DNA of 64,000 nucleotides, from NCBI RefSeq assembly GCF_030169785.1, contig NZ_CP125854.1, positions 868,001 through 932,000 on the forward strand. The letters are read 5' to 3'. Both the position numbers and the translations under genes were made by a program. Below are positions 1 through 64,000 of the stretch, piece by piece. The number at the start of each line of letters is the position of its first letter. Position 1 is the first letter of the stretch. The notes beneath the pieces are model-generated. The model saw only the letters and a list, made by a program, of their open reading frames with translations. It had not been told where the DNA came from and ran no database searches. The DNA is from Bdellovibrio sp. 22V. GTDB lineage: Bacteria; Bdellovibrionota; Bdellovibrionia; Bdellovibrionales; Bdellovibrionaceae.

Positions 1-335
1 ATGTTTGCCACAGTCGGACCGATGAATGTGATGCCAGCTTCTTCAAGAGCTTTTGCAAACGTCGTGTTTTCAGAGAGGAAGCCATAGCCAGGGTGAACAG
101 CGTCCACGCCTGCTTGTTTAGCGACTTCGATAATCTTTTTATAATTCAAATAACTCTCTTTAGAAGGAGAAGGCCCGATATGATAAGCCTCGTCCGCCAA
201 AAAGACATGAAGACTGTCGCGATCCGCGTCCGAGAAAACCGCTACAGACGCAATACCCAACTCACGGCAAGCGCGAGTGATACGAATGGCGATCTCTCCA
301 CGGTTGGCGATCAGGATTTTTTTAAATAATGCCAT
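1..335 (-). CDS. acyl-CoA carboxylase biotin carboxylase subunit, N-terminal part (cut by window edge)
   Basis: Only the first 111 residues are inside the window; the rest lies left of base 1. The reading begins [16 protein letters not shown] and continues with a Rossmann-like start, a YLNYKKII stretch and [10 protein letters not shown], all hallmarks of the biotin carboxylase N-terminal domain. The enzyme carboxylates biotin with ATP and bicarbonate, then hands CO2 to the carboxyltransferase encoded just upstream on the same strand (368-1936, 32 bases before this ATG). The pairing indicates a propionyl-CoA or acetyl-CoA carboxylase operon. Whether a biotin-carrier domain is fused at the C-terminus cannot be seen. 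Confidence 0.93.
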
Positions 336-367
336 AATCTTTCCTTAATCCAGTTCCGAAACACTTC

Positions 368-1936
368 TTAAAGAGGAATGTTTCCGTGTTTCTTCGCTGG
401 AGTGATATCGCGTTTATGTTTAAGCATTTCCAAAGAATCAATGATGCGCTTACGAGTCATCGCAGGCTCAATCACTTCATCCGTGTAGCCAAGTTCAGCA
501 GATACGTATGGATTGCTGAATTTCGCTTCGTACTCTGCTGTTAAACGAGCTTTTTCCGCAGCAGGATCTTTCGCTTTCGAAATTTCTTCGCGGCTGATGA
601 TGCTCACGGCACCTTCAGCGCCCATCACCGCGATTTCCGCAGACGGGTAAGCCAAGTTGACGTCAGAGCGAAGAAGTTTAGATCCCATCACGATATAAGC
701 ACCACCGTACGCCTTACGTGTGATCACAGTGATTTTTGGAACTGTTGCTTCCGCATAAGCGTAAAGAAGTTTCGCACCGTGAGTGATGATGCCGTTCCAC
801 TCTTGATCTTTACCAGGCAAGAAACCAGGAACGTCGACGAAAGAAACGATAGGAATGTTGAAGGCATCACAGAAACGGATGAAGCGCGCCGCTTTACGAG
901 ATGCTTCGATGTTCAAGCAGCCTGCCAAAACATTCGGTTGGTTTGCAACGATACCAACAGGACGACCGTTGAAACGTGCAAAACCTACAATGATGTTTTG
1001 AGCAAAGTGTTTGTGAACCTCCAAGAAGTAACCTTCGTCCACGCACTCCGTGATAACTGAAAGCATGTCGTAAGGTTTCTTAGGATTTTCAGGGATCAAT
1101 GTGTTCAGCGTTTCCGTCACGCGATCAGGACGATCATTTGTCGGAAGCACAGGAGCATCATCCAAATTGTTTGAAGGAAGGAAGTTCATCAACTCGCGGA
1201 TCAAAAGCAAGCAGTGCTTGTCGTCTTCCGCAGCGAAGTGCGCGACACCTGATTTTGCAGAGTGAGTTGTTGCTCCACCCAGTTCTTCTTTGGTCACTTC
1301 TTCATGAGTCACGGTTTTAATAACATCTGGACCTGTGACAAACATGTAGCTTGTGTTCTTAACCATGAACACGAAGTCCGTGATTGACGGAGAGTAAACT
1401 GCACCACCCGCGCATGGCCCCATGATCGCCGTGATTTGCGGGATCAAGCCGGAAGACATTGTGTTGCGAGTGAAAATGTCAGCGTAACCGCCAAGCGATT
1501 CAATTCCTTCTTGAATACGCGCTCCACCAGAGTCGTTGATAGAGATAAAGGGCGCTCCGTTCTTCATCGCAAGATCCATCACTTTGCAAATCTTGTTCGC
1601 TTGTGTGCGAGACATCGATCCGCCAATAACCGTAAAGTCTTGGGAAGAAAGATAGATGAGTTTTCCGTTGATACGACCGTAACCAGTGACAACACCGTCA
1701 CCTGGAACAACGTTTTTATCCATGCCGAAGTTTGTACAGCGATGTGTGACGAAGCGATCCATTTCAACAAAGCTTCCTGGATCGACAAGAACGTCAATAC
1801 GCTCACGAGCAGTCAAACGACCGCCTTGTTTATGTTTAGCAAGACGGGCAGCGCCGCCACCGTTCATCGCGGCTTCATTTCTTTTTTCGAGATCTGCCAA
1901 TCGTGCTTGAATGCCAGATGGAATTTCAGTGCTCAT
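368..1936 (-). CDS. pccB: propionyl-CoA carboxylase-type carboxyltransferase (beta subunit)
   Basis: The 522-residue protein has the usual length of the biotin-dependent acyl-CoA carboxyltransferase beta subunit. It transfers CO2 from carboxybiotin to an acyl-CoA. Crotonase-fold landmarks are visible: [11 protein letters not shown] and [11 protein letters not shown] in the N-terminal half, [11 protein letters not shown] and [10 protein letters not shown] in the C-terminal half, and a KHGNIPL C-terminus common in PccB proteins. The FTVIGGSMS and [15 protein letters not shown] stretches favour a propionyl-CoA rather than a methylcrotonyl-CoA enzyme; this is inference and acetyl-CoA use is possible. 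It is the first gene of a minus-strand operon with the biotin carboxylase at 1-335, so propionyl-CoA disposal from branched-chain or odd-chain substrates is a likely role. Confidence 0.93.
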
Positions 1937-2060
1937 TTAGGGTTCCTTTGTTCTAAAAAACAAGGAACCAATCTATCACGAGGTCCTTAAGAATCACTGA
2001 AAAACAGAGACGCGCCGCCTACTATTTATGCCGCGCGCAAATCGAGCTATGTTATTGAAT

Positions 2061-3293
2061 TTATGGAACTAACTGCTGCAGAGCCTCAAGAGCCTTTTCG
2101 ACGTTAATGCGTCCTCGAGTATTTACTTTAAATTCATGGCCTGTCGACACATCCACGGACTGCAAAAGTGCTGATTTAATTTGCAGGGCTGTGGCGCTCG
2201 GTTTGGCACTCCAAAGAAGGGCTGCCGCACCACTGACGAACGGAGCCGCCATACTCGTTCCATCCATATAAGCCGTTGTGTTGCCAGGAACAGTACTCAA
2301 AATTCTTTCACCCGGAGCGGCGACATGCACAGTTTGAAATCCACTGTTAGACCATGAGGTCATGAAGTCACTGACGGAAGAAGCCGCCACAGTGATTTGC
2401 GATGAAAGATTAAATGAAGCGGGGAACTCGGGATAAACATCGACATCACGGCCGTCATTACCTGCGGCAACGATGACAAGAATTCCTTTATTCTGTAATT
2501 CGATAAAGGCATTACGAAGAGAAGCCACGCAAGGCGCTCCACCCCAGCTGGCATTGATAATTTTAGCTCCACGACTTGCAGAGTATTGCAAAGCAAGAAC
2601 AGCGTCGCCCAAAGATCCACCGCCATCATTAGCAATGAATTGCGCAGGAATAATTAATGAACGAGGAGCGACACCTTCAATCGAGCCATAACGATTGTCG
2701 GCAGCAATGATTCCCGCAACGTGCGAACCGTGCGCGCTGACGTTTGGATTTGAACTTGGAATCGAAACGAAGCTCGCGCCATAGTAATCGTCAATCACCC
2801 CGTTGCCGTCATCATCGCGACCGTTATTAGGAACTTCAGCCGTATTCACAGCAATGCGCGGAGCAAGCTGCGGGTGAGTGTAATCGACGTAGGCATCAAC
2901 CACCGCAACTTTGATGTTTTGTCCGTAAATACCTTTAGACCACAAACTGCGCGCACCGATTTTATCTTGCCCCCAGCTATCGCCAAAGGCCGTTGCTTGA
3001 ACCGTTTGCGGTTTTTCCAGCTGAAGGTCGCGGTCAAATTCTACAAAACGAATTTTTTCAAGATTAGGTTCTACGAAATTTTTCGTAAAAGCTTCCGCAT
3101 TCTCAGCAGTCTCTACCGTGAATTTTCCGTCTTCCCATTGGACGATGAATTTATTTTGAATTGCCTGACCCATGCAGGCGCTAGAGTCCAATGCCCCATT
3201 TTCCGGAAACACCGAACTAGTCGACTTTTTGTTGCTACAAGATGCGAGTACGAAGATGCAAGCAACCGCCGAGAGAAACTTTTGAACATCCAT
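2061..3293 (-). CDS. S8 subtilisin-like serine protease, lipoprotein
   Basis: The start at 3293 is preferred over one 36 bases upstream because AGGGAG lies just ahead of it and the product then begins with a lipoprotein signal (VACIFVLASC, cysteine about residue 19). The 410-residue product carries an N-terminal propeptide-like region and a peptidase S8 domain. The catalytic triad is visible: Asp about 133 in VAVVDAYVDY, His about 188 in AHGSHVAGI, Ser about 347 in DGTSMAAPFV, with the oxyanion Asn about 279 in AAGNDG. It should be an envelope-anchored or secreted endopeptidase. Such proteases are abundant in predatory bacteria and fit prey protein digestion (inference). It is transcribed alone. 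Confidence 0.93.
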   Translation of the reverse strand: MDVQKFLSAVACIFVLASCSNKKSTSSVFPENGALDSSACMGQAIQNKFIVQWEDGKFTVETAENAEAFTKNFVEPNLEKIRFVEFDRDLQLEKPQTVQATAFGDSWGQDKIGARSLWSKGIYGQNIKVAVVDAYVDYTHPQLAPRIAVNTAEVPNNGRDDDGNGVIDDYYGASFVSIPSSNPNVSAHGSHVAGIIAADNRYGSIEGVAPRSLIIPAQFIANDGGGSLGDAVLALQYSASRGAKIINASWGGAPCVASLRNAFIELQNKGILVIVAAGNDGRDVDVYPEFPASFNLSSQITVAASSVSDFMTSWSNSGFQTVHVAAPGERILSTVPGNTTAYMDGTSMAAPFVSGAAALLWSAKPSATALQIKSALLQSVDVSTGHEFKVNTRGRINVEKALEALQQLVP

Positions 3294-3472
3294 GTTCACT
3301 CCCTGTGCGGGCCTTACTGGTCCCATCAATAGGACTCAGACTGCAGGCCCGGCCGGTTAGCTCTTCGGTCATTATATGTCTTAATTTGAGGCTAGAAGCG
3401 TTTAAACTAGACCTGGACCCTCGGATTTAAAGGAAAGCCCAGTCGTAAAAATTACGAGAATCAGAATGAAAT

Positions 3473-4288
3473 TTAGATTTGGCCAATAAATTCTTTAAGA
3501 AAAGAGATGAACTGAATTTCCACTCGCTTTGCAGTCTCCGTGACTTCATCGTGTGAAAGTTTTTGCGCCGAAATTCCTGCTGCCAAATTCGTGATACAGC
3601 TAAGAGCCGCCACGCGCAGACCCAAGTGATTGGCTGCGATTGTTTCAGGAACTGTACTCATGCCCACGGCTTTTCCGCCAATGAGTTTCAAGTAACGAAC
3701 TTCTGCCGGAGTTTCATAAGTAGGACCACTCACGCCACAGTACACGCCTTTATGATAGCGAGTTCCTTGTTTTTGTAGAACCTGCTCCATAAGAGAGATC
3801 AAGCGCTTATCGTAAGCTTCAGTCATGTCAGGGAAGCGAGGGCCGAGTTCTTTGATATTCGGTCCCATCAGCGGGTTTGTGCCCATAAGATTAATATGAT
3901 CTTCGATGATCATAAAATCACCGGCTTGCATGTTCTCACCAAAACCGCCCGCGGAGTTTGTCAGAACCAATGTCTCTACACCCAGCATCGCCAAAGTTCT
4001 TGTCGGGAACACAACACTTTCCATGCTGTGCCCTTCATAATAGTGATTGCGACCTTGAAGAATCACAATCGATTGACCGTTGATCTTACCGAAAATCAAA
4101 TTTCCGGAATGACCTTCCACTGTCGGTGGAGAAAAGTGGGGAATATCTTTGTAAGGAAGAGTGGTTTCAATTTCCACATCTTTCACAAAAGCGCCAAGGC
4201 CCGAACCCAAGACGACGCCGATCTTCGGTTTCGCCGAAGTTTTTGTTCGAATATAGGTAACAGTTTCTTGAAGCTTATTGAGTACCAA
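3473..4288 (-). CDS. punA: purine-nucleoside phosphorylase (trimeric, inosine/guanosine type)
   Basis: The 271-residue protein matches the trimeric purine-nucleoside phosphorylase family in length. Landmarks are VLGSGLGAF (phosphate loop), GRNHYYEGH, LTNSAGG near the middle, and MSTVPETIAANH in the substrate-binding region. It cleaves purine (deoxy)ribonucleosides with phosphate to free base and (deoxy)ribose-1-phosphate in the cytoplasm. It is the third gene of a minus-strand deoC-deoA-punA operon, 27 bases after deoA. The operon can funnel nucleosides from degraded DNA into central carbon metabolism. The punA name is used for the I-type trimeric family; some annotations use deoD. Confidence 0.93.
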   Translation of the reverse strand: MVLNKLQETVTYIRTKTSAKPKIGVVLGSGLGAFVKDVEIETTLPYKDIPHFSPPTVEGHSGNLIFGKINGQSIVILQGRNHYYEGHSMESVVFPTRTLAMLGVETLVLTNSAGGFGENMQAGDFMIIEDHINLMGTNPLMGPNIKELGPRFPDMTEAYDKRLISLMEQVLQKQGTRYHKGVYCGVSGPTYETPAEVRYLKLIGGKAVGMSTVPETIAANHLGLRVAALSCITNLAAGISAQKLSHDEVTETAKRVEIQFISFLKEFIGQI

Positions 4289-4315
4289 AATATCTCCCTT
4301 TGCGTCCTTCGAGAA

Positions 4316-5635
4316 TTAACTCAAAGTCTTCAGTATCAAACTAGGCTTCGTCATTTTTGGCAAGGAAATATTAATCGCCGAACGCAAGAGCGGCACTGCG
4401 GACTGCAAGAGATCTTTGTCATCGCCATGCAGTGTGAACACCGTATCGCCAGCTTTGACCGTGTCTCCAACTTTCACGTGGAATTCGATTCCCGCTGTCG
4501 GAGCAATAATATCCGTCGTTTGCGCGCGACCGGCTTTAATAATAATACCCGCTACGCCGATGCTTTCGGTATGGAAACCGTGCACAAAACCGTCCTTATC
4601 ACTTTTAATTTCAATGTGGTGACGAGGACGAGGAAGTGCGCGTAAATCACCGCCGTGGATTTTGCAAAGCTCTTCAAATTTTTCCATCGCTTTCCCAGAC
4701 ACCAAAATATCTGTCGCGATCTTGTAAGATTCTTCTTCGTTTTTACCAACACCTGCAAGTAACAACATATGTGCGGAAAGACGCAGGCTCAACTCTCGGG
4801 TGTCTTCGTAAAGATCGTAACCGCCAGGCCCCATGAATTTTTCATTCTTCATGATCGCGACACATTCTTCGACTTCCACAGAGTTGCCCGCATAACGACC
4901 CAACGGCTGATCCATGTTCGTCAAAAGAGCCGTTACTTTTTTGCCGTAGCCTTTTGCAATCGACATCAAATTCACAGCAAGCTCTTCCGCCAATGCCGGT
5001 GTTTTCATGAAGGCGCCGGAACCGTACTTCACGTCAAGCACCAGACCGTCAATGCCTTCAGCCAATTTTTTGGACATGATCGAAGCGCAAATCAATGGCA
5101 GACTTTCCACCGTCGCCGTGACATCGCGAAGAGCATAGATTTTTTTATCAGCCGGGCAGATCTCTTTTGTTTGTCCGATAAAACAGATTTTGTGTTTACG
5201 AACAAGCTCCACAAACTCTGGTAAAGATTTTTGCGTGTTGAATCCCGGAATAGATTCAAGCTTATCAAGAGTTCCGCCGGTGTGACCCAAACCGCGACCG
5301 GAAATCATCGGCACGGCAACACCCGCAGCCGCCACGATCGGTCCAAGGATCAAGCTTGTCTTATCGCCCACGCCGCCTGTTGAGTGCTTGTCGACTTTGA
5401 AACCGGGCACAGAAGAAAAATCCACAACTTCACCTGAATGAAGCATGGCTTTTGTAAGTGAAAGAGTTTCCTCTTTGCTCATGCCCTTAAAGAAAGTCGC
5501 CATCAAAAGAGCCGACATTTGATAATCAGGAATCTGCCCGCGAGCGTAACCTAAAATAAATTCGTTGATCTCATCGTAAGAGAGTTCGCCGCCGTTACGT
5601 TTTGTTTTAATAATTTCTGCTGGAAGAAAAGCCAT
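4316..5635 (-). CDS. deoA: thymidine/pyrimidine-nucleoside phosphorylase
   Basis: The 439-residue protein has the complete family layout: an N-terminal helical domain (PAEIIKTKRNGGELS), a glycine-rich phosphate-binding region (KHSTGGVGDKTSL and GRGLGHTGGTLDK), a KYGSGAFMKT active-site stretch and a C-terminal biotinyl-lipoyl-like domain (FHVKVGDTVKAGD). It phosphorolyses thymidine, deoxyuridine or uridine to base and sugar-1-phosphate. The start is one base from the deoC stop, so the two are probably translationally coupled. The sequence does not settle whether it is strictly thymidine phosphorylase or the broader pyrimidine-nucleoside phosphorylase. Confidence 0.94.
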   Translation of the reverse strand: MAFLPAEIIKTKRNGGELSYDEINEFILGYARGQIPDYQMSALLMATFFKGMSKEETLSLTKAMLHSGEVVDFSSVPGFKVDKHSTGGVGDKTSLILGPIVAAAGVAVPMISGRGLGHTGGTLDKLESIPGFNTQKSLPEFVELVRKHKICFIGQTKEICPADKKIYALRDVTATVESLPLICASIMSKKLAEGIDGLVLDVKYGSGAFMKTPALAEELAVNLMSIAKGYGKKVTALLTNMDQPLGRYAGNSVEVEECVAIMKNEKFMGPGGYDLYEDTRELSLRLSAHMLLLAGVGKNEEESYKIATDILVSGKAMEKFEELCKIHGGDLRALPRPRHHIEIKSDKDGFVHGFHTESIGVAGIIIKAGRAQTTDIIAPTAGIEFHVKVGDTVKAGDTVFTLHGDDKDLLQSAVPLLRSAINISLPKMTKPSLILKTLS

Positions 5636-5636
5636 C

Positions 5637-6299
5637 TTAGTAGCCTCCTTGGGATGTTCCGCCTTGAACGATCAAAACGCCCGAGCTTGTTCCCAAGCGT
5701 GTCGCGCCCGCATCGATCATGGCTTTGGCTTGAGCCGCATCTTTAACGCCGCCCGAAGCTTTGACTTCAAGTTGTGAACCGACCACCGACTTCATAAGTT
5801 TGACGTCGTCTATGGTAGCACCACCGCCGCCGAATCCAGTCGACGTTTTTACGAAATGCGCGCCGGCCTCCATTGCTGCTTTGCATGCGAGGATCTTGTC
5901 TTCTTGATTTAAAAGTGAAGTTTCGATGATCACCTTAACAGTGTGACCTTGGGCTGCTTGCACGACCGCTTTGATGTCGTCCCGAACATAATCCAAGCGA
6001 CGGTCTTTTAAGGCGCCGACTTGAATGACCATATCGATTTCTTGCGCGCCGTTTTTAATAGCTGTTTTGGTTTCAAGGGCTTTGCTTTCCGTATCCATAG
6101 CTCCCAAGGGGAAGCCGACAACACAGCAAACTTTAACGGAAGAGCCTTGCAAAAGCTCTGCGCACGTCTTCACGTATGAGGTGTTTACACAAACACTGAA
6201 AAAACCGTGTTCCTTAGCTTCCGCGCAAAGTTTTTCGATTTGCGCCAGTTGCGCTTCCGGCTTCAGAAGAGTGTGATCAATATAACGACTTAGTTGCAC
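5637..6299 (-). CDS. deoC: deoxyribose-phosphate aldolase
   Basis: A DeoC family TIM barrel of 220 residues. It splits 2-deoxyribose-5-phosphate into glyceraldehyde-3-phosphate and acetaldehyde. Motifs: the start [11 protein letters not shown], the VIIETSLL strand, the Schiff-base lysine in FVKTSTGFG, and the KASGGVKD phosphate-binding strand. The frame is open from a GTG at 6311, but a GTG at 6299 with GTGAGGTG just upstream gives a more usual N-terminus, so I take that start. It is the first gene of the deoC-deoA-punA operon. A phosphopentomutase would be needed between the phosphorylases and this enzyme and is not in the window. Confidence 0.93.
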
Positions 6300-6358
6300 A
6301 GGACACCTCACAGTGTTTAAATAAGAAAAGTTATCTTAGTTCGTTGCAGGAGGCAATC

Positions 6359-6733
6359 ATGACACCAAGGAAGTGGACCTCAATTTTGATCTCGCTCGTT
6401 TTTTTGGCGTCATCGGTCTCTTATGCGCAGCAAACGCATAGCTCTGTAAAAAGAAATATCGCAACTGTTCTTTTCGCCAGCTTAGGCGGAGCCATCTTGG
6501 GTTTGAGCACGCTTTCGTTTTACGGAGAGCCCGAAGAACATACAGATAACATCACAACGGGAGCTTTGATCGGATTCATCGGGGGAGTTGGATACGTCGC
6601 TTATGACTCTTCGCGCCCTGCGCCGTCGACTTTCGATTATTCGCAAGTAGGGGACCTGGACCAGAAAAGCAGAAGGGCTTTTGCGATGTCTTCTGCAAAA
6701 GCCCCTCTTGTTCAATTTAAATTTGATTTTTAA
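6359..6733 (+). CDS. small exported/membrane protein of unknown function
   Basis: A 124-residue protein that I do not recognise. The ATG at 6359 is chosen because GCAGGAGGCAATC precedes it with ideal spacing. It has a signal peptide (ISLVFLASSVSYAQQ, cleavage after YA) and then two glycine-rich hydrophobic stretches (FASLGGAILGLST and GALIGFIGGVGYVAY) like paired membrane helices of small envelope proteins. It is divergent from deoC and its stop abuts the pilT stop. A 10-bp hairpin lies inside its 3' coding end. Confidence 0.72.
   Translation: MTPRKWTSILISLVFLASSVSYAQQTHSSVKRNIATVLFASLGGAILGLSTLSFYGEPEEHTDNITTGALIGFIGGVGYVAYDSSRPAPSTFDYSQVGDLDQKSRRAFAMSSAKAPLVQFKFDF
6675..6704. terminator. 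intragenic hairpin at the 6359-6733 / pilT convergence
   Basis: GGGCTTTTGC (6675-6684) pairs perfectly with GCAAAAGCCC (6695-6704) across a 10-base loop. It is inside the last codons of the plus-strand gene and just beyond the pilT stop. The following T-tract is weak on both strands, so terminator activity is likely but not certain. Confidence 0.5.
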
Positions 6734-7831
6734 TTAGCCGACTTTCGTTCTTGGATTCCCGGCAGTTCCTGCCATGGTGCCAATCGCTGTGTCGCCACCG
6801 CCAGCTTGACCCAAGAAAGTTTTTGCATCCGCTGCAGAGACTTTCCCTTTACGAACCAAGTCTTCGATGTATTTTTCAAACAGAACCATCCCCTGGCTAG
6901 AACCGGTTTGCATCGCCGAAGGAATTTGGTGCACTTTACCTTCACGAATCAAGTTCGCAATGGCTTTTGTGTTTCTCATAATCTCGTAAGCGGCAACCCG
7001 CCCTTGTCCGTCAGCGCGCGAGAAAAGAGTTTGCGCCACAACTCCGCGCAAACTTTCTGCAAGCATCGTACGGATTTGTTGCTGTTGTCCCGCAGGGAAA
7101 ACGTCAATGATACGGTCAATAGTTTTCGCGGCACTGTTCGTGTGTAGAGTTCCGAAAACAATGTGACCTGTCTCCGCTGCCGTCAAAGCCAAAGAGATAG
7201 TCTCCAAGTCACGCAACTCACCCACAAGCAAGATATCCGGGTCTTCACGCAGAGCCGCCTTCAAAGCGTTGGCGAAACTTTTCGTGTGACTTCCGACTTC
7301 ACGTTGATTCACCAAGGCTTTCAAATTCGGATGAACGAACTCGATAGGATCTTCAACAGTGATGATGTGAGCTTCACGAGTCATGTTGATTTGGTGAATC
7401 ATCGCCGCCAGCGACGTTGATTTACCCGAACCCGTTGGACCCGTAACAAGAATAAGACCGCGATCACAATCAATCATGTCCATGATTGCAGGAGGCAATC
7501 CCAACTCTTGCGCGGTTTTAATTTTCTCTGGGATGATACGCATAACCGCCCCGAGTCCTTTACGCTGCATAAAGATATTGCAACGGAAACGACCGATGCC
7601 TGAAAGCGTGTAGGCAAAATCCAGCTCCCATTTTTCAACGAAAGCTTTCTTTTGTTTCTCAGACAAAATTTCGAAGAGCAAACCTTGCACGTCCTGATTT
7701 GTAAGCTCGCGATAATTCAATGGAACCATGTTTCCATGGAGACGAAGATAGGGAGGAGCGCCGCTTGTGATGTGCAAGTCGGAAGCACCTTGTTCTACCA
7801 TGAGTTTAAACAGTTCATCAATTGTAGCCAT
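6734..7831 (-). CDS. pilT: type IV pilus retraction ATPase
   Basis: The 365-residue protein begins MATIDELFKLMVEQ, the usual PilT N-terminus. Two ATGs are adjacent (7834 and 7831); the second sits 6 bases after GGAG. All GspE/PilT ATPase motifs are visible: Walker A GPTGSGKSTSL, Asp box TVEDPIEFVH, Walker B DPDILLVGELRD, His box TGHIVFGTLHTNSA, and the retraction-type AIANLIREGK motif in the C-terminal half. It powers pilus disassembly at the inner membrane. Type IV pili are established prey-invasion factors in Bdellovibrio. It is transcribed alone; no other pil gene is in the window. Confidence 0.96.
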   Translation of the reverse strand: MATIDELFKLMVEQGASDLHITSGAPPYLRLHGNMVPLNYRELTNQDVQGLLFEILSEKQKKAFVEKWELDFAYTLSGIGRFRCNIFMQRKGLGAVMRIIPEKIKTAQELGLPPAIMDMIDCDRGLILVTGPTGSGKSTSLAAMIHQINMTREAHIITVEDPIEFVHPNLKALVNQREVGSHTKSFANALKAALREDPDILLVGELRDLETISLALTAAETGHIVFGTLHTNSAAKTIDRIIDVFPAGQQQQIRTMLAESLRGVVAQTLFSRADGQGRVAAYEIMRNTKAIANLIREGKVHQIPSAMQTGSSQGMVLFEKYIEDLVRKGKVSAADAKTFLGQAGGGDTAIGTMAGTAGNPRTKVG

Positions 7832-7936
7832 CATTCACTCCGTAAAGGCTCTATTTCCATGATCTTTTCGGCCAGATGTGTTTCAATATTAAATATTATT
7901 TGATATGAGTCTTGTTTCTAGACTATTGGAGGAGCG

Positions 7937-8629
7937 GTGTCCGCAGAAATTCTCATCAATGTTCGACCTCAAGAAACGCGTGTGGCTTACGTGGAAGCCG
8001 GTGTTCTCACAGATTTGAAAATCGAACGAAAAACTTCACCTACCTTAGTAGGGTCCATTCATCGTGGTACCGTGATTCGGGTCTTGCCGGGTATGCAAGC
8101 CGCTTTCGTAGACATTGGTCTAGAGAAAGCCGCGTTTCTTTACGTCGGCGATATTCGTGAAGACGTCGACGATAACTTTTTATCCGACGTCGATCGCGAT
8201 GAACCGCTAGACGAAGGCGACGACGAAAAAATTCCCACGCATCATAACAAAACTCCGATCCAAGATCTTTTGAAAGAAGGCCAATCCATTCTTGTTCAAG
8301 TTGCCAAAGATCCTCTTGGCACAAAAGGAGCCCGCCTCACAACTCACTTGTCTTTGCCGGGTCGCTTCGTCGTCTTTCTACCGACAGTTCGTCACTTGGG
8401 AATTTCCCGTCGTATTGAAGATGAAGGTGAGCGTGAACGTTTGCGCAAACTTGTACAAAAGATCAATCCCTCTGGCGGTGTGATTGTACGTACAGCGGGC
8501 GAGGGCGCCTCTGAAGAGATGTTGAAAGCCGACATCGAATATCTGGATCGTTTAAGCAAAGAAATTTTCAAAAACTACGAAAAGAAAAAAACGCCGGGGA
8601 ATGTGCATACGCTTCCTTTTTTAATTTGA
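7937..8629 (+). CDS. truncated ribonuclease G/E-like protein (S1 and 5'-sensor region only)
   Basis: The product starts at GTG 7937 behind TTGGAGGAGC and has 230 residues. It matches the N-terminal part of RNase G/E: SAEILINVRPQETRVAYVE (RNase H-like start), an S1 RNA-binding segment (GSIHRGTVIRVLPGMQAAFVDIG), an acidic insert (about residues 80-105), and a 5'-sensor-like region (RLTTHLSLPGRFVVFLPT, GGVIVRTAGEGA). Family members are about 490-520 residues. The DNase-I-like catalytic domain with its two metal-binding aspartates and the zinc-link cysteines are absent. After LSKEIFKNYEKKKT the reading runs into a short unrelated tail and a terminator. It is either a decayed gene or an RNA-binding relic without nuclease activity. 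Confidence 0.82.
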   Translation: MSAEILINVRPQETRVAYVEAGVLTDLKIERKTSPTLVGSIHRGTVIRVLPGMQAAFVDIGLEKAAFLYVGDIREDVDDNFLSDVDRDEPLDEGDDEKIPTHHNKTPIQDLLKEGQSILVQVAKDPLGTKGARLTTHLSLPGRFVVFLPTVRHLGISRRIEDEGERERLRKLVQKINPSGGVIVRTAGEGASEEMLKADIEYLDRLSKEIFKNYEKKKTPGNVHTLPFLI

Positions 8630-8648
8630 CGGAGTATTCCTGTAATAA

Positions 8649-8674
8649 AAAAGGCGTTCCGAAGAACGCCTTTT
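8649..8674. terminator. bidirectional terminator between the RNase G-like gene and hup
   Basis: AAAAGGCGTTC (8649-8659), loop CGAA, GAACGCCTTTT (8664-8674): a perfect 11-bp stem ending in four T on either strand. It serves both converging genes. Confidence 0.85.
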
Positions 8675-8705
8675 AGGTGGTTAGACCGTCTTTTAAAAAA
8701 AACGA

Positions 8706-8978
8706 TTACTTAACCATTGCTTTGAATTCAGCGCCAGCGCGGAATTTTGGAGCCCAAGAAGCTGGGATTTTGATCGCTTTACCAGTTTGTGGGTTGCGAC
8801 CAGTGCGAGCTTTACGTTTAGCTTTAGTGAAAGTACCGAAGCCAACAAGTTTAACGTCGTCGCCTTTTTTAACAGCTTTCTTGATGTTTTCTACTGCGCA
8901 ATCAAGGATAGCTTCTGCTTGAGCTTTAGAAACTTTAGTTTCGCCAGCGATTTTTTCGATGAGTTGTGCTTTGTTCAT
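8706..8978 (-). CDS. hup: HU-family DNA-binding protein
   Basis: A 90-residue HU/IHF protein beginning MNKAQLIEKIAGETKVSKA. It has the family signature GFGTFTKAKRKARTGRNPQTG (beta arm) and a basic C-terminus. As a homodimer it would bend and compact nucleoid DNA. AAAGAGGAGTTCAC gives a strong ribosome binding site, as expected for an abundant protein. It is monocistronic. Confidence 0.97.
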   Translation of the reverse strand: MNKAQLIEKIAGETKVSKAQAEAILDCAVENIKKAVKKGDDVKLVGFGTFTKAKRKARTGRNPQTGKAIKIPASWAPKFRAGAEFKAMVK

Positions 8979-9107
8979 GTGAACTCCTCTTTGGACACAT
9001 TTGTGTGTCTCTCGTTGTAATTAAAATCTTGATGATAACTCTTCGTCATCCAATGACAGCCTCATGAAAATGCAAAAACAGATTTTCGTCAATACAAAAT
9101 GTGAAGC

Positions 9108-9332
9108 TTATTCGTCGTCTTCTTCAGAATAGTCGCCGTTTTCATCCATACTTAAAGAATCACTTGAAGAATCTTTCACGGGAATTTTGTAAGCCTCGGA
9201 GGCCCAAGCGCCGAGATCAATCAGTCGGCATCTTTCCGAGCAGAAAGGGCGATAAGGATTTTGCGTTGAGTACAACGACAAACGCCCGCACTGCGGGCAT
9301 TTGACTTGTCGAGGTTGAGAAGGTTCAGCCAT
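9108..9332 (-). CDS. yacG: YacG-like zinc protein (DNA gyrase inhibitor family)
   Basis: A 74-residue protein with the YacG signature: four zinc-binding cysteines in CPQCGRLS and [12 protein letters not shown], followed by WASEAYKIP. In E. coli YacG binds GyrB and inhibits gyrase. The acidic C-terminal tail ([12 protein letters not shown]) is a local extension. The ribosome binding site is weak. It is flanked by hup (same strand, downstream) and a lipoprotein gene upstream. Confidence 0.9.
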
Positions 9333-9392
9333 GTTTCAGATTTTTGCTGAGTCTTGCAGCAAGTGCAAGACGCGCAGCTTAGTATTTTGTTA

Positions 9393-10118
9393 CTAGAACT
9401 TTTTGAATTTACCCGTAGCAAATTTAATATTTTCATTTCTATCTGGGTGTTTGTAATAGATGTCGTAATAAACGTAAGAATCCGCCAAAGTACCATTTAG
9501 AACTTGGATGTAGATTGTTCGTAATCCACTAGCATTCCACATAGTGCCTTGTGCGCGGATTTCAAAGCCTTTACTTTGATTGATCAGGTTGTATGTGTTG
9601 TTTGACGACAAGATCAATGGATTGAACGCTACTCCATTGGCATTAACTCCGATGTCAAAATAATATTGAAAATACGATGGCGCAGGATAAGCATAGAACT
9701 GAACCACTGGTTTCATAGATGAATCCATAGCCCAAGATACCTGAAAAGAGCCATCAATCCATTGGTTGCAATCCGCCAGTCCGCCTCGCCATCCGATACT
9801 TCGATCACAGATAGCTAGCGCTTCTTTTAGAAAATTTTTGTAAACGGTTGTGTCAGTGATGCGCATGTCCCCGTTATAGACTGTAGGCATCCATGCTCCG
9901 GTTTGTTGATAGTACTTATTATAGTCGTAGAACTGCACACGCGATGTTGGAATTTGGCCAGGGTTGCCGTTAACACAGACATTGCCATTCCAAACTTGAC
10001 CTGAAGGACAAGTAGGAACCGGATTGACCGGAGCAGGTGAACCACCGCCGTCTTTCCCGCAACCTGCCATCAATAAGGCGCTATAAATCGCCAAGAATGA
10101 TGCTAAGAGCTTTTTCAT
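9393..10118 (-). CDS. lipoprotein of unknown function
   Basis: A 241-residue protein with a clear lipoprotein signal (SALLMAGCGKDGGG), a proline-rich linker (SPAPVNPVPT), then a short CPSGQVWNGNVCV motif as seen in many Bdellovibrio lipoproteins. The rest is rich in aromatic residues and predicted beta strands. I recognise no catalytic motif. It should be anchored in the outer membrane or periplasm. Confidence 0.8.
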   Translation of the reverse strand: MKKLLASFLAIYSALLMAGCGKDGGGSPAPVNPVPTCPSGQVWNGNVCVNGNPGQIPTSRVQFYDYNKYYQQTGAWMPTVYNGDMRITDTTVYKNFLKEALAICDRSIGWRGGLADCNQWIDGSFQVSWAMDSSMKPVVQFYAYPAPSYFQYYFDIGVNANGVAFNPLILSSNNTYNLINQSKGFEIRAQGTMWNASGLRTIYIQVLNGTLADSYVYYDIYYKHPDRNENIKFATGKFKKF

Positions 10119-10272
10119 AATAAACCTCTCTCTCGATAAACTTCTTCAATATCTATGCGTTTCAGGACTCGTGCCAAAACATCCGCTTCGCCAAACAAGG
10201 CTAAATTGCAGAGCGATGTGAAATGACTGTTTACATTTTTCATTCGAGAGCCAATTTGTGTCACAGCGAGAA

Positions 10273-10289
10273 TGTCTCAAAGTGAGACA
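10273..10289. promoter_or_regulatory. perfect inverted repeat (candidate operator)
   Basis: TGTCTCA-AAG-TGAGACA, a 7-bp perfect dyad, lies 61 bases before the protease gene at 10350 in the 231-base gap between divergent genes. A possible -10 (TGATAT, 10332-10337) follows, so a transcription factor site is plausible. The regulator is unknown. Confidence 0.4.
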
Positions 10290-10349
10290 CTCTCGATTCG
10301 CTATTTTGCAGAGGAGGTTTTGCACGAAGTGTGATATGGTCCCTTCGCG

Positions 10350-11171
10350 ATGAAAATTCAGAAAGCTCTTCCGTACATTTTAGCTTCACTCTTGCTTCTG
10401 GCTCTTATCAGCATGGCGCAATCGCCGCGCGTTTTACTGAAAACACGCGTGGGTGACGGATCCGCACACGCGACGGATGCGGGATATTTTCATTTGCCGC
10501 CGGGATCACAAAATGTCTCGGCGATTTCCGAACGGGATTATCTGGAGATCATCGGAAAATTCGTGACGAAAAATTTTTTGAAAGCAAAAGAGCAAACGGG
10601 TCTTTCATTGTACGTGCCTTTCGAATGGCAAAGCCCGTGGTTTGGTGCTTACGCGAAAAGAACGGAAGATTATTCGCAGATTTCCCTTTTAGGCGGAATG
10701 GCGCGAGCACCCGGCGCAACGAAAGCGGCGTTAGTCGCTATTCTCTGCCATGAGTTGGGCCATCATATTGGCGGCGCGCCTTTGCAAACTATCCCGAGTG
10801 TTGAGTGGTCTTCTTCTGAGGGGCAATCCGATTTCTATGCAGCCACACAGTGTTTGCCAGAGATGCTGCAAAGTTATCCGGAATTAGCAAGTGAACCGAG
10901 TCAGGAAGTGCTGCAGAAGTGCGGCGAAAACTTACTTTGCGCCAGAACAATGCAAGCTGGTTTGGAGATGATTCAACTCACGCAAAGATATTCGTACAGA
11001 GATTATACTCCGGTGCAGGTGACAGCATCCGAGGTCGCAGCGACAGAGCTTATCCGCAATCGCTATCCCACGGATCAATGTCGTTTGGATACTTTTGTCC
11101 AAGGGGCTCTTTGTCAGTTAGGGAGCGCTTGCCGAGCTCCGGTTTGTTGGCTTCCTGAAGAGCAAAAATAA
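10350..11171 (+). CDS. secreted zinc metallopeptidase-like protein
   Basis: A 273-residue protein with an N-terminal signal/anchor (ILASLLLLALISMAQ). It has a gluzincin-type active site: HELGHHIGG (HExxH) and, about 25 residues later, SSEGQSDFYAA with a Glu positioned as third zinc ligand. Cysteines near the C-terminus (CRLD, LCQLGSACRAPVC) suggest disulfides in the periplasm or outside. It resembles M48-like peptidases in motif spacing but is not a standard member. No Shine-Dalgarno is visible at the ATG, and a -10-like element close upstream suggests a very short leader. Its last 54 bases overlap the end of lgt on the other strand. Confidence 0.78.
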   Translation: MKIQKALPYILASLLLLALISMAQSPRVLLKTRVGDGSAHATDAGYFHLPPGSQNVSAISERDYLEIIGKFVTKNFLKAKEQTGLSLYVPFEWQSPWFGAYAKRTEDYSQISLLGGMARAPGATKAALVAILCHELGHHIGGAPLQTIPSVEWSSSEGQSDFYAATQCLPEMLQSYPELASEPSQEVLQKCGENLLCARTMQAGLEMIQLTQRYSYRDYTPVQVTASEVAATELIRNRYPTDQCRLDTFVQGALCQLGSACRAPVCWLPEEQK

Positions 11172-11885
11172 TCCTAACGATACAACCATCAAACTTATCC
11201 AGCTGGAAATGGAAAGTCCTAACGAAGGGCCGCGGAAGTCATCTCTTTGCAATTCCATGAAGAAACGACCCAGACCGTGCAGGATCATCCACAAATAAAA
11301 AATGCTTCCGGGATTTCTCAGAGCTTCAGGTTTACGAAACTCGCGCGGGACTTTCTCGCAACCGATAAGAACGAAGATCACGCCCAACTCCCACAGCACG
11401 GCGTAAGCTTGAGTGGGATGGCGGCCCTCGACAGCCCAAGGCAAATCGCAAAACTTGCCATAACAACAGCCCGCTAAGAAACAGGCAGAGCGGCCGGCAG
11501 CATAAGCGAAAGACAGAACCGGAGCGAAAAGATCGAGATACTTTTCATAATCGTTTTTATTCTTGTAAGCTAAAAATAGAATACTTAAAAGACCCGCTAG
11601 CAAAGCGCCGCCATAAAAAACAAATCCGCCGTTCCAGACGTGCAGGACGCGTACGGGACTTTGCCGATAGTAATCGAAATTTTCGTAAAGCACGTGAAAC
11701 AGGCGGCCACCGATGAAGCCGCTCACCATAATGATCAGACTAACGTCCAGGGCGCGCTTGCGGGAGAGCCGGTGTGAAACAGCTCTGCGCGTGATCCAAA
11801 TGAGACAGATACAAACAGTCAGACTCAAAACGAGATAGTAAGTCGGTATCGAAAATGTACTAGTGACGGGTATTGCTGGATACAA
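11118..11885 (-). CDS. lgt: prolipoprotein diacylglyceryl transferase
   Basis: A 255-residue multi-span membrane enzyme. It moves diacylglycerol from phosphatidylglycerol to the lipobox cysteine of prolipoproteins, the first step of lipoprotein maturation. Family marks: FIGGRLFHVLYE near residue 60, VWNGGFVFYGGALLA (the GG-fYGG segment), and AAGRSACFLAGCCYG with HPTQAYAVLWE. The tail runs 54 bases into the converging protease gene, an unusually long convergent overlap. lspA, the next enzyme in the pathway, is at 19281-19784. Confidence 0.93.
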   Translation of the reverse strand: MYPAIPVTSTFSIPTYYLVLSLTVCICLIWITRRAVSHRLSRKRALDVSLIIMVSGFIGGRLFHVLYENFDYYRQSPVRVLHVWNGGFVFYGGALLAGLLSILFLAYKNKNDYEKYLDLFAPVLSFAYAAGRSACFLAGCCYGKFCDLPWAVEGRHPTQAYAVLWELGVIFVLIGCEKVPREFRKPEALRNPGSIFYLWMILHGLGRFFMELQRDDFRGPSLGLSISSWISLMVVSLGLFLLFRKPTNRSSASAP

Positions 11886-11987
11886 AAGGCCTCCATACCG
11901 ACGATAGACTTAATTTTCTTTTATTCGTAAAAATTTTCAAGACGATTCTGGTCAAGGACTTGCATCTAATTACATAATTAAACCTAT

Positions 11988-13418
11988 ATGAAATTGCATC
12001 CGGCCGAAATAGCTAAGGAAATTAAAGCCTTTTCTTTCTTCAAGTCCTTTAGTGAGGATTTGCTTTTACAAGCTTCAGCTATGGTTCACACAGAATCTTT
12101 TGCGCCGGGGTCTTTCATCCTGCAAGAGGGAAAAAAGAACAACACTCTCTATTTCTTGCGGTCCGGCAAAATCGAAGTCTCCCTGGCGGGGGAGGTGATT
12201 GCAACCTTGGATCATCCGGGCGAAGTTTTTGGCGAAATGAGCGTGATCACGTCGAACCTCACGTCAACGACGGTGAAGGCATTAGCACCGACAGAGTGTT
12301 TCACGATCAACGCGGAGGATTTCGCGCACGTGCATCCGAAAGACAAAGACCGCTTTCAATCTTTGCTTTATCAAATTTACTGTCGCATTTTGACCGAGCG
12401 TTTGATGCGCACGAATGAAAAAGCGCGTTTGTTTGAAATCCTCAACCGGGAATTGCACGAAGCCCAAAACGCCATCGAACAAAGTGGCGGTGGTCGTGTT
12501 CTTTTAGTTGAACCTGATAAGAAACAACAGCTGCCAGTGCGTATGGCTCTGGGTGGAACGGGCGTGCAACTAGATATCGCCAACGACTCAGAGGGCGCGC
12601 GCGTCTATCTGGCAGAAAATAAATACGATATCGTTCTTTGTGAAGAAGGCTGCGTGGACGTTCTTAAAGATGTTCATGAAAACAAGTCTTCTCCTTATGC
12701 GGTTCTTCTAACCAGCAAGGACGTACAAGGAAATTTAAAGATTCTTGAAAACAACCGTTTCGTGGATCACATTATTTCCCGGGATGCGGAAGACAAGAAT
12801 GCGACAATTCGCTACGTACTGACCGCTTTGAGCAAGCTTCTGAATAAAGATCTTTTCGGAGTCGAAAAATATCTGACTTGGGGCGTGGATATTCAAAGCA
12901 AAAAAGTCACTCACTCCGGCCAGCGCGAAGAGTTGCGCGGGGATATGTATACGTACTTCAAGAAAATGGGCATTCGCAGCACCGTTCTTGATCGCGTGAA
13001 CACTGTTGTGGAAGAGATGCTGATGAATGCGATTTACGATGCTCCTGTCGATGGGCAGGGTAAGTCTATTTTCAATCACATTTCGCGCAAAGAAGAAATC
13101 CAGCTCGATACACATCAACAATCTCTTCTGCGTTATGCCAGTGACGGCGTTCTTTTGGCGGTGGCGGTTAAAGATCCATTCGGTTCTTTAACGAAAGATA
13201 TCATCGTCGATTATCTGCTCAGCTGTTATAACGGTCAGGCGGGGAGTATGAATACTAATAAAGGCGGAGCCGGTCGTGGTCTGCATCAAATCATCGAGAA
13301 TGCGGATTTGACTGTATTCAACGTGAAAAAAGGCGTTCGTACGGAAGTGATTTGTCTGTTTAATATCGACGGCCAAAAGCGCGAAGCTCAGCCGTCGTTT
13401 CATTACTTCTTCGTATAA
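11988..13418 (+). CDS. cyclic-nucleotide-binding fold / receiver-like / histidine-kinase-type ATPase fusion
   Basis: A 476-residue cytoplasmic protein with three parts. Residues about 15-125 are a cNMP-binding beta barrel (GSFILQEGKKNNTLYFL, GEVFGEMSVI). The loop where CRP-type proteins carry the phosphate-binding Arg reads TSNLTSTTV, with no Arg, so ligand binding is doubtful. Residues about 165-275 look like a degenerate receiver (VLLVEPDKKQQ, YDIVLCEEG). The C-terminal region has HATPase features: VVEEMLMNAIYDA (N box) and GGAGRGLHQIIENAD (G2 box), with no phospho-accepting His domain, suggesting an RsbW-like serine kinase or a switch protein. A TACATAAT element ending 9 bases before the ATG suggests a leaderless transcript. 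The 3' end overlaps the converging permease gene by 16 bases. Confidence 0.75.
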   Translation: MKLHPAEIAKEIKAFSFFKSFSEDLLLQASAMVHTESFAPGSFILQEGKKNNTLYFLRSGKIEVSLAGEVIATLDHPGEVFGEMSVITSNLTSTTVKALAPTECFTINAEDFAHVHPKDKDRFQSLLYQIYCRILTERLMRTNEKARLFEILNRELHEAQNAIEQSGGGRVLLVEPDKKQQLPVRMALGGTGVQLDIANDSEGARVYLAENKYDIVLCEEGCVDVLKDVHENKSSPYAVLLTSKDVQGNLKILENNRFVDHIISRDAEDKNATIRYVLTALSKLLNKDLFGVEKYLTWGVDIQSKKVTHSGQREELRGDMYTYFKKMGIRSTVLDRVNTVVEEMLMNAIYDAPVDGQGKSIFNHISRKEEIQLDTHQQSLLRYASDGVLLAVAVKDPFGSLTKDIIVDYLLSCYNGQAGSMNTNKGGAGRGLHQIIENADLTVFNVKKGVRTEVICLFNIDGQKREAQPSFHYFFV

Positions 13419-14215
13419 AGCAAGAAACCCACAATGATCTGACCTATCAGAATGCAGGGAACTGTGGGAAACACTGTGGACAAAAGAGAAAGCGCGAAAC
13501 CCAAAGCGCTCCCGATCAGGGAAATCAAAACTAATTTTACAGTGTAAGTTTTTAGGTTATGACTTCGGGCCGCTGCGAAAGTTGTCGCGATGAATAACGA
13601 GCCCGTTGTAAAAAGATAACCCATGTTTTGAACGGACATCGTGGTGACAAGCAACGTTCCGAAATCAAAAAGCAAATTCTTGCGGCTGCGATGAATCCAG
13701 CTGTGATTCACCTGTTGAAAAGAGATTTGTGTCAGCAGACGCCATTGCTTTAATAAAAAACCGCCAAAGAGCAAAGCGAAAAGCAAACACACCTGCGCGC
13801 CCGTATCACTCATCACGGCCACGTCGCCAAAGTAAGAGGCCGCCATGTGTGATTCTAAAGACGGCGTTATCGAAGTAAGAAGATATGTCAGCGCCAGGAA
13901 GAAAACAAAAAGCGTCAGATAAATGTGATTGCGACCCGTGCGCTTTTCAATGAGCGCTTCCGTGACAACCAACACCACCCATCCTAAACAAAACCCAAGA
14001 AGCAGACTGAGCCCATGAAAGTCCGTTCCCAAAAGAAGATTCAGCGCCAGCCCCAAGACAACACCCAATGAAGAGCCTTGGCCAAGAACAAAAATCTGCG
14101 CACTCTTTTCCCGAGCTGTCCACTGCGCGCCGATAAGTGCCAAGACCGCCGCCATAAAAATACTCGCTGGCAAAGACCATTTATAGATTTGCAGCAGTTC
14201 TAAAAACTGTGTCAT
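13403..14215 (-). CDS. metal ABC transporter permease (ZnuB/ABC-3 type)
   Basis: The start at 14215 overlaps the ATPase stop by four bases (ATGA), giving 270 residues with about eight hydrophobic segments. Family hints: QFLELLQIYKWSLPASIFMA at the N-terminus, a GQGSSLGVVLGLAL segment and late SLIGSALGFALSLLST. It would form the inner-membrane channel for Zn2+ or Mn2+ with the ATPase at 14212-14778 and the binding protein at 14775-15647. It is the last gene of the five-gene metal operon. Confidence 0.85.
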   Translation of the reverse strand: MTQFLELLQIYKWSLPASIFMAAVLALIGAQWTAREKSAQIFVLGQGSSLGVVLGLALNLLLGTDFHGLSLLLGFCLGWVVLVVTEALIEKRTGRNHIYLTLFVFFLALTYLLTSITPSLESHMAASYFGDVAVMSDTGAQVCLLFALLFGGFLLKQWRLLTQISFQQVNHSWIHRSRKNLLFDFGTLLVTTMSVQNMGYLFTTGSLFIATTFAAARSHNLKTYTVKLVLISLIGSALGFALSLLSTVFPTVPCILIGQIIVGFLLYTKK

Positions 14216-14778
14216 CGAATCTCCAAGAAACGAACTTGCGGCCAAGCTTCAATCAAAGCCCGATGCGTGACTAAAATCAGTGAACTTTGCGGATGCGTAC
14301 GCAGAAAATCGTTCAAAGAACTTTCTAAAAGAACGCTCGACTCACGATCGACATGATTAAAGGGCTCATCTAAGATTAAGAGTTTAGGCTCCTGTGCAAG
14401 AACGGAAGCTAAGAGGACTTTCTGCCTTTCGCCTCCGCTGGCGGTATTCCACTTTTTGCTCAAATCGAGTCCCTCAAGAAGGGGAGATTTCGTTTGGATC
14501 GGTAACATGTCTTTTAAAGTAAGCGGAAGATGGAAATGCAGATTTCCAAGTTGCGGCAGATAATGAATTTCATCTTTGCGAATGGAAAAAGAAAACTGTC
14601 CCTCGAAATACTTGTGCAACCCCAAAAGAGTTTTTAACAACGTACTTTTGCCGGCGCCGTTTTCGCCACGAAAAAAAAGAACTTCACCGGCATGCAATTC
14701 AAAATGAACGGACGGAGAGAGGGGCACTCCCTCCGCGCTTAAAGACCTCAGATTGCGAACTTCAAGGATAGGATTCAT
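14212..14778 (-). CDS. metal ABC transporter ATP-binding protein (ZnuC type)
   Basis: A compact 188-residue ABC ATPase, shorter than the usual 220-260. Walker A GENGAGKSTLLK, signature ASGGERQKV, Walker B LLILDEPFNHVD and an H-loop (LVTHR) are all present, so it should be active. It overlaps the binding-protein gene and the permease gene by four bases each, indicating coupled translation. It energises uptake of a divalent metal, probably zinc. Confidence 0.88.
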   Translation of the reverse strand: MNPILEVRNLRSLSAEGVPLSPSVHFELHAGEVLFFRGENGAGKSTLLKTLLGLHKYFEGQFSFSIRKDEIHYLPQLGNLHFHLPLTLKDMLPIQTKSPLLEGLDLSKKWNTASGGERQKVLLASVLAQEPKLLILDEPFNHVDRESSVLLESSLNDFLRTHPQSSLILVTHRALIEAWPQVRFLEIR

Positions 14779-15647
14779 GGAATTGATTTTACTAGGAGAT
14801 TCTGCAAAGCCTCAATAGTCTTCGCGTTACCGCTGGTCTGAACATAGGAAGGCACTGTGACGACGGGAATGCCTGAAAGCTCTGTAAAGCGCTCTAAGGT
14901 TTTGTGAGGAGCCGAAGGCGTTGCGAACAACACGACGACTTTATTGTCTTTTGCCATCTTCGCCGCTTCGGCGATACGAGCTGCTGATGGTGGCATTCCC
15001 GGTTTTTCTTCCAGAGAGCCTAAAGATTCCACGCCGTAGGCATTAAAGAAATAGGTAAACTCTTTGTGATATTCCATGACCTTGGCTTTCTTGACGGACT
15101 TTTGCAGATCCGCCTGCAAGGTTTTCATCTTCGCCGAAAATGCATCATAATTTTTCTGAAATTCAGAAGCTTTTTCGGGCGCAATGGCCGAAAGAACTTT
15201 TAAAACTTCCGCGCCACCTTCCGCAAATTTTACAGGAGAAAGATTGAAATGGGGATTGCCAAGAATGTGCACGTCACCCATAGAGCGATTGATAACTCCC
15301 ACGGGGATGTCCAAAGGCTTCACGGCTTTTCCAAGAATGCAGGAACCGATGCCGCCTTCCTGAACTTTGCTGTTGCCGGATTTGCTAAGAACTTTTGGCA
15401 ACCAGCCGATTTCCAAGTCCAAACCCATTGAGCAAACCACGTCAGCGCGGTTGACCTTGAGAATATAATCGGGACGAGCCTCCGCATAGTGAGCATCTTC
15501 GCTTCCGCGCAAAAGGCTTTGCGCTTCAACTTGGTCACCGCCAATGGCTTGAACGACTTCCGCAATATCCGGTAAAGTCGTGACCACTTTAATTTTCGCT
15601 TGGGCGACACCGCTAAGAAGGAAAAAGAGAGCAATATATTTCATCAT
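14775..15647 (-). CDS. metal ABC transporter substrate-binding protein (ZnuA type)
   Basis: The open frame runs further upstream, but TAGGAG precedes the twin ATG at 15647/15644 and the product then starts with a signal peptide (MMKYIALFFLLSGVAQA). The mature protein has the cluster A-I fold marks: VVTTLPDIAEVVQAIGGD, SEDAHYAEARPDYI (first metal His), GNPHFNLSP (second His), MEYHKEFTYFFNAYG (third) and PSAPHKTLERF near the last ligand. It captures Zn2+ or Mn2+ in the periplasm for the ABC transporter. It starts 10 bases after the stop of the outer-membrane gene. Confidence 0.9.
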   Translation of the reverse strand: MMKYIALFFLLSGVAQAKIKVVTTLPDIAEVVQAIGGDQVEAQSLLRGSEDAHYAEARPDYILKVNRADVVCSMGLDLEIGWLPKVLSKSGNSKVQEGGIGSCILGKAVKPLDIPVGVINRSMGDVHILGNPHFNLSPVKFAEGGAEVLKVLSAIAPEKASEFQKNYDAFSAKMKTLQADLQKSVKKAKVMEYHKEFTYFFNAYGVESLGSLEEKPGMPPSAARIAEAAKMAKDNKVVVLFATPSAPHKTLERFTELSGIPVVTVPSYVQTSGNAKTIEALQNLLVKSIP

Positions 15648-15657
15648 AAGTAAACTC

Positions 15658-16740
15658 CTAGAATGAGTGCGCTGGATGAGCGCCCAAAATCGAAACAAGT
15701 TGGAATTCAATTTTTTGCGACGTCGTGCTTGGTTCATCTTGGTATGTTTGTACGTCATAAGTATAGGCAACACGGAACCAAGTAAATTCACTGTGCTTGT
15801 ATGTTAAAGTCGGGACAAAACCATAATCCAAGTTATCTTGTTTGCTTCCGTCAGAAGCAAATTTACGTGAAAGCTCCGAGAATAAATCCACGCGCAAACC
15901 TAGGAACAATTGTTGGGTTAAAGACGTTTGCGGATAGAAGTAAGCACCGATTTCTTCGCCGCGCTCTTCGCCCGGAGTATCTAAATTGCGATACCAAAGT
16001 TCTGATTGGAACAAAAAGTTCACGGTTTTACCTTCTTGTTTCTTGAACACGAAATCCAAACCATAGAGTTGCGTTTTCACACCCTCCGCATCCGTTCTGC
16101 CAAGATAATTCATGCCCCACTGAAGAGCACCGCGATCACCGAAGTCGATGAAGTTCACAGGATGAATATAATGAGTCGGGACGTGAGGTCTTTCACCGAC
16201 ACCGTGTTCATGTTCTTCGTGGGATTCATGCCCATGCCCGAAAGTGTATCCGTTTGTGATACCTACTGTGATATCCCAATAAGAGTCCGTTGGAAGCAAA
16301 ACAGAAAACTCACCGCCGGTATCCGCCACGCCTTCGTCACCGAAAAACTCCGCTTGCACGCGCGGAGCGGAAATGAAAGCCCAGTCATGTTGGTGAATCT
16401 GATTCAAGCGTCCCACACCCAGCAAAAATTTTCCAAGCTTAAAGCGTGATGACGGGATCAATTTGCTGGAAGAAAGAAAAGCCTCTTCAAGCTCCGCGAC
16501 AAAAACGCCTTCTTCATTGTGAGCTGCCAAAAGCACCGTCGCATCAAAAGTCGGATCTAACGGGCCAAAGAACATCACTTCAGCTGAGCGGATGTCCAAT
16601 TTATTATCTTCGGAATGTTCAAAATCGATCGGTGCCGTAATATCCAGTGCCGCCGACGTTTGAATGTTCTGCAAAATCCCCTGGGCAAAAACGGCCTGCG
16701 AAGCCAGGGCTACAACGGTCGCTACGAAAAACTTCTTCAT
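15658..16740 (-). CDS. outer-membrane beta-barrel protein with His-rich loop (metal-uptake operon)
   Basis: A 360-residue protein with signal peptide (MKKFFVATVVALASQAVFAQ) and alternating hydrophobic strands ending LVSILGAHPAHSF, as for an outer-membrane barrel. A loop around residue 180 reads GHGHESHEEHEHG, a classic metal-binding His/Glu cluster. It overlaps the preceding lipoprotein gene by one base (TAATG) and precedes the ZnuA-type gene. It is probably the outer-membrane step of zinc acquisition; a zinc-regulated porin is the best guess. Confidence 0.8.
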   Translation of the reverse strand: MKKFFVATVVALASQAVFAQGILQNIQTSAALDITAPIDFEHSEDNKLDIRSAEVMFFGPLDPTFDATVLLAAHNEEGVFVAELEEAFLSSSKLIPSSRFKLGKFLLGVGRLNQIHQHDWAFISAPRVQAEFFGDEGVADTGGEFSVLLPTDSYWDITVGITNGYTFGHGHESHEEHEHGVGERPHVPTHYIHPVNFIDFGDRGALQWGMNYLGRTDAEGVKTQLYGLDFVFKKQEGKTVNFLFQSELWYRNLDTPGEERGEEIGAYFYPQTSLTQQLFLGLRVDLFSELSRKFASDGSKQDNLDYGFVPTLTYKHSEFTWFRVAYTYDVQTYQDEPSTTSQKIEFQLVSILGAHPAHSF

Positions 16741-17345
16741 TAAGGATGTTCCTGTGGGTTAGAGAGTGAAGCCTTTAACAGCCGCGAGCTCTCAACGCGA
16801 AATCCCCATGAAAGAGAAATTCCGTTGCCGGGACTTCCGGAATATCCCAGGCTCTGACTGTCATTGGCACTGTTATAAATCGTATTCAAAATATTAAGCT
16901 GCGAAGAACGGGAGGCATTCCACATAAGAACGTGGGCAGGTGTCTCCTGATTGTGAACTTCTAAAGTCATCGTGATCGTAGAGGCTGCATTCACGCCTGC
17001 AAACTTCGAGGACCAGTCCTGCGTTTTGCTTTGCCAATTCGCGAACACCAATAACTGGTTGCCTCGACGAGTGAAAGTAAAAGAAAGCCCCATATCTAAA
17101 TAGGAATTTGCAAATGTGTAGAGTTCGAACGATCCGCCGTCACTCAATTCGAAGCTCACTTCAAAGTTAGCGCCGCTGAAGATGGACGTCATGGAATCTG
17201 ACATCAACCCTCGCCCGTCGCCAAGATCGTAATAAGTGGATTTGCCGAGATCGATAGATTGGCGAAAAGGCTCCGCATCTGGAAAGGCGCCCCCACTGCA
17301 AGCGACGAAAGTTAAAAGTAAGATGGCAAAAACATATTTTTTCAT
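16740..17345 (-). CDS. lipoprotein, first gene of the metal-uptake operon
   Basis: Start taken at 17345, which has AGGAG eight bases ahead. It gives 201 residues with a lipoprotein-like signal (FAILLLTFVACSGG). The -3 residue is Phe, so the lipobox is imperfect. The mature part is Ser/Gly-rich with beta-strand pattern and no motif I recognise. Being first in the operon behind the palindromic operator (17377-17393) suggests a role in metal capture at the outer membrane; that is inference only. Confidence 0.7.
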   Translation of the reverse strand: MKKYVFAILLLTFVACSGGAFPDAEPFRQSIDLGKSTYYDLGDGRGLMSDSMTSIFSGANFEVSFELSDGGSFELYTFANSYLDMGLSFTFTRRGNQLLVFANWQSKTQDWSSKFAGVNAASTITMTLEVHNQETPAHVLMWNASRSSQLNILNTIYNSANDSQSLGYSGSPGNGISLSWGFRVESSRLLKASLSNPQEHP

Positions 17346-17376
17346 CTTCGTTTCTCCTAACACCCGCATTTTTTAG

Positions 17377-17393
17377 ATGCAAGTAATTTGCAT
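17377..17393. promoter_or_regulatory. palindromic operator of the metal-uptake operon
   Basis: ATGCAA-GTAAT-TTGCAT is a perfect 6-bp dyad with a 5-base spacer, 32 bases ahead of the first operon gene and close to the divergent regB-like gene. Position and A/T-rich symmetry fit a Fur-family (Zur/Mur) site. The sequence is not a textbook Zur box, so the regulator is inferred from context. Confidence 0.6.
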
Positions 17394-17448
17394 TTATATT
17401 TTTACGCTGCCCCCCATTATTCTATGCCGCGAAGGCCGCAATGCTGAG

Positions 17449-18750
17449 ATGTTATGTCGCAGCAGCGAATTGTTGCGGCCTCAGAACGCCATTGCGGGAC
17501 CCTCGCCCCTCATATATGAAGTGTCCATGCCCGGACTTATTCGCTTTCGCTGGATCGCCATTGTCTTTTTGTTGCTAGGAACTTTGCCGCTTCTGAAGTG
17601 GGGGTATCTGCAACGCCGTGATTTTCCGTACGTCATCGCAGTTCTTATTTTGCTGGGGATCTTCAATATCTTAGCGCAGGGGATTTGGCCGAAAGAAGAA
17701 ACAGCGAAACAAAGACACGTTCTTGTTCATCTGTGGATTGACCTTCTGGCAGCGGTCGGACTTTTATTTGTCAGTGGTTCCGCAAACAATCCCTTTGTCA
17801 GCATTCTTTGCATCCATTCCTTTTTGGGAGGCATGCTTTTGCGCGGTCGCGGTTCTTACCTGTTCGGGGCGACGGTCCTGATTCTTTTGGGATTGCTGCA
17901 AATCGAAACTTATCTTGATGCACGCATGACGGTGGGCTTTGATCCTTCCGAGTTGTTTGTCAGTTTTCTGTCGCAATGGGTTTTGATCACGGCTTCTTGG
18001 CTTGTCAGTCATTATTTTTCACAGCTCTTGCACAAAAACGAAATGCGCATTCGCCTGCTGCAAAACCGTCAGCATCAAGCCGACCGCTTAAAATCCTTGG
18101 GAGCTTTAACGGCCGGTTTTTCGCATCAACTGGCAACGCCGATGAATTCTTTGTCTTTAAGAATGGAAAGAGGCCTGCGCAAACTTGAAACTCAAGAAGT
18201 GCTCTCGGCCCGCGAAGAGTTTGTAAAAGCGCAAAACTCTTTACAAGAATGTGTTCAGGTTTTTCAACACATGGCTTCGATCTTTTCCCGCTCTTCGGAA
18301 GCTGAATTGCAAACCGTGACTCTGAATCGCCTGGTGCCGGATTTAATCAAAGTGTGGGAAAAAGAACATCCGCCAACGCAAGTTGAACACCAGGCCATGG
18401 CAGAGACGATGAAATGTCGTTTGCATGTGCTGGCCTTCTCGCAAACTTTCTTGGACTTGTTGGACAATGCCTATGAAGCTTCGACTTCATCCCAACCTCT
18501 CTATGTGCGACTGTATAAGGATATGAATTGGGCGGTGCTTGAAGTAACGGATTTGGGACCAGGATTGTCGCAAGAAATTCTGTCTCGCTTAGGCGAGCCT
18601 TTTGTTACCAGCAAAGCGGACGGCAATGGTTTAGGTCTTTACTCCGCCTCGATGATGGCGCAAGCTGCCGGCGGGGAGTTTGAAATTTTTAATAACAGTT
18701 CCGGTAAGGGCGCGACGGCGAAACTGCGTCTGCCTTTGGAGGAAGCATGA
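17449..18750 (+). CDS. regB: RegB/PrrB-type redox sensor histidine kinase
   Basis: The start is uncertain: ATGs at 17377 (inside the operator), 17449 and 17527 are all possible and none has a good ribosome site. From 17449 the product is 433 residues. About six membrane helices are followed by an H-box GFSHQLATPMNSLSLR and HATPase motifs (DLLDNAYEAS, DLGPGLS, GNGLGLYSAS). The membrane part contains GSANNPF, matching the quinone-binding GGxxNPF loop of RegB, and the H-box context matches RegB-type kinases. It senses respiratory redox state and phosphorylates the RegA-like partner whose start overlaps this stop. Confidence 0.85.
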   Translation: MLCRSSELLRPQNAIAGPSPLIYEVSMPGLIRFRWIAIVFLLLGTLPLLKWGYLQRRDFPYVIAVLILLGIFNILAQGIWPKEETAKQRHVLVHLWIDLLAAVGLLFVSGSANNPFVSILCIHSFLGGMLLRGRGSYLFGATVLILLGLLQIETYLDARMTVGFDPSELFVSFLSQWVLITASWLVSHYFSQLLHKNEMRIRLLQNRQHQADRLKSLGALTAGFSHQLATPMNSLSLRMERGLRKLETQEVLSAREEFVKAQNSLQECVQVFQHMASIFSRSSEAELQTVTLNRLVPDLIKVWEKEHPPTQVEHQAMAETMKCRLHVLAFSQTFLDLLDNAYEASTSSQPLYVRLYKDMNWAVLEVTDLGPGLSQEILSRLGEPFVTSKADGNGLGLYSASMMAQAAGGEFEIFNNSSGKGATAKLRLPLEEA

Positions 18751-19271
18751 TGGATATCAAAGGTAAAAAACTTTTATTAGTCGAAGACGACAAAGGTTTG
18801 CGCGAAGTTCTGACAGAAGAATTGCAAGAGCGCGGATTGATCGTAACAGCTTTTGCCGAAACTCCACCTATTGCCGAAATCGGAGAGCATGATTGGGCTC
18901 TTCTTGATTTGCGTGTAGGCTCTGAAAACAGTTTGGATTTTTTAAAAGAACTGAAGGCGAAATATTTCGGCACCAAAGTCGTCATGATGAGCGGATTCGG
19001 CAGTGTCGCTTCGGCGGTAAAGGCCATGCAGCTCGGAGCTTTTAACTTTATAGCAAAACCTGTAACGACAGATATGATTCTTAAGGCGTTTACCGATCAG
19101 CCTCTGGGCGAAGATGTTCCCGAGAAAGAAATTTCCCTGGCGCGGATGGAGCGCGAATATATCGATTATATTTTGCAGAATTCCGAAGGCAACATCACGC
19201 AAGCCGCGAAGAAGCTCGGTTTGCATCGTCAAAGTTTGCAAAGAAAACTTCGCAAGAACATTCCCAAATAA
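18747..19271 (+). CDS. regA: RegA/PrrA/ActR-type response regulator
   Basis: A 174-residue two-domain protein: receiver (LLVEDDKGLREVL, phospho-acceptor Asp in WALLDLRVGS, Lys in AKPVT) and a Fis-type helix-turn-helix (GNITQAAKKLGLHRQSLQRKLRK) that is nearly the invariant RegA recognition domain. It overlaps the kinase stop by four bases, with GGAGGAAGC ahead of the ATG. RegA-type regulators control respiration and other energy genes in proteobacteria; targets here are unknown. Confidence 0.92.
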   Translation: MMDIKGKKLLLVEDDKGLREVLTEELQERGLIVTAFAETPPIAEIGEHDWALLDLRVGSENSLDFLKELKAKYFGTKVVMMSGFGSVASAVKAMQLGAFNFIAKPVTTDMILKAFTDQPLGEDVPEKEISLARMEREYIDYILQNSEGNITQAAKKLGLHRQSLQRKLRKNIPK

Positions 19272-19273
19272 AA

Positions 19274-19294
19274 AAGGCGCCTAAGCAGCGCCTT
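19274..19294. terminator. bidirectional terminator between regA and lspA
   Basis: AAGGCGC (19274-19280), 7-base loop, GCGCCTT (19288-19294), flanked by A and T runs. The lspA stop lies in the loop. Confidence 0.75.
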
Positions 19295-19784
19295 CTTTGT
19301 TTTCTTTTTTCTTATCAAGAACCATCAAGAGCAGAAGCATTCCGACGCCGCCAACAATCGCCATATCGGCAACGTTAAAGGCTGGCCAGCTCCAGCGCCC
19401 GTAAATATGGAAATCCAAAAAGTCGATCACGTAGCGGAAGCGCAAACGGTCGATGTAATTTCCGATAGCACCGCCAAAGATGCTGGAAAGTGCGATGATT
19501 TGTTTTGTGTCGTCGTCTTTCACGCCGCGAAGAATTCCCAAGATGATCACCAAAGCGATCGGCGGCATAGAAAGGAAGAAAATCTCGCGGAATGAAGGAT
19601 GGCTTTCCGCCAGGAATCCAAAAGCCGCTCCGAAATTTCTAACATAAGTAAGATTGAAGAAGTTGGGGATCACGCTGACAGATTCACCCAAGTGAAAGTG
19701 CGTGTGCACGTAAACTTTAATCACCTGATCCAAGGCAACCAGGAATCCAGAGATTAGAACTAGCCAGATGTATTTTTTCTTCAT
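19281..19784 (-). CDS. lspA: lipoprotein signal peptidase (signal peptidase II)
   Basis: The start at 19784 follows GAGGACGCAC and gives 167 residues. There are four membrane helices and both catalytic aspartates: GGAIGNYIDRL and FNVADMAIVGG. The NLTYVRNFGAAFGF segment is the family's conserved periplasmic motif. It removes the signal peptide of diacylglyceryl-modified prolipoproteins, acting after Lgt (11118-11885). It is the only gene between RegA and the next hypothetical gene. Confidence 0.96.
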   Translation of the reverse strand: MKKKYIWLVLISGFLVALDQVIKVYVHTHFHLGESVSVIPNFFNLTYVRNFGAAFGFLAESHPSFREIFFLSMPPIALVIILGILRGVKDDDTKQIIALSSIFGGAIGNYIDRLRFRYVIDFLDFHIYGRWSWPAFNVADMAIVGGVGMLLLLMVLDKKKENKEGAA

Positions 19785-19842
19785 GTGCGTCCTCTGCAAA
19801 AAACAGCGTGATTTCGAGTATAATGATTTTTGCGGGAGAACT

Positions 19843-20415
19843 CTACTTCAAAAGGCTCTTTGAGCGGCTAAAGCCGATTTTTATCAACATGCGAAGCGCT
19901 TCGAGATCCGAACTGAGGTTAAAGTCCTCTTTGACTTCCTGAATCATGCCTCTAGAGCAGGAATCCAGCTGTTCCAAAATATCAGTATTGCGGGTCATCG
20001 CCGTCACCGTCTTTTCGGTATAAGAAACCTGAGTTTGTGTCGGAGTCGCCATCGCCGTTTGTGTTTGGCTGTGCGCTGCTGCCGCTTGCATTGTAACGAC
20101 CTGAGCCTGCTGTACCGGCTGCACAGGAGGAGGCGTGTGCACAACTGTCTGAGCCGCTACAGGTGCCGAACGGACCGGTCCATCGAGTTCGCCCATGATA
20201 CCAGCAAGGTTCTTCAATTCATTTTTGAAGTTCTGAATGCTCGGTCTTTCAAGAGCATGGTCACCGTCGCGAGTGGCTTTAAGATACAAGCTAACAAGAA
20301 TGTCCGGAGTCGTTGCCATCTCTTTGATCGAAGAGTTTTGCACCATCAGCCATTGGTAGGCTTTGAGCAAAATATCTTTCGTGTAAGCCTGTGGTGGCAG
20401 TGGGTTCATCGTCAT
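19843..20415 (-). CDS. conserved cytoplasmic protein of unknown function
   Basis: The start at 20415 follows GGAGA and gives 190 residues. The N-terminal part is helical (PQAYTKDILLKAYQWLM), the middle is a Gln/Pro/Thr/Ala-rich linker (about residues 85-135), and the C-terminal helix (NLSSDLEALRMLIKIGFSRS) resembles short DNA- or protein-binding C-termini. There is no signal peptide and no family I recognise. Confidence 0.68.
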   Translation of the reverse strand: MTMNPLPPQAYTKDILLKAYQWLMVQNSSIKEMATTPDILVSLYLKATRDGDHALERPSIQNFKNELKNLAGIMGELDGPVRSAPVAAQTVVHTPPPVQPVQQAQVVTMQAAAAHSQTQTAMATPTQTQVSYTEKTVTAMTRNTDILEQLDSCSRGMIQEVKEDFNLSSDLEALRMLIKIGFSRSKSLLK

Positions 20416-20471
20416 CAGCAAAAGTCTCCGGGGGCAGGGGACTGAAACTACAGATTCCATTACGACGAGTC

Positions 20472-20500
20472 AATGTAGAGTCGTGAGAAAATCCAAACAA
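20472..20500 (-). promoter_or_regulatory. sigma-70-type promoter for the 19843-20415 gene
   Basis: On the minus strand TTGTTT and TACATT are separated by 17 bases. Transcription would begin near 20465, about 50 bases before the start codon. Confidence 0.4.
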
Positions 20501-20576
20501 TTCAATGCTTAAAAAATACGCATCTCTAGATAGCGGGCTTTTTTCTGATTACAAAACTAGAGGCGTTGCAGAAAAT

Positions 20577-20624
20577 GAAAAAAACCGGCGGAGTTTTTCT
20601 TGATTTTTCCCAGCCGGTTTTTTT
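20577..20624. terminator. terminator after the sigma-54 activator gene
   Basis: AAAACCGGC (20581-20589) pairs with GCCGGTTTT (20613-20621) across a long loop, with A and T runs outside on both sides. It closes the radical-SAM/peptide/kinase/regulator operon. Confidence 0.7.
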
Positions 20625-20635
20625 CTAAGGATTAG

Positions 20636-22159
20636 TTAGTTCACGTAGTCTTTGGCGTTGATGCCGTATTTTTCAATCTTCCGAAGAAGTGTTTTCTTCG
20701 GAATATTCGCGTGGAGCGCTGTTTGATTGATACGGCCGCGGAAGGTCTTCAAAGCTTTGATGATAAATTCTTTTTCGAACGCTTCTTTCTGCGCATTGAA
20801 ATCAAGGCTTTCTGCACCAGAGAAAGGAACGATTTCTTCGCTATCTAGTTCGTCGGAATCAGAATCCATGTCGCCGTCTTCATCATCGTTGAGATTCGCG
20901 TGAGCCTGGACAGCCGGAGCAATTCCCGCAGAAGCAATGCTTTGAGCCGTTTCTAGAACAGGAACATCGATTAGATTTGTTCCCGTAGCGATCAGCAAAG
21001 ATTCTGGCAACGACGCGATTGTGATGATGTTTGTCATCTCAAGAACGAAGGCGTGTTCAATCACGTTTTCAAGTTCACGAATATTTCCCGGCCAAGAGTG
21101 CTTTTTCAAAACAGCCATGGCGTCGGGAGCAATACCGTTGATACGCTTGCCGTGCGCTTGGTTGAATTTCTTAATAAAGATATTCACCATGTGTTCCATA
21201 TCGTCTTTGCGTTCAGCCAAAGCCGGCAAGAAGATAGGTACGACGTTCAGGCGATAGAAAAGATCTTCGCGGAATGTGCCCGCTTTGATCATATCTTCCA
21301 ACGGACGATTGGTCGCAGCGATGATGCGAACGTTTGTTGGGAATTCGCGGTTAGAACCTACAGGAGTGAAAACCTTTTCTTGAAGAACGCGCAAGATTTT
21401 AACTTGCATCAATTGCGGCATATCGCCCACTTCATCCAAGAAAAGCGTTCCGCCTTCAGCAAATTGGAATTTACCGATTTTACGCTGATCCGCGCCCGTG
21501 AAAGAACCTTTTTCGTGTCCAAAAAGCTCAGACTCAAATAAGTTTTCAGGAATAGCCGAGCAGTTGATCGCAACAAATTTTTCGTCTTTGCGTGCAGAGT
21601 TGTAGTGGATCGCTTTAGCAACAAGCTCTTTACCTGTTCCCGAAGCCCCGCGAATCAAAACCGGAGTGTCAACTTTAGCAAGACGGTGAATGATGTTAAA
21701 CACCTTCTGCATTTGCGAAGTATGACCGATGATTTTGCGGCCGGCCTCAACCATCACAGGAGCAGAGGCTGCAATATTTGAAATCAAATTGTGGGCATTC
21801 ACAGCTTTGTCGATCAGCTGCAGAAGATCTTCACTGCCAACCGGTTTTTGCAGATAGTTGTAGGCACCGTCTTTTACAGCTTGAATCGCGTCGTTCAAAG
21901 TCGCGTGAGCTGTCATGATGATAACGATGATACCTGGATCGAATTCTTTGATTTGGCGAAGAGCCTCTAGTCCGTTCATGCGAGGCATGTCGACATCGAG
22001 AATGACGAGGTCATATTTCTTCTCACTCGCTTTAACTTTCTCAAGTGCATTGACGCCGTCGAAAGCTTCATCCACTTCGAAACGTTGCGTGATTGCGAGT
22101 GCCGATTTGACGGACAATCTTAAGCCCTGATCGTCATCAACAACCAAAACCTTAAGCAT
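20636..22159 (-). CDS. NtrC-family sigma-54 response regulator of the peptide-linked operon
   Basis: A 507-residue activator: receiver (VLVVDDDQGLRLSV, Asp in LVILDVDMPRMNG), AAA+ sigma-54 domain (Walker A GASGTGKELVAKA; sigma-54 contact loop GSFTGA, a variant of GAFTGA; Walker B GGTLFLDEVGDMP; R-finger ATNRPLEDM), an acidic linker (DDEDGDMDSDSDELDSEE) and a Fis-type helix-turn-helix (GRINQTALHANIPKKTLLRKI). It overlaps the CHASE2 kinase gene by eight bases, so the kinase is its likely partner. It is the last gene of the operon that begins with the SPASM radical SAM enzyme at 25509. Confidence 0.93.
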   Translation of the reverse strand: MLKVLVVDDDQGLRLSVKSALAITQRFEVDEAFDGVNALEKVKASEKKYDLVILDVDMPRMNGLEALRQIKEFDPGIIVIIMTAHATLNDAIQAVKDGAYNYLQKPVGSEDLLQLIDKAVNAHNLISNIAASAPVMVEAGRKIIGHTSQMQKVFNIIHRLAKVDTPVLIRGASGTGKELVAKAIHYNSARKDEKFVAINCSAIPENLFESELFGHEKGSFTGADQRKIGKFQFAEGGTLFLDEVGDMPQLMQVKILRVLQEKVFTPVGSNREFPTNVRIIAATNRPLEDMIKAGTFREDLFYRLNVVPIFLPALAERKDDMEHMVNIFIKKFNQAHGKRINGIAPDAMAVLKKHSWPGNIRELENVIEHAFVLEMTNIITIASLPESLLIATGTNLIDVPVLETAQSIASAGIAPAVQAHANLNDDEDGDMDSDSDELDSEEIVPFSGAESLDFNAQKEAFEKEFIIKALKTFRGRINQTALHANIPKKTLLRKIEKYGINAKDYVN

Positions 22160-24026
22160 GTGTACCCCCTTGCTCGATTGGTAGTTCTACCGTAAAAGTC
22201 GATCCATTACCATGGGAAGATTCTACAAAAATCCGTCCCCTGTGCAGTTCTGTAAAATATTTCGCCAAATACAAACCTAAGCCGGAACCCTTGATAGGAG
22301 AGCTTTTGGCATTCTTTGAGCGGAAAAACTTCATAAAAATATTCTGTAATTCATCCGAAGGAATGCCGGGCCCCTGATCGGCGACTTGGACGATCACTTT
22401 TTCGCTGGTTTCCTCGCTGGAAACCATGATTTTCGTGTCTTCGGGACTGTACTTAATCGCATTTTCAACCAGGTTCGAAAAGACCTGTTTCATCAAATCG
22501 GCATCAACAGGGACTGGGAACATGGGTTCCAGTTCAGAAACGATTTGGATTCGTTTCACTTTTGCAAGGAACTCGTGCTTACGAATCACCTCTTGCAGAA
22601 GGTTGTTGATATCCTTGCTTTGCAAATTAAGCTGCACGCCTTGGCTTTCGATCCGGCCGTAATTCAAAATCGCATTGATAAATTTTAGAAGGTCGTCGGA
22701 AGAGTGTTTGATTGTATCGACCGCTTCGCGCTGTTGCGGGCTGAGTTGTACGGTATCGGAAAGAATCATGTCCGTCATTCCCTGAATGCGCGCAATCGGT
22801 GTTTTCAAGTCGTGCGACATCATCGAAATGAAGTTCGTTTTTAACTCTTCAACTTGGCTTAATAGTTTATTCTTTTGGTAGTATTCCCAGCTGCGGCGGT
22901 TTTCGACGATCAGACGGTAAGGAATGAAGAAGTAATAACAGAGGAAAATAGTTAAAAGAGGGGCTGCCATCGGAAGCCACCAGCCGCCCAACCAAAATGC
23001 AACGGCGCTAAAGCCCACGAAGCCGGCAAGCGTGCTCGCTAAAACGATAAGACCCCGCGTAGGTTTCATCGTCAGCACAACATGTGTCGTAAGAATCGAT
23101 GCTAATAAAATAAAGAGCCAGTTCACAAACTTAGGCGCTTTTTGCGGACCCGAGTTGCGAATCAAAGTGTCGATCGTGTTAGCCTGCAACTCAATACGAG
23201 TCATCGCGGTGACTTCGCGGCTGTAAGGACTTGTGATGTATTCCGCTTCGTCCAAACCTAAATCGGTCCCGATCAAAACGATTTTGTCTTTAAAGCGTGA
23301 AGCCTCTGCCTGTCCCGAAACAACGGACTCGAAGGAAGACGAAGGGTAAGTTTTCGCGGGATGGAAATCAATGTATGCTTGATCGGTTCCATAGAAATCA
23401 AAATGCCCGCGAACGTTTTTAATATCCGCCGCCGCAGGATTTACGAGACTAGCAAGTTGAACAGGCAACAACGAGCGGCCCTGGTACGTCAAAATCATAC
23501 GGCGAGTAACACCGTCTTTTGCGAAGTTGACGAGATCCGTTGTCTTCGGAGCCGGAGACAACGACATTTTTTCCAGAGGATCAGCCAAGAAAAGTTGATT
23601 TTCTTCGCCCTTAAGCGGTGTCGTTCGTCCCGCGACAAAAACATTTCCACTTTGTACGACGGTGGCTTCCCACTCGTTTTTCTCGGGAGTGGAGCCGGGT
23701 GTTTCAACCACGTTGAAATCATAAACCACCGCTTTTGCACCGGCAGCTTCCAGGTTTTTCAAAAGGGCGTTTTGTTCTTTTGCGGAAGGCAGGCCCTTAT
23801 AAAGCTGTACGGTTTGCGGCGTGATGTAGATGAGTTCGATATTCCCAGAAGTCGGATTAAAAAGCTTAGTGCGAACGCGAAGGTCGTAAAGGTACGATTC
23901 AATATATTCAAGATTAATCTGCGCAATAAAGAATGAGATGCCCATGGCGAACGCCATACGCAAAGCGACCTTATAAGCTCCTCTTTTGGAGGAGGATGTC
24001 TCTTCAAGGGAGGGAGGAAGAGTCAT
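22152..24026 (-). CDS. CHASE2-domain sensor histidine kinase of the peptide-linked operon
   Basis: A 624-residue membrane kinase. One N-terminal helix (FAMGISFFIAQI) is followed by a CHASE2 sensor outside the inner membrane (about residues 40-290; YLYDLRVRTKLF, DLGLDEAEYITSPYS, IELQANTIDTLI). Three membrane helices follow (about 300-375), then HisKA (FISMMSHDLKTPIAR, phospho-His) and HATPase (NLVENAIKYSPE, DQGPGIP, KGSGLGLYLAKYF). It should phosphorylate the NtrC-type regulator with which it overlaps. The gene begins 32 bases after the stop of the 38-residue peptide gene, in the same orientation. The CHASE2 ligand is unknown; the operon suggests a maturated peptide as candidate. Confidence 0.92.
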   Translation of the reverse strand: MTLPPSLEETSSSKRGAYKVALRMAFAMGISFFIAQINLEYIESYLYDLRVRTKLFNPTSGNIELIYITPQTVQLYKGLPSAKEQNALLKNLEAAGAKAVVYDFNVVETPGSTPEKNEWEATVVQSGNVFVAGRTTPLKGEENQLFLADPLEKMSLSPAPKTTDLVNFAKDGVTRRMILTYQGRSLLPVQLASLVNPAAADIKNVRGHFDFYGTDQAYIDFHPAKTYPSSSFESVVSGQAEASRFKDKIVLIGTDLGLDEAEYITSPYSREVTAMTRIELQANTIDTLIRNSGPQKAPKFVNWLFILLASILTTHVVLTMKPTRGLIVLASTLAGFVGFSAVAFWLGGWWLPMAAPLLTIFLCYYFFIPYRLIVENRRSWEYYQKNKLLSQVEELKTNFISMMSHDLKTPIARIQGMTDMILSDTVQLSPQQREAVDTIKHSSDDLLKFINAILNYGRIESQGVQLNLQSKDINNLLQEVIRKHEFLAKVKRIQIVSELEPMFPVPVDADLMKQVFSNLVENAIKYSPEDTKIMVSSEETSEKVIVQVADQGPGIPSDELQNIFMKFFRSKNAKSSPIKGSGLGLYLAKYFTELHRGRIFVESSHGNGSTFTVELPIEQGGTHA

Positions 24027-24058
24027 AATCTCGATTCTTTATTTAAGTTTCTAAAAAA

Positions 24059-24175
24059 CTAACGTACCGGAATGCAGCCTTCACCAGTTCCACCAGTGCC
24101 AGGTCCCATCAATTGAGTCGACGGAGTTGTCACGGGTTTCAGAGGTTTGATTTTTTTAATATGTGTCTGTTTCAT
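24059..24175 (-). CDS. 38-residue candidate RiPP precursor peptide
   Basis: This small gene has a strong ribosome site (GAGGAC, six bases before ATG 24175) and starts 11 bases after the stop of the radical SAM gene. The peptide has a basic N-terminal half (MKQTHIKKIKPLKPV), a Thr/Pro/Ser spacer (TTPSTQ), and a glycine-rich C-terminus with one Cys (GPGTGGTGEGCIPVR). A lysine-rich leader and a short Gly/Cys core next to a SPASM radical SAM enzyme is the standard layout of a ribosomally made, post-translationally modified peptide. I recognise no known precursor family (not PqqA, mycofactocin, SCIFF or sactipeptide-like with several Cys). Direct evidence is the frame, ribosome site and operon position; the RiPP role is inference. 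Confidence 0.75.
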   Translation of the reverse strand: MKQTHIKKIKPLKPVTTPSTQLMGPGTGGTGEGCIPVR

Positions 24176-24186
24176 AAATGTCCTCA

Positions 24187-25509
24187 TTAGCAGGAAACCC
24201 TGCTTTTTTTATAATATAACAATGCAGTTCCAATCAAGCTGCGAGTGCGGAAGCAAAACTGACCATCTTTTTGGTGTTTGTTTCCGGTTGCTTGCTTGTG
24301 AATGAACATACAGCCACCGCCGCACATAAAGCGGGCCCAGCAGTTTTGGCAGCTGTTCTGTTCAATAAGGGGCGCCTCATACCCTTTCAGACGCTCCTCA
24401 TTGAGTTCGCTTCCTTGTCCCACTTGTTCGGCCTTATTGCCGACTTCCCACGGGCATGTGAAGAGGTTGTTCTTCGCATCCACCATCAAGAAGGACTTGC
24501 CGGCGCCACAGAAATTTTCTGTCTGTTGTTGGTTATCGAGCGCCGAGAAGTATTGATCAAAAAGGCCGATTTTGCGCAACTCAGATTCACCGCCTGCAGC
24601 ATAAGCGCGGGCGGCGATTTCATTCATTTGCGCTACGAACTCTTTATTGCTGGCGTCGTCGTTTTCTTCAACGGAGTAAGTGAATTCGTAACGATCGACG
24701 TTCAGCGAACGGTAAAACTCATAAGCCGCAATCACGTTCAAGTTTTCGCGATTGAAAACGCCGTGCGCGGTAAGAAGGCCCAAAGACTCTTTAGCTGCTA
24801 CAAGCTGACGAAGACCTTCGACGACAAGAGCTGTGCTGCCAGCGCCGTTTTTCATAGGGCGAGCTTTGTCGTTAGACTCTGCAGGACCGTCCACGCTGAC
24901 AGTCACGTTGGCTTTGATGTTTTTCAAAACTTGCAAAGTTTTTTCGTTAATTAAAGTTCCATTTGTCACGATGGAAAAACCAGCTTGAATATTTCTTCCC
25001 GCCGTCATCAAGCGCACGTAATTGCTGATTTCCTGAATTCCCTCAGGATACAAAAGCGGCTCGCCGCCCAAGAAAGTGATTTTAAAACGGCTGTTGTCGG
25101 GAAGGCGTTCGATAAAGAACTTCAATTGTGGCAAAGTTTTTTCAACGTTGATTTTTGTTTGCGGAGAGCCGTAAGTTCCGTCTCCGCCGGCCGCGCAATA
25201 AGTGCACTTCAAATTGCAGATTTGCGTGACGTTGATGGTAAGGCTACGGATGCCCGGAGAAAGCTTTCCTGATTTCACCTCAGGGTTATTTTCTTGTTCC
25301 CAGTTTTGCAATTCTTCAGAAACGTCGGAAGTCAGGATTTGTTTTTCCATTACTTCCCACATCTCTTCCGAGATCTCAGCGACTTCAAGATTGCGGGCAT
25401 GGAAAGCCAGCGGAGCTCCCTGGTTCCATTTAAATGCCACAATGTCTTTGAATCGTCGTTGTTCCATGCCGTAAGTGAGGACTGCAATAAGCGTTCCATA
25501 ATGAGACAT
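24187..25509 (-). CDS. SPASM-domain radical SAM peptide maturase
   Basis: A 440-residue enzyme, first gene of the operon. Residues 1-80 form an N-terminal extension (AFHARNLEVAEISEEMWEVM) that could bind a leader peptide. The radical SAM core has CNLKCTYC (Cys 98, 102, 105), TFLGGEPLL, a VTNGTLI strand and VSVDGPAE. The SPASM region holds Cys 334 and Cys 352, then a CX2CX5CX3C cluster (Cys 387, 390, 396, 400) and Cys 419, enough for two auxiliary 4Fe-4S clusters. Such enzymes install thioether, C-C or other crosslinks in peptides, or act as sulfatase maturases; no sulfatase gene is nearby and a small peptide gene follows immediately. An extra Cys ends the protein. The start is uncertain: ATG 25509 or 25467, both with weak ribosome sites. 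Confidence 0.9.
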   Translation of the reverse strand: MSHYGTLIAVLTYGMEQRRFKDIVAFKWNQGAPLAFHARNLEVAEISEEMWEVMEKQILTSDVSEELQNWEQENNPEVKSGKLSPGIRSLTINVTQICNLKCTYCAAGGDGTYGSPQTKINVEKTLPQLKFFIERLPDNSRFKITFLGGEPLLYPEGIQEISNYVRLMTAGRNIQAGFSIVTNGTLINEKTLQVLKNIKANVTVSVDGPAESNDKARPMKNGAGSTALVVEGLRQLVAAKESLGLLTAHGVFNRENLNVIAAYEFYRSLNVDRYEFTYSVEENDDASNKEFVAQMNEIAARAYAAGGESELRKIGLFDQYFSALDNQQQTENFCGAGKSFLMVDAKNNLFTCPWEVGNKAEQVGQGSELNEERLKGYEAPLIEQNSCQNCWARFMCGGGCMFIHKQATGNKHQKDGQFCFRTRSLIGTALLYYKKSRVSC

Positions 25510-25754
25510 CCGAAGGTCGTTAAAATATCTTTTAAAATCAACAACTTACCTTTTGAAAAGTGGTGCAAATTGAACCCTTAAAATAGGCACCCGGGGACAA
25601 AAGGAAACTATTTCATGAATGTCAAAAGGCTCAACTCAACGAAAACATATTTGTTTTATGGCCTCATGGCCCTCGTCAGGTCGTGGGTACTTAGGGCTAT
25701 ACTTTTTCAAGGGCCGTGGATTGAATCCGGATTTTTGGTAGCCTTTGTATCTAT

Positions 25755-26201
25755 ATGTTCAATGCAAGTACTTCCCACGGCAAAAGATTCGTAGATCAAC
25801 AGGTGCTCAAACTCAAGAATGGGGAAATCCTTTTTCGTGAAGGTGATCTCAGTCGTGAAATGTATATCGTGCAACACGGGAGCATCGAAGTTTTTAAAAA
25901 GGTCGATGAGAAAACCATTATCCTCGGTCGTGTGGAAAGAGGCAGTATGGTGGGAGAGATGTCACTTCTGGAATCTCTGCCGCGCTCGGCTTCAGCGCAA
26001 GCGGTGGGCGAGACCACGCTTTTGGTTTTTGATCCGGGCAGCTTTCTTTTAAAAATTCGCCGCGACCCCACATTTGCTTTTGAGCTGATGAAGCTTCTAA
26101 GTGGTCGCATCCGTCAGACCAACGAAAAGTTGGTAGCATTGTTGGCTGCGGAACAGCTCTCTAAAAACGCTCTCGAAAAAGTGGTTGAGTCGAATTTATG
26201 A
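25755..26201 (+). CDS. cyclic-nucleotide-binding domain protein
   Basis: A 148-residue single-domain protein. The cNMP barrel is well preserved: GEILFREGDLSREMYIVQ, GSMVGEMSLLES and LPRSASAQAV with the phosphate-binding Arg, so it probably binds cAMP or a related nucleotide. It has no helix-turn-helix, so it is not a CRP-type transcription factor by itself; the C-terminal helix could dimerise. Its stop overlaps the next gene by four bases (ATGA), coupling it to a metallophosphoesterase. Confidence 0.88.
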   Translation: MFNASTSHGKRFVDQQVLKLKNGEILFREGDLSREMYIVQHGSIEVFKKVDEKTIILGRVERGSMVGEMSLLESLPRSASAQAVGETTLLVFDPGSFLLKIRRDPTFAFELMKLLSGRIRQTNEKLVALLAAEQLSKNALEKVVESNL

Positions 26202-26989
26202 TTATCGACGTGACGACTGAAAAAATGGTGGTCATCTCGGATCTTCATTTGGGAAATCCATTTTCAAGCTCCAAGAAACAGCTGATTGAGTTTCTTTATT
26301 GGGCGGCGGAAAACAAATACGACGTGTGCATTAACGGAGACGGGCTTGAAATCGCACAAGTGTCATTCAGAAAACTGGCGGAGGATGTGCCCGAAGTCTT
26401 CCGCGCGGTGAAGGCGATCTCGCGCGCGGGCAATCGCGTTTTTTACATTGTCGGAAATCACGATATTCTACTCGAAAATTTCCTGGAAGATTGGGGCTCG
26501 TTGATCCTGGCTCCTTTTCTTAACGTGCGCTGTGGTTCGCAAAGAATTCGCATCGAGCACGGTCATCTGTATGACCCGTTTTTTGTGAAACGTCCTGATC
26601 TCTATGAATTCCTGACGTGGTTGGGAGGATTCGTTTTGATGGTCAGTCCTCGCGCCTACAAAGCGTGGATTAAGTTTGAAGAATGGAAATCAAGAGTGCG
26701 CCGAATTCTTACGGTGAAAAGTGAAGTGGAAACTCTTCCCGGTGAACATCCTGATTTCGTTATCGCGGCTGAAGAGATTTGCTCGCGCGGTTTTGATGCC
26801 ATTATTTTCGGTCACACTCATCACGCTGGGGAACTGCCTTTGCCTCAAGGGCGTTATTTTAATAGCGGCTCGTGGCTCATACATCCGAACTTTATTAACA
26901 TTCAAGAGACCTCTGTCGAGGTAAAATCGTTCTCTTCTGGCCTGTTTCAACCCGAGAATAATTTCTCGAATAAAGCATTCCCAAAATAA
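26198..26989 (+). CDS. calcineurin-like metallophosphoesterase
   Basis: A 263-residue protein with all family motifs: SDLHLGN (DxH), NGDGLEI (GD), VGNHDILLE (GNHD) and FGHTHHAGEL (GHTH). A hydrophobic stretch about residues 140-150 (LGGFVLMVSP) suggests membrane association. The layout resembles LpxH-like UDP-diacylglucosamine hydrolases, but cyclic-nucleotide phosphodiesterase activity is also possible. The four-base overlap with a cNMP-binding gene makes a nucleotide-signalling role worth testing. Confidence 0.85.
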   Translation: MIIDVTTEKMVVISDLHLGNPFSSSKKQLIEFLYWAAENKYDVCINGDGLEIAQVSFRKLAEDVPEVFRAVKAISRAGNRVFYIVGNHDILLENFLEDWGSLILAPFLNVRCGSQRIRIEHGHLYDPFFVKRPDLYEFLTWLGGFVLMVSPRAYKAWIKFEEWKSRVRRILTVKSEVETLPGEHPDFVIAAEEICSRGFDAIIFGHTHHAGELPLPQGRYFNSGSWLIHPNFINIQETSVEVKSFSSGLFQPENNFSNKAFPK

Positions 26990-27035
26990 GAGTGATTTCC
27001 TAAATTTAGGCTAGGGAACGACCGATAAGATTCCT

Positions 27036-30000
27036 ATGATGACACGTGGATTACTGTACGTACTTGCAGTCCTCGGAATCTTCGCTTTACCGGCTTGCTC
27101 TTTAGAAGCCCAACTTGATGATTTCAACAGCAAGAACCAACTCTTTCTTTCGTTTGACGAGAATAACAAGGCGGTGACGTCAGCGAATTATCGTTCTTAC
27201 GCGGTTAAGGGCGTCTGCCAAAACGTGGGTGAAGACGTTCAGATTGACGTGGAAGGCTTCGGTGTTTTCACAACAACGTGCCAAAGTGACAAAACATTTT
27301 CGATGAATTTGGACTTGAACGGCATTTCTGAAGGCGAATTTTTCATCAGCGCGAAACAAGAAGAAACGGAAATCAAGAAAACTTCCCAGGACCAAAAAAA
27401 TATCACGGTGGACTTAACTCCACCGACTGTGACCGTGGATCCTCCGGATAATAAACAAAACTATTCGGTGTCGTCGTTGCGCGCGAACTATCCTATCGCG
27501 GGAACCTGTTCGGATGCTTTCAATGTCGTGAAAATTTCAACTTCATTGTCTCAGGAATACATGGCGGTGTGTTCGGCATCGCTGCGTTGGGAAATTAAAC
27601 TGAATCTTTCTTCTGAGACAGCGGGTTCGATCGATTTCTACGTTCAGCATTTCGATGCTGCTGGAAACGTGTCGACGACGGCGACGACGAATATCGCTTA
27701 CCCACAATGGCAGAAAATCGGCCCGGCCATTTCATCTACAGGTGTGCCGAGCGCGCGCACGATCACGCAATACGGTGACTCCGGCCGTTTGCTTGTTGCT
27801 GTGCCTTTGCGCAATGATGATCTCATCGATATTGGAATCGTGAATTTCAATAATACGGGTTTAAGTCGAATCAATCCTCTATCAGGTCAGTGGGCTTTGG
27901 ATTATACAAGACCCATAATTGCCGTGCCTAAACATGGTCGTGCGATTTATGCTCGGGCAACTGTCGGTCGAGCACAGCTGCGTGAAATTCACTCGATTAA
28001 AATTGATGGTACTGATGACAAAGTTTTGATGGGGCCCACGCCGGAAAATCCCGTGGGTGGCGTTGGAACTTTTGCTTATGCTTTGACTCCGAATCAAGAT
28101 CTTTTGATAGCCGCAGGTGACATCGAAGGTACGGATAATGAGTTTAATCTTTATGCCATTAGTGTTCTTTCGGGCGTCAAAATCAAACTTAATGGTGCCA
28201 TGGTGGCCGGCGGTGACGTGCGGGAATTTGTGATTACACCAAACGGTGAGGAAGTTGTTTTCCGCGCCGACAAAGACACGGATGAAGGTGTCAATCTTTA
28301 CGCCGTGAAAGTCGATGGTACGAACTTGCGCCGCTTGGGTCCTGCGATGGCAAGCGGCAAGATGACTTATACGGGATTCAAAGTCAGTCCTGACAGCAAG
28401 TGGGTGCTGTTCCGTGATAATCAAAGTTTTCTGAGCGGTACAAACACGGGAATGTCTGTCGTGTCCCTCGAGACGGGAGAAGTGCATAGTTTGCTCGGCT
28501 CATCTACGACCGGTTTCACAGAGCTAGGTTCGTTCAGTCCCGACTCGAAATATGTCGCTTATCGCGTCGATAGAACGACAGCCACGTGTTACGCGCTCGA
28601 GATTTTCAACTTGCAAACGAAAGTTGAAACGGAGCTTTCTCCTCCGTGCGCGACGGTGTCGAGCGACGTTATGACATACGCATGGTCGAATAATTCGCAA
28701 AAGCTGGCTTTCGGCTTGGGTTCGAGTGCGGCTTACTATGATCTTCACGTTGTAAATATCGATAAAACGGGTTTGCTTAAACTGACCTCTGTTGCAACGG
28801 CAAGAAATGGTGTGCATGGCGGATATAAAGACCGTGCGCTTCTCTTTACTCCGGATGACTCCAAGATTGTTTTTCAGGCGGATCTTTCGGGAGTGGCGCG
28901 AGCTGCGACGGGCGACATGAAGTTTGATCTTTATTCGACGAAAGCGGATGGTTCCGAAGCTCCTGTGAAGCTGACGAACATGTCGAATCCCTCTGTCTAT
29001 CGTGATTATTATGGCGTGGAGATTAGTCCTACAGGCGATCGCGTTGTTTTCATTGCGGACTTGGAAGTTGACGGTAGATACGAAATTTATTTAGCCGCGC
29101 TGGATGGCAGCGTGACGAAAAAACTCAATCCGCCTCTCTTGTCATCGCAAAGTAATGTCGCCACGGGCTCGCAAAACTATTTCTATGACTGGGTCCGTAA
29201 CACAGCAGTTTTCCTTGCGGATACGATAACGGATGGCGTTCAGGGCATTTACCTGTCAAGTCTTAGTCTGCCGACGCCGACTTTAACCAGCATTACGCTG
29301 CCAACGGTGATATCAGGAGACTTCGTCACGGCTCAAGGCTCAGCCAATGGCGCGAAAGTTCTTGTGCGGGTGAATCCAACGAACGACGGTGAAATGCACT
29401 TATATCTTGGCGATGCTGACGGATCGAATTTAAACCGAGTGACGAAGAATTATCCTGCGGGCGGCGGCACGTTGCGAACTTGGTTGTTGAGTGACGATGG
29501 AACAAAAGTCTTCTACATCGCCGACCAAGATAATGCGGGAGTCGAAGAGCTTTACGTAACCGACATCGCGGTTGGGACGCCTGTGAAACTGAATGCCGCA
29601 ATTACGGCCGTGGGTGGTAATGTCACGAAGTTCAAGTATGTGCCTTCGATCAATAAAGTGGTTTATCAAGCGGATTTGACGACAGATTCTGTGATGGATC
29701 TTTACGCTGTGAATTTGGATGGAACCGGGCATACAAAACTGACGCCCGCTTATTCGCATACAACTAAGTTTACGGACTGGGACGTCGCTGCTAATGGTGA
29801 TTTCGTCGCCGTGCTTTGGGATTACCGAGTCGCTGAAAAAGTCGAACTGGATAAAATTCCTTTGGCTGGCGGAGCTCCGATTGCGTTGAACGCGGCGATT
29901 GCGAACTCATTAGATCTTGTCGGCTTCGCGATTTCACCGGACTCGAATTGGGTTTGTTATTATGGTGGTTTAACAGTCGCAAGAAGAAGCGACGTGAGAG

Positions 30001-30767
30001 TCGTAAATGCCGCAACACCGGCGACAAACTATTTGGTGGACGTCGGTTTTGATACCACAAGAATGGTCACTGATTGTGAATTCACTCCCGACTCTGAATA
30101 CGCGGTTATTAAAGGAGACTGGCTGACCGATGCGAAAATAATGATAAAAACTTTCAACGTGGCGACGCAAAATCTGTATACGTTGAATGCTTCGTTGCCA
30201 ACGAACTCCCACACCAGTTGGTCGGAAACTCTGATAGAGGGAGGGAATAAAAGATTCATCACTCTCAGTGAAACGGTACCGGAAGTTTTTGAACTGTACA
30301 GCATGAACTTCGATGGCACTGACAACAAAAAGATCAGCCAAAATCCTTATGCGGGCGGGCAGGTTAACGCGAGTAATGGTCAAGCTGTGCGAATCATGAA
30401 CGATGCGGATCGCACGATTGTTTATTCCGGTTTGATTGATACCTTGGGTCAGTGGGATCTTTACGCCGTCAAGTGGGACGGAACACAGAAACGCAAGCTT
30501 GTGACTCTGCCGGCTTACGCCGATATTTACGATTTCAATGTGGTGCCGAATTCAAATCGTGTGTTCTTCCGTTCGGATCTTTCGAAAGATGGAACACTCA
30601 GCCTTTATTCAGTGGCTTTGGACGGGACGGGTTTGAAGAACTACATGCCAGGACTTTCTGGAAGCAGCGGAGTCTGGAATAACCATGCTGTGACAAATAC
30701 GCACGTCATCTTTACAAGCGATGCTTATCAGAATCAGGTTCTCGATCTCTTTATCGATCCTATCTAA
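27036..30767 (+). CDS. large beta-propeller (TolB/PD40-like) lipoprotein
   Basis: A 1243-residue secreted protein. The N-terminus is a lipoprotein signal (AVLGIFALPACSLEA). Two Ig-like segments follow (about residues 40-130 and 130-220; LTPPTVTVDPPDNK). The rest repeats a pattern such as VKVDGTNLRRLG, ISPTGDRVVFIAD, LDGSVTKKL and NLDGTGHTKL: about 40-residue WD/PD40-type blades with DG(T/S) turns, forming one or two beta-propellers. TolB-like propellers bind peptides or other envelope partners. There is no catalytic motif. It ends in a strong terminator. Confidence 0.85.
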   Translation: MMTRGLLYVLAVLGIFALPACSLEAQLDDFNSKNQLFLSFDENNKAVTSANYRSYAVKGVCQNVGEDVQIDVEGFGVFTTTCQSDKTFSMNLDLNGISEGEFFISAKQEETEIKKTSQDQKNITVDLTPPTVTVDPPDNKQNYSVSSLRANYPIAGTCSDAFNVVKISTSLSQEYMAVCSASLRWEIKLNLSSETAGSIDFYVQHFDAAGNVSTTATTNIAYPQWQKIGPAISSTGVPSARTITQYGDSGRLLVAVPLRNDDLIDIGIVNFNNTGLSRINPLSGQWALDYTRPIIAVPKHGRAIYARATVGRAQLREIHSIKIDGTDDKVLMGPTPENPVGGVGTFAYALTPNQDLLIAAGDIEGTDNEFNLYAISVLSGVKIKLNGAMVAGGDVREFVITPNGEEVVFRADKDTDEGVNLYAVKVDGTNLRRLGPAMASGKMTYTGFKVSPDSKWVLFRDNQSFLSGTNTGMSVVSLETGEVHSLLGSSTTGFTELGSFSPDSKYVAYRVDRTTATCYALEIFNLQTKVETELSPPCATVSSDVMTYAWSNNSQKLAFGLGSSAAYYDLHVVNIDKTGLLKLTSVATARNGVHGGYKDRALLFTPDDSKIVFQADLSGVARAATGDMKFDLYSTKADGSEAPVKLTNMSNPSVYRDYYGVEISPTGDRVVFIADLEVDGRYEIYLAALDGSVTKKLNPPLLSSQSNVATGSQNYFYDWVRNTAVFLADTITDGVQGIYLSSLSLPTPTLTSITLPTVISGDFVTAQGSANGAKVLVRVNPTNDGEMHLYLGDADGSNLNRVTKNYPAGGGTLRTWLLSDDGTKVFYIADQDNAGVEELYVTDIAVGTPVKLNAAITAVGGNVTKFKYVPSINKVVYQADLTTDSVMDLYAVNLDGTGHTKLTPAYSHTTKFTDWDVAANGDFVAVLWDYRVAEKVELDKIPLAGGAPIALNAAIANSLDLVGFAISPDSNWVCYYGGLTVARRSDVRVVNAATPATNYLVDVGFDTTRMVTDCEFTPDSEYAVIKGDWLTDAKIMIKTFNVATQNLYTLNASLPTNSHTSWSETLIEGGNKRFITLSETVPEVFELYSMNFDGTDNKKISQNPYAGGQVNASNGQAVRIMNDADRTIVYSGLIDTLGQWDLYAVKWDGTQKRKLVTLPAYADIYDFNVVPNSNRVFFRSDLSKDGTLSLYSVALDGTGLKNYMPGLSGSSGVWNNHAVTNTHVIFTSDAYQNQVLDLFIDPI

Positions 30768-30772
30768 AATAA

Positions 30773-30798
30773 AAAAGCCCAGGAAGACCTGGGCTTTT
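30773..30798. terminator. bidirectional terminator
   Basis: AAAAGCCCAGG (30773-30783), loop AAGA, CCTGGGCTTTT (30788-30798): a perfect 11-bp stem between the converging propeller gene and the 657-residue gene. Confidence 0.9.
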
Positions 30799-30822
30799 GC
30801 ATTCAAAAATATCTTTTCAATA

Positions 30823-32796
30823 CTATTGCAGAGGCGCTGGAACAGCGGAAGCGCTGAACTCGCCGTTTGAATCCGTGAACAAACGAAGATCGAAAGATCT
30901 GTCGTGGATGATATTCTGGATATACATCAAAGAGCGATACAGTTTTTCTTCTGCAAAGTTACCGAAACTGTGCTGGATTTGCGGAACGCCTTTCGCAGAG
31001 ACGATCAATTCGTAGCGCAAAAGATTTGAACGTTGTTCCATTGGCAAGAATGACATTAAGAAACCAATGCCACGCTCTTTCCAAACTGGAATTTGCTGCA
31101 AGTCTTCAAACGCTTCGAAGCGCTGTTGAACTGTTTTCGTTGGGTCGATCACGATCGCAAGACGGTCGCCTACACGACGGATATCGCCTGTGAAAGCAGA
31201 AATCCAGTTGAAGAGGTAATCGATCGGAGCGTTTCCACCGATCAAAGGACGTGAACGAGGACGGCCTTTCAACTCGATGTACTTTTCGAAGCGAGCTGCG
31301 ATAGCCTCTTTGCCAAGGTACGGAAGCATGCTCAAAGCTTCAGGGTTAAAGAACACTTCTTGTTTAAAGTACCCGTTCACCAATTTGCCGTTGACGCTGT
31401 TCCATGCCGACCAGTTTACCTTGTTGTACTCTTCATTGCCGATTGTTTCACGAACCAGGCGTTGAATTTCAGTGAGATCTTTTTTGGAAACGTCCTTCAT
31501 CTTCATTTCTGCGCTGGAAGTCAGAGTCACAAAACGAGTCGGAGCCCAGTTTCTATCCGCCGTGAAAAGCAAGTTAGACGTCATCAATGTTTCTTCACCG
31601 AAAAGACCGAAAAGGATTTTCGTTTTTTTGTAGCGAGAAAGAGTATCAAGCAAGAAATACTGTTCTTGATCGCGTTTGTCATAAGAAAGAACTTTGTTTT
31701 CGCCGTAAGCTTTACCAGCTTCAAACTTCCACAAGCTCAAACCGAATTTAATACGGGCATCTTTATTGTAACCTTCAGAAGAGCCTTTGAAGACGCGGTC
31801 AATACGACGCTCTTGCGGAGGCAAAAGTGAATCTTCCAAAGCGATGTCTTCGATATCCGTCAAATCCGTCAAAAGTTCTTGAGTCAAATCTTTGCGAGAC
31901 GCCGTTGGATTCGCAATTTTGATGTCTTTCAATTGAACTTTATTAAGCATCAAGCTGTCGTAAGCTTGCGCCGCCTGTGCGTTGTTCAAGTCGAAAACGT
32001 AATCAAGCATGATCACGTCATTTTTAGAAAGACCGGTGCGTACGTCAAATGGCGTGATGCTCAACCACTTTTCGATTTTGTTATCGAAAATGCTGATGCC
32101 GAAGATGTCGAGTTCTTCCGCTAGATCAACGCCGGCGTTAGCACCGACACCTTTGCCACGAATAGCAATCAACTTCACGCGCATTTTGTTGTCAGCCATA
32201 CGGAAAAGGTGAACCATAAATTCACCAGAGATAAACGCGTGCGTTGAAGCGCCCGCCGTAAAATCACCTTTAAGAACGTCGTGACTCAAAGAAACGACGA
32301 AAGAAAGTTTTCCTTCAAATGCAACGAAGTCGCCAGGTACAAGACGTTCGATGGCTTTTTTTGCAGTGAACGGAAGATTTCTTGGCGTGTAAGGAAGCGC
32401 CAGCAAAGAGTCTTTTTGATTTTTAAACTGACGAGCAAAGATAATGTCAGAACCTTTTTCCAGGTTCATTCCCACCGGAGTATCAAGATCGTCGATGAAA
32501 TCGCCCGGATTCAAACCGAATTTAAGGCTGTATTTGTCGATGCGAGTGTAGAAGCCATCTACGTAAGACGGTTCTGATTCAATACGGTAGCGAAGTGAAG
32601 TCGAAATACCTTCCAGGATTTCTGCATTCACGAGGCTGATGTTCGCACCGATCTCTTGTTTTGCCACTTCTTTTTGGATTCGTTCCCAAATGTTGGCAGG
32701 TTTTAGAACTTCCCAGCCAGCTTGTGCCGGCGTTGCGGAAAGTACCGTGAATCCCGAAGCTAAAACTAGCGTCAGGAGGTTCTTTTTGAGCGTCAT
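30823..32796 (-). CDS. large secreted protein of unknown function
   Basis: A 657-residue protein with signal peptide (LASGFTVLSATPAQA) and GGAGAGCTTT as ribosome site. The mature chain mixes beta-rich segments (about residues 40-300: SLKFGLNPGDFIDDLD, GDFVAFEGKLSFVVSL, HAFISGEFMVHLFRM) with a more helical second half (about 400-640). No domain is recognised. There are no cysteines in obvious pairs and no lipobox. A periplasmic or outer-membrane location is likely. It is transcribed alone. Confidence 0.75.
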   Translation of the reverse strand: MTLKKNLLTLVLASGFTVLSATPAQAGWEVLKPANIWERIQKEVAKQEIGANISLVNAEILEGISTSLRYRIESEPSYVDGFYTRIDKYSLKFGLNPGDFIDDLDTPVGMNLEKGSDIIFARQFKNQKDSLLALPYTPRNLPFTAKKAIERLVPGDFVAFEGKLSFVVSLSHDVLKGDFTAGASTHAFISGEFMVHLFRMADNKMRVKLIAIRGKGVGANAGVDLAEELDIFGISIFDNKIEKWLSITPFDVRTGLSKNDVIMLDYVFDLNNAQAAQAYDSLMLNKVQLKDIKIANPTASRKDLTQELLTDLTDIEDIALEDSLLPPQERRIDRVFKGSSEGYNKDARIKFGLSLWKFEAGKAYGENKVLSYDKRDQEQYFLLDTLSRYKKTKILFGLFGEETLMTSNLLFTADRNWAPTRFVTLTSSAEMKMKDVSKKDLTEIQRLVRETIGNEEYNKVNWSAWNSVNGKLVNGYFKQEVFFNPEALSMLPYLGKEAIAARFEKYIELKGRPRSRPLIGGNAPIDYLFNWISAFTGDIRRVGDRLAIVIDPTKTVQQRFEAFEDLQQIPVWKERGIGFLMSFLPMEQRSNLLRYELIVSAKGVPQIQHSFGNFAEEKLYRSLMYIQNIIHDRSFDLRLFTDSNGEFSASAVPAPLQ

Positions 32797-33120
32797 AAAG
32801 CTCTCCCTCTCTCTAAAGCGCCCAGTTAGACTGCAGGACTCGTACCGGAAAAGTTTCCCTTCAGTTCCAATACGTGCAAGTACAAGGGCGCGCCCATTAA
32901 GTCAGATATCGAGTTTTTTTACAACTCGAGTATTTCTTGCAAACCTGCGAAGTGCTCCAGAACTTTCCAAAAACACCTCAGATTCACGAGGAAGAGCTGA
33001 ATAACAAGGAATTCCCGAAACACAAAACCAAAAAGAGTAAACGCTCGATAATTACCGGTAAATGCCGCTTGGCTTCAGAAAGAGATTGTCGGTCCTGCAT
33101 GTGAATGATGAGATGAATGT
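32797..33120. other. 324-base intergenic region with inverted repeat and possible small ORF
   Basis: Left part: promoter region for the minus-strand 657-residue gene. At 32909-32929 TCGAGTT-TTTTTAC-AACTCGA is a perfect 7-bp inverted repeat. From 32937 (TTG) or 32952 (GTG) to 33104 a plus-strand frame is open with coding-like composition, ending CRLASERDCRSCM. It has no ATG and no convincing ribosome site, so it is not called as a gene. Confidence 0.5.
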
Positions 33121-33381
33121 ATGAAGGTGAAGTTCATTTTGAACGGTGAAGAAATCGAAGTCGAAGGAGAATCCGGGCGTAGCATTCTTGATATTGCTCT
33201 GATTGCCGGCATTCATCCACCGTACTCTTGTATGGAAGGTCATTGCGGCACTTGCACGGCGAAAATCGAAGTGGGCGAGGTCAGCGAAGACAAGACTCCC
33301 GATGGAAAAGTTCGCACCTGTCAGGCACTACCTAAGTCGGACTACGTTGTTGTCGATTACGATAAAGGCCAGTCCAATTAA
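33121..33381 (+). CDS. 2Fe-2S plant-type ferredoxin
   Basis: An 86-residue ferredoxin with the plant-type 2Fe-2S loop: YSCMEGHCGTCTAKI plus a fourth Cys in VRTCQAL. The length is that of an isolated electron carrier. It probably donates electrons to an oxygenase or reductase encoded elsewhere. The ribosome site is poor (GAGATGAATGT). An MBL-fold hydrolase gene follows after a 16-bp palindrome. Confidence 0.93.
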   Translation: MKVKFILNGEEIEVEGESGRSILDIALIAGIHPPYSCMEGHCGTCTAKIEVGEVSEDKTPDGKVRTCQALPKSDYVVVDYDKGQSN

Positions 33382-33394
33382 TATGTGTTTGATT

Positions 33395-33410
33395 CGTGTT
33401 TGCAAACACG
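33395..33410. promoter_or_regulatory. 16-bp perfect palindrome before the MBL-fold gene
   Basis: CGTGTTTG-CAAACACG is perfectly self-complementary. It lies 14 bases past the ferredoxin stop and 15 bases before the ATG at 33426. It has no spacer, which favours a protein-binding operator over a terminator. Confidence 0.45.
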
Positions 33411-33425
33411 TATTCTAATTTAAGT

Positions 33426-34406
33426 ATGTCGCTTACCGTGAAATTTTGGGGGGTCCGTGGCTCCTTGCCGTCGTCACCTCCACCCTTGGATTGGTCTTAT
33501 CATATAGAAGGAGTGCTTCGTAACTTCTTCTCCATGGGCTATCGGGAGCCATCGCAAGTTTCCAAATACATTCAAAACATGGAAGTTCCATTGCTTGGTG
33601 GTTATGGAGCGGCAACAACATGCGTGGAACTGCAAAGCGCGCAATCGCAACTCATCATTGACGGTGGCAGCGGCATTCGCAATTTGAGCGAAAAAATCAT
33701 GACGGGAACGACAGGGCGCTCGAAGGGGCCCTTTCATATCTTCATGACTCACTTCCATTGGGATCATGTGATCGGCTTGCCGTTTTTCACTCCGCATTTT
33801 ATCCCAGGTTGCGAAGTTCATTACTATGCCGTGCAAGACGATCTTGAAAAACTGATTCGCGGCGTGTTCTGTCGTCCTTATTTTCCGGTGCCTTTTGAAG
33901 CGTTGAAGGCGAAAGTCTTCTTCCATGTTTTAGAACCGCGCAAGCCTCATCAAATCGGCGACATGACAATCACTCCCTATAAGTTGGATCATCCGGATCC
34001 ATGCTGGGGTTTACGAGTCGAATCGGGCGGGAAGTCTTACGCTCATTGTGTGGATACGGAAGGCACGCGCATCTCCAGAGAAGAGTTGGCGGAAGACCTG
34101 CCGCTTTATCAAAATGTTGATTTGATGTACTTCGATGCGCAGTACACGCTGCCGGAGTTGGCGGAAAAAGCCAACTGGGGTCATAGTGCCGCGCAAGTCG
34201 GTTTGGATATCGCTTTACGCGAAGGCATCAAAAGAGTTCTTTTCGCACATCACGACCCAGGCGCGCGTATTGAGCAAGTGTTGGAGCTGAAAAGACAGAC
34301 CCGCGAATACTATGAATCGCGAGATCGTTTTGCTTCTCAGAATAACTCCAAGCTGCCGCAGATTCCTTGGGACTTCGCTTACGAAGGCCTCGAAATCAAA
34401 CTTTAA
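33426..34406 (+). CDS. metallo-beta-lactamase-fold hydrolase
   Basis: The start ATG 33426 gives SLTVKFWGVRGSLPSS at the N-terminus, the usual opening of this MBL-fold subgroup (326 residues). The metal ligands are seen in MTHFHWDHVIGLP (HxHxDH), a later conserved His-Asp region (YKLDHPDPCWG, HCVDTEG), and FAHHDPGARIE near the C-terminus. Related proteins include cyclic-nucleotide phosphodiesterases and RNase Z-like enzymes; the substrate cannot be told. It overlaps the PBP gene on the other strand by four bases. There is no strong ribosome site. Confidence 0.85.
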   Translation: MSLTVKFWGVRGSLPSSPPPLDWSYHIEGVLRNFFSMGYREPSQVSKYIQNMEVPLLGGYGAATTCVELQSAQSQLIIDGGSGIRNLSEKIMTGTTGRSKGPFHIFMTHFHWDHVIGLPFFTPHFIPGCEVHYYAVQDDLEKLIRGVFCRPYFPVPFEALKAKVFFHVLEPRKPHQIGDMTITPYKLDHPDPCWGLRVESGGKSYAHCVDTEGTRISREELAEDLPLYQNVDLMYFDAQYTLPELAEKANWGHSAAQVGLDIALREGIKRVLFAHHDPGARIEQVLELKRQTREYYESRDRFASQNNSKLPQIPWDFAYEGLEIKL

Positions 34407-36721
34407 AATCCGCTTGGCACTTTCGCCGAATCAAAAATCAATTCAACTTGGCTTGGATCATTTTCCCGATAAGCATTCAAGTCTTCCAGTGTTTTTTGAT
34501 CGAGCAAAACTTTCTGAGTGTTTTCCGGCCATGCAAAATCATCCGCTGGGAAGCGCGTGCCGATTTTTTTCATGAACTGAGTCCAGACCGGCACAGCGCC
34601 GTTGGAGCCCGTTAACTTGTGCGGCAGATTATTATCATATCCCACCCAAACAACTGTTGTAAGGTAAGGCGTGAAGCCGGCAAACCAGGCATCTTTATTG
34701 TCACTCGTCGTTCCTGTTTTTCCCGCAGCGGGATGAAAGAAACCATTCAGAGTGATGGAGCGTGCCGTTCCCGAAAGAACTGTCTGCTTCATCATGCCCA
34801 CTAAACTTGCCACAGCTGCGGCATCGACCGTGTTCGTAGGTTTTGGATCGTGAACAAAAACTTCTTGCCCATCACTGTTCAGCGCGCGGCGGATGAACGA
34901 GATGCCTTGCTTTTCACCCATGCGTGCGAGTGTCATATAGCTTTGCAAAACTTCGCGCGGATACATTTCAAAGGCACCTAAAGTCATCGCGGGAAAAGAT
35001 TTAAGAGCGGAAGTAACGCCCATCTCATGCGTGACATCGATCACATTGCCTAAACCCACAGCGATTCCCAATGAAGCTGTCGCCGCGTTCAAAGAGTTTT
35101 TTAAAGCATAAAACATCGGCACAGTGCCATAGTACTTTTTGCCGTAGTTATCCGGCGACCAGGCTTGGCGCTCGTATTTGTAAGTGAATTTTTCGTCATT
35201 CAAGAGAGTGATCGGCGTATAGGGATGGCCCTCGTCCGTATCGTTTAAAAGAGCCGTCAGATACACAAACGGCTTCATGATCGAACCTACCTGGCGGTGG
35301 CCATCAATCGCGCGATTGAACTGAGTCATGCGATAGTTGCGGCCTCCGACAACGACACTGACCAGGCCTGTTTTGTTATTGCCAACCAGAATGCTGCCTT
35401 CAAGGCTGTTGTTCTTTTCTTTCAGGCCTTTGATGTATTTGTTGTTTTTTTCCAGATTGTCGAGATGATTGCGAAGGGCTTCCTGCGCGACATCTTGCGC
35501 TTCAAGATCCAAAGCGGTGTAAATTTTTAGTCCATCCGGGCTCAGGCCTTGCGTCTGTAGCTGTTTTCTGACGGCGTCGAGATAATAAGGAGCCGTTTCA
35601 ACGGCCAGCGTGCGCGGCTCATTCGGAAGTGGTGTGCGATCAGCGTCAGTAAACTCCTCAGGAGAGATGTAGTTTAAACCTTGCATCTTTTCGAGAACTA
35701 GGTGGCGGCGGCGTTCGGCATTCACAGGCTTGCGGAAAGGATTGTAAAGACCGGGACTGTTGACAATCGCTGCCATCAAAGAGCATTCGCTCAGATTGAG
35801 GTCGGAAATTTCTTTTCCGAAATAGTAGCGTGATGCCGATCCATAACCGCGCACTTGAAACGCTCCGTTTTGCCCCATATAGATCACGTTCAAATAGGTT
35901 TCCAGAATTTCGTCTTTACTGAAACGCGACTCCAAAAGAATCGACATCACAAATTCCTGGAACTTTCTTTTGATCGTGCGTTCACTTGTCAGGAAGTAGT
36001 TTTTCACAAGCTGTTGTGTGATCGTACTTCCCCCTTGAGCGCGGCGGCCTTTGGTTATGTTTTTTACCAAGGCGCGGAAGATGCCTTTAAGGCTGACTCC
36101 GCTATGTTCAAGGAATTGCGCATCTTCGATCGCCATGATCGCGTTCAAACACATGGGCGGAACTTCTCCCAATGTGACGGTTCTTTGCATCAAAGGTTCG
36201 TTTCCGATGTACTGAGCAAGAAGAGGCGCTTCACTGAGAGCTTCACTGACCTCAACAAAAGGGGCTCCCTTAAAAATTTGTGAAACGACGTGGTCCTTTT
36301 GCAAAACCAAGATTTGGATACTTTCATCTACTTTTTGCGTTGGTGTGTCTTGCGTGACCCAGCCAATACATGACTCTTGAAGATCGTTCAGACCGATTTG
36401 AAGTCGCGCAGCACACTGATCGCGGTCCGCAACGAAATAGTCGCCCGCCAACAAACGCTGATCATAATTGCGACGACGATAATTTTGGCGCAGAAGCTGC
36501 TTCTCGACGTCACTCACTTGCAGAGTGCTTTTTGTATAAAAAGTGGGCGGAGCCGCATAGAATTCGGTCGGCACAATGAACTTTTTCGACTCTAATTTTT
36601 CGGTCAGTTCTTTTTCCAACGCGAAGTAAGAGTAAGTGGCAAAGCCAATCCCCGAGATGATTACAAGCGTCACAAGGATTGTAAAAGCAATTAAAATAGT
36701 CTTTAATCGAGGTCGCAACAT
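34403..36721 (-). CDS. class A penicillin-binding protein (PBP1b-like)
   Basis: A 772-residue bifunctional peptidoglycan synthase. One N-terminal membrane helix (ILIAFTILVTLVIISGIGFA) is followed by a UB2H-like region (about 60-160), a GT51 glycosyltransferase (AIEDAQFLEHSGV with catalytic Glu, GGSTITQQLVKNYFL) and a transpeptidase with all three motifs: SxxK in GSIMKPFVYL, SxN in KNSLNAAT, and KTGTT. It polymerises and crosslinks murein in the periplasm. The UB2H-type segment makes it resemble PBP1b, which is regulated by outer-membrane lipoproteins in enterics. Confidence 0.93.
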   Translation of the reverse strand: MLRPRLKTILIAFTILVTLVIISGIGFATYSYFALEKELTEKLESKKFIVPTEFYAAPPTFYTKSTLQVSDVEKQLLRQNYRRRNYDQRLLAGDYFVADRDQCAARLQIGLNDLQESCIGWVTQDTPTQKVDESIQILVLQKDHVVSQIFKGAPFVEVSEALSEAPLLAQYIGNEPLMQRTVTLGEVPPMCLNAIMAIEDAQFLEHSGVSLKGIFRALVKNITKGRRAQGGSTITQQLVKNYFLTSERTIKRKFQEFVMSILLESRFSKDEILETYLNVIYMGQNGAFQVRGYGSASRYYFGKEISDLNLSECSLMAAIVNSPGLYNPFRKPVNAERRRHLVLEKMQGLNYISPEEFTDADRTPLPNEPRTLAVETAPYYLDAVRKQLQTQGLSPDGLKIYTALDLEAQDVAQEALRNHLDNLEKNNKYIKGLKEKNNSLEGSILVGNNKTGLVSVVVGGRNYRMTQFNRAIDGHRQVGSIMKPFVYLTALLNDTDEGHPYTPITLLNDEKFTYKYERQAWSPDNYGKKYYGTVPMFYALKNSLNAATASLGIAVGLGNVIDVTHEMGVTSALKSFPAMTLGAFEMYPREVLQSYMTLARMGEKQGISFIRRALNSDGQEVFVHDPKPTNTVDAAAVASLVGMMKQTVLSGTARSITLNGFFHPAAGKTGTTSDNKDAWFAGFTPYLTTVVWVGYDNNLPHKLTGSNGAVPVWTQFMKKIGTRFPADDFAWPENTQKVLLDQKTLEDLNAYRENDPSQVELIFDSAKVPSGF

Positions 36722-36803
36722 AGTGACAGAGTAGTACGAAATTCTCTCTGAAGCAAATGAGCCTCTTCAATGTTTCTCGCTCATTTGGATGAAAGGATTG
36801 TTT

Positions 36804-37439
36804 GTGGCTAAGAAGAAAGCTTCTGCAAAAAAAGCCAATGTAAAAAAGGTCGTTAAAAAGGCCGTGAAATCTAAAGCAGCAAAGCCCGCTGCAAAGAAAA
36901 CCGCAAAAAAGGTAACTAAGAAATCAGCTCCCGCAAAGAAGGCTACAGCAAAGTCTTCCGCAAAGAAGACGGCTTCCAAAGTCTCTTCTAAAAAGGTGAC
37001 GAAGTCGGTTCCTAAAAAATCCGTCGCGAAGAAAGCTGCCGTGCAAAAAACCGTGGCGAAGAAAGCGACTGCTCCTAAAGTGGCAGCGGCTCCGGCGCAT
37101 TTGCTTAAATCGACAGCTCCGCAGAAAAAGTTGGATTTAAGTCAGTTTGTGACTCCTTTGGATGATCGGTTGATCGTGCAAATTTCGGGAGCAGAAAAAA
37201 TGACAGCCGGTGGACTTTATATTCCAGACACTGTGGCTGACACTTCCGGAAATTTGGAAGGTTATGTCGTGGCTGTGGGCCGTGGTCATATGGGCAAGAA
37301 GGGCCATGTTCGTCCCATGGATGTGCAAGTCGGCGACCGCGTTGTTTTCTCTGAATACGCGGGTTCAAAAATTAAAATTCAAAACGAAGACCTCATCATT
37401 TTGCGTGAAGCAGATGTGATGGGCGTGGTCGCAAAATAA
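36804..37439 (+). CDS. histone-H1-like basic tail fused to a GroES (Cpn10) domain
   Basis: The likely start is GTG 36804, which has AAGGA six bases upstream; an in-frame ATG at 36789 has none. The product has 211 residues. Residues 1 to about 100 are almost only Lys, Ala, Ser, Val and Pro in KKxxAKK repeats, like bacterial histone H1-like proteins (Hc1, AlgP C-termini). Residues about 113-211 are a complete Cpn10 domain: VTPLDDRLIV, a mobile loop (KMTAGGLYIPDTV), VVAVGRGHMG, VGDRVVFSEYAGSKIK and EDLIILREADVMGVV. It may be a co-chaperonin with a nucleic-acid-binding tail. There is no groEL in the window. The porin-like gene follows 10 bases later. Confidence 0.9.
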   Translation: MAKKKASAKKANVKKVVKKAVKSKAAKPAAKKTAKKVTKKSAPAKKATAKSSAKKTASKVSSKKVTKSVPKKSVAKKAAVQKTVAKKATAPKVAAAPAHLLKSTAPQKKLDLSQFVTPLDDRLIVQISGAEKMTAGGLYIPDTVADTSGNLEGYVVAVGRGHMGKKGHVRPMDVQVGDRVVFSEYAGSKIKIQNEDLIILREADVMGVVAK

Positions 37440-37449
37440 AGGAATGAAA

Positions 37450-38880
37450 ATGTTGAAAAAGAATTTCTTGAAAGCCTTGGGTCTTTCAGTGGCACTTTTG
37501 TCCACAACGGCCAATGCCATGTCTTTGGATTGGAACGGTGGGTACCGTTTTGAATGGACTGAAGTGGATAAGCCTTCTTTGGGTTCTCCTTCCGAGCGTA
37601 AAGCGTATGGTTTGAACTATCTTTATTTGAGTCCGAAAATCATCGCGGCTGATGGTGTAAACATCATCTCCCGTTTTGATATCATGAGCAGCAGCAATGC
37701 AAATCCTGATTATCAAAACTCACAACTTGGTGAGATCTGGGGATTGAATCAAAATACATCTGCAGCAACTTCAACCAACCAAGGTTCTGTCGCTGTGAGA
37801 ACAAGTCAATTGTACTTGAACGTAAATCAAGAGTACGGTGCTTTGATCGTAGGTCGCGCGCCATTTGATTTCGGTTTGGGCATGACTTACAGCTCTGGCA
37901 AAGGCGCTTTCGATCACTGGTATGACACTCGTGATATGGTTGCTTACAAAGTTGTGATCGGTGACTGGTTCATTATGCCAATGATTGGCCGCAAAGCGAG
38001 CACAAACGGTTACGGCCAAGGCGGAACAATCAGTACTTTGGGGGCGCAACTTCAGTATGAAAGTGTAGAGAATAAATCTTTGCTCGGCGTTTTCATGGAA
38101 CAAGTAAAAGGTTCGCAAGGATCTCTTGGTTATGATGCTGGTCAAATCGCGGCTTTTGGTGGCACAGCGGTTGGCTCTGATATGAGCATCCAAAGAACAA
38201 ACTTTGTTTTGGGTCGCGGATTTGATTCCTTCGGATTCAAGTTGGAAGCTGGTTTCCAAACAGGTGAAACAGGTGTGACAACGGCGAGCGGTAGCAACGT
38301 GAGCGTAAATGGTTACGGTATTGCTGCGGAACTTTATTTCCCACGTGCAGAATCTAAATGGGATTGGACTTTGAAAGCCGGTATGGCGACAGGCGATGAC
38401 TCTGGATCTTCTGAGTTCAGCGGTTATGCTTTCAACCGCAACTACGATGTCGGTATGTTGCTTTTCAATCACCGTCTTGGAAACAAAGACTTCTTGAACA
38501 CTAACGTTTATCGCACGGGAGTTGATCCGGTTGTTGCTGGCAATGGTGGAATTGAAGATGTTGGAAATTCTGCGGATGATGAATATCTCAGCAACGCTTT
38601 CTATCTTGCACCGTCCGTAGGTTATGCATGGAACGAGAAAGTCGATGTTCGCAATACACTCGTTTATGCACAAATGATGAACTCCGCAAAAAACTCTGTT
38701 GATTCTGCAAAAGATCTAGGCCTAGAATGGGATATCGAGGTGATTTACAAACCGATCGAAAGAATTCAGTGGGTGAATCAACTTGGTCTTCTCTTCCCTG
38801 GTTCTGCTTGGAAAGACGGCAGCCAGTTTGAGAATAGTTTTACTTTTGGATTTGCATCTAAAGCCGCCATCAGCTTTTGA
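37450..38880 (+). CDS. porin-like outer-membrane protein
   Basis: Start at 37450 because AAAGGA lies six bases ahead (the ATG at 37444 touches the ribosome site). The product has 476 residues with signal peptide (LGLSVALLSTTANAM). The mature chain is full of alternating amphipathic strands, with aromatic girdles and a final strand FTFGFASKAAISF ending in Phe, as for beta-barrel porins. The barrel could have about 16-18 strands. It may be a major porin; the ligand is unknown. It is followed by a very strong terminator. Confidence 0.85.
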   Translation: MLKKNFLKALGLSVALLSTTANAMSLDWNGGYRFEWTEVDKPSLGSPSERKAYGLNYLYLSPKIIAADGVNIISRFDIMSSSNANPDYQNSQLGEIWGLNQNTSAATSTNQGSVAVRTSQLYLNVNQEYGALIVGRAPFDFGLGMTYSSGKGAFDHWYDTRDMVAYKVVIGDWFIMPMIGRKASTNGYGQGGTISTLGAQLQYESVENKSLLGVFMEQVKGSQGSLGYDAGQIAAFGGTAVGSDMSIQRTNFVLGRGFDSFGFKLEAGFQTGETGVTTASGSNVSVNGYGIAAELYFPRAESKWDWTLKAGMATGDDSGSSEFSGYAFNRNYDVGMLLFNHRLGNKDFLNTNVYRTGVDPVVAGNGGIEDVGNSADDEYLSNAFYLAPSVGYAWNEKVDVRNTLVYAQMMNSAKNSVDSAKDLGLEWDIEVIYKPIERIQWVNQLGLLFPGSAWKDGSQFENSFTFGFASKAAISF

Positions 38881-39229
38881 TTACAGCGCGATTGCAACTT
38901 GTACGACAGCTTGATGACTACTTGAAACATCTTGTTTGGTGGTGAGCAGGGCCCCGGGGGGAAACCCCCGGGGATTTTTTTTGCCTTTTCCGTGGATTAT
39001 GGTTTCTAGCGACGGATTTGCTAGAATTCACAAACCATTTTCAATCAAAAAAATCCGCCGTGTGCCGCGCATTTTAAGTTGTGGATTGCCATAGTGTTTT
39101 GTGTGGCTTTCGCTTGTTTTTTGTAAATCGTTAGGGGGGCTTTCGCTTTCTTTACCTTCGTTCGGTGAGGTGGCTAAAGTATTTTTTGGCATGAGGCCTT
39201 ACTGAATATTTTTAGAAGGAGTTTTTGCG
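38881..39229. other. 349-base intergenic region
   Basis: It holds the strong terminator at 38952-38981 and then A/T-rich sequence with no open frame of size and no recognisable promoter apart from T-rich tracts near 39120-39215. TAGAAGGAG before 39230 is the ribosome site of the next gene. Confidence 0.6.
38952..38981 (+). terminator. strong intrinsic terminator
   Basis: CCCCGGGGG, tetraloop GAAA, CCCCCGGGG, then A and eight T: a perfect 9-bp all-GC stem, 71 bases after the porin gene. Confidence 0.93.
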
Positions 39230-39601
39230 ATGAAGAAGATCGTTTTTGTTTTGATGACTTTGATGCTTTTTGGTGTGAATGCGCACGCTTGGGAAGAAGT
39301 GGCTTATGAGATTATTTATGCGGAGGATACGACTTATCGGGATATCAGTCTGCGCAATAGTTCTGAGAAAGAGTACTCCGAAGTGAAAGTGCAGTTTATG
39401 AGTGAGGGTGTGCGGCTGCAAAGAGTGGAGTTGATTACGGATCGTATGCGTTCGATTCCTGTTTGGCATCTTGAGGGTGATTATAAGTATGGAGATGTTG
39501 CGACGGATACATTTGAAAAAACCAAGATTCGCGCGATGCGCTTTTATGTGACGACTTTGGAGCCGTTGGATTCGGTTCGTTTGGTTGTCTTTCTTCAATA
39601 A
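39230..39601 (+). CDS. small secreted protein of unknown function
   Basis: A 123-residue protein with signal peptide (MTLMLFGVNAHAW) and AGGAG eight bases ahead of the ATG. The mature part is beta-rich and charged (DISLRNSSEKEYSEVKVQF), like small periplasmic proteins. No family is recognised. It ends in a terminator at 39647. Confidence 0.75.
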   Translation: MKKIVFVLMTLMLFGVNAHAWEEVAYEIIYAEDTTYRDISLRNSSEKEYSEVKVQFMSEGVRLQRVELITDRMRSIPVWHLEGDYKYGDVATDTFEKTKIRAMRFYVTTLEPLDSVRLVVFLQ

Positions 39602-39646
39602 TTTTTCTCTGTGAACCTCCGTCGAGGCACAGCCTTGAGAAAATAA

Positions 39647-39669
39647 AAAGGGCCCGTCATGGGCCCTTT
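39647..39669. terminator. bidirectional terminator
   Basis: AAAGGGCCC (39647-39655), loop GTCAT, GGGCCCTTT (39661-39669). It serves both the small secreted gene and the converging 452-residue gene. Confidence 0.85.
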
Positions 39670-39702
39670 GGAGGATCGATTCTAATTAACTGTCGCTTCT
39701 GA

Positions 39703-41067
39703 TTACTGACCGCGGATTTGTTGTCTCATTCTCAAAGATTCTTGAGAGATTGGCGACACTGTTCCGAAGCTGACTCCTGTGTTTTGTGTCGGAATCTGCA
39801 CTGGCACCAACACTGTTTGTGTTTGTGTGCCTGGCATTGTTGTCGTCAAATTCGCACCCGTTCTTGTTGAGATGGGGTTTGGTTGTGTGATTACACCAGG
39901 AGCTCCTGAAGTACGACCTGGGTTTTGCAAGCGTGGCAAGAGGTTCACGCCAGGTACGCCCGGAGTTGTCGTCACGCCATTCAAGAGGCCGTTGCTGTTA
40001 TTGCCAGAGATTGCGCTCATCAAGCTTGAATTGAACTCTTGCAAGAACTTATTGTACTGGTTGTACAACTCTGGAGTGATTGTATTGTTACCTTGAGCTT
40101 CACGCAGAGCTTGGTTTGTCGAGTAACCCATTGTGTTCCAAAGATCGTGGAACTCAGAGTTTCTTACCAAAGTCTCTTGGCCCAGGTACAAACCTTCCGG
40201 TGTTCCTTTTTGTGCTTCAGACTGAGCTTTTGTTTGCTGAACTTGTGCAGCTTCCTGTTTCAAAATCATTGTCTCTGCAACGATCAGGCGTTGTCTAATC
40301 GGCTCAAACTTCGCCGGCATTTCGCGGATCAAGTCTTCGATCACGAAAAGTGTTTTGTTGATCATTTCATCAGTGTTAGCGAAAGCATCGTCTGAATTTT
40401 CAAACGCCTGCCAAGAAGACATGTTTGTTGAAGCTCTTCTTGCGCGGGCAGAGATACGGCGAGCATCAGAAATTTGGCTCAAGATGCGGTTTTCAATCTC
40501 AGCGCGGTAGAATTGCAACGCTTCGTTTGTTTCGATCTTGCTTGCCGATTTATCTTTCAAAAGCGCGATGAATTTTGTTTTGTAGCAATCCAAAGCCTCT
40601 GTTTTGTCGGTTGGTCTTGCGCAAGCTTTTTTGATTCTGTCGAATGGATTCTTTTTCTCGACAACTTTTTCCTCAACGACTTCGTCAGCGTCTTCTTCTT
40701 TTGCTTCCGCTTTCGGTTTGCCTTTGGAAAGAGCTTTTAAAAGCTCTACGTTCATCGCATCGATGTCTTCTTTGTTTTTAATGCTCAAAGGAATCGTGTC
40801 GTAACCACAGTTTTCACACACTTTACCTTCAGTCATTTTCTTTGGAACAATCGCAAGGACTGAGCTTTCACCATTATTAATGTATTTAACTGGCAACACG
40901 CCTTCAACGGTCGCTACTTTGCTTTCTACAAGATCGCCGCTTGTGGAAGCGAAATCCGCGGAAGCAATTCCAGCTTGATGAGAGTTGAAAGATACATTGA
41001 AACCAAGAACAGCGAGCAGGGCTCCTGTCATGACCCACTTTTTATTGGGGTAAGTGAAAGTTTTCAT
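39703..41067 (-). CDS. exported/membrane-anchored protein with coiled coil and repeat-rich tail
   Basis: The start at 41067 follows AGGAGGACTT and gives 454 residues. Near the N-terminus is a signal/anchor (VMTGALLAVLGFNVSF). A CENCG motif (about residue 80) looks like a two-Cys metal site. A charged stretch (AEAKEEDADEVVEEKVVEKK) leads to helical, coiled-coil-like regions (about 150-290), and the C-terminus is rich in Thr, Pro, Gly and Gln (TTPGVPG, TTTMPGTQTQTVLVPVQ). I recognise no domain. It could be a cell-envelope structural protein. Confidence 0.75.
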   Translation of the reverse strand: MKTFTYPNKKWVMTGALLAVLGFNVSFNSHQAGIASADFASTSGDLVESKVATVEGVLPVKYINNGESSVLAIVPKKMTEGKVCENCGYDTIPLSIKNKEDIDAMNVELLKALSKGKPKAEAKEEDADEVVEEKVVEKKNPFDRIKKACARPTDKTEALDCYKTKFIALLKDKSASKIETNEALQFYRAEIENRILSQISDARRISARARRASTNMSSWQAFENSDDAFANTDEMINKTLFVIEDLIREMPAKFEPIRQRLIVAETMILKQEAAQVQQTKAQSEAQKGTPEGLYLGQETLVRNSEFHDLWNTMGYSTNQALREAQGNNTITPELYNQYNKFLQEFNSSLMSAISGNNSNGLLNGVTTTPGVPGVNLLPRLQNPGRTSGAPGVITQPNPISTRTGANLTTTMPGTQTQTVLVPVQIPTQNTGVSFGTVSPISQESLRMRQQIRGQ

Positions 41068-41384
41068 AAGTCCTCCTATTGTTAGGATCATCCCGACCCT
41101 TTTATCTAGAGGTATGTAAAGCGAGGGCCGGGCCAGCGGGCGAGGGTCCCCGAAATGGGAGTAAGTGGGTGAAATGCCTAAAGGTTCTCATGTTGAGAAA
41201 AGCGGCGTTCGGGGCGAGGGTCTGTCGAACTTCTGGTGTCTCCCTGTGAGATTGCGAAAAAAGAGTGTGATCTTAGGGGGTTAGAGTTGTCGATGCGGGT
41301 TTTGATAAAAACCTGCGAAAACGCCCAATTTGGTCACAAAAAAGGCGCCTTGCTAAATACGCCTCTTTCCTCCATAAACGTGCC
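41068..41384. other. 317-base intergenic region with direct repeats and a 36-codon ORF
   Basis: The sequence GGGCGAGGGTC occurs at 41138-41148 and 41212-41222, with a related GCGAGGG at 41121-41127. An open frame 41174-41284 encodes 36 residues (starts MPKGSHVEKSG), with only a weak ribosome site. A hairpin-like GCGGGTTTT-GAT-AAAAACCTGC lies at 41295-41316. No known riboswitch class is recognised. Confidence 0.45.
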
Positions 41385-42584
41385 ATGAAGTTTCATTTCC
41401 CGCGAAGCCCTAAGCCTGATCACATTGCTGAATCCGATTGGAACAATTGGACGTGGCAGCTTCGTCATTCTTTGAAAACTCAAGCCGATTTCGAAAAGCA
41501 TTTTATTCTGAGTGCTGATGAAAAAGCCGCCTTCCAAGGAGGTAAAGAGCTTTTCAACATCCGCACGACACCTTACTACGCCAGCCTCGCGGGCGAGGGC
41601 GGGGAGTCCTTGCGCCAGATTTTGATGCCACATCGTTTTGAAATCGAAGAAGGTTCGCAACAGATGTTGGACCCTTTGGGAGAAAGAAAAAACAATCCGG
41701 CTCCTCGCCTGATCCATCGCTATTCCGATCGCGTGCTCTTTTTGATCACGGATATTTGCAGTGTTTACTGCCGCTTTTGCACACGCAAACATTTTACGGG
41801 GCAAGAGCAAGCCTTCATTCGCAACGAAGAGTACGAACAAGCTCTGAAGTACATTCAAACACATCCTGGAATTCGTGAAGTCATTCTTTCCGGCGGCGAT
41901 CCGCTGACGGTGAGTGATGCGCAGTTAGACCGCGTCTTGGGTGACTTGCGCCGAATTGAGCACATTGAGATTATTCGCATCGGCACGCGCATGCCTGTTG
42001 TGTGTCCAATGCGTGTGACCGATGATTTGGTGAAGATCCTGAAAAAACACAAACCGGTATTCTTAATGTCGCACTTCAATCATCCGCGCGAATTGACGGC
42101 GGAGGCTGTTGAAGCTCTGGAAAGATTCGTGGATAACGGCGTGCCTGTGATGAATCAGATGGTTCTTCTGAACGGCATCAACAATCATCCGGCGATCGTG
42201 CAGGCCTTGAGCCGTCGTTTGCTTTATCTTCGTGTGAAACCATACTACATGTTCCAGTGTGATCCTTCTATTGGAACGGATCACTTGCGCACGTCTGTTG
42301 AAGATTCCTTAGCGATTCAAAAAGAATTGTGGGGTCATCTCTCTGGCTTGGCGATGCCGAATCTTTCCGTCGACATTCCCAATGGCGGAGGCAAAACTTA
42401 TCTCGTTCCGAATTTTCAAACGGGACAAGAAGGATTGACTCGCTACTATGAAGGTTGGGATGGCGTGAAGGCCGAGTATGTCAGTCCTTCTCCCGAAAAA
42501 ATCAGAAAACCGGATGCCTCTGCATACGAAGCAGAGTGGTCCGCTCTCAAAGCATCGAAACAAACTGAAGTCCATAAGAGCTGA
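41385..42584 (+). CDS. KamA-family radical SAM aminomutase (lysine 2,3-aminomutase type)
   Basis: A 399-residue enzyme with the KamA architecture: N-terminal WNNWTWQLRHSLKT, radical SAM cluster CSVYCRFCTRKH, SGGDPLT, an IRIGTRMPVVCPMR strand, MSHFNHPRELT and the PLP-lysine region (DIPNGGGKTYLVPN). It isomerises L-lysine to beta-lysine, or a related amino acid, using S-adenosylmethionine, a 4Fe-4S cluster and PLP. The length is that of the bacterial KamA/EpmB/AblA group, and beta-lysine could serve as an osmolyte or for elongation factor P modification. No epmA or ablB gene is nearby. There is no clear ribosome site. Confidence 0.9.
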   Translation: MKFHFPRSPKPDHIAESDWNNWTWQLRHSLKTQADFEKHFILSADEKAAFQGGKELFNIRTTPYYASLAGEGGESLRQILMPHRFEIEEGSQQMLDPLGERKNNPAPRLIHRYSDRVLFLITDICSVYCRFCTRKHFTGQEQAFIRNEEYEQALKYIQTHPGIREVILSGGDPLTVSDAQLDRVLGDLRRIEHIEIIRIGTRMPVVCPMRVTDDLVKILKKHKPVFLMSHFNHPRELTAEAVEALERFVDNGVPVMNQMVLLNGINNHPAIVQALSRRLLYLRVKPYYMFQCDPSIGTDHLRTSVEDSLAIQKELWGHLSGLAMPNLSVDIPNGGGKTYLVPNFQTGQEGLTRYYEGWDGVKAEYVSPSPEKIRKPDASAYEAEWSALKASKQTEVHKS

Positions 42585-42735
42585 TTCAGAATAAGACGAC
42601 ACTCTGAAAAAAGAAAACTCGTCTATGTTTTCTGTTTCACCATGAGTCGAGAAATTCATTCTATGGTCGCGTGAAGTTCACTCTGCGATTCCCGAAAAGT
42701 TACTTAGTAGTATTGATGAGTCAACGGGGAAGACA

Positions 42736-43569
42736 ATGGGAATGAGAATAACGACAAATATCGCTGCATTGAATGCGCAACGAAACTTGATTGGGTCGCA
42801 ACGCCTTATCAACGATTCGATGGCAAAGCTGGCAAGTGGAAGTCGTATCAACAAAGCGGCCGATGATGCCGCAGGTTTAGCAATTTCAGAAAGATTAAAA
42901 GCGCAGATTCGTTCTGCGAATCAAGCGCAGCGAAATGCGAATGACGGTATTTCTTTGATTCAAACGGCGGAAGGCGGTTTGAATGAAATCGGAAATATCA
43001 TCGTGCGTTTGCGTGAGTTGGGTATCCAAGCCGCTTCCGATACTGTCGGAGAGACGGAAAGAGGCATGCTCAATAAAGAGGTCACGCAGCTCTCTGAAGA
43101 AATTCAGAGAATCGCGAAATCAACGACCTGGGGAACGACCAAACTTCTTGATGGTTCCGCTCCGACGTTTGATTTTCAAGTAGGCATTGGTAATGACGCT
43201 TTCGCGGATCGTATCAGTTTCGATGCGGGGAGCAGTGCTGCGACATTGGATGCGTTGGGCCTTGTGGGACTTGATTACTCCACGAAAGAAGGCGCGCAAG
43301 AAGCTCTTTCTAAACTCGATACGGCGCAAACGGCGGTCAGCGGAACGCGCGCGAATCTAGGGGCTTTGCAAAATCGTTTGACGTCAACGGTAGATAATCT
43401 TGGCGTGACGGCAGAGAATCTTTCCGCAGCGAACAGTCGTATTCGTGACACTGATATCGCAGCGGCCTCAAGCGAAATGACTCGAAATAATATTTTATTA
43501 CAGGCGGGAACGTCAGTTCTTGCTCAAGCAAATCAAGCAAACCAATTAGCGCTGAAGCTGATTGGCTGA
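42736..43569 (+). CDS. fliC: flagellin
   Basis: A 277-residue flagellin beginning MGMRITTNIAALNAQRNL. The conserved D0/D1 N-terminus (SRINKAADDAAGLAISE) and C-terminus (SSEMTRNNILLQAGTSVLAQAN) flank a short central region (about residues 140-205). It is secreted by the flagellar export apparatus and forms the filament. It stands alone, with a strong terminator after it. Bdellovibrio species are known to carry several flagellin genes and to sheathe their filament. Confidence 0.97.
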   Translation: MGMRITTNIAALNAQRNLIGSQRLINDSMAKLASGSRINKAADDAAGLAISERLKAQIRSANQAQRNANDGISLIQTAEGGLNEIGNIIVRLRELGIQAASDTVGETERGMLNKEVTQLSEEIQRIAKSTTWGTTKLLDGSAPTFDFQVGIGNDAFADRISFDAGSSAATLDALGLVGLDYSTKEGAQEALSKLDTAQTAVSGTRANLGALQNRLTSTVDNLGVTAENLSAANSRIRDTDIAAASSEMTRNNILLQAGTSVLAQANQANQLALKLIG

Positions 43570-43580
43570 TTCCTTCGTGA

Positions 43581-43613
43581 GGGTGGGCCTTCCCAGGCCC
43601 ATCCTATTTTTTA
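43581..43613. terminator. terminator after flagellin
   Basis: GGGTGGGCCT (43581-43590) pairs with AGGCCCATCC (43595-43604), with one G-U pair, followed by TATTTTTTA. It overlaps the 3' end of the converging gene at 43604. Confidence 0.88.
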
Positions 43614-44068
43614 GGTTTTAACTCCACAGTCAGATAAGCGTAATCGTTCTCGACACCTTGACTGAAAGACATGACTTCAAGATTGGATTTGTTTCTGAAT
43701 TGCAGCCATGAAGACGTTGATGAAAATTTGGGTGTCGGTGTATCGCGGTCGATCACCCAATATAGAACTTCAAAAGCGGAGCGGTCTGCAGTGCGCGTTT
43801 CATATTGACGAACAAGAAAATGCACACGGAACTGGCGTAACCATTTTGTGCCCTTGCCACACCACACATCCCAATCGTGAGCTTCCGGTTGATCAAAGAC
43901 ATGCGTGCATTTTAAATCCAAAGTGCCGTCACTGGATTGATAGCGGAAAGTCACATCGTCTTCCTGCAATTCTTTTGTTCCGATAAGTTTAAATCCGACG
44001 GGAGCGGCAAAGCTGATAGAAGAAAAACACAGAAGCGAAGCGAGAAGAAATTTTTGTAGTGAGTTCAT
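43604..44068 (-). CDS. small secreted protein of unknown function
   Basis: A 154-residue protein with signal peptide (LLASLLCFSSISFAAP). The mature part contains two Cys (LKCTHVF and VWCGKG) that could form a disulfide, and is beta-rich. No family is recognised. The converging flagellin terminator covers its stop. Confidence 0.72.
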   Translation of the reverse strand: MNSLQKFLLASLLCFSSISFAAPVGFKLIGTKELQEDDVTFRYQSSDGTLDLKCTHVFDQPEAHDWDVWCGKGTKWLRQFRVHFLVRQYETRTADRSAFEVLYWVIDRDTPTPKFSSTSSWLQFRNKSNLEVMSFSQGVENDYAYLTVELKPKK

Positions 44069-44166
44069 AAGTTAACACTAACAACTTACGACAACTGCGG
44101 CAATGACAGTTGGTTTTCACCAAGACGTTCGCGAGGTTCCATGGACATAAGCCCAGCGAATAAAAA

Positions 44167-44191
44167 AGAGACCGGAATTTTTCCGGTCTCT
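44167..44191. terminator. terminator
   Basis: AGAGACCGGAA (44167-44177), loop TTT, TTCCGGTCTCT (44181-44191), a perfect 11-bp stem. It ends the minus-strand barrel gene at 44224. Confidence 0.85.
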
Positions 44192-44223
44192 CTTGAGTTA
44201 TTGTCAATGTCTGAAGTCGGCAA

Positions 44224-44793
44224 TTACCAATAAATAGAGAACTGCAAAACATCAATTTGAAAACCGATGTCGATGTCACCGCGTTTGACCATGCGCAGTT
44301 CGGGTGTATAAGACACGTTGTTCAGCCAGGCAAAACGTTTTCCGATTCCCAGAAAAAAGCCAAACTGGTTTTCATAATCATTGCCACCGGCATCTCTTTC
44401 CAAGATAGGGTAAAGACCGATTCCGGCTTTTGCATAAATCGCATTTTTCATGTCGTTATCGAAATTGTAAACGCCAAGGGCGACGATTTGAAAAAGTGTT
44501 TCGCTGCTGCCGGTGCCGGAGATTTCCTCGGAAAGCATGCGAATGCCGCCTTCAAAACCCCATTGCATATTGTTTTTCCAGGTTTGCAAATAAGAAGCTT
44601 GCAAAGTGAGGTTTGTGGAAGAGTCACAGTCTTCACACTCTTTGCCGGAAACAAAAGACCCTTGCGTAAAACTTGTCAGGATCTCATGCGTGTAAGAACC
44701 GCCATAGTAAGAAGAAGAAGCATAATTTCTAGATTGCGCTTGAGCCGTCACAGTGAACATCAATGCCAGAAGACTCAAAGTAAACAGTTTCAT
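44224..44793 (-). CDS. small outer-membrane beta-barrel protein
   Basis: A 189-residue protein with signal peptide (LSLLALMFTVTAQAQS) and an 8-strand-like barrel pattern ending IDVLQFSIYW, where the last strand ends in an aromatic residue. ECEDCDSS near residue 53 is a loop with two cysteines. It resembles OmpW/OprF-type small barrels only in outline. No partner gene is adjacent. Confidence 0.78.
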   Translation of the reverse strand: MKLFTLSLLALMFTVTAQAQSRNYASSSYYGGSYTHEILTSFTQGSFVSGKECEDCDSSTNLTLQASYLQTWKNNMQWGFEGGIRMLSEEISGTGSSETLFQIVALGVYNFDNDMKNAIYAKAGIGLYPILERDAGGNDYENQFGFFLGIGKRFAWLNNVSYTPELRMVKRGDIDIGFQIDVLQFSIYW

Positions 44794-44939
44794 TTAAAAC
44801 TCCTTGTTGATAGGCCACCAATATTCTGCCGTACAAAAAGATCATATTTTATTTCAAGGAGCCACTTACTTTGGATTTATCTTTGAATTGGGGCCGAGTT
44901 CTTTGCGTTATAACAAGAAGGAAGCCGAAAAATAAAAAA

Positions 44940-44962
44940 TGCCAGGGTTTGAGGCCCCGGCA
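44940..44962 (-). terminator. terminator of the 44994-45500 gene
   Basis: TGCCAGGG (44940-44947) pairs with CCCCGGCA (44955-44962) with one mismatch; the minus strand then has a T-run (44928-44939 region). Confidence 0.65.
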
Positions 44963-44993
44963 CTTATTATTCGATCGTCTTTAAATCAGATGA

Positions 44994-45500
44994 TTAGAAA
45001 CCGAAAGAGAAAACTGCAGAAGTGAAAGCTGCGTTTGATTGAGATTTGCTGTCAAACCAGTTCCATACTTCAATGCGTTCAACACCGATTGCGCCGTTCA
45101 TGCCAGAAAGCTTGTACTGCGCACCGTATCTGAAGCTTGGGCCAACAGCAGTCACATCGTCAGCACCATCCATTTTGATCATAGAGATACCGATACCAGG
45201 AGCCAAGTAAGCTCCGATTTTCGCAGTATCAACAAGCTTGATCAAAGAGTGAGCGCCGAAGCTAAGAACTTGCGGAACGCCAGCATCTTTCTTCTCAGTT
45301 TGAAGGAAGATGTAACCGCCAAGAGCGCCTTGCTCATTGTCGAATTCCATACGACCACCGATGTTCAAAGCAGAGCTTGTCATACCAAGGCTCACGCTTG
45401 CTGTTTTTTCAGAGTAGCTGTTTGCAACCATTCTGTTGTTTTTTTGTGCAAATGCGATTGAAGAAGTCAAAACACACGCCATTACGATTAATTTTTTCAC
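44994..45500 (-). CDS. small outer-membrane barrel protein
   Basis: A 168-residue protein with signal peptide (VMACVLTSSIAFAQKN), beta strands (ASVSLGMTSSALNIGGRMEF) and a C-terminal strand ending AVFSFGF, the classic outer-membrane insertion signal. It is probably an 8-strand barrel. The function is not known. Confidence 0.8.
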   Translation of the reverse strand: MKKLIVMACVLTSSIAFAQKNNRMVANSYSEKTASVSLGMTSSALNIGGRMEFDNEQGALGGYIFLQTEKKDAGVPQVLSFGAHSLIKLVDTAKIGAYLAPGIGISMIKMDGADDVTAVGPSFRYGAQYKLSGMNGAIGVERIEVWNWFDSKSQSNAAFTSAVFSFGF

Positions 45501-45580
45501 AAAGCCTCCTTAGGCAACCGACATATTTTTTGGCGTGAACCTGTCATATTGCAAACAAAAAATTTATTTTGCGCTCAATA

Positions 45581-47875
45581 TCAAATTCGTTCCAGGCGGG
45601 CATACTTCACGACAAATTTCTTCACCGTGTTATCCGTGAACATCACGCTGACCTTGAAGTTTTCGCCCGTTCCCTCGGTCGCATAGATGGTGCCGACACC
45701 AAAGGTAGGATGGCGCACACGCATGCCTTTCGTGTACGTGCTGCCTCCGCCGCCCCCGTCACCGTCGTAGTCAGGGAAGGACTGCGTATCGTCATAGTTT
45801 GTTGTGCGCGCACGATTGCGATCAGAGCTGGTGGCACCCCATTGCGTTCTGCCAAAGGAAGTTTCTGAATCGTATGAGCTGGAACCATAACGGGAAACAA
45901 AGCGCGGTGCTTCGACGGCCGTTTTCAACTCCATCAATTCTGATGGAATTTCTTTGATAAAGCGTGAAGGCGGATTGAACTGTTCTTGCCCCCATACGCG
46001 ACGCATTTTGGTATAAGTCAGCCACAGCTTTTGGCGCGCGCGAGTCATACCGACGTAAGCCAGGCGACGCTCTTCTTCGATTTCGTCCTCGCCTTCGCTG
46101 TCAACACTGCGACCGCTTGGGAAAAGATTTTCCTCCATACCGACAACAAAAACGTAAGGGTATTCAAGACCTTTTGAAATATGCAGAGTCATCAGCGTGA
46201 CAGAGTTTTGCTCTTGATCCAAAGAATCGACATCGCTGACCAAGGCCATCTCTTCAAGGAAGCTTGTCAAAGTCGCTTCTTCGCCGCGTTCTTTTGCGAA
46301 CTGCGCGATGGCGTTGTCTAATTCTTCCAAGTTCTCGATACGAGCTTGAGATTCCGGTGACTCATCTTTTTTCAGCGCGAGCAAATACTCGGTACGATCC
46401 AAAACGATGTGATAAAAATCGACCAGCTTGAAACTTGTCGCGTGGCCTTCCAGCTCTTCCATCAGATTCAAGAAGTGGCGAATTTTACCGGTTGTGCCGG
46501 CGTTGAAAATGCGCGCTTCGCAGGCCTTTTGCGCGCCAACGAACATACTGACGTTGTGTTGCTGAGAAAACTCTTCGATTTTCTCGATTGTCGTTTTGCC
46601 AATCCCGCGTGCAGGAACGTTGATGATACGTTTAAGAGCGATATCATCCGCCGGATTGATTGCGAGCTTCATATAAGAAAGCATGTCTTTGATTTCCATG
46701 CGCTCATAGAACCGCACGCCGCCGACAAGACGGTAAGGAATCGCCAAAGTGCGAAGCTGTTCTTCAAGAACGCGAGACTGCGCATTCGTGCGATAGAAAA
46801 CAGCGTAGTCGTTATAAGAACCTTCGCCCTCATTCATCATTGTCTGAATCGTCTTCGCGACAAAGCGAGCTTCGTCGTATTCATTTTTCTCTTCACGAAC
46901 CTGAATCAGGTCTCCGTCGGGATTCGAGGTGAAAAGAGTTTTGTCTTTTCTTTGCGAGTTGTTTTTGATCACGGCCGTCGCCGCATTCACGATGTTGGCT
47001 GAAGAGCGATAGTTCTCTTCCAGCTTAACCACTTTGGCCTCGCGGAAATCTTTTTCGAAATCGAGAATGTTTTTAATGTCAGCTCCACGCCAGCTGTAAA
47101 TCGACTGGTCTTCGTCGCCGACCACACAAAGATTGCGATGCGCTTTGGCCAGCATTTGCACAAGCAGATACTGGATGTGATTCGTGTCTTGATACTCGTC
47201 AACCATGATGTAGCGGAACTTTTCCTGATACATCTGCAAAACATCCGGATACATGCGGAAGAGATCGTACGTTTTCATCAACAGATCGTCGAAATCAAGG
47301 CTGTTGGCTTTTTTCATTTCGGCTTCATAGGCGCGATACACGTCGACGGTTTTTTGATCCATCAAACGCTTGTTGTTTTTCTCAAAAGCATCCGGAGACA
47401 AGCCCAGCATTTTTGCACTGCTAATGCGGCTTTGAAAGTTTTTAGCCGGATACATTTTGTCGTTGATGTTCAGAGCCGTCATAACTTTTTTGATCTGGCT
47501 CAAAGTGTCCGAAGAATCGTAAATACCGAAGAAAGGTTTGTAGTCGAGAAGAGTGATGTGCTGACGAAGAACGCGTACACAGAAACTATGGAAGGTGCTG
47601 ATCCAGAGCTGCGAGCGAACGGCCGCTCCCATCTCATTCAAAATCTTGTAAATACGATGTTCCATCTCTTTGGCGGCCTTGTTCGTAAAGGTTACGCAGA
47701 GGATTTCATCGGGGGCCGCGATGCCTTGGCCGATAATGTTTGCCATGCGGTGGGTAAGAACACGCGTTTTACCAGAACCTGCGCCCGCCAAAATAAGCAG
47801 GGGGCCGTTGAGGGTTTCAACTGCCTCTTTCTGTGCTGGGTTCAGATTTTTGGTAACAAAATCAAGTACATCCAT
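45581..47875 (-). CDS. UvrD/PcrA-type DNA helicase
   Basis: The start at 47875 follows GAAGGA and gives 764 residues. SF1A helicase motifs are all present: Q-motif/Walker A LAGAGSGKTRVLTHR, VTFTNKAAKEM, DEYQDTNHIQY, EENYRSS, a TLHISKGLEYPYVFVVG segment and YVGMTRARQKL. The C-terminal ~60 residues (VRHPTFGVGTIYATEG) form a Tudor-like domain as in PcrA, which contacts RNA polymerase. It unwinds DNA 3'-5' in repair and replication-transcription conflicts. It is transcribed alone. Confidence 0.95.
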   Translation of the reverse strand: MDVLDFVTKNLNPAQKEAVETLNGPLLILAGAGSGKTRVLTHRMANIIGQGIAAPDEILCVTFTNKAAKEMEHRIYKILNEMGAAVRSQLWISTFHSFCVRVLRQHITLLDYKPFFGIYDSSDTLSQIKKVMTALNINDKMYPAKNFQSRISSAKMLGLSPDAFEKNNKRLMDQKTVDVYRAYEAEMKKANSLDFDDLLMKTYDLFRMYPDVLQMYQEKFRYIMVDEYQDTNHIQYLLVQMLAKAHRNLCVVGDEDQSIYSWRGADIKNILDFEKDFREAKVVKLEENYRSSANIVNAATAVIKNNSQRKDKTLFTSNPDGDLIQVREEKNEYDEARFVAKTIQTMMNEGEGSYNDYAVFYRTNAQSRVLEEQLRTLAIPYRLVGGVRFYERMEIKDMLSYMKLAINPADDIALKRIINVPARGIGKTTIEKIEEFSQQHNVSMFVGAQKACEARIFNAGTTGKIRHFLNLMEELEGHATSFKLVDFYHIVLDRTEYLLALKKDESPESQARIENLEELDNAIAQFAKERGEEATLTSFLEEMALVSDVDSLDQEQNSVTLMTLHISKGLEYPYVFVVGMEENLFPSGRSVDSEGEDEIEEERRLAYVGMTRARQKLWLTYTKMRRVWGQEQFNPPSRFIKEIPSELMELKTAVEAPRFVSRYGSSSYDSETSFGRTQWGATSSDRNRARTTNYDDTQSFPDYDGDGGGGGSTYTKGMRVRHPTFGVGTIYATEGTGENFKVSVMFTDNTVKKFVVKYARLERI

Positions 47876-48060
47876 GGATATCGTTCCTTCGCGTGTAGCT
47901 TCTGCCAAGGCGGGCCGAGTGTCCAACCTTTAGTGAGACTGACAAAGTTTGTCTATCCTCAAGTTTTCATTGAGTTTTTTGGCGGTATCCACTACAACTA
48001 TAACGCAATAAGTCAATGGACGGAATAGACCTTCCGTTTATAGTGCTTAGAGAGGAATTT

Positions 48061-49413
48061 GTGAAGCGCGTTTTTGGCCGGATCACAGCAGCAATTTTGA
48101 TATCAGGACTGGTAGGCGCCTGTGCTCCTCAATCGGATTCCGGACAAGAAGCAGGCACGGTCCGCATTCTGGCTCCAACGGCGAATACAAAAGGTTCTTA
48201 CTCTCTGGGTTTCCTCGATCTTAAAGGTCTTAAAGACCTGCAAACGATGGCGGGTGAATTCGCGCGCTTTTTTATTGCTCCGAAAATCGTGAATAAGCGA
48301 TTGCACGGCGAAGCCCCGCACACCCGATTTATCCGTAATTCCGACGGCAATTACATTCCAGCGAACGAGCTGACTCAGCAGATGGTCACTGTCTATGCGC
48401 ACATGCAAAAGCTGGCGGAACTTGATACGGAGCTAGGAGCCGAAGGCGTGAACACATGGCCTCGGGATATCGGTGTTGCCGTTCGTGTGAAAGGTCGTAA
48501 TGGAGCGAACAATGCTTATTATGACGGCGAAACGGATTCGATGCTTTTTGTTCCGTACAATCAACAAAATCTTCCGATCGCAATCAACGCCGGAATTCTT
48601 GCGCACGAACACTTTCATTCTTTATTTTTTAAACTGGTCATGAAGGATCTTCCATTTAAAGGCAATGCCCACAACCGCAAAGATTTCTTTGAGGAAGTGC
48701 AAGAAGATGACTTCATGATCCGCGAGCGTCGTATTTTACCGATCATCAAAGGTGCAAAAGAAATCGATCCGACGATCATGCATTTCTATTATCACGTTGC
48801 TTTGTCACGTGGTTTGAATGAAGGTTTGGCGGACTTCTGGGGTTGGATGTACACGGGAGATCCCGACTTTATCGCGCAATCTTTGCCAAGCGAAAAATCT
48901 TTGCGCTCTTTGCATGTGGACGGTGACGTGAACGAGTTGCCTACAAGCGAATCCATCCAGGCCGCTTTGCGAATTTATTTTAGTGCAGGAGACAAAGAAA
49001 AGTTTCGCGACTACAGCATTGGTTACTCATATTCGTTGGGAACCCAGTTTTCTCGCGTATTAAAGCGCTTTACTGATATTTATGCGAAAGCTCGTGGCGT
49101 TGAAGCTTTAGCCGCAAGAAAAGAAGTGGCGAAGATTATCGTGCAGATTCTGCCCGAGGTAAAAAAATCCCTGCAGAATTTAGAAAAGAGTTTTTATTCT
49201 TCTGAACTGTTCCTGCAGACTTTGGCGGCAAAGATGCCGGATCTGAAACAAGCTGAGTGTGAGTATCTGAAAGAAGTGATCAACAACTCCGTCGATAATA
49301 TCGGAACTTCTTATTCTTGCATCGATGGCAACGGCCAAATCATTTTGGGTAAAGCTGTCAACGCGGAAGGTCCGACAAATCCCGAAGCAAAAGATGAAGG
49401 CCTCGCAAAATGA
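48061..49413 (+). CDS. lipoprotein zinc metallopeptidase-like protein
   Basis: GTG 48061 is chosen because AGAGGA precedes it at the usual distance and the reading then starts with a lipoprotein signal (ILISGLVGACAPQS). The 450-residue protein has a gluzincin motif AHEHFHSLFF (HExxH) and a downstream EGLADFWGWMY whose Glu-Asp could be the third ligand, about 60 residues later. It probably acts at the cell surface or periplasm. Its stop overlaps the next gene by four bases. Confidence 0.78.
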   Translation: MKRVFGRITAAILISGLVGACAPQSDSGQEAGTVRILAPTANTKGSYSLGFLDLKGLKDLQTMAGEFARFFIAPKIVNKRLHGEAPHTRFIRNSDGNYIPANELTQQMVTVYAHMQKLAELDTELGAEGVNTWPRDIGVAVRVKGRNGANNAYYDGETDSMLFVPYNQQNLPIAINAGILAHEHFHSLFFKLVMKDLPFKGNAHNRKDFFEEVQEDDFMIRERRILPIIKGAKEIDPTIMHFYYHVALSRGLNEGLADFWGWMYTGDPDFIAQSLPSEKSLRSLHVDGDVNELPTSESIQAALRIYFSAGDKEKFRDYSIGYSYSLGTQFSRVLKRFTDIYAKARGVEALAARKEVAKIIVQILPEVKKSLQNLEKSFYSSELFLQTLAAKMPDLKQAECEYLKEVINNSVDNIGTSYSCIDGNGQIILGKAVNAEGPTNPEAKDEGLAK

Positions 49414-50009
49414 GAATCAGTATTCTGATATTTTCTTTTCTGCTCTCATGGAGTGCGCAGGCGCAGGTGTCTCGTCTGAAAGTACAACCTCCGCCGCCTT
49501 TTTCCGCTGTGAATTTATATCTTTTAAATCCGGAATTGCGCTATGAACGGGATTCCTCACAAGAGCTTGTCAACCGCAGGCCCTTGAACTTCGCATTTTC
49601 TTTTGAATACGCGAAACTGAATTTCATGGCAGAGTACGCGCGCTTCACGGAAGAAACGGGAAATGCGACATCTTCCATAGATAGAACGCACCAAGATCTT
49701 GTTCTGTGGTTGCGCTATTCTTTTATGCAAAGAAAACTGCCTGAATTTTCCTGGAAGCTTTTTACGGGGGCGGGTGCCGGTGGCTACCAAGAGGAAGTAA
49801 AGACAACCCTTATGGGCGACAGTCGTACGGATAAATCTGATTTGAAATTCATGTCGGGCCTTGTGCTTGGTGGTGAAGTGGCTTACTCCGTGAACCCGCG
49901 TTTCGGCTTGCTTGCCGGAGTCGAAGGGCGCGCGTTGCTGGCTTCCGATTTTGATCCCAATCCCATTTGGAGCGCTGTTTTGCGCTTAGGTTTGCAATTC
50001 CCACTTTGA
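49410..50009 (+). CDS. small outer-membrane barrel protein coupled to the metallopeptidase
   Basis: A 199-residue protein with signal peptide (ILIFSFLLSWSAQAQV). Strand pattern throughout and a C-terminal VLRLGLQFPL suggest a barrel. It overlaps the metallopeptidase gene by four bases (ATGA), so the two are co-translated and may act together in the outer membrane. Confidence 0.78.
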   Translation: MRISILIFSFLLSWSAQAQVSRLKVQPPPPFSAVNLYLLNPELRYERDSSQELVNRRPLNFAFSFEYAKLNFMAEYARFTEETGNATSSIDRTHQDLVLWLRYSFMQRKLPEFSWKLFTGAGAGGYQEEVKTTLMGDSRTDKSDLKFMSGLVLGGEVAYSVNPRFGLLAGVEGRALLASDFDPNPIWSAVLRLGLQFPL

Positions 50010-50101
50010 CCTGCCTCTTTGCACTGGACTGTTCCGACAGAAGTCTAATGTCATCAAAGTACATATTCCCATGACCTAGTGCCTCGCTAAAAAATGGGGC
50101 C

Positions 50102-51145
50102 ATGAAAACAAAAATACTATTCCTAGTTATTGTTTTTTCGTCTTCTTTTTCTTTCGCTCGAAACTGGCAACGCATCGAAATTCCCGGCGCTCTTTGCGGC
50201 AACGGCGAACCCTACAGCGTTTTTATAGATAAAAGAGCCGGCGACAAACTGCTGGTGGAATTCATGGGCGGCGGAGCGTGTTGGTCCGAAGGCACTTGCT
50301 ATGGCAACAGTCCTTTGACGAACCTGGCTCCTCTGCCGGGAAATCCCACCACCAGTATGATGGCATCCAAGCCGAGCCCGTGGGTTGATTACACCGCTTT
50401 GTATTTCCCGTATTGTACGGGAGATGTACACGCGGGCTTTCATCAGAATTCCTATAAGCAGGGCGTACAGATTTATCATTATGGCGCGTTGAACGTGCAG
50501 AAAGCGTTACAACACCTGCAAGATTTAAATCTTATTCCGTTTCATGACGTGAATGATCTGATTGTCTGGGGATACTCCGCCGGAGCCATCGGCGCGTTCT
50601 TGCATACACAAACCCTGGCTCCTTATTTCAACACAAACACGCGCAAAACATTGATCGCAGACAGCCCGGGTTTACATTTCGGAAAAAACTTTTGGCATAA
50701 ATTTACGCCAGAGCTCAGTCGCGATTTTCGTAGCAGCTTTGGCAAAATAGATTTGAATTACTCTGAAGACACCGGATTGCTGACGCCCTATATGGGCCCG
50801 GTGTTCGTGAAGTTAAGCGATTGGAAAATAGGAATCCTGCAGTCGACAAAAGATATCGTGATGTCACTGGTCTTTGGCGACATCAGTCCCGAAGATCATA
50901 AAAAACTTGTGCTGGGGCCCCAGGGTATTGCAACGGTTGCAAAAGATTATCCGAATACTTATGTGTGGATTATTGACGTGATGACGCACACGTTTTTACT
51001 GCGCTCATCCACAGTGGATCAAAAAAACTCGGCCGGGGAGAGTGCTTGGGAATTCGCTTTGCGTGTCTACGAAGGAGCCGCCGAAGCCCCGCACAGACGT
51101 CTTAAAAAGAAAACCCCCGAGCTTATCGGGGGTTTCTTGGATTGA
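50102..51145 (+). CDS. pectin-acetylesterase/Notum-like secreted esterase
   Basis: A 347-residue secreted alpha/beta hydrolase with signal peptide (LFLVIVFSSSFSFARN). The family marks of the PAE/Notum group are visible: LVEFMGGGACWSEGTCYGN (oxyanion region), IVWGYSAGAIGAFLH with the nucleophile Ser, and VMTHTFLL holding a likely catalytic His. Two cysteine-rich motifs near the oxyanion loop fit the family's disulfides. Bacterial members remove acetyl or other ester groups from polysaccharides or lipids. Its target in a predator is unknown. Confidence 0.85.
   Translation: MKTKILFLVIVFSSSFSFARNWQRIEIPGALCGNGEPYSVFIDKRAGDKLLVEFMGGGACWSEGTCYGNSPLTNLAPLPGNPTTSMMASKPSPWVDYTALYFPYCTGDVHAGFHQNSYKQGVQIYHYGALNVQKALQHLQDLNLIPFHDVNDLIVWGYSAGAIGAFLHTQTLAPYFNTNTRKTLIADSPGLHFGKNFWHKFTPELSRDFRSSFGKIDLNYSEDTGLLTPYMGPVFVKLSDWKIGILQSTKDIVMSLVFGDISPEDHKKLVLGPQGIATVAKDYPNTYVWIIDVMTHTFLLRSSTVDQKNSAGESAWEFALRVYEGAAEAPHRRLKKKTPELIGGFLD
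51111..51139. terminator. terminator overlapping the esterase 3' end
   Basis: AAACCCCCGA (51111-51120) pairs with TCGGGGGTTT (51126-51135) across GCTTA. The stem is inside the last codons of the esterase gene, an economical placement. Confidence 0.85.
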
Positions 51146-51160
51146 ATTGAAAACTAAGAA

Positions 51161-51943
51161 TTATTCAGTGATTTTTTGTACGATCGCTGATTCTACTTTT
51201 GATTTCGTAAGGAACTCGTTGCGGTACGACTGCGCTTCTTTTTGTGTCGCAAACTGACCAACGCTTACGCGGTACCAAGTCTTACCTTTGATATTCGCTG
51301 GAATGTAGAAAGCGCTGTAGCCTTTGCCTTTAAGGCTGGAAGCCATTTTTTGTGCTTCCGCTTCATCCGCATAAGAAGCCACTTGTACAGTGAACTTACC
51401 TACTGCGTACTGAGCAACGTCTTTTGGTAAAGAAGAAGGCACGCGCTCATGTTGCGGAGCTGCTTTCTTTTCTACGGTTTCAGTTGCTGGCGCTTTTCCT
51501 GCTGCAATATTTTTCGCAGCTGTTGAAGGCTCTTCGTGTTGAGTTACGGGTGTGTGGCCTTGAGCACCTGATTTTGGCTTGTTAACTTCGATTTTATCTT
51601 CTGTTTTTGTTTTAGTGTCAGCAGCGACAGTTTCAGCGTGTGTTCCGTGCTCTTCTGTTTTCGCCGTTTCGCCGTGCGCTTCCGTTGTCTCGTCAGCAAC
51701 GAATTCTTCCGCCAGCTTGGCGATCTCTTCATCTGTCATGGCGCCGGTTTTTTGCTCTGGTTCATGTGAAGGAACAGAAGCGACTTCGCGTTCTGCAGAG
51801 TGAGTGGATTGTGGTTCCAATGAAGACAATTGGTGTTGATTGTCACTGTACTTCTTGCCTGCAAATATCCCGATGGAAAATGACAACAAAGAGATAAAGA
51901 AAACTATTGCTAGTTTCACGCCTGCATCCGTTTTAGAACCCAT
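51161..51943 (-). CDS. SPOR-domain membrane protein
   Basis: The start at 51943 (second ATG) follows GAGGATT and gives 260 residues. One N-terminal helix (LAIVFFISLLSFSIGIFAG) is followed by an acidic, low-complexity periplasmic linker (about residues 40-175; TEEHGTHAETVAADTKTKTED) and a C-terminal SPOR domain (KFTVQVASYADEAEAQKM, WYRVSVGQF). SPOR domains bind denuded peptidoglycan at division septa. It probably marks the division site, here perhaps filament septation. Confidence 0.9.
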   Translation of the reverse strand: MGSKTDAGVKLAIVFFISLLSFSIGIFAGKKYSDNQHQLSSLEPQSTHSAEREVASVPSHEPEQKTGAMTDEEIAKLAEEFVADETTEAHGETAKTEEHGTHAETVAADTKTKTEDKIEVNKPKSGAQGHTPVTQHEEPSTAAKNIAAGKAPATETVEKKAAPQHERVPSSLPKDVAQYAVGKFTVQVASYADEAEAQKMASSLKGKGYSAFYIPANIKGKTWYRVSVGQFATQKEAQSYRNEFLTKSKVESAIVQKITE

Positions 51944-52076
51944 TTTTTCAATCCTCATAGTTTTAAACTCGCTTGAATGCTTAGTTTAGAGCCCTTCCTT
52001 TGGCCCTTCAATCATGGTAGCTTTAAGTCGCGGAACTGGTCAATCATCTGAGAGTCCTGGCCTAAAGGAGTAGAGC

Positions 52077-52928
52077 GTGGAAAGTGGCGTAAAATCAATG
52101 GATTGGAAGCAGGTCTTAGGTCAAGCGATCAAAGCGGTGAGTCTCGGCAGAGAGGTCCTTCTCAATTATTTCGGTAACTTAGAACACATCGAAGAAAAAT
52201 TCCAAGCAGGCTTAGTTAGTGAAGCCGATAAAGAATCAGAACGAGTCATTGCAGAGCATCTTAAGAAAAATTTTCCCACAATCGAGTTTTTAGGTGAGGA
52301 AACTTTCGCGGCGAAACACGCTCCTGGGGCGAAGGTCCAGGCGGCACCGGCGGGTCCCGAGGGTCGTTGGATTTTAGATCCTCTGGATGGAACAACGAAC
52401 TACATTCATCGCTTTCCTATTTTTTGTATTAGTTTGGGTTTAGAGATCAATGGACAAATGCAATTAGCGGTCATTGATGTTCCCATGCTGAAAGAAACTT
52501 ACACCGCTATTCGCGGGCAGGGCGCGTTTGTCAACGGCCGCCCTTTGCGTGTCAGCAAAACTGCAGAGCTGGGAAAAGCTCTTCTGGCGACCGGCTTTGT
52601 CGCTGAACATGAACACGTCATTTCCGAACAATTAAAAGTTTTTGGAGAAATGGTGCGCGAGTGTCGTGGTGTTCGTCGTCCTGGAGCCGCCGCCTACGAT
52701 TTAGCACAAGTAGCGCGCGGAGTTTTCGATGGCTATTGGGAACGCAACATTCAGCCCTGGGATGCCGCTGCCGGAATTCTTTTAGTCGAGGAAGCGGGTG
52801 GTGTCGTCGAAACATATCGCGGTGAAAAGTATCACCCCTATAAGAATTCAATTGTAGCAGGTAACAAGGACCTTGTGCGCGAAATGCAAAAGGTCCTTCA
52901 GAATCATGTCAGTGAGGAAACTCACTAA
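52077..52928 (+). CDS. suhB: inositol-monophosphatase-family phosphatase
   Basis: GTG 52077 follows AAAGGAG six bases upstream, giving 283 residues. Metal-binding motifs are complete: EFLGEETF, WILDPLDGTTNYIH (DPLDGT) and PWDAAAGILLVEEAG (WD..AG). It hydrolyses inositol-1-phosphate or a related sugar phosphate; enteric SuhB also acts in rRNA transcription antitermination. It is transcribed alone. Confidence 0.92.
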   Translation: MESGVKSMDWKQVLGQAIKAVSLGREVLLNYFGNLEHIEEKFQAGLVSEADKESERVIAEHLKKNFPTIEFLGEETFAAKHAPGAKVQAAPAGPEGRWILDPLDGTTNYIHRFPIFCISLGLEINGQMQLAVIDVPMLKETYTAIRGQGAFVNGRPLRVSKTAELGKALLATGFVAEHEHVISEQLKVFGEMVRECRGVRRPGAAAYDLAQVARGVFDGYWERNIQPWDAAAGILLVEEAGGVVETYRGEKYHPYKNSIVAGNKDLVREMQKVLQNHVSEETH

Positions 52929-52930
52929 AA

Positions 52931-53524
52931 CTATTTTGTCATGGATTGTTGAACTTCTTGAGCTTTCGACAAGTGCTGTTGCACGTGTGTTTTTGTCTTT
53001 TCTAGGAAAGATTTGAATTCTGGATTCTTTGCCGAAGGAATGAACTTTTGTTCTAAATCGGAAAGAAGTTGCTGGTGCATCGAGATTTGATTTTCGATGT
53101 AAGCACTGTCGAAGTCCGCACCTTTTTTCTTTTTCAACTGTGACAACTGCTCTTTCGAGTCTTTCTTCAAAGTTTTTGCCATCTCGTTGGATTTCATTTT
53201 GATGTCGGCCTTTTTAAGAACAGATTTCGCTTCTTTATTGTTCGATTCATGCTCGGTTTCCATGTGTTTCGCAAAATCTTTTACTTGCGAGCTGCTTGCA
53301 CGGGATTTTGCTGCTTTCGCGGCATCAATTTCTGCATCGTTGGCAGTTTTCAGGATCTCAGCAATTTCGCTTTCAGAAATCATTGAGCTCATGTCTCCAC
53401 TTTTCATTTGCGTTGATGAGGGTGTCGTCGGCGTCGTTGTATCTTGAGCGAAAGAAGTTCCCGCAAAAGAAAAAGAGACAATTAATAAAGGAAGAGCAAG
53501 TAGTTTTCCATATGTCGATTTCAT
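52931..53524 (-). CDS. DUF4142 periplasmic helical protein
   Basis: The start at 53524 follows AAAGGAG and gives 197 residues with a signal peptide (LLALPLLIVSFSFAGTSFAQ). The mature part matches the DUF4142 ferritin-like helical pattern: ILKTANDAEIDAAKAAKSRA, VKDFAKHMETEHESNN and FDSAYIENQISMHQQLL. Members are often stress-induced in other bacteria; no metal site is established here. Confidence 0.88.
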   Translation of the reverse strand: MKSTYGKLLALPLLIVSFSFAGTSFAQDTTTPTTPSSTQMKSGDMSSMISESEIAEILKTANDAEIDAAKAAKSRASSSQVKDFAKHMETEHESNNKEAKSVLKKADIKMKSNEMAKTLKKDSKEQLSQLKKKKGADFDSAYIENQISMHQQLLSDLEQKFIPSAKNPEFKSFLEKTKTHVQQHLSKAQEVQQSMTK

Positions 53525-53607
53525 TGAAGACTCCTTTGAGTTTGTTTTTTGGGTAAGATTCAAAGGTCTCCTATTTTTTTACAAGTTGCTGATAAATCAT
53601 TATAAAC

Positions 53608-54918
53608 TTATAAGGCTGCGGGCTTTTCCCTTTTGATAATTTCCTTAGCCGCGCTCCATCCGCTTTCGATCGCTCCGTGCATGGTTCCTTGTTGCGAATT
53701 TTTCGCGGTTCCTTCTCCGGCCAGCCATAAAAAATCTCGAAAAGGTTTATTCCAATGCGATCGGGAACTCTGCACGCCAAGGTAACTGTAAGCCCCGAGA
53801 GCAAAAGGATCTTCACTCCAATTATGCCAGTGATGGGCGACAAGATTTTCTTTTAGAAAATCCATACTTCTTTTGCTTATTTTAGAAAGGGTTTTGAAAG
53901 CCATTTCGATAACTTTTTGTTCGGGCCAAAGGCTCATCTCCAAAGCTTTCGGCCCTCCTTGCCAGGCTACAAGAACGGGACTGCGCACAGGACTTTGCGT
54001 CCACCACGTCGGGAAATAAAACTCTGGTCCCGTATGCAGAAATGAAACCGGTTCTTTCGACAGAGTTTCCCAAAAACGTTTTTTGAAAATGAAATTGATC
54101 TTTTGTACATGTCCCATATGCAGCGTCGACAGAGCTTTCGTAAACTCCGGAATAACGGGATTCAGTTCAATGTGCGATTCCGGGTGCAGACTTTTTAATA
54201 CGCCGATAGGCGCCGTCAACACCACATGGCGTGCGGTGAAGTGAACTTCCTGCCAGTTGTTTTGCACGATGACTTCCGCTTTGTCGGGCCCCCAATCGAT
54301 TCTTTTCACTCGGTGTTGCAGTTTGATCTTGGCTTCGAGGCGCGCGCTGATTTTTTCGATGATTGAGGATGTTCCGTTCTGCAGACGGAATAGAAAGCGG
54401 CCATTCAAAGCACCTTCCTCTTCTTTTTCAGAAAGGGCTAAAGACTTTTCACCGATCAGATTCAAATCCGCCGCGTGAAATCCTTCGACATAAGCGGCAA
54501 AGAGCTCCTTTTTTTCGGGCAGAAGTCGCTGCCCTTCTTTCTTTAAAAATTCTTTAATGCTGCGGTCTTTGCTGGGATGGGGATTGAGTTTGGCGGTGAC
54601 TTTTTCCAAAAGTCCCCAATAGTCTTTATGCGAGCGAAGACGTCCCTGGCGCAAAGACAGATGTTCGTCATTCACATCGACAAAGCTTTCTTGCTCAAGA
54701 AGTTTTAAGAGGGCAGAAGGAGCGCCGTGAATGTACTCGGCGCCGAACTCCAGAGGCGGGTGATAACTCGAAGATTCATGCTGATAGGCACGGCCGCCAA
54801 GCCGGTCCCGGGCTTCTAAAAGAATCACGTCGAAATCCGCTTCGACAAGTTTTTGTGCACAGGCGAGTCCCGCAAGACCGGCTCCGACAATGACAATTCT
54901 TTGTGATGACGAGTTCAT
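53608..54918 (-). CDS. FAD-dependent amine oxidase family protein
   Basis: The start at 54918 puts the FAD-binding GxGxxG right at the N-terminus (IVIVGAGLAGLACAQKL) and gives 436 residues. The RDRLGGRAY motif, a DPFALGAYSYL stretch near the C-terminus and LAGEGTAKNS are hallmarks of the flavin amine oxidase/polyamine oxidase family. It would oxidise an amine or related substrate and produce peroxide. It begins one base after the stop of the OmpA-like lipoprotein gene, in the same operon. Confidence 0.88.
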   Translation of the reverse strand: MNSSSQRIVIVGAGLAGLACAQKLVEADFDVILLEARDRLGGRAYQHESSSYHPPLEFGAEYIHGAPSALLKLLEQESFVDVNDEHLSLRQGRLRSHKDYWGLLEKVTAKLNPHPSKDRSIKEFLKKEGQRLLPEKKELFAAYVEGFHAADLNLIGEKSLALSEKEEEGALNGRFLFRLQNGTSSIIEKISARLEAKIKLQHRVKRIDWGPDKAEVIVQNNWQEVHFTARHVVLTAPIGVLKSLHPESHIELNPVIPEFTKALSTLHMGHVQKINFIFKKRFWETLSKEPVSFLHTGPEFYFPTWWTQSPVRSPVLVAWQGGPKALEMSLWPEQKVIEMAFKTLSKISKRSMDFLKENLVAHHWHNWSEDPFALGAYSYLGVQSSRSHWNKPFRDFLWLAGEGTAKNSQQGTMHGAIESGWSAAKEIIKREKPAAL

Positions 54919-54919
54919 T

Positions 54920-55510
54920 TTACTCGACGATGACGATGACAATGGCTTTAGAAGCTTTGGCAGGAACCTTGACGGAGGTATCCGTATTCGGAATTCCCGC
55001 AGTTTCCAAAGATTTTTTGATACGCGCATCCGAGGTGCTAATCACGTCTTTAAGAATGTTCGGCCGTTCCGCCATGCTATAAGTCGACACCTTGGCGTCC
55101 AGAGGGAAATCATTGACGAAACTTTCAATGCTTTTATTACGATTATTGGCGATGTTTCTTTCTGCGGTGGAAAGTTTTTTCGTGTGCACGGAAGGATATT
55201 CTTCGTCAGCCCAAGAGATAACCTTGATCTCCTCAATCTTGCCTTTTTTTTCGGCCTTCTTGATCAAGCTTTCAATTTCGTTTTTGGCAGTTTGCGAAAG
55301 ATCGGCGGATCCCTTCTTGAATGAGAACTCGGTGACAAAAGGGGTTTCTTCTTCCGCAGCCAGCTGTTTCGACTCGATGCTGACCGTAGGAGCTTTTTTC
55401 TGAGCTTGTTTTTTCACCTCGGGCGCCTGTTCGGCAGGGCTTTCATCTTTTTTGGAAGAAGCGCAACCGACAACAACACTTAATAGAATCACTGCAAGAA
55501 GATACTTCAT
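54920..55510 (-). CDS. OmpA-like lipoprotein
   Basis: A 196-residue protein with lipobox VVVGCASSKK. A lysine-rich linker is followed by an OmpA/Pal-like fold: FVTEFSFKKGSADLS (start), EIEEIKVISWADEE and LSTAERNIANNRNKSIESFV (the helical Arg/Asn motif). It is shorter and lacks the classic TD-x10-LS-x2-RA-x2-V signature in full, so peptidoglycan binding is probable but unproven. It overlaps the upstream DUF748-like gene by four bases. Confidence 0.82.
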   Translation of the reverse strand: MKYLLAVILLSVVVGCASSKKDESPAEQAPEVKKQAQKKAPTVSIESKQLAAEEETPFVTEFSFKKGSADLSQTAKNEIESLIKKAEKKGKIEEIKVISWADEEYPSVHTKKLSTAERNIANNRNKSIESFVNDFPLDAKVSTYSMAERPNILKDVISTSDARIKKSLETAGIPNTDTSVKVPAKASKAIVIVIVE

Positions 55511-56562
55511 TGTATTTTACCTTTCTGCTTGGTCATAATGTCATAGCGATTTTCCAGACCGGGAGAGATCGGTTGTGCAAACCCATGTTCCACGGCTTCC
55601 TTAAAAGCTTTGCTGGCATTCCAATCGAATTTTCCATCTTTTACGGAAAAATCTATGATTGTGGCGACAGTATTGTCTGAGGCTCTGCGAAAAATCAGGT
55701 TGGCTGTGGCCGCCGACAGCTCAATGCCAAAATGTTTGAAACCTTGAAAGTCTTTTTCGTTTCCGACGACATCCAATTTGCTGACGAAGGGTTTCACGTA
55801 CCCAACGATGACATTTTCTTCGGACTTAGCTTCGACGAAGGCATCAAGATATCCTTGCTGAAAACTGATGGGAGCCGCTCTTTGGGTGAAGGGATTTAGA
55901 TTTTTCATTTCGAACTTTTGAACTTCCGCGGAAACATGCCATGGCAGAGGTTTGATGATAGTGCTGTATTCGCCAACCAATTTTAGGACGGAAGAACCTT
56001 GAACGGTTCCCCGCACGGTCGCCAGGGACCACGGATTTTCTTTATCAGGAGTTAAATTTGTCAGGCGGCCGTCAAGGTCGGAAACCCTTAAGCGCAGCTC
56101 GGGAGGCAAACCTGGAACGTCCGCAAATTGAAAATTCGAAGAACGTATATCGATCCGGTCAATTTCCAAAGGGAAAAGTTTGTCACCTAACTCTTGCGCT
56201 TCGTCTTTTGGTTTTTTTGGAGCTTTACTGGCGACGTCCATAAGTTCTTTGCTGAGCAAAAGATTGGCGCCGGTGACTACGATATCCGTTTTTATCGTGC
56301 CGCGAATGATCTCTCGCCAGGCAATCGAGACGTCGACAGCGTCGACTGTCATAAAGGGATCTTTTTGTGTTTTAATTCTGCCATCGATTTTTTCAAAGCG
56401 ATAAGCGCCACGCCAAATGGCAAGATCAAGTCCGCCGATGTGAATTTGATAGCTCGGGGAAAAGTCTTCCAAAAATTTATTGATTTGGCTCAGAATAATC
56501 GGAGGCGCGGCAATGCGGATGACAATCAGAATAACGAGAATAGAAAGTAAGATCTTTCGCAT
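55507..56562 (-). CDS. AsmA/DUF748-like envelope protein
   Basis: The start at 56562 gives 351 residues. One N-terminal helix (ILLSILVILIVIRIAAPPI) is followed by an AsmA/DUF748-type beta-rich periplasmic domain (IHIGGLDLAIWRGAYRFEKI, VDAVDVSIAWREII, LPWHVSAEVQKFEM). AsmA-like proteins carry lipids between membranes, often in large systems. It heads an operon with an OmpA-like lipoprotein and a flavin amine oxidase. Confidence 0.78.
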   Translation of the reverse strand: MRKILLSILVILIVIRIAAPPIILSQINKFLEDFSPSYQIHIGGLDLAIWRGAYRFEKIDGRIKTQKDPFMTVDAVDVSIAWREIIRGTIKTDIVVTGANLLLSKELMDVASKAPKKPKDEAQELGDKLFPLEIDRIDIRSSNFQFADVPGLPPELRLRVSDLDGRLTNLTPDKENPWSLATVRGTVQGSSVLKLVGEYSTIIKPLPWHVSAEVQKFEMKNLNPFTQRAAPISFQQGYLDAFVEAKSEENVIVGYVKPFVSKLDVVGNEKDFQGFKHFGIELSAATANLIFRRASDNTVATIIDFSVKDGKFDWNASKAFKEAVEHGFAQPISPGLENRYDIMTKQKGKIQ

Positions 56563-56654
56563 GTGCGAAGGATAAGTCACCTTCGCAAAAGGAAAAGAGA
56601 ATACCGCTCTAAGTGCATCATTACAGGAAACGATCTGCTAGCTGTATTTTTGCA

Positions 56655-57209
56655 TCAGTATTGCGAACACCAGTTTTGAGGTGTAATTACTTTTGTGATT
56701 TCATTGGCCCTCATATATAAAAACTCGGAGCCAATTGCTAAGCGCAGGCGTTCTTTGCGCAGAGATTGTGGAGAGACCACAAGAATCTGTCCGTAACCTA
56801 AACCATCCGTAGCAATGATGCCTGAATTCTTTTTTAAATTCCATTTCACAGAGCGTCCCGCCAAGGGTGTTGTATCCATTTCGGTAAGAATGTTGGATAT
56901 CGTGCCCACGGAGTCACGGCAAAGAAGGCGGAAGTGCACCACCGTTAAAAATTCACGATGGCAGTTTTGTGCGCGGGAAAATCCATAACCCACGTCACAA
57001 GTATTAAAAGCTTTTTCAGAGACACCCAATGTATCCGAAGCTCTCTCCATCCCGAGATGTCTTTGGATGGCTTGAACATCAATAGAGGAGACCGCTTCTT
57101 CCGGAGCCGCGGTCGGCACGACGGGAGGAATCTCCACAGTTTCATTTTTCGGAGAAGTGCTGCACGCCGCAAGGAAGAGTACGAAGAGAGTAAATATATA
57201 AAGTCTCAT
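56655..57209 (-). CDS. lipoprotein of unknown function
   Basis: A 184-residue protein with lipobox FVLFLAACSTSP. The mature part has four Cys (CDVGYG, NCHREF, LLCRDS, NWCSQY) that may form two disulfides. No family is recognised. It is transcribed alone. Confidence 0.75.
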   Translation of the reverse strand: MRLYIFTLFVLFLAACSTSPKNETVEIPPVVPTAAPEEAVSSIDVQAIQRHLGMERASDTLGVSEKAFNTCDVGYGFSRAQNCHREFLTVVHFRLLCRDSVGTISNILTEMDTTPLAGRSVKWNLKKNSGIIATDGLGYGQILVVSPQSLRKERLRLAIGSEFLYMRANEITKVITPQNWCSQY

Positions 57210-57300
57210 TCGATTATTTTCTCACGGAAGAAGTGTGCAAATCAATGTCCAGAAGTTAGACGAAAAAGAGAGCATTCCTGCTCCCTTTTTCATCATCTCA

Positions 57301-57600
57301 TCAGTGATGAGTGAATTTGCTTTTGAATTGATCGTATTTCTTTTCGATCGTGTCGCTGAACTTAGCCATAAAACCTTTTGCAGTGGCATCATCAATATGA
57401 AGGCTGTCCATTACTTGATGTACCTTTTGATTGCATTCTTCTTTAGGAAGACCGGTTTTTTCAGATACCAGTTCCGCGAATTCATCAGGGCTTGTCATGG
57501 CTTTACGGAGTTCATCTTGCGAAAGATCGATGTTGCCGAACTTTTCTTTCAATGCTCCGGAAAACTCATTGAATTTCGTTTGTAGTGCTTGAGTGTCCAT
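57301..57600 (-). CDS. CsbD-like small stress protein (first of two)
   Basis: The start ATG 57600 follows GGAAGGAG and gives 99 residues. Helical, charged; FNEFSGALKEKFGNIDLSQ and GLPKEECNQKVHQVM recall the CsbD pattern (KGKVKEKWG...TDDD...). No signal peptide. It is followed upstream by a second member at 57629-57910. CsbD proteins are induced by general stress in other bacteria. Confidence 0.7.
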   Translation of the reverse strand: MDTQALQTKFNEFSGALKEKFGNIDLSQDELRKAMTSPDEFAELVSEKTGLPKEECNQKVHQVMDSLHIDDATAKGFMAKFSDTIEKKYDQFKSKFTHH

Positions 57601-57628
57601 AGACAACTCCTTCCTTTTTCAAGGAACC

Positions 57629-57910
57629 TCAGTGTGAGAGTTTGTTTTTGATTTTATCTACTTTCTCGTTAAATTTAGCGGTCACACTGCTGCCGGCGCT
57701 TTCATATTTTTTATCCATTTCGGCCAGAAATTGAGAGACTTGTTTCTCTGCTTCTTCTCTGGACAATCCGGCTTTCTGTTGCACTAGACCGCTCAGTGAT
57801 TCTAAATTTCCTTTTGTTTGTTCGATATCGTCGTCGGTGAGGGCGCCCCATTTTTTGCGCAATTCACCCGAGATTTCTTTCAGCTTTCCTTGGAAGATAT
57901 CCTTGTTCAT
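57629..57910 (-). CDS. CsbD-like small stress protein (second of two)
   Basis: A 93-residue helical protein. FQGKLKEISGELRKKWGALTD and GLSREEAEKQVSQFL match the CsbD signature better than the neighbour. The two genes are 28 bases apart on the same strand and likely duplicates. Confidence 0.82.
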   Translation of the reverse strand: MNKDIFQGKLKEISGELRKKWGALTDDDIEQTKGNLESLSGLVQQKAGLSREEAEKQVSQFLAEMDKKYESAGSSVTAKFNEKVDKIKNKLSH

Positions 57911-58099
57911 GGGAACCTCCTTAGTTGAGAATACCTCTCTATAATCAGGCGCCTGTTTCGCGAAATAGTCAAATTTCCCACGCCAAAACTTTGACTCCTG
58001 TCAGGGAATTTCTGCATGGAAACATTTTCCCCCGGGGCAAAATTTGCCTGAAATCAAATATGTTGGTTCGCAGTCGCTGCGCCTCGACCACGGTCCTGT

Positions 58100-58115
58100 T
58101 GGCATCCGTGTTGCT
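58100..58115 (+). promoter_or_regulatory. sigma-54 promoter of the flagellar export operon
   Basis: TTGGCATCCGTGTTGCTT contains the -24 GG and -12 GC separated by exactly 10 bases (TGGCAT-N5-TTGC). Transcription would start near 58126 and read into fliL. Sigma-54 control of mid-class flagellar genes is common. Confidence 0.75.
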
Positions 58116-58163
58116 TAATGTATTTTCAGGGCCACTCTGTGGTCCGTCATCATGGAGGATGAA

Positions 58164-58700
58164 GTGGCTGAAGAAAAAGCGGCAGCAGTGGAAGCGTCGT
58201 CAGGCCCGAGCGGGGGATCTGGACAAAAGCCTATACTCTTAATTGCCTTGGCGGTTATCAACATGCTCGTCGTCGCTGGCGTTGGGTTTATGCTTTATCA
58301 AGGACGCAAAAAGGAAGCGGCTGAACCAAAAATCGAACACGTAATTAAAGGTGAAGCGGAAGCTCAGCACAAGGAAGCCACAGAAGAAAAAGAAGTGGTG
58401 GGCAAAGTCGTGCCGCTTGAAACTTTCATTATCAATCTTGCCGGTTCTAAGGGACGTAAAGTCGCGAAAGTAAACATGGAGCTCGAAGTAAAAGGGGACC
58501 ATGTTCTTGAAGAGATCGAAAAGCGCAAAGCTCAGATCCGCGATATTATTATCATTATTCTTTCTTCCAAAACGTATGAAGACGTTTCATCGCGTGAAGG
58601 TAAAGACAGTTTAAGAAATGAAATCAAGGACACGATTAACTCTTTCCTGGTTCAAGGAAAAATTTCGAACGTGTTCTTCACTGAGTTCCTTTACAACTAA
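58164..58700 (+). CDS. fliL: flagellar basal body-associated protein FliL
   Basis: GTG 58164 is preferred: GGAGG lies five bases ahead; the in-frame ATG at 58152 is part of that ribosome site. The product has 178 residues: a short acidic cytoplasmic N-terminus, one helix (ILLIALAVINMLVVAGVGFML), and a periplasmic FliL domain (LETFIINLAGSKGRKVAKVNME, IIIIILSSKTYEDV). FliL links the stator to the rotor. It is the first gene of the operon. Confidence 0.92.
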   Translation: MAEEKAAAVEASSGPSGGSGQKPILLIALAVINMLVVAGVGFMLYQGRKKEAAEPKIEHVIKGEAEAQHKEATEEKEVVGKVVPLETFIINLAGSKGRKVAKVNMELEVKGDHVLEEIEKRKAQIRDIIIIILSSKTYEDVSSREGKDSLRNEIKDTINSFLVQGKISNVFFTEFLYN

Positions 58701-58709
58701 GGCAGGAAT

Positions 58710-59714
58710 ATGAATCAGGTACTTTCGCAAAGCGAAGTGGATGCTCTGTTAGCGGCGGTCTCCGACGGGGACGTGTCGTCTTCGGATTCTCCCAAGGCCG
58801 AGTCCCAGAACGTAGGAAAAGTCGAAGATCGCAAGATTGTTTCTTACGATCTGACAAGCCAAGACCGTATTATTCGCGGTCGACTTCCGCAGTTGGAAGT
58901 TATTTACGAAAAATTCATGCGCGCCTTCCGCGTTTCATTGTCTTCAGCGCTTCGTAAAATCGCTTCGATCACTTTGACTTCGACGGAATTTTTGAAGTTC
59001 GGTGAGTTCATCAACACGCTTCCGATGCCAACGTGCATGAGCGTTCTGCGTTTCGGGAATCTGCGCGGTTCAGCTCTTTTCGTTATTGAAAGTAAATTGG
59101 CTTACGCATTGGTGGACAGCTTCTTCGGTGGCGCGGATCGTCCTTATACAAAAATCGACGGAAAAGACTTCACTCCGATTGAACTTTCTATCGTGCAAAA
59201 AGTCGTAGGTCTTGCGATCAATGATTTGGAAATGGCATGGGCTTCGATCGAGAAGATCGGTTGTTCTTTCGTTCGTACCGAAGTGAATCCACAGTTTGTG
59301 GGTATCGTTCCTCCGACGGACGTGGTCATTGCATCGACGTTCGACGTCGAACTTGAAAACGCGACAGGCACGATTTCGATCGTGATTCCTTATGCGACAA
59401 TCGAACCGATCAAACAAAAACTCTCTACTGGTTTCCAAGTGGAGTCGGATCAAACGGATAAAAAACTTTGGACTTCGATCATTCAAGAACAGCTTCTTGA
59501 AACGGACATGGAGATCAAAGTGAATCTTGGCGAAACAGAAATCAAACTCAAAGATATGATGAATTTGAAAGTGGGCGACGTGATTCCATTGGATCAGGAC
59601 GCCTCCGGTGAGTTTGACGTGAATGTTGAAGGCGTTAAAAAGTTTAAAGGTTATTACGGAATACATCATGGAACTGTGGCGGTCCAAGTTACTCGCCCGG
59701 TGCAAAAAGGGTAG
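58710..59714 (+). CDS. fliM: flagellar motor switch protein FliM
   Basis: A 334-residue FliM. The N-terminal CheY-binding peptide LSQSEVDALLAAVSDGD, the middle domain with GGADRPYTKIDGKDFT, and the C-terminal SpoA/FliN-like domain (VNLGETEIKLKDMMNLKVGDV) are complete. It forms the C-ring and receives the chemotaxis signal. Confidence 0.96.
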   Translation: MNQVLSQSEVDALLAAVSDGDVSSSDSPKAESQNVGKVEDRKIVSYDLTSQDRIIRGRLPQLEVIYEKFMRAFRVSLSSALRKIASITLTSTEFLKFGEFINTLPMPTCMSVLRFGNLRGSALFVIESKLAYALVDSFFGGADRPYTKIDGKDFTPIELSIVQKVVGLAINDLEMAWASIEKIGCSFVRTEVNPQFVGIVPPTDVVIASTFDVELENATGTISIVIPYATIEPIKQKLSTGFQVESDQTDKKLWTSIIQEQLLETDMEIKVNLGETEIKLKDMMNLKVGDVIPLDQDASGEFDVNVEGVKKFKGYYGIHHGTVAVQVTRPVQKG

Positions 59715-59722
59715 GGGGATAA

Positions 59723-60088
59723 ATGGGTGACGATACATTGGACAATTTGGCGGATCAGCTCGTAGCTGAAGCCGCGGGAATGGCGGAAAATACCAAGAAA
59801 GCATCGGCAGCAGCTCCAAGTGCGACAGATCGCAACTTGAGCTTGATCTTGGATATTCCATTAAAAGTGTCAGTGGAGTTGGGTCGCACAAAAATGCCAG
59901 TGAGCGAACTTTTGAATCTCACACAAGGCAGCGTGATCGAATTGAACAAATTGGCCGGTGAACCTATGGAAGTCTACGTGAACGACAAATTGATCGCTCG
60001 CGGTGAGGCCGTCGTGGTGAATGAAAAGTTCGGTGTGCGTTTGACGGATATCATCTCGCCAGCTGAGCGCGTAGAACAACTTAAATAA
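59723..60088 (+). CDS. fliN: flagellar motor switch protein FliN
   Basis: A 121-residue FliN. Its SpoA domain LDIPLKVSVELGRTKM, LNLTQGSVIELNKLAGEP and ARGEAVVVNEKFGVRLTDI is complete. It follows FliM by eight bases, and together they form the lower C-ring and dock export cargo. Confidence 0.96.
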   Translation: MGDDTLDNLADQLVAEAAGMAENTKKASAAAPSATDRNLSLILDIPLKVSVELGRTKMPVSELLNLTQGSVIELNKLAGEPMEVYVNDKLIARGEAVVVNEKFGVRLTDIISPAERVEQLK

Positions 60089-60098
60089 GAGGTTTAGA

Positions 60099-60761
60099 AT
60101 GCGTTGGTTGCTTTCTTTGATCTTTGTGATTTCAGTTTCCGCTCACGCGGCGGAAGAAGCTGCAACAGTTGCAACGGCAACGGAAGTGGCTAGCGTTGAA
60201 ACGGCGAATGCCGCTGCCAGCGAAAATCTTCCGATTGAAAAGAATAAACCGGATTCACGTAAAGAGTCTGAAATTCCATTGAATTTGGAAAAGGACAAGA
60301 AAGCATCTTCCGACGGCGGAAGTCTTTTTAGAATCCTTTTTACGATTTCGATTTTGGGCCTTGTCGGTACGGGCGCTTACTTTTTCCTCCGTAAGTATTC
60401 CGTTCCCAAAGCGATGAAGCACCAAACGCAAATCAAAATCTTGCAACAGCATTATTTGGGACCGAAGAAAAGTCTTGCGATCGTGCGCGTGGCCGGTGAG
60501 TCGATTCTTATCGGGGTCACTGACCATAATATTTCCATGATTAAGTCTTTGTCGCTATTGGATGACGAAGTCCCCGAAGAAGCTCCGAAGAATTTCGGCA
60601 AAGTTCTCGATTCTAAAGTTGAGTTCGACGGAGCAGAAGATGACGCTCCGGCAAAATCAAAGCGCGTTGCTAAAGAGATCGAATCCGATGACGAGTTCGC
60701 AATTAGCGGAATCAAAGACATTGTTTCTAAGCGTCTTAAAGGAATGAGGTCTCTTCAGTGA
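60099..60761 (+). CDS. fliO: flagellar biosynthesis protein FliO
   Basis: A 220-residue protein with signal peptide (LLSLIFVISVSAHA), an Ala/Thr/Val/Glu-rich region, a single helix (ILFTISILGLVGTGAYFFL) and a cytoplasmic FliO domain (QIKILQQHYLGPKKSLAIVRVAGESILIG, written in parts). FliO helps assemble FliP. It overlaps fliP by four bases. Confidence 0.85.
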   Translation: MRWLLSLIFVISVSAHAAEEAATVATATEVASVETANAAASENLPIEKNKPDSRKESEIPLNLEKDKKASSDGGSLFRILFTISILGLVGTGAYFFLRKYSVPKAMKHQTQIKILQQHYLGPKKSLAIVRVAGESILIGVTDHNISMIKSLSLLDDEVPEEAPKNFGKVLDSKVEFDGAEDDAPAKSKRVAKEIESDDEFAISGIKDIVSKRLKGMRSLQ

Positions 60762-61516
60762 GAAAGTTTAACTGGACTCTTTGCAGTCTTCTTCTCTTAC
60801 CTTTGATTCTTTTTATCAGCTCAAGTGCGTGGGCCCAAGTCACTTTGCCGACAGTGAATCTGGGTTTTAAAACGACAGACAATCCGAATGAAGTTGTTAA
60901 CGCCGTAAAATTGATTTTGATCATGACGGTGCTGACTTTGGCGCCGGCGATTTTGATCATGATGACGGGTTTTACTCGCATCATTATCGTTCTTTCTTTC
61001 TTGCGCCAAGCAATGGGTGTGCAGCAAATGCCGCCAAATCAATTGCTCGTGGGTTTGGCGTTGTTCCTGACGTTCTTTGTAATGCAGCCGGCATTCAATG
61101 AAATGAACCAAAAAGGCATTCAGCCTTATATGGCGGGAAAAATTTCTCAAGAGGTGGCGATTGAAAACACATTGGCGCCTCTTCGTAAATTTATGTTCAA
61201 TCAAACGCGCGATTCGGATCTTGCATTGTTCATTAAGTTGGCCAAGGTCGACAAACCGAAAACACGCGCGGATGTACCGACAATGGTGCTTGTTCCGGCA
61301 TTTGTCGTTTCGGAACTGAAAACGTCGTTTCAAATCGGTTTCATTATTTTCCTTCCGTTTTTGGTTATCGACATCGTAGCGGCTTCGGTCTTGATGGCGA
61401 TGGGGATGATGATGCTTCCGCCGGTAGTGATTTCGTTACCCTTTAAGATCATGCTCTTTGTCTTAGTGGATGGATGGGGGCTTCTCATCGGTTCAATGGT
61501 CAAGAGTTTCGGGTGA
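60758..61516 (+). CDS. fliP: flagellar export gate protein FliP
   Basis: GTG 60758 overlaps the fliO stop. The 252-residue protein has a cleavable signal and four helices. Marks: TRIIIVLSFLRQAMGVQQMP, PPNQLLVGLALFLTFFVM and FIIFLPFLVIDIVAASVLMAMGMMMLP (in parts). It forms the central export pore with FliQ and FliR. Confidence 0.97.
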   Translation: MRKFNWTLCSLLLLPLILFISSSAWAQVTLPTVNLGFKTTDNPNEVVNAVKLILIMTVLTLAPAILIMMTGFTRIIIVLSFLRQAMGVQQMPPNQLLVGLALFLTFFVMQPAFNEMNQKGIQPYMAGKISQEVAIENTLAPLRKFMFNQTRDSDLALFIKLAKVDKPKTRADVPTMVLVPAFVVSELKTSFQIGFIIFLPFLVIDIVAASVLMAMGMMMLPPVVISLPFKIMLFVLVDGWGLLIGSMVKSFG

Positions 61517-61524
61517 GGTGAAAG

Positions 61525-61797
61525 ATGACAGAAGAATTAGTGATTCGACTTGGACAAGATGCGCTTCGTACAACAGCAATGTTGGCGGCGCCTCTTTTGA
61601 TCAGCACATTAGTTGTCGGTTTGGCCGTGAGTATTTTCCAGGCTTTGACTCAAATCAACGAAGCGACTTTGACTTTTATTCCTAAGATGATCGTCGTCGC
61701 GTTGGTCTTTGTTTTGGCCGGGCCCTGGATGATGGATGTGATGAGTACTTATACTGTAAATCTTTTTGAAAATATTGCCGTGATGGTGAGGGAATAA
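61525..61797 (+). CDS. fliQ: flagellar export gate protein FliQ
   Basis: A 90-residue FliQ with two membrane helices (TAMLAAPLLISTLVVGLAVS and MIVVALVFVLAGPWMM) and the conserved FQALTQINEATLTFIPK. It is eight bases after fliP. Confidence 0.96.
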   Translation: MTEELVIRLGQDALRTTAMLAAPLLISTLVVGLAVSIFQALTQINEATLTFIPKMIVVALVFVLAGPWMMDVMSTYTVNLFENIAVMVRE

Positions 61798-61798
61798 A

Positions 61799-62578
61799 GT
61801 GTTGAACTGGAGTGCGATGACGGAAGCACAGATTTTGCTTTTTGCGCTGGTTCTCCTGCGCATGATTGCATTTGTCGTGTCTTCGGCTGTTTTCGGATCT
61901 CCTTTGGTGAATACGCCAATTAAGGTTCTGCTTTCCATCGTATTAAGCGTGGTCCTCTTCCCTTTAGTGAAGGTTGGCAACGTCGATTATTCTTTGATCT
62001 CTAATGAAATCATCAGCTTAGCCGTCCGTGAGTTAGTCGTCGGATTGTCGCTAGGATTTTTAACCCGTCTGTTTTTCTTTGTTGTCACAATGACAGGGGA
62101 TTTGGTGTCGATGTCCGTGGGCCTCAGCGCCTCGCAAATGTACAACCCGATGTTGGGAAGTCATGGAAATACCATCGATCAATTTTACTCTACTATCGGA
62201 ACTTTAGTTTTCTTAGCAATTAACGGTCACCACATGTTGATCAGTGGAATCGCGCAAAGTTATGAACTTGTGCCTGTAAGTTCTCTTGCGTTGAATGTGG
62301 GGCCTTTCGCCGAAATGGCCGTCTTTGGACAGACGGTCATGATGATGGCCATTAAAATGTGCGCACCCGTGCTCGTAGCGGTGTTGTTGGTAAATCTAGC
62401 GATGGGAATCTTGGGAAGAGCAGTTCCCCAGATCAACGTCCTGGTCACGAGTATGCCAGTCACAATCTTGTTGGGAATGACGGTGGTGTTTATCTGTCTT
62501 CCCCTGATGGTGATTGAAATGAATGGTTTAGTTGAAATCACCGCTAGCAAACTGATCGCGGTGATGAAACACTTATAG
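61799..62578 (+). CDS. fliR: flagellar export gate protein FliR
   Basis: GTG 61799 starts one base after the fliQ stop. The 259-residue protein has six or seven helices and family marks LLRMIAFVVSSAVFGSP, SASQMYNPMLGSHGN and NLAMGILGRAVPQINV. It completes the FliPQR gate. Confidence 0.95.
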   Translation: MLNWSAMTEAQILLFALVLLRMIAFVVSSAVFGSPLVNTPIKVLLSIVLSVVLFPLVKVGNVDYSLISNEIISLAVRELVVGLSLGFLTRLFFFVVTMTGDLVSMSVGLSASQMYNPMLGSHGNTIDQFYSTIGTLVFLAINGHHMLISGIAQSYELVPVSSLALNVGPFAEMAVFGQTVMMMAIKMCAPVLVAVLLVNLAMGILGRAVPQINVLVTSMPVTILLGMTVVFICLPLMVIEMNGLVEITASKLIAVMKHL

Positions 62579-62611
62579 TAACAAGGCTTTTAAGTTCTAG
62601 GAAGGAACTGA

Positions 62612-63673
62612 ATGTCTGAGGACAACGGCGAAAAAACCGAACAGGCGACGGACGCGAGACGGGAAGAGTTTCGCAAAAAAGGGAACGTCGCTCATACAAA
62701 GGAACTTGCGTCAGCAGTGCTATTGCTTGCTGCGGCTGGTGGCGTGTATGCGTTGGGCCGTTTCTTCTTCAAAAATCTCTTCGAAGTTTTTCATTATTCA
62801 TTCGGAAATGACATGGTCGTATTAGTGCGTGAAGGTAATTTCACGGAAGCCTTTCGCTTCTGCGGTGAAAAAGCTTTCATTCTGATTGCGCCTGTTATGG
62901 GTATCACCGGTATTCTCGGTGCGGCCTCGTCGATCATGCAAGTCGGTTTCTTGCAAGTGGAAGACGCCCTTTCTCCTAATTTCGAAAAATTGAGCCCGGT
63001 AGAGGGCTTTAAACGTATTTTCAGTTTGCGTGCCGTTGTTGAGGCTTTGAAGTCGATTCTAAAAATGGCCGCGGTGGGAATTGTTGTTTATTTCCTTCTT
63101 CGTGGGGAAGTCAGACAAGTTCCCTACATGCTGACGTTCTCAGTAGAACAAATCATCTCTTATATCGGCACGGTTGTCGTAAAACTCTTGGGCGGCGTTG
63201 GTGCCGTCATGCTTATCATCGCGTTGGCGGATTACTTCTATCAACGTTGGGATCTTGAAAAAAAGATGATGATGACCAAACAAGAAGTCAAAGAAGAACA
63301 CAAGCAGCGCGAGGGTGATCCGATGATCAAATCGCGCATTCGCCGTATTCAGCGTGAAATGGCGAGTAAGCGCATGATGTCCGAGGTTCCCAAGGCCGAT
63401 GTGGTCATCACGAATCCGACACATATTGCGGTTGTTCTTAAGTATACGGACAACTTGCCGGCGCCACAGCTTATCGCGATGGGCGCGGATCACGTTGCGG
63501 AAAAAATTAAAGAGATCGCTCGCGAAAACAATATTCCTATCGTGGAAAACAAACCGTTGGCGCGAACGATCTTTAAGACAATGAAAATTGGACAAGTCAT
63601 TCCTCGAGAGCTCTTCGTCGCCGTCGCCGAAGTGCTTTCGTATGTTTATCGTTTGCGTAGGAAGAAAAGATAA
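62612..63673 (+). CDS. flhB: flagellar export switch protein FlhB
   Basis: A 353-residue FlhB: EDNGEKTEQATDARREEFRKKG at the N-terminus (in part), four helices, and the autocleavage site NPTH in VVITNPTHIAVVLKY. It switches export from rod-hook to filament substrates. It overlaps flhA by one base. Confidence 0.97.
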   Translation: MSEDNGEKTEQATDARREEFRKKGNVAHTKELASAVLLLAAAGGVYALGRFFFKNLFEVFHYSFGNDMVVLVREGNFTEAFRFCGEKAFILIAPVMGITGILGAASSIMQVGFLQVEDALSPNFEKLSPVEGFKRIFSLRAVVEALKSILKMAAVGIVVYFLLRGEVRQVPYMLTFSVEQIISYIGTVVVKLLGGVGAVMLIIALADYFYQRWDLEKKMMMTKQEVKEEHKQREGDPMIKSRIRRIQREMASKRMMSEVPKADVVITNPTHIAVVLKYTDNLPAPQLIAMGADHVAEKIKEIARENNIPIVENKPLARTIFKTMKIGQVIPRELFVAVAEVLSYVYRLRRKKR

Positions 63674-64000
63674 TGGATCAATTTTTTCAGTTCATGAAAA
63701 GGTTCGAAAAGTTCACGAAGAATACGGATCTTTTGATTGCGTTTGGTTTGCTGTCGGTTTTGGCAGTGATGATCATTCCATTACCTCCGTTTCTTCTCGA
63801 CATTTCTTTGACTTTCTCTTTGGCGATCAGTGTTTTAATTTTGCTGGTCAGTATCTACACTGACAGAGCTTTAGATTTCACATCTTTCCCGTCACTTCTT
63901 CTGATGACGACGTTGTTCCGCTTGTCTTTGAACGTGGCAACAACACGTTTGATCCTGACGCATGGACATGAAGGTGAAAAGGCGGCCGGGGACGTCATTG
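63673..64000 (+). CDS. flhA: flagellar export protein FlhA, N-terminal part (cut by window edge)
   Basis: The first 109 residues are present: TDLLIAFGLLSVLAVMIIP helix, LLDISLTFSLAISVLILLV, and SFPSLLLMTTLFRLSLNVATTRLIL, all conserved in FlhA. It is the proton-channel component of the flagellar export gate. The gene continues beyond base 64000. Confidence 0.96.
   Translation, partial: MDQFFQFMKRFEKFTKNTDLLIAFGLLSVLAVMIIPLPPFLLDISLTFSLAISVLILLVSIYTDRALDFTSFPSLLLMTTLFRLSLNVATTRLILTHGHEGEKAAGDVI

Follow-up and report, generated by a model that had tools for sequence, protein, structure and literature searches.

The stretch of DNA analysed here (the window, 64,000 nt of contig NZ_CP125854.1 of Bdellovibrio sp. 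22V) carries on its minus strand the genes for a radical SAM (rSAM)/SPASM enzyme, a very short peptide, a CHASE2 sensor histidine kinase and an NtrC-like response regulator (Table 1). The short ORF, read from 24175 down to 24059, encodes MKQTHIKKIKPLKPVTTPSTQLMGPGTGGTGEGCIPVR*. It lies 11 nt from the rSAM gene and 32 nt from the kinase gene, and with these gaps, and with the kinase and regulator genes overlapping, the four genes are likely to be transcribed together. The first-pass annotation named neither the strand nor the neighbouring enzyme and signalling genes. A promoter and terminator scan returned nothing usable on the operon, only a terminator-like match on the plus strand: at 24189-24204 (+), over the rSAM stop codon, the hairpin AGCAGGAAACCCTGCT precedes a T run in plus orientation. 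The surroundings contain a lone 148-aa cyclic-nucleotide-binding domain protein at 25755-26201 (+), divergent from the rSAM gene and outside the conserved module; a 205-aa protein at 19843-20460 (-) with no Pfam or NCBIfam match, found behind the regulator in the majority of the order's genomes, rSAM-less ones included; and, at 17377-19271 (+), a second sensor kinase/response regulator pair that is conserved with lspA in many relatives.

Table 1. Features of the locus, in window coordinates, with the evidence for each.
Feature	Coordinates	Strand	Evidence and remarks
Radical SAM/SPASM peptide maturase, listed at 440 aa, with Met14 (25470) the likely start; RRE-like N-terminus	24187..25509	-	Profiles, alignments, AF2 model, structure matches
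Ribosome-binding site GAGGA	24181..24185	-	5 nt before ATG 24175; sequence and relatives
Precursor peptide gene, 38 codons + stop	24059..24175	-	Homologues, purifying selection, fixed place after rSAM gene
Leader motif HIKKIKP	24143..24163	-	Kept in most homologues; IKKI a beta strand in the AF2 fusion
C-terminal core GEGCIPVR	24062..24085	-	Cys codon 24074-24076 encodes the only invariant core residue
CHASE2 sensor histidine kinase	22152..24026	-	Next conserved gene after peptide; Pfam, locus comparison, tree
NtrC-like sigma-54 response regulator	20636..22159	-	Overlaps kinase gene by 8 nt

The 38-residue ORF is a real, conserved gene. A tblastn search of 40 relatives, the check proposed by the first-pass annotation, identified clear homologues in 11 further species of the genus, with E-values from 1.2e-18 to 6.1e-7, and in the closest pair there are 18.3 synonymous differences over 28.3 sites and 7.7 nonsynonymous differences over 85.7 sites, i.e., pS of 0.65 and pN of 0.09 per site, which marks strong purifying selection. 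These two results are the strongest independent support for the peptide family, which has no match in NCBIfam or Pfam. The strong ribosome site read from the sequence alone was also borne out: a purine-rich AGAGGA-type site before the same ATG recurs in relatives, so that the start at 24175 is better supported than the alternative in-frame ATG at 24187, which overlaps the rSAM stop.

To describe the family more widely we read the sequence that follows each rSAM gene, which yielded 51 peptides. The list was curated by hand with guidance from the motifs, so the figures for the Cys and the leader are partly built in by the search. A single core Cys is found in all 51 peptides (one peptide has a second Cys, in the leader), and a Pro follows at +2 in 48 of them; the other three, all from one clade, read C-P-E. 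The leader motif H-I-K-K-[IV]-x-P is clear in most peptides and weaker in a few (FIKKLN, HVQKIKP), and its distance to the Cys ranges from 17 to 70 residues. The proposed basic leader and Cys-centred modified core are thus well matched by the family, and GEGCIPVR is indeed the conserved part in near relatives, but further out it shrinks to C-x-P. The stretch around TTPSTQ, rich in Gly and Thr and stressed in the first-pass annotation, varies freely among homologues, which leaves it unsupported as the functional part. Gly is the commonest residue at -1 and -3 (32/51 each), and among side chains only Cys and Pro are fixed, so that the acceptor of a crosslink is not readable from conservation. 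A fixed Asp/Glu acceptor was considered and rejected, an acid being present at -4 to -1 in only 28 of the 51 peptides, and Thr or Gly as the modified site was rejected too, neither being conserved; the modification of Thr raised by the first-pass annotation is thus not supported.

A Cys peptide follows the rSAM gene in every locus where the region is present and was read. In genomes without the rSAM gene, a search with a peptide profile gave no convincing copy, an absence that carries little weight because the profile also missed two known divergent positives (G034 and G035).

The layout of the locus is that of a radical SAM RiPP cluster: a short leader-core precursor adjoining an rSAM enzyme with CxxxCxxC. 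This motif and seven SPASM Cys are invariant among 44 members of the enzyme family, and the enzyme belongs to the SPASM group. Its N-terminus has a PqqD-like wing and helices that align to the RRE of CteB (5wgg) from model residue 21, although a Pfam search of the enzyme gave no PqqD match. No NCBIfam cut-off is passed. The best scores are those for the PapB ranthipeptide maturases (NF047865, 187.5 bits against a cut-off of 340), the nif11-type (179.8 bits), the SCIFF maturases (TIGR03974, 136.9 bits against 425) and QhpD (133.3 bits); the anaerobic sulfatase maturases score 87.8 bits against 349.45 (TIGR03942). The AF2 model of the enzyme (pLDDT 90) has CteB as its best match, with a Foldseek TM of 0.80 and a VIA-align Z of 37.6 over 397 residues; since this alignment spans model residues 21-437, it includes the RRE. 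For the anaerobic sulfatase-maturating enzyme anSMEcpe the Z is 31.5.

In the HMM alignment the enzyme family has CGxG at the Aux I site, as does CteB (CGSG), compared with CGMNGTCTC in anSME, and the residue after the next Aux I Cys (C352 here) is P, N, V or Q in the family, H in CteB and D in anSMEcpe (YPCDF). In anSME, the Asp after the Aux I Cys is the catalytic base. Judged from sequence, the seven invariant SPASM Cys should leave Aux I open, as is the case for CteB: one Aux I iron is open there, while Aux I of anSME is fully ligated (PMC6231123). With the extra Aux I Cys and the post-Cys Asp of anSME missing, formylglycine is less likely than a Cys thioether even though the peptide ends in CxPxR, and the thioether is the likely product. 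Our confidence in this chemistry is moderate, since sequence is a poor guide to what SPASM enzymes catalyse (PMC6231123). A Cys-derived crosslink, one of the initial suggestions, is therefore still the best chemical guess; the link to an alpha carbon suggested with it is unsupported, the enzyme being closest to the maturases of non-alpha thioethers (ranthipeptides).

In six relatives the rSAM enzyme and the peptide lie in one frame, split by a stop. When this stop is read as Gln and the read-through fusion is folded by AF2, IKKI in the leader adopts a strand conformation (pLDDT of this block about 67, moderate) and the core is disordered. The model lends weak support to docking of the leader on the RRE-like N-terminus of the enzyme.

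The enzyme is found in 39 of 60 relatives, including 23 of the 24 genus genomes, and at E<=1e-60 in 42 of the 241 genomes of a sample drawn from the phylum. All 42 belong to the order Bdellovibrionales; outside this order the sample gave no match at that threshold. In a scan of GTDB contigs, identity falls from at least 39% in Bdellovibrionota to at most 28% for full-length matches elsewhere.

Within the order, the enzyme-peptide-kinase arrangement is kept in every locus long enough to tell, and the rSAM/peptide pair has been found only directly upstream of the CHASE2 kinase gene. In each of the 34 loci compared, the kinase comes next among the conserved genes while the outer flanking genes vary, and the regulator is recognised after it in 33 of them, the exception (L089) probably being masked by a long antisense ORF. 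The conserved module contains no exporter and no protease. A second, distant kinase (about 21-23% identity, with HisKA/HATPase and a marginal CHASE2) lies divergent beside the module in three loci (L074:7492-9729, L085:7548-9734 and L101:3616-5793), and L116 also has a distant second kinase upstream of the module kinase.

The dependence between the genes runs in one direction. The kinase is found in 54 of the 60 relatives, 15 of them without the rSAM gene (two of these, G007 and G046, are cut by contig ends, and G027 has only a weak kinase match), and there are no cases of the rSAM gene without the kinase. Because the kinase-regulator pair occurs without the enzyme and peptide but never the reverse, the latter two appear to serve the kinase; the peptide is nevertheless not strictly required by the kinase, which a number of lineages retain without it. 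The kinase tree requires the rSAM state to change four times, and carriers sit on both of its sides; this pattern agrees with an ancestral association lost on several occasions. Counting from flgE (Bd3395) in a relative presumed to be HD100 (G006) would place the module kinase near Bd3359-3366. Lambert et al. (PMC2797640) found the sensor-kinase genes Bd3359 and Bd3360 to be induced in predation, a possible correspondence that is given no weight here.

From this we infer that the enzyme acts on the adjoining peptide, and that the product acts on the kinase. On balance it seems probable that the ORF is the precursor of an rSAM-modified RiPP, with a docking leader and a Cys thioether, that works as a cell-associated signal or regulator for the CHASE2/NtrC-like system. 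Specifically, the SPASM enzyme encoded next door would bind the H-I-K-K-[IV]-x-P leader at its RRE-like N-terminus, and the lone core Cys (C-x-P) would coordinate, through its thiol, the iron left open in Aux I. The 5'-deoxyadenosyl radical would abstract an H from a residue nearby, so that the peptide would end up with a single Cys thioether near its C-terminal end. This product would be a signal to, or a regulator of, the kinase and NtrC-like regulator of its own operon rather than a secreted antibiotic. A signalling role for the modified peptide is well motivated. The more specific idea that the CHASE2 kinase has this peptide as its dedicated internal ligand or co-sensor, so that predatory bacteria would make a RiPP for the two-component system encoded with it and with neither exporter nor protease, is more tentative, and we lean against it. 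Against the favoured explanation as a whole stand the missing conserved acceptor near the Cys, the scores under all NCBIfam cut-offs, the lack of an exporter or protease, and the lineages in which the kinase is kept without the peptide.

Three rival explanations were weighed. If the enzyme oxidised the Cys of C-x-P-x-R to formylglycine, as the anaerobic sulfatase maturases do, the result would be an aldehyde-bearing peptide, and a reaction at a single residue would explain why no acceptor is conserved. The genus peptides end in CIPVR, CIPIR or CVPVR, exact matches to CxPxR, the Pro at +2 is nearly constant, and the enzyme resembles this group both in its TIGR03942 match and in the fit to anSMEcpe. 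However, that profile score is far under its cut-off, the Asp and the extra Cys of anSME are absent from Aux I, the Arg at +4 persists only in near relatives, and C-P-E takes the place of C-x-P in three peptides. With the anSME residues missing and the Arg lost, formylglycine was demoted from its place as the main alternative, and we regard it as improbable. Even less can be said for a small redox- or metal-handling Cys peptide, with the Cys unmodified or chemically primed by the rSAM enzyme. It would fit one invariant Cys near a Pro with no fixed acceptor, but because a dedicated rSAM enzyme with an RRE and a leader motif always accompany the peptide, the modification itself seems to matter, and this explanation is very improbable.

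A different kind of alternative is a RiPP whose product acts outside the cell, as a toxin or pheromone, with its production merely controlled by the two-component system. RiPP clusters are often under such control, and CHASE2, for which the kinase has a Pfam match, is an extracytoplasmic sensor domain. The conserved module without exporter or protease argues against it, as does the survival of the kinase-regulator pair in several lineages that have lost the peptide, from which it follows that the pair must control other genes too. We therefore think an outside-acting product unlikely, and prefer the cell-associated signal or regulator.

We conclude that the ORF encodes a radical SAM RiPP precursor specific to one order, which represents a new family and has an unusual partner; a search of the literature found no description of a Bdellovibrio rSAM RiPP. 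If this is right, the peptide family is an undescribed one and its core is very simple, with a single Cys and a single Pro close to the C-terminal end. Almost all of the family to which Bdellovibrio belongs carries the rSAM/peptide pair, and a 38-residue gene is easily overlooked in predatory bacteria of this group. That the pair is maintained next to a kinase rather than next to transporters suggests that sensors can include a RiPP.

Among known systems, the anaerobic sulfatase-maturating enzymes share the SPASM fold, and their CxPxR motif is matched by the genus peptides, but the enzyme described here differs from them at Aux I, as above, and has an RRE-like N-terminal domain. The PapB-type maturases (NF047865) give the best NCBIfam score, still below their cut-off, and the peptide lacks repeated Cys-acceptor motifs; similarly, there is no equivalent around the Cys of the conserved acceptor in families with a fixed Cx3D or NxxC spacing. 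CteA/CteB, a SCIFF ranthipeptide system, provides the best fold match, with the same combination of RRE, radical SAM and SPASM domains, CGxG at Aux I and the extra Cys missing. SCIFF peptides have six Cys in about 45 residues, compared with one C-terminal Cys here, and the enzyme is far under the TIGR03974 cut-off. In the small peptide NxxcA of Streptococcus orisratti, a single thioether joins Cys23 to Asn20 (PMC8326336). The peptides described here are likewise small, but position -3 is Gly in 32 of 51 and never Asn, and the enzyme-peptide pair is tied to a two-component system.
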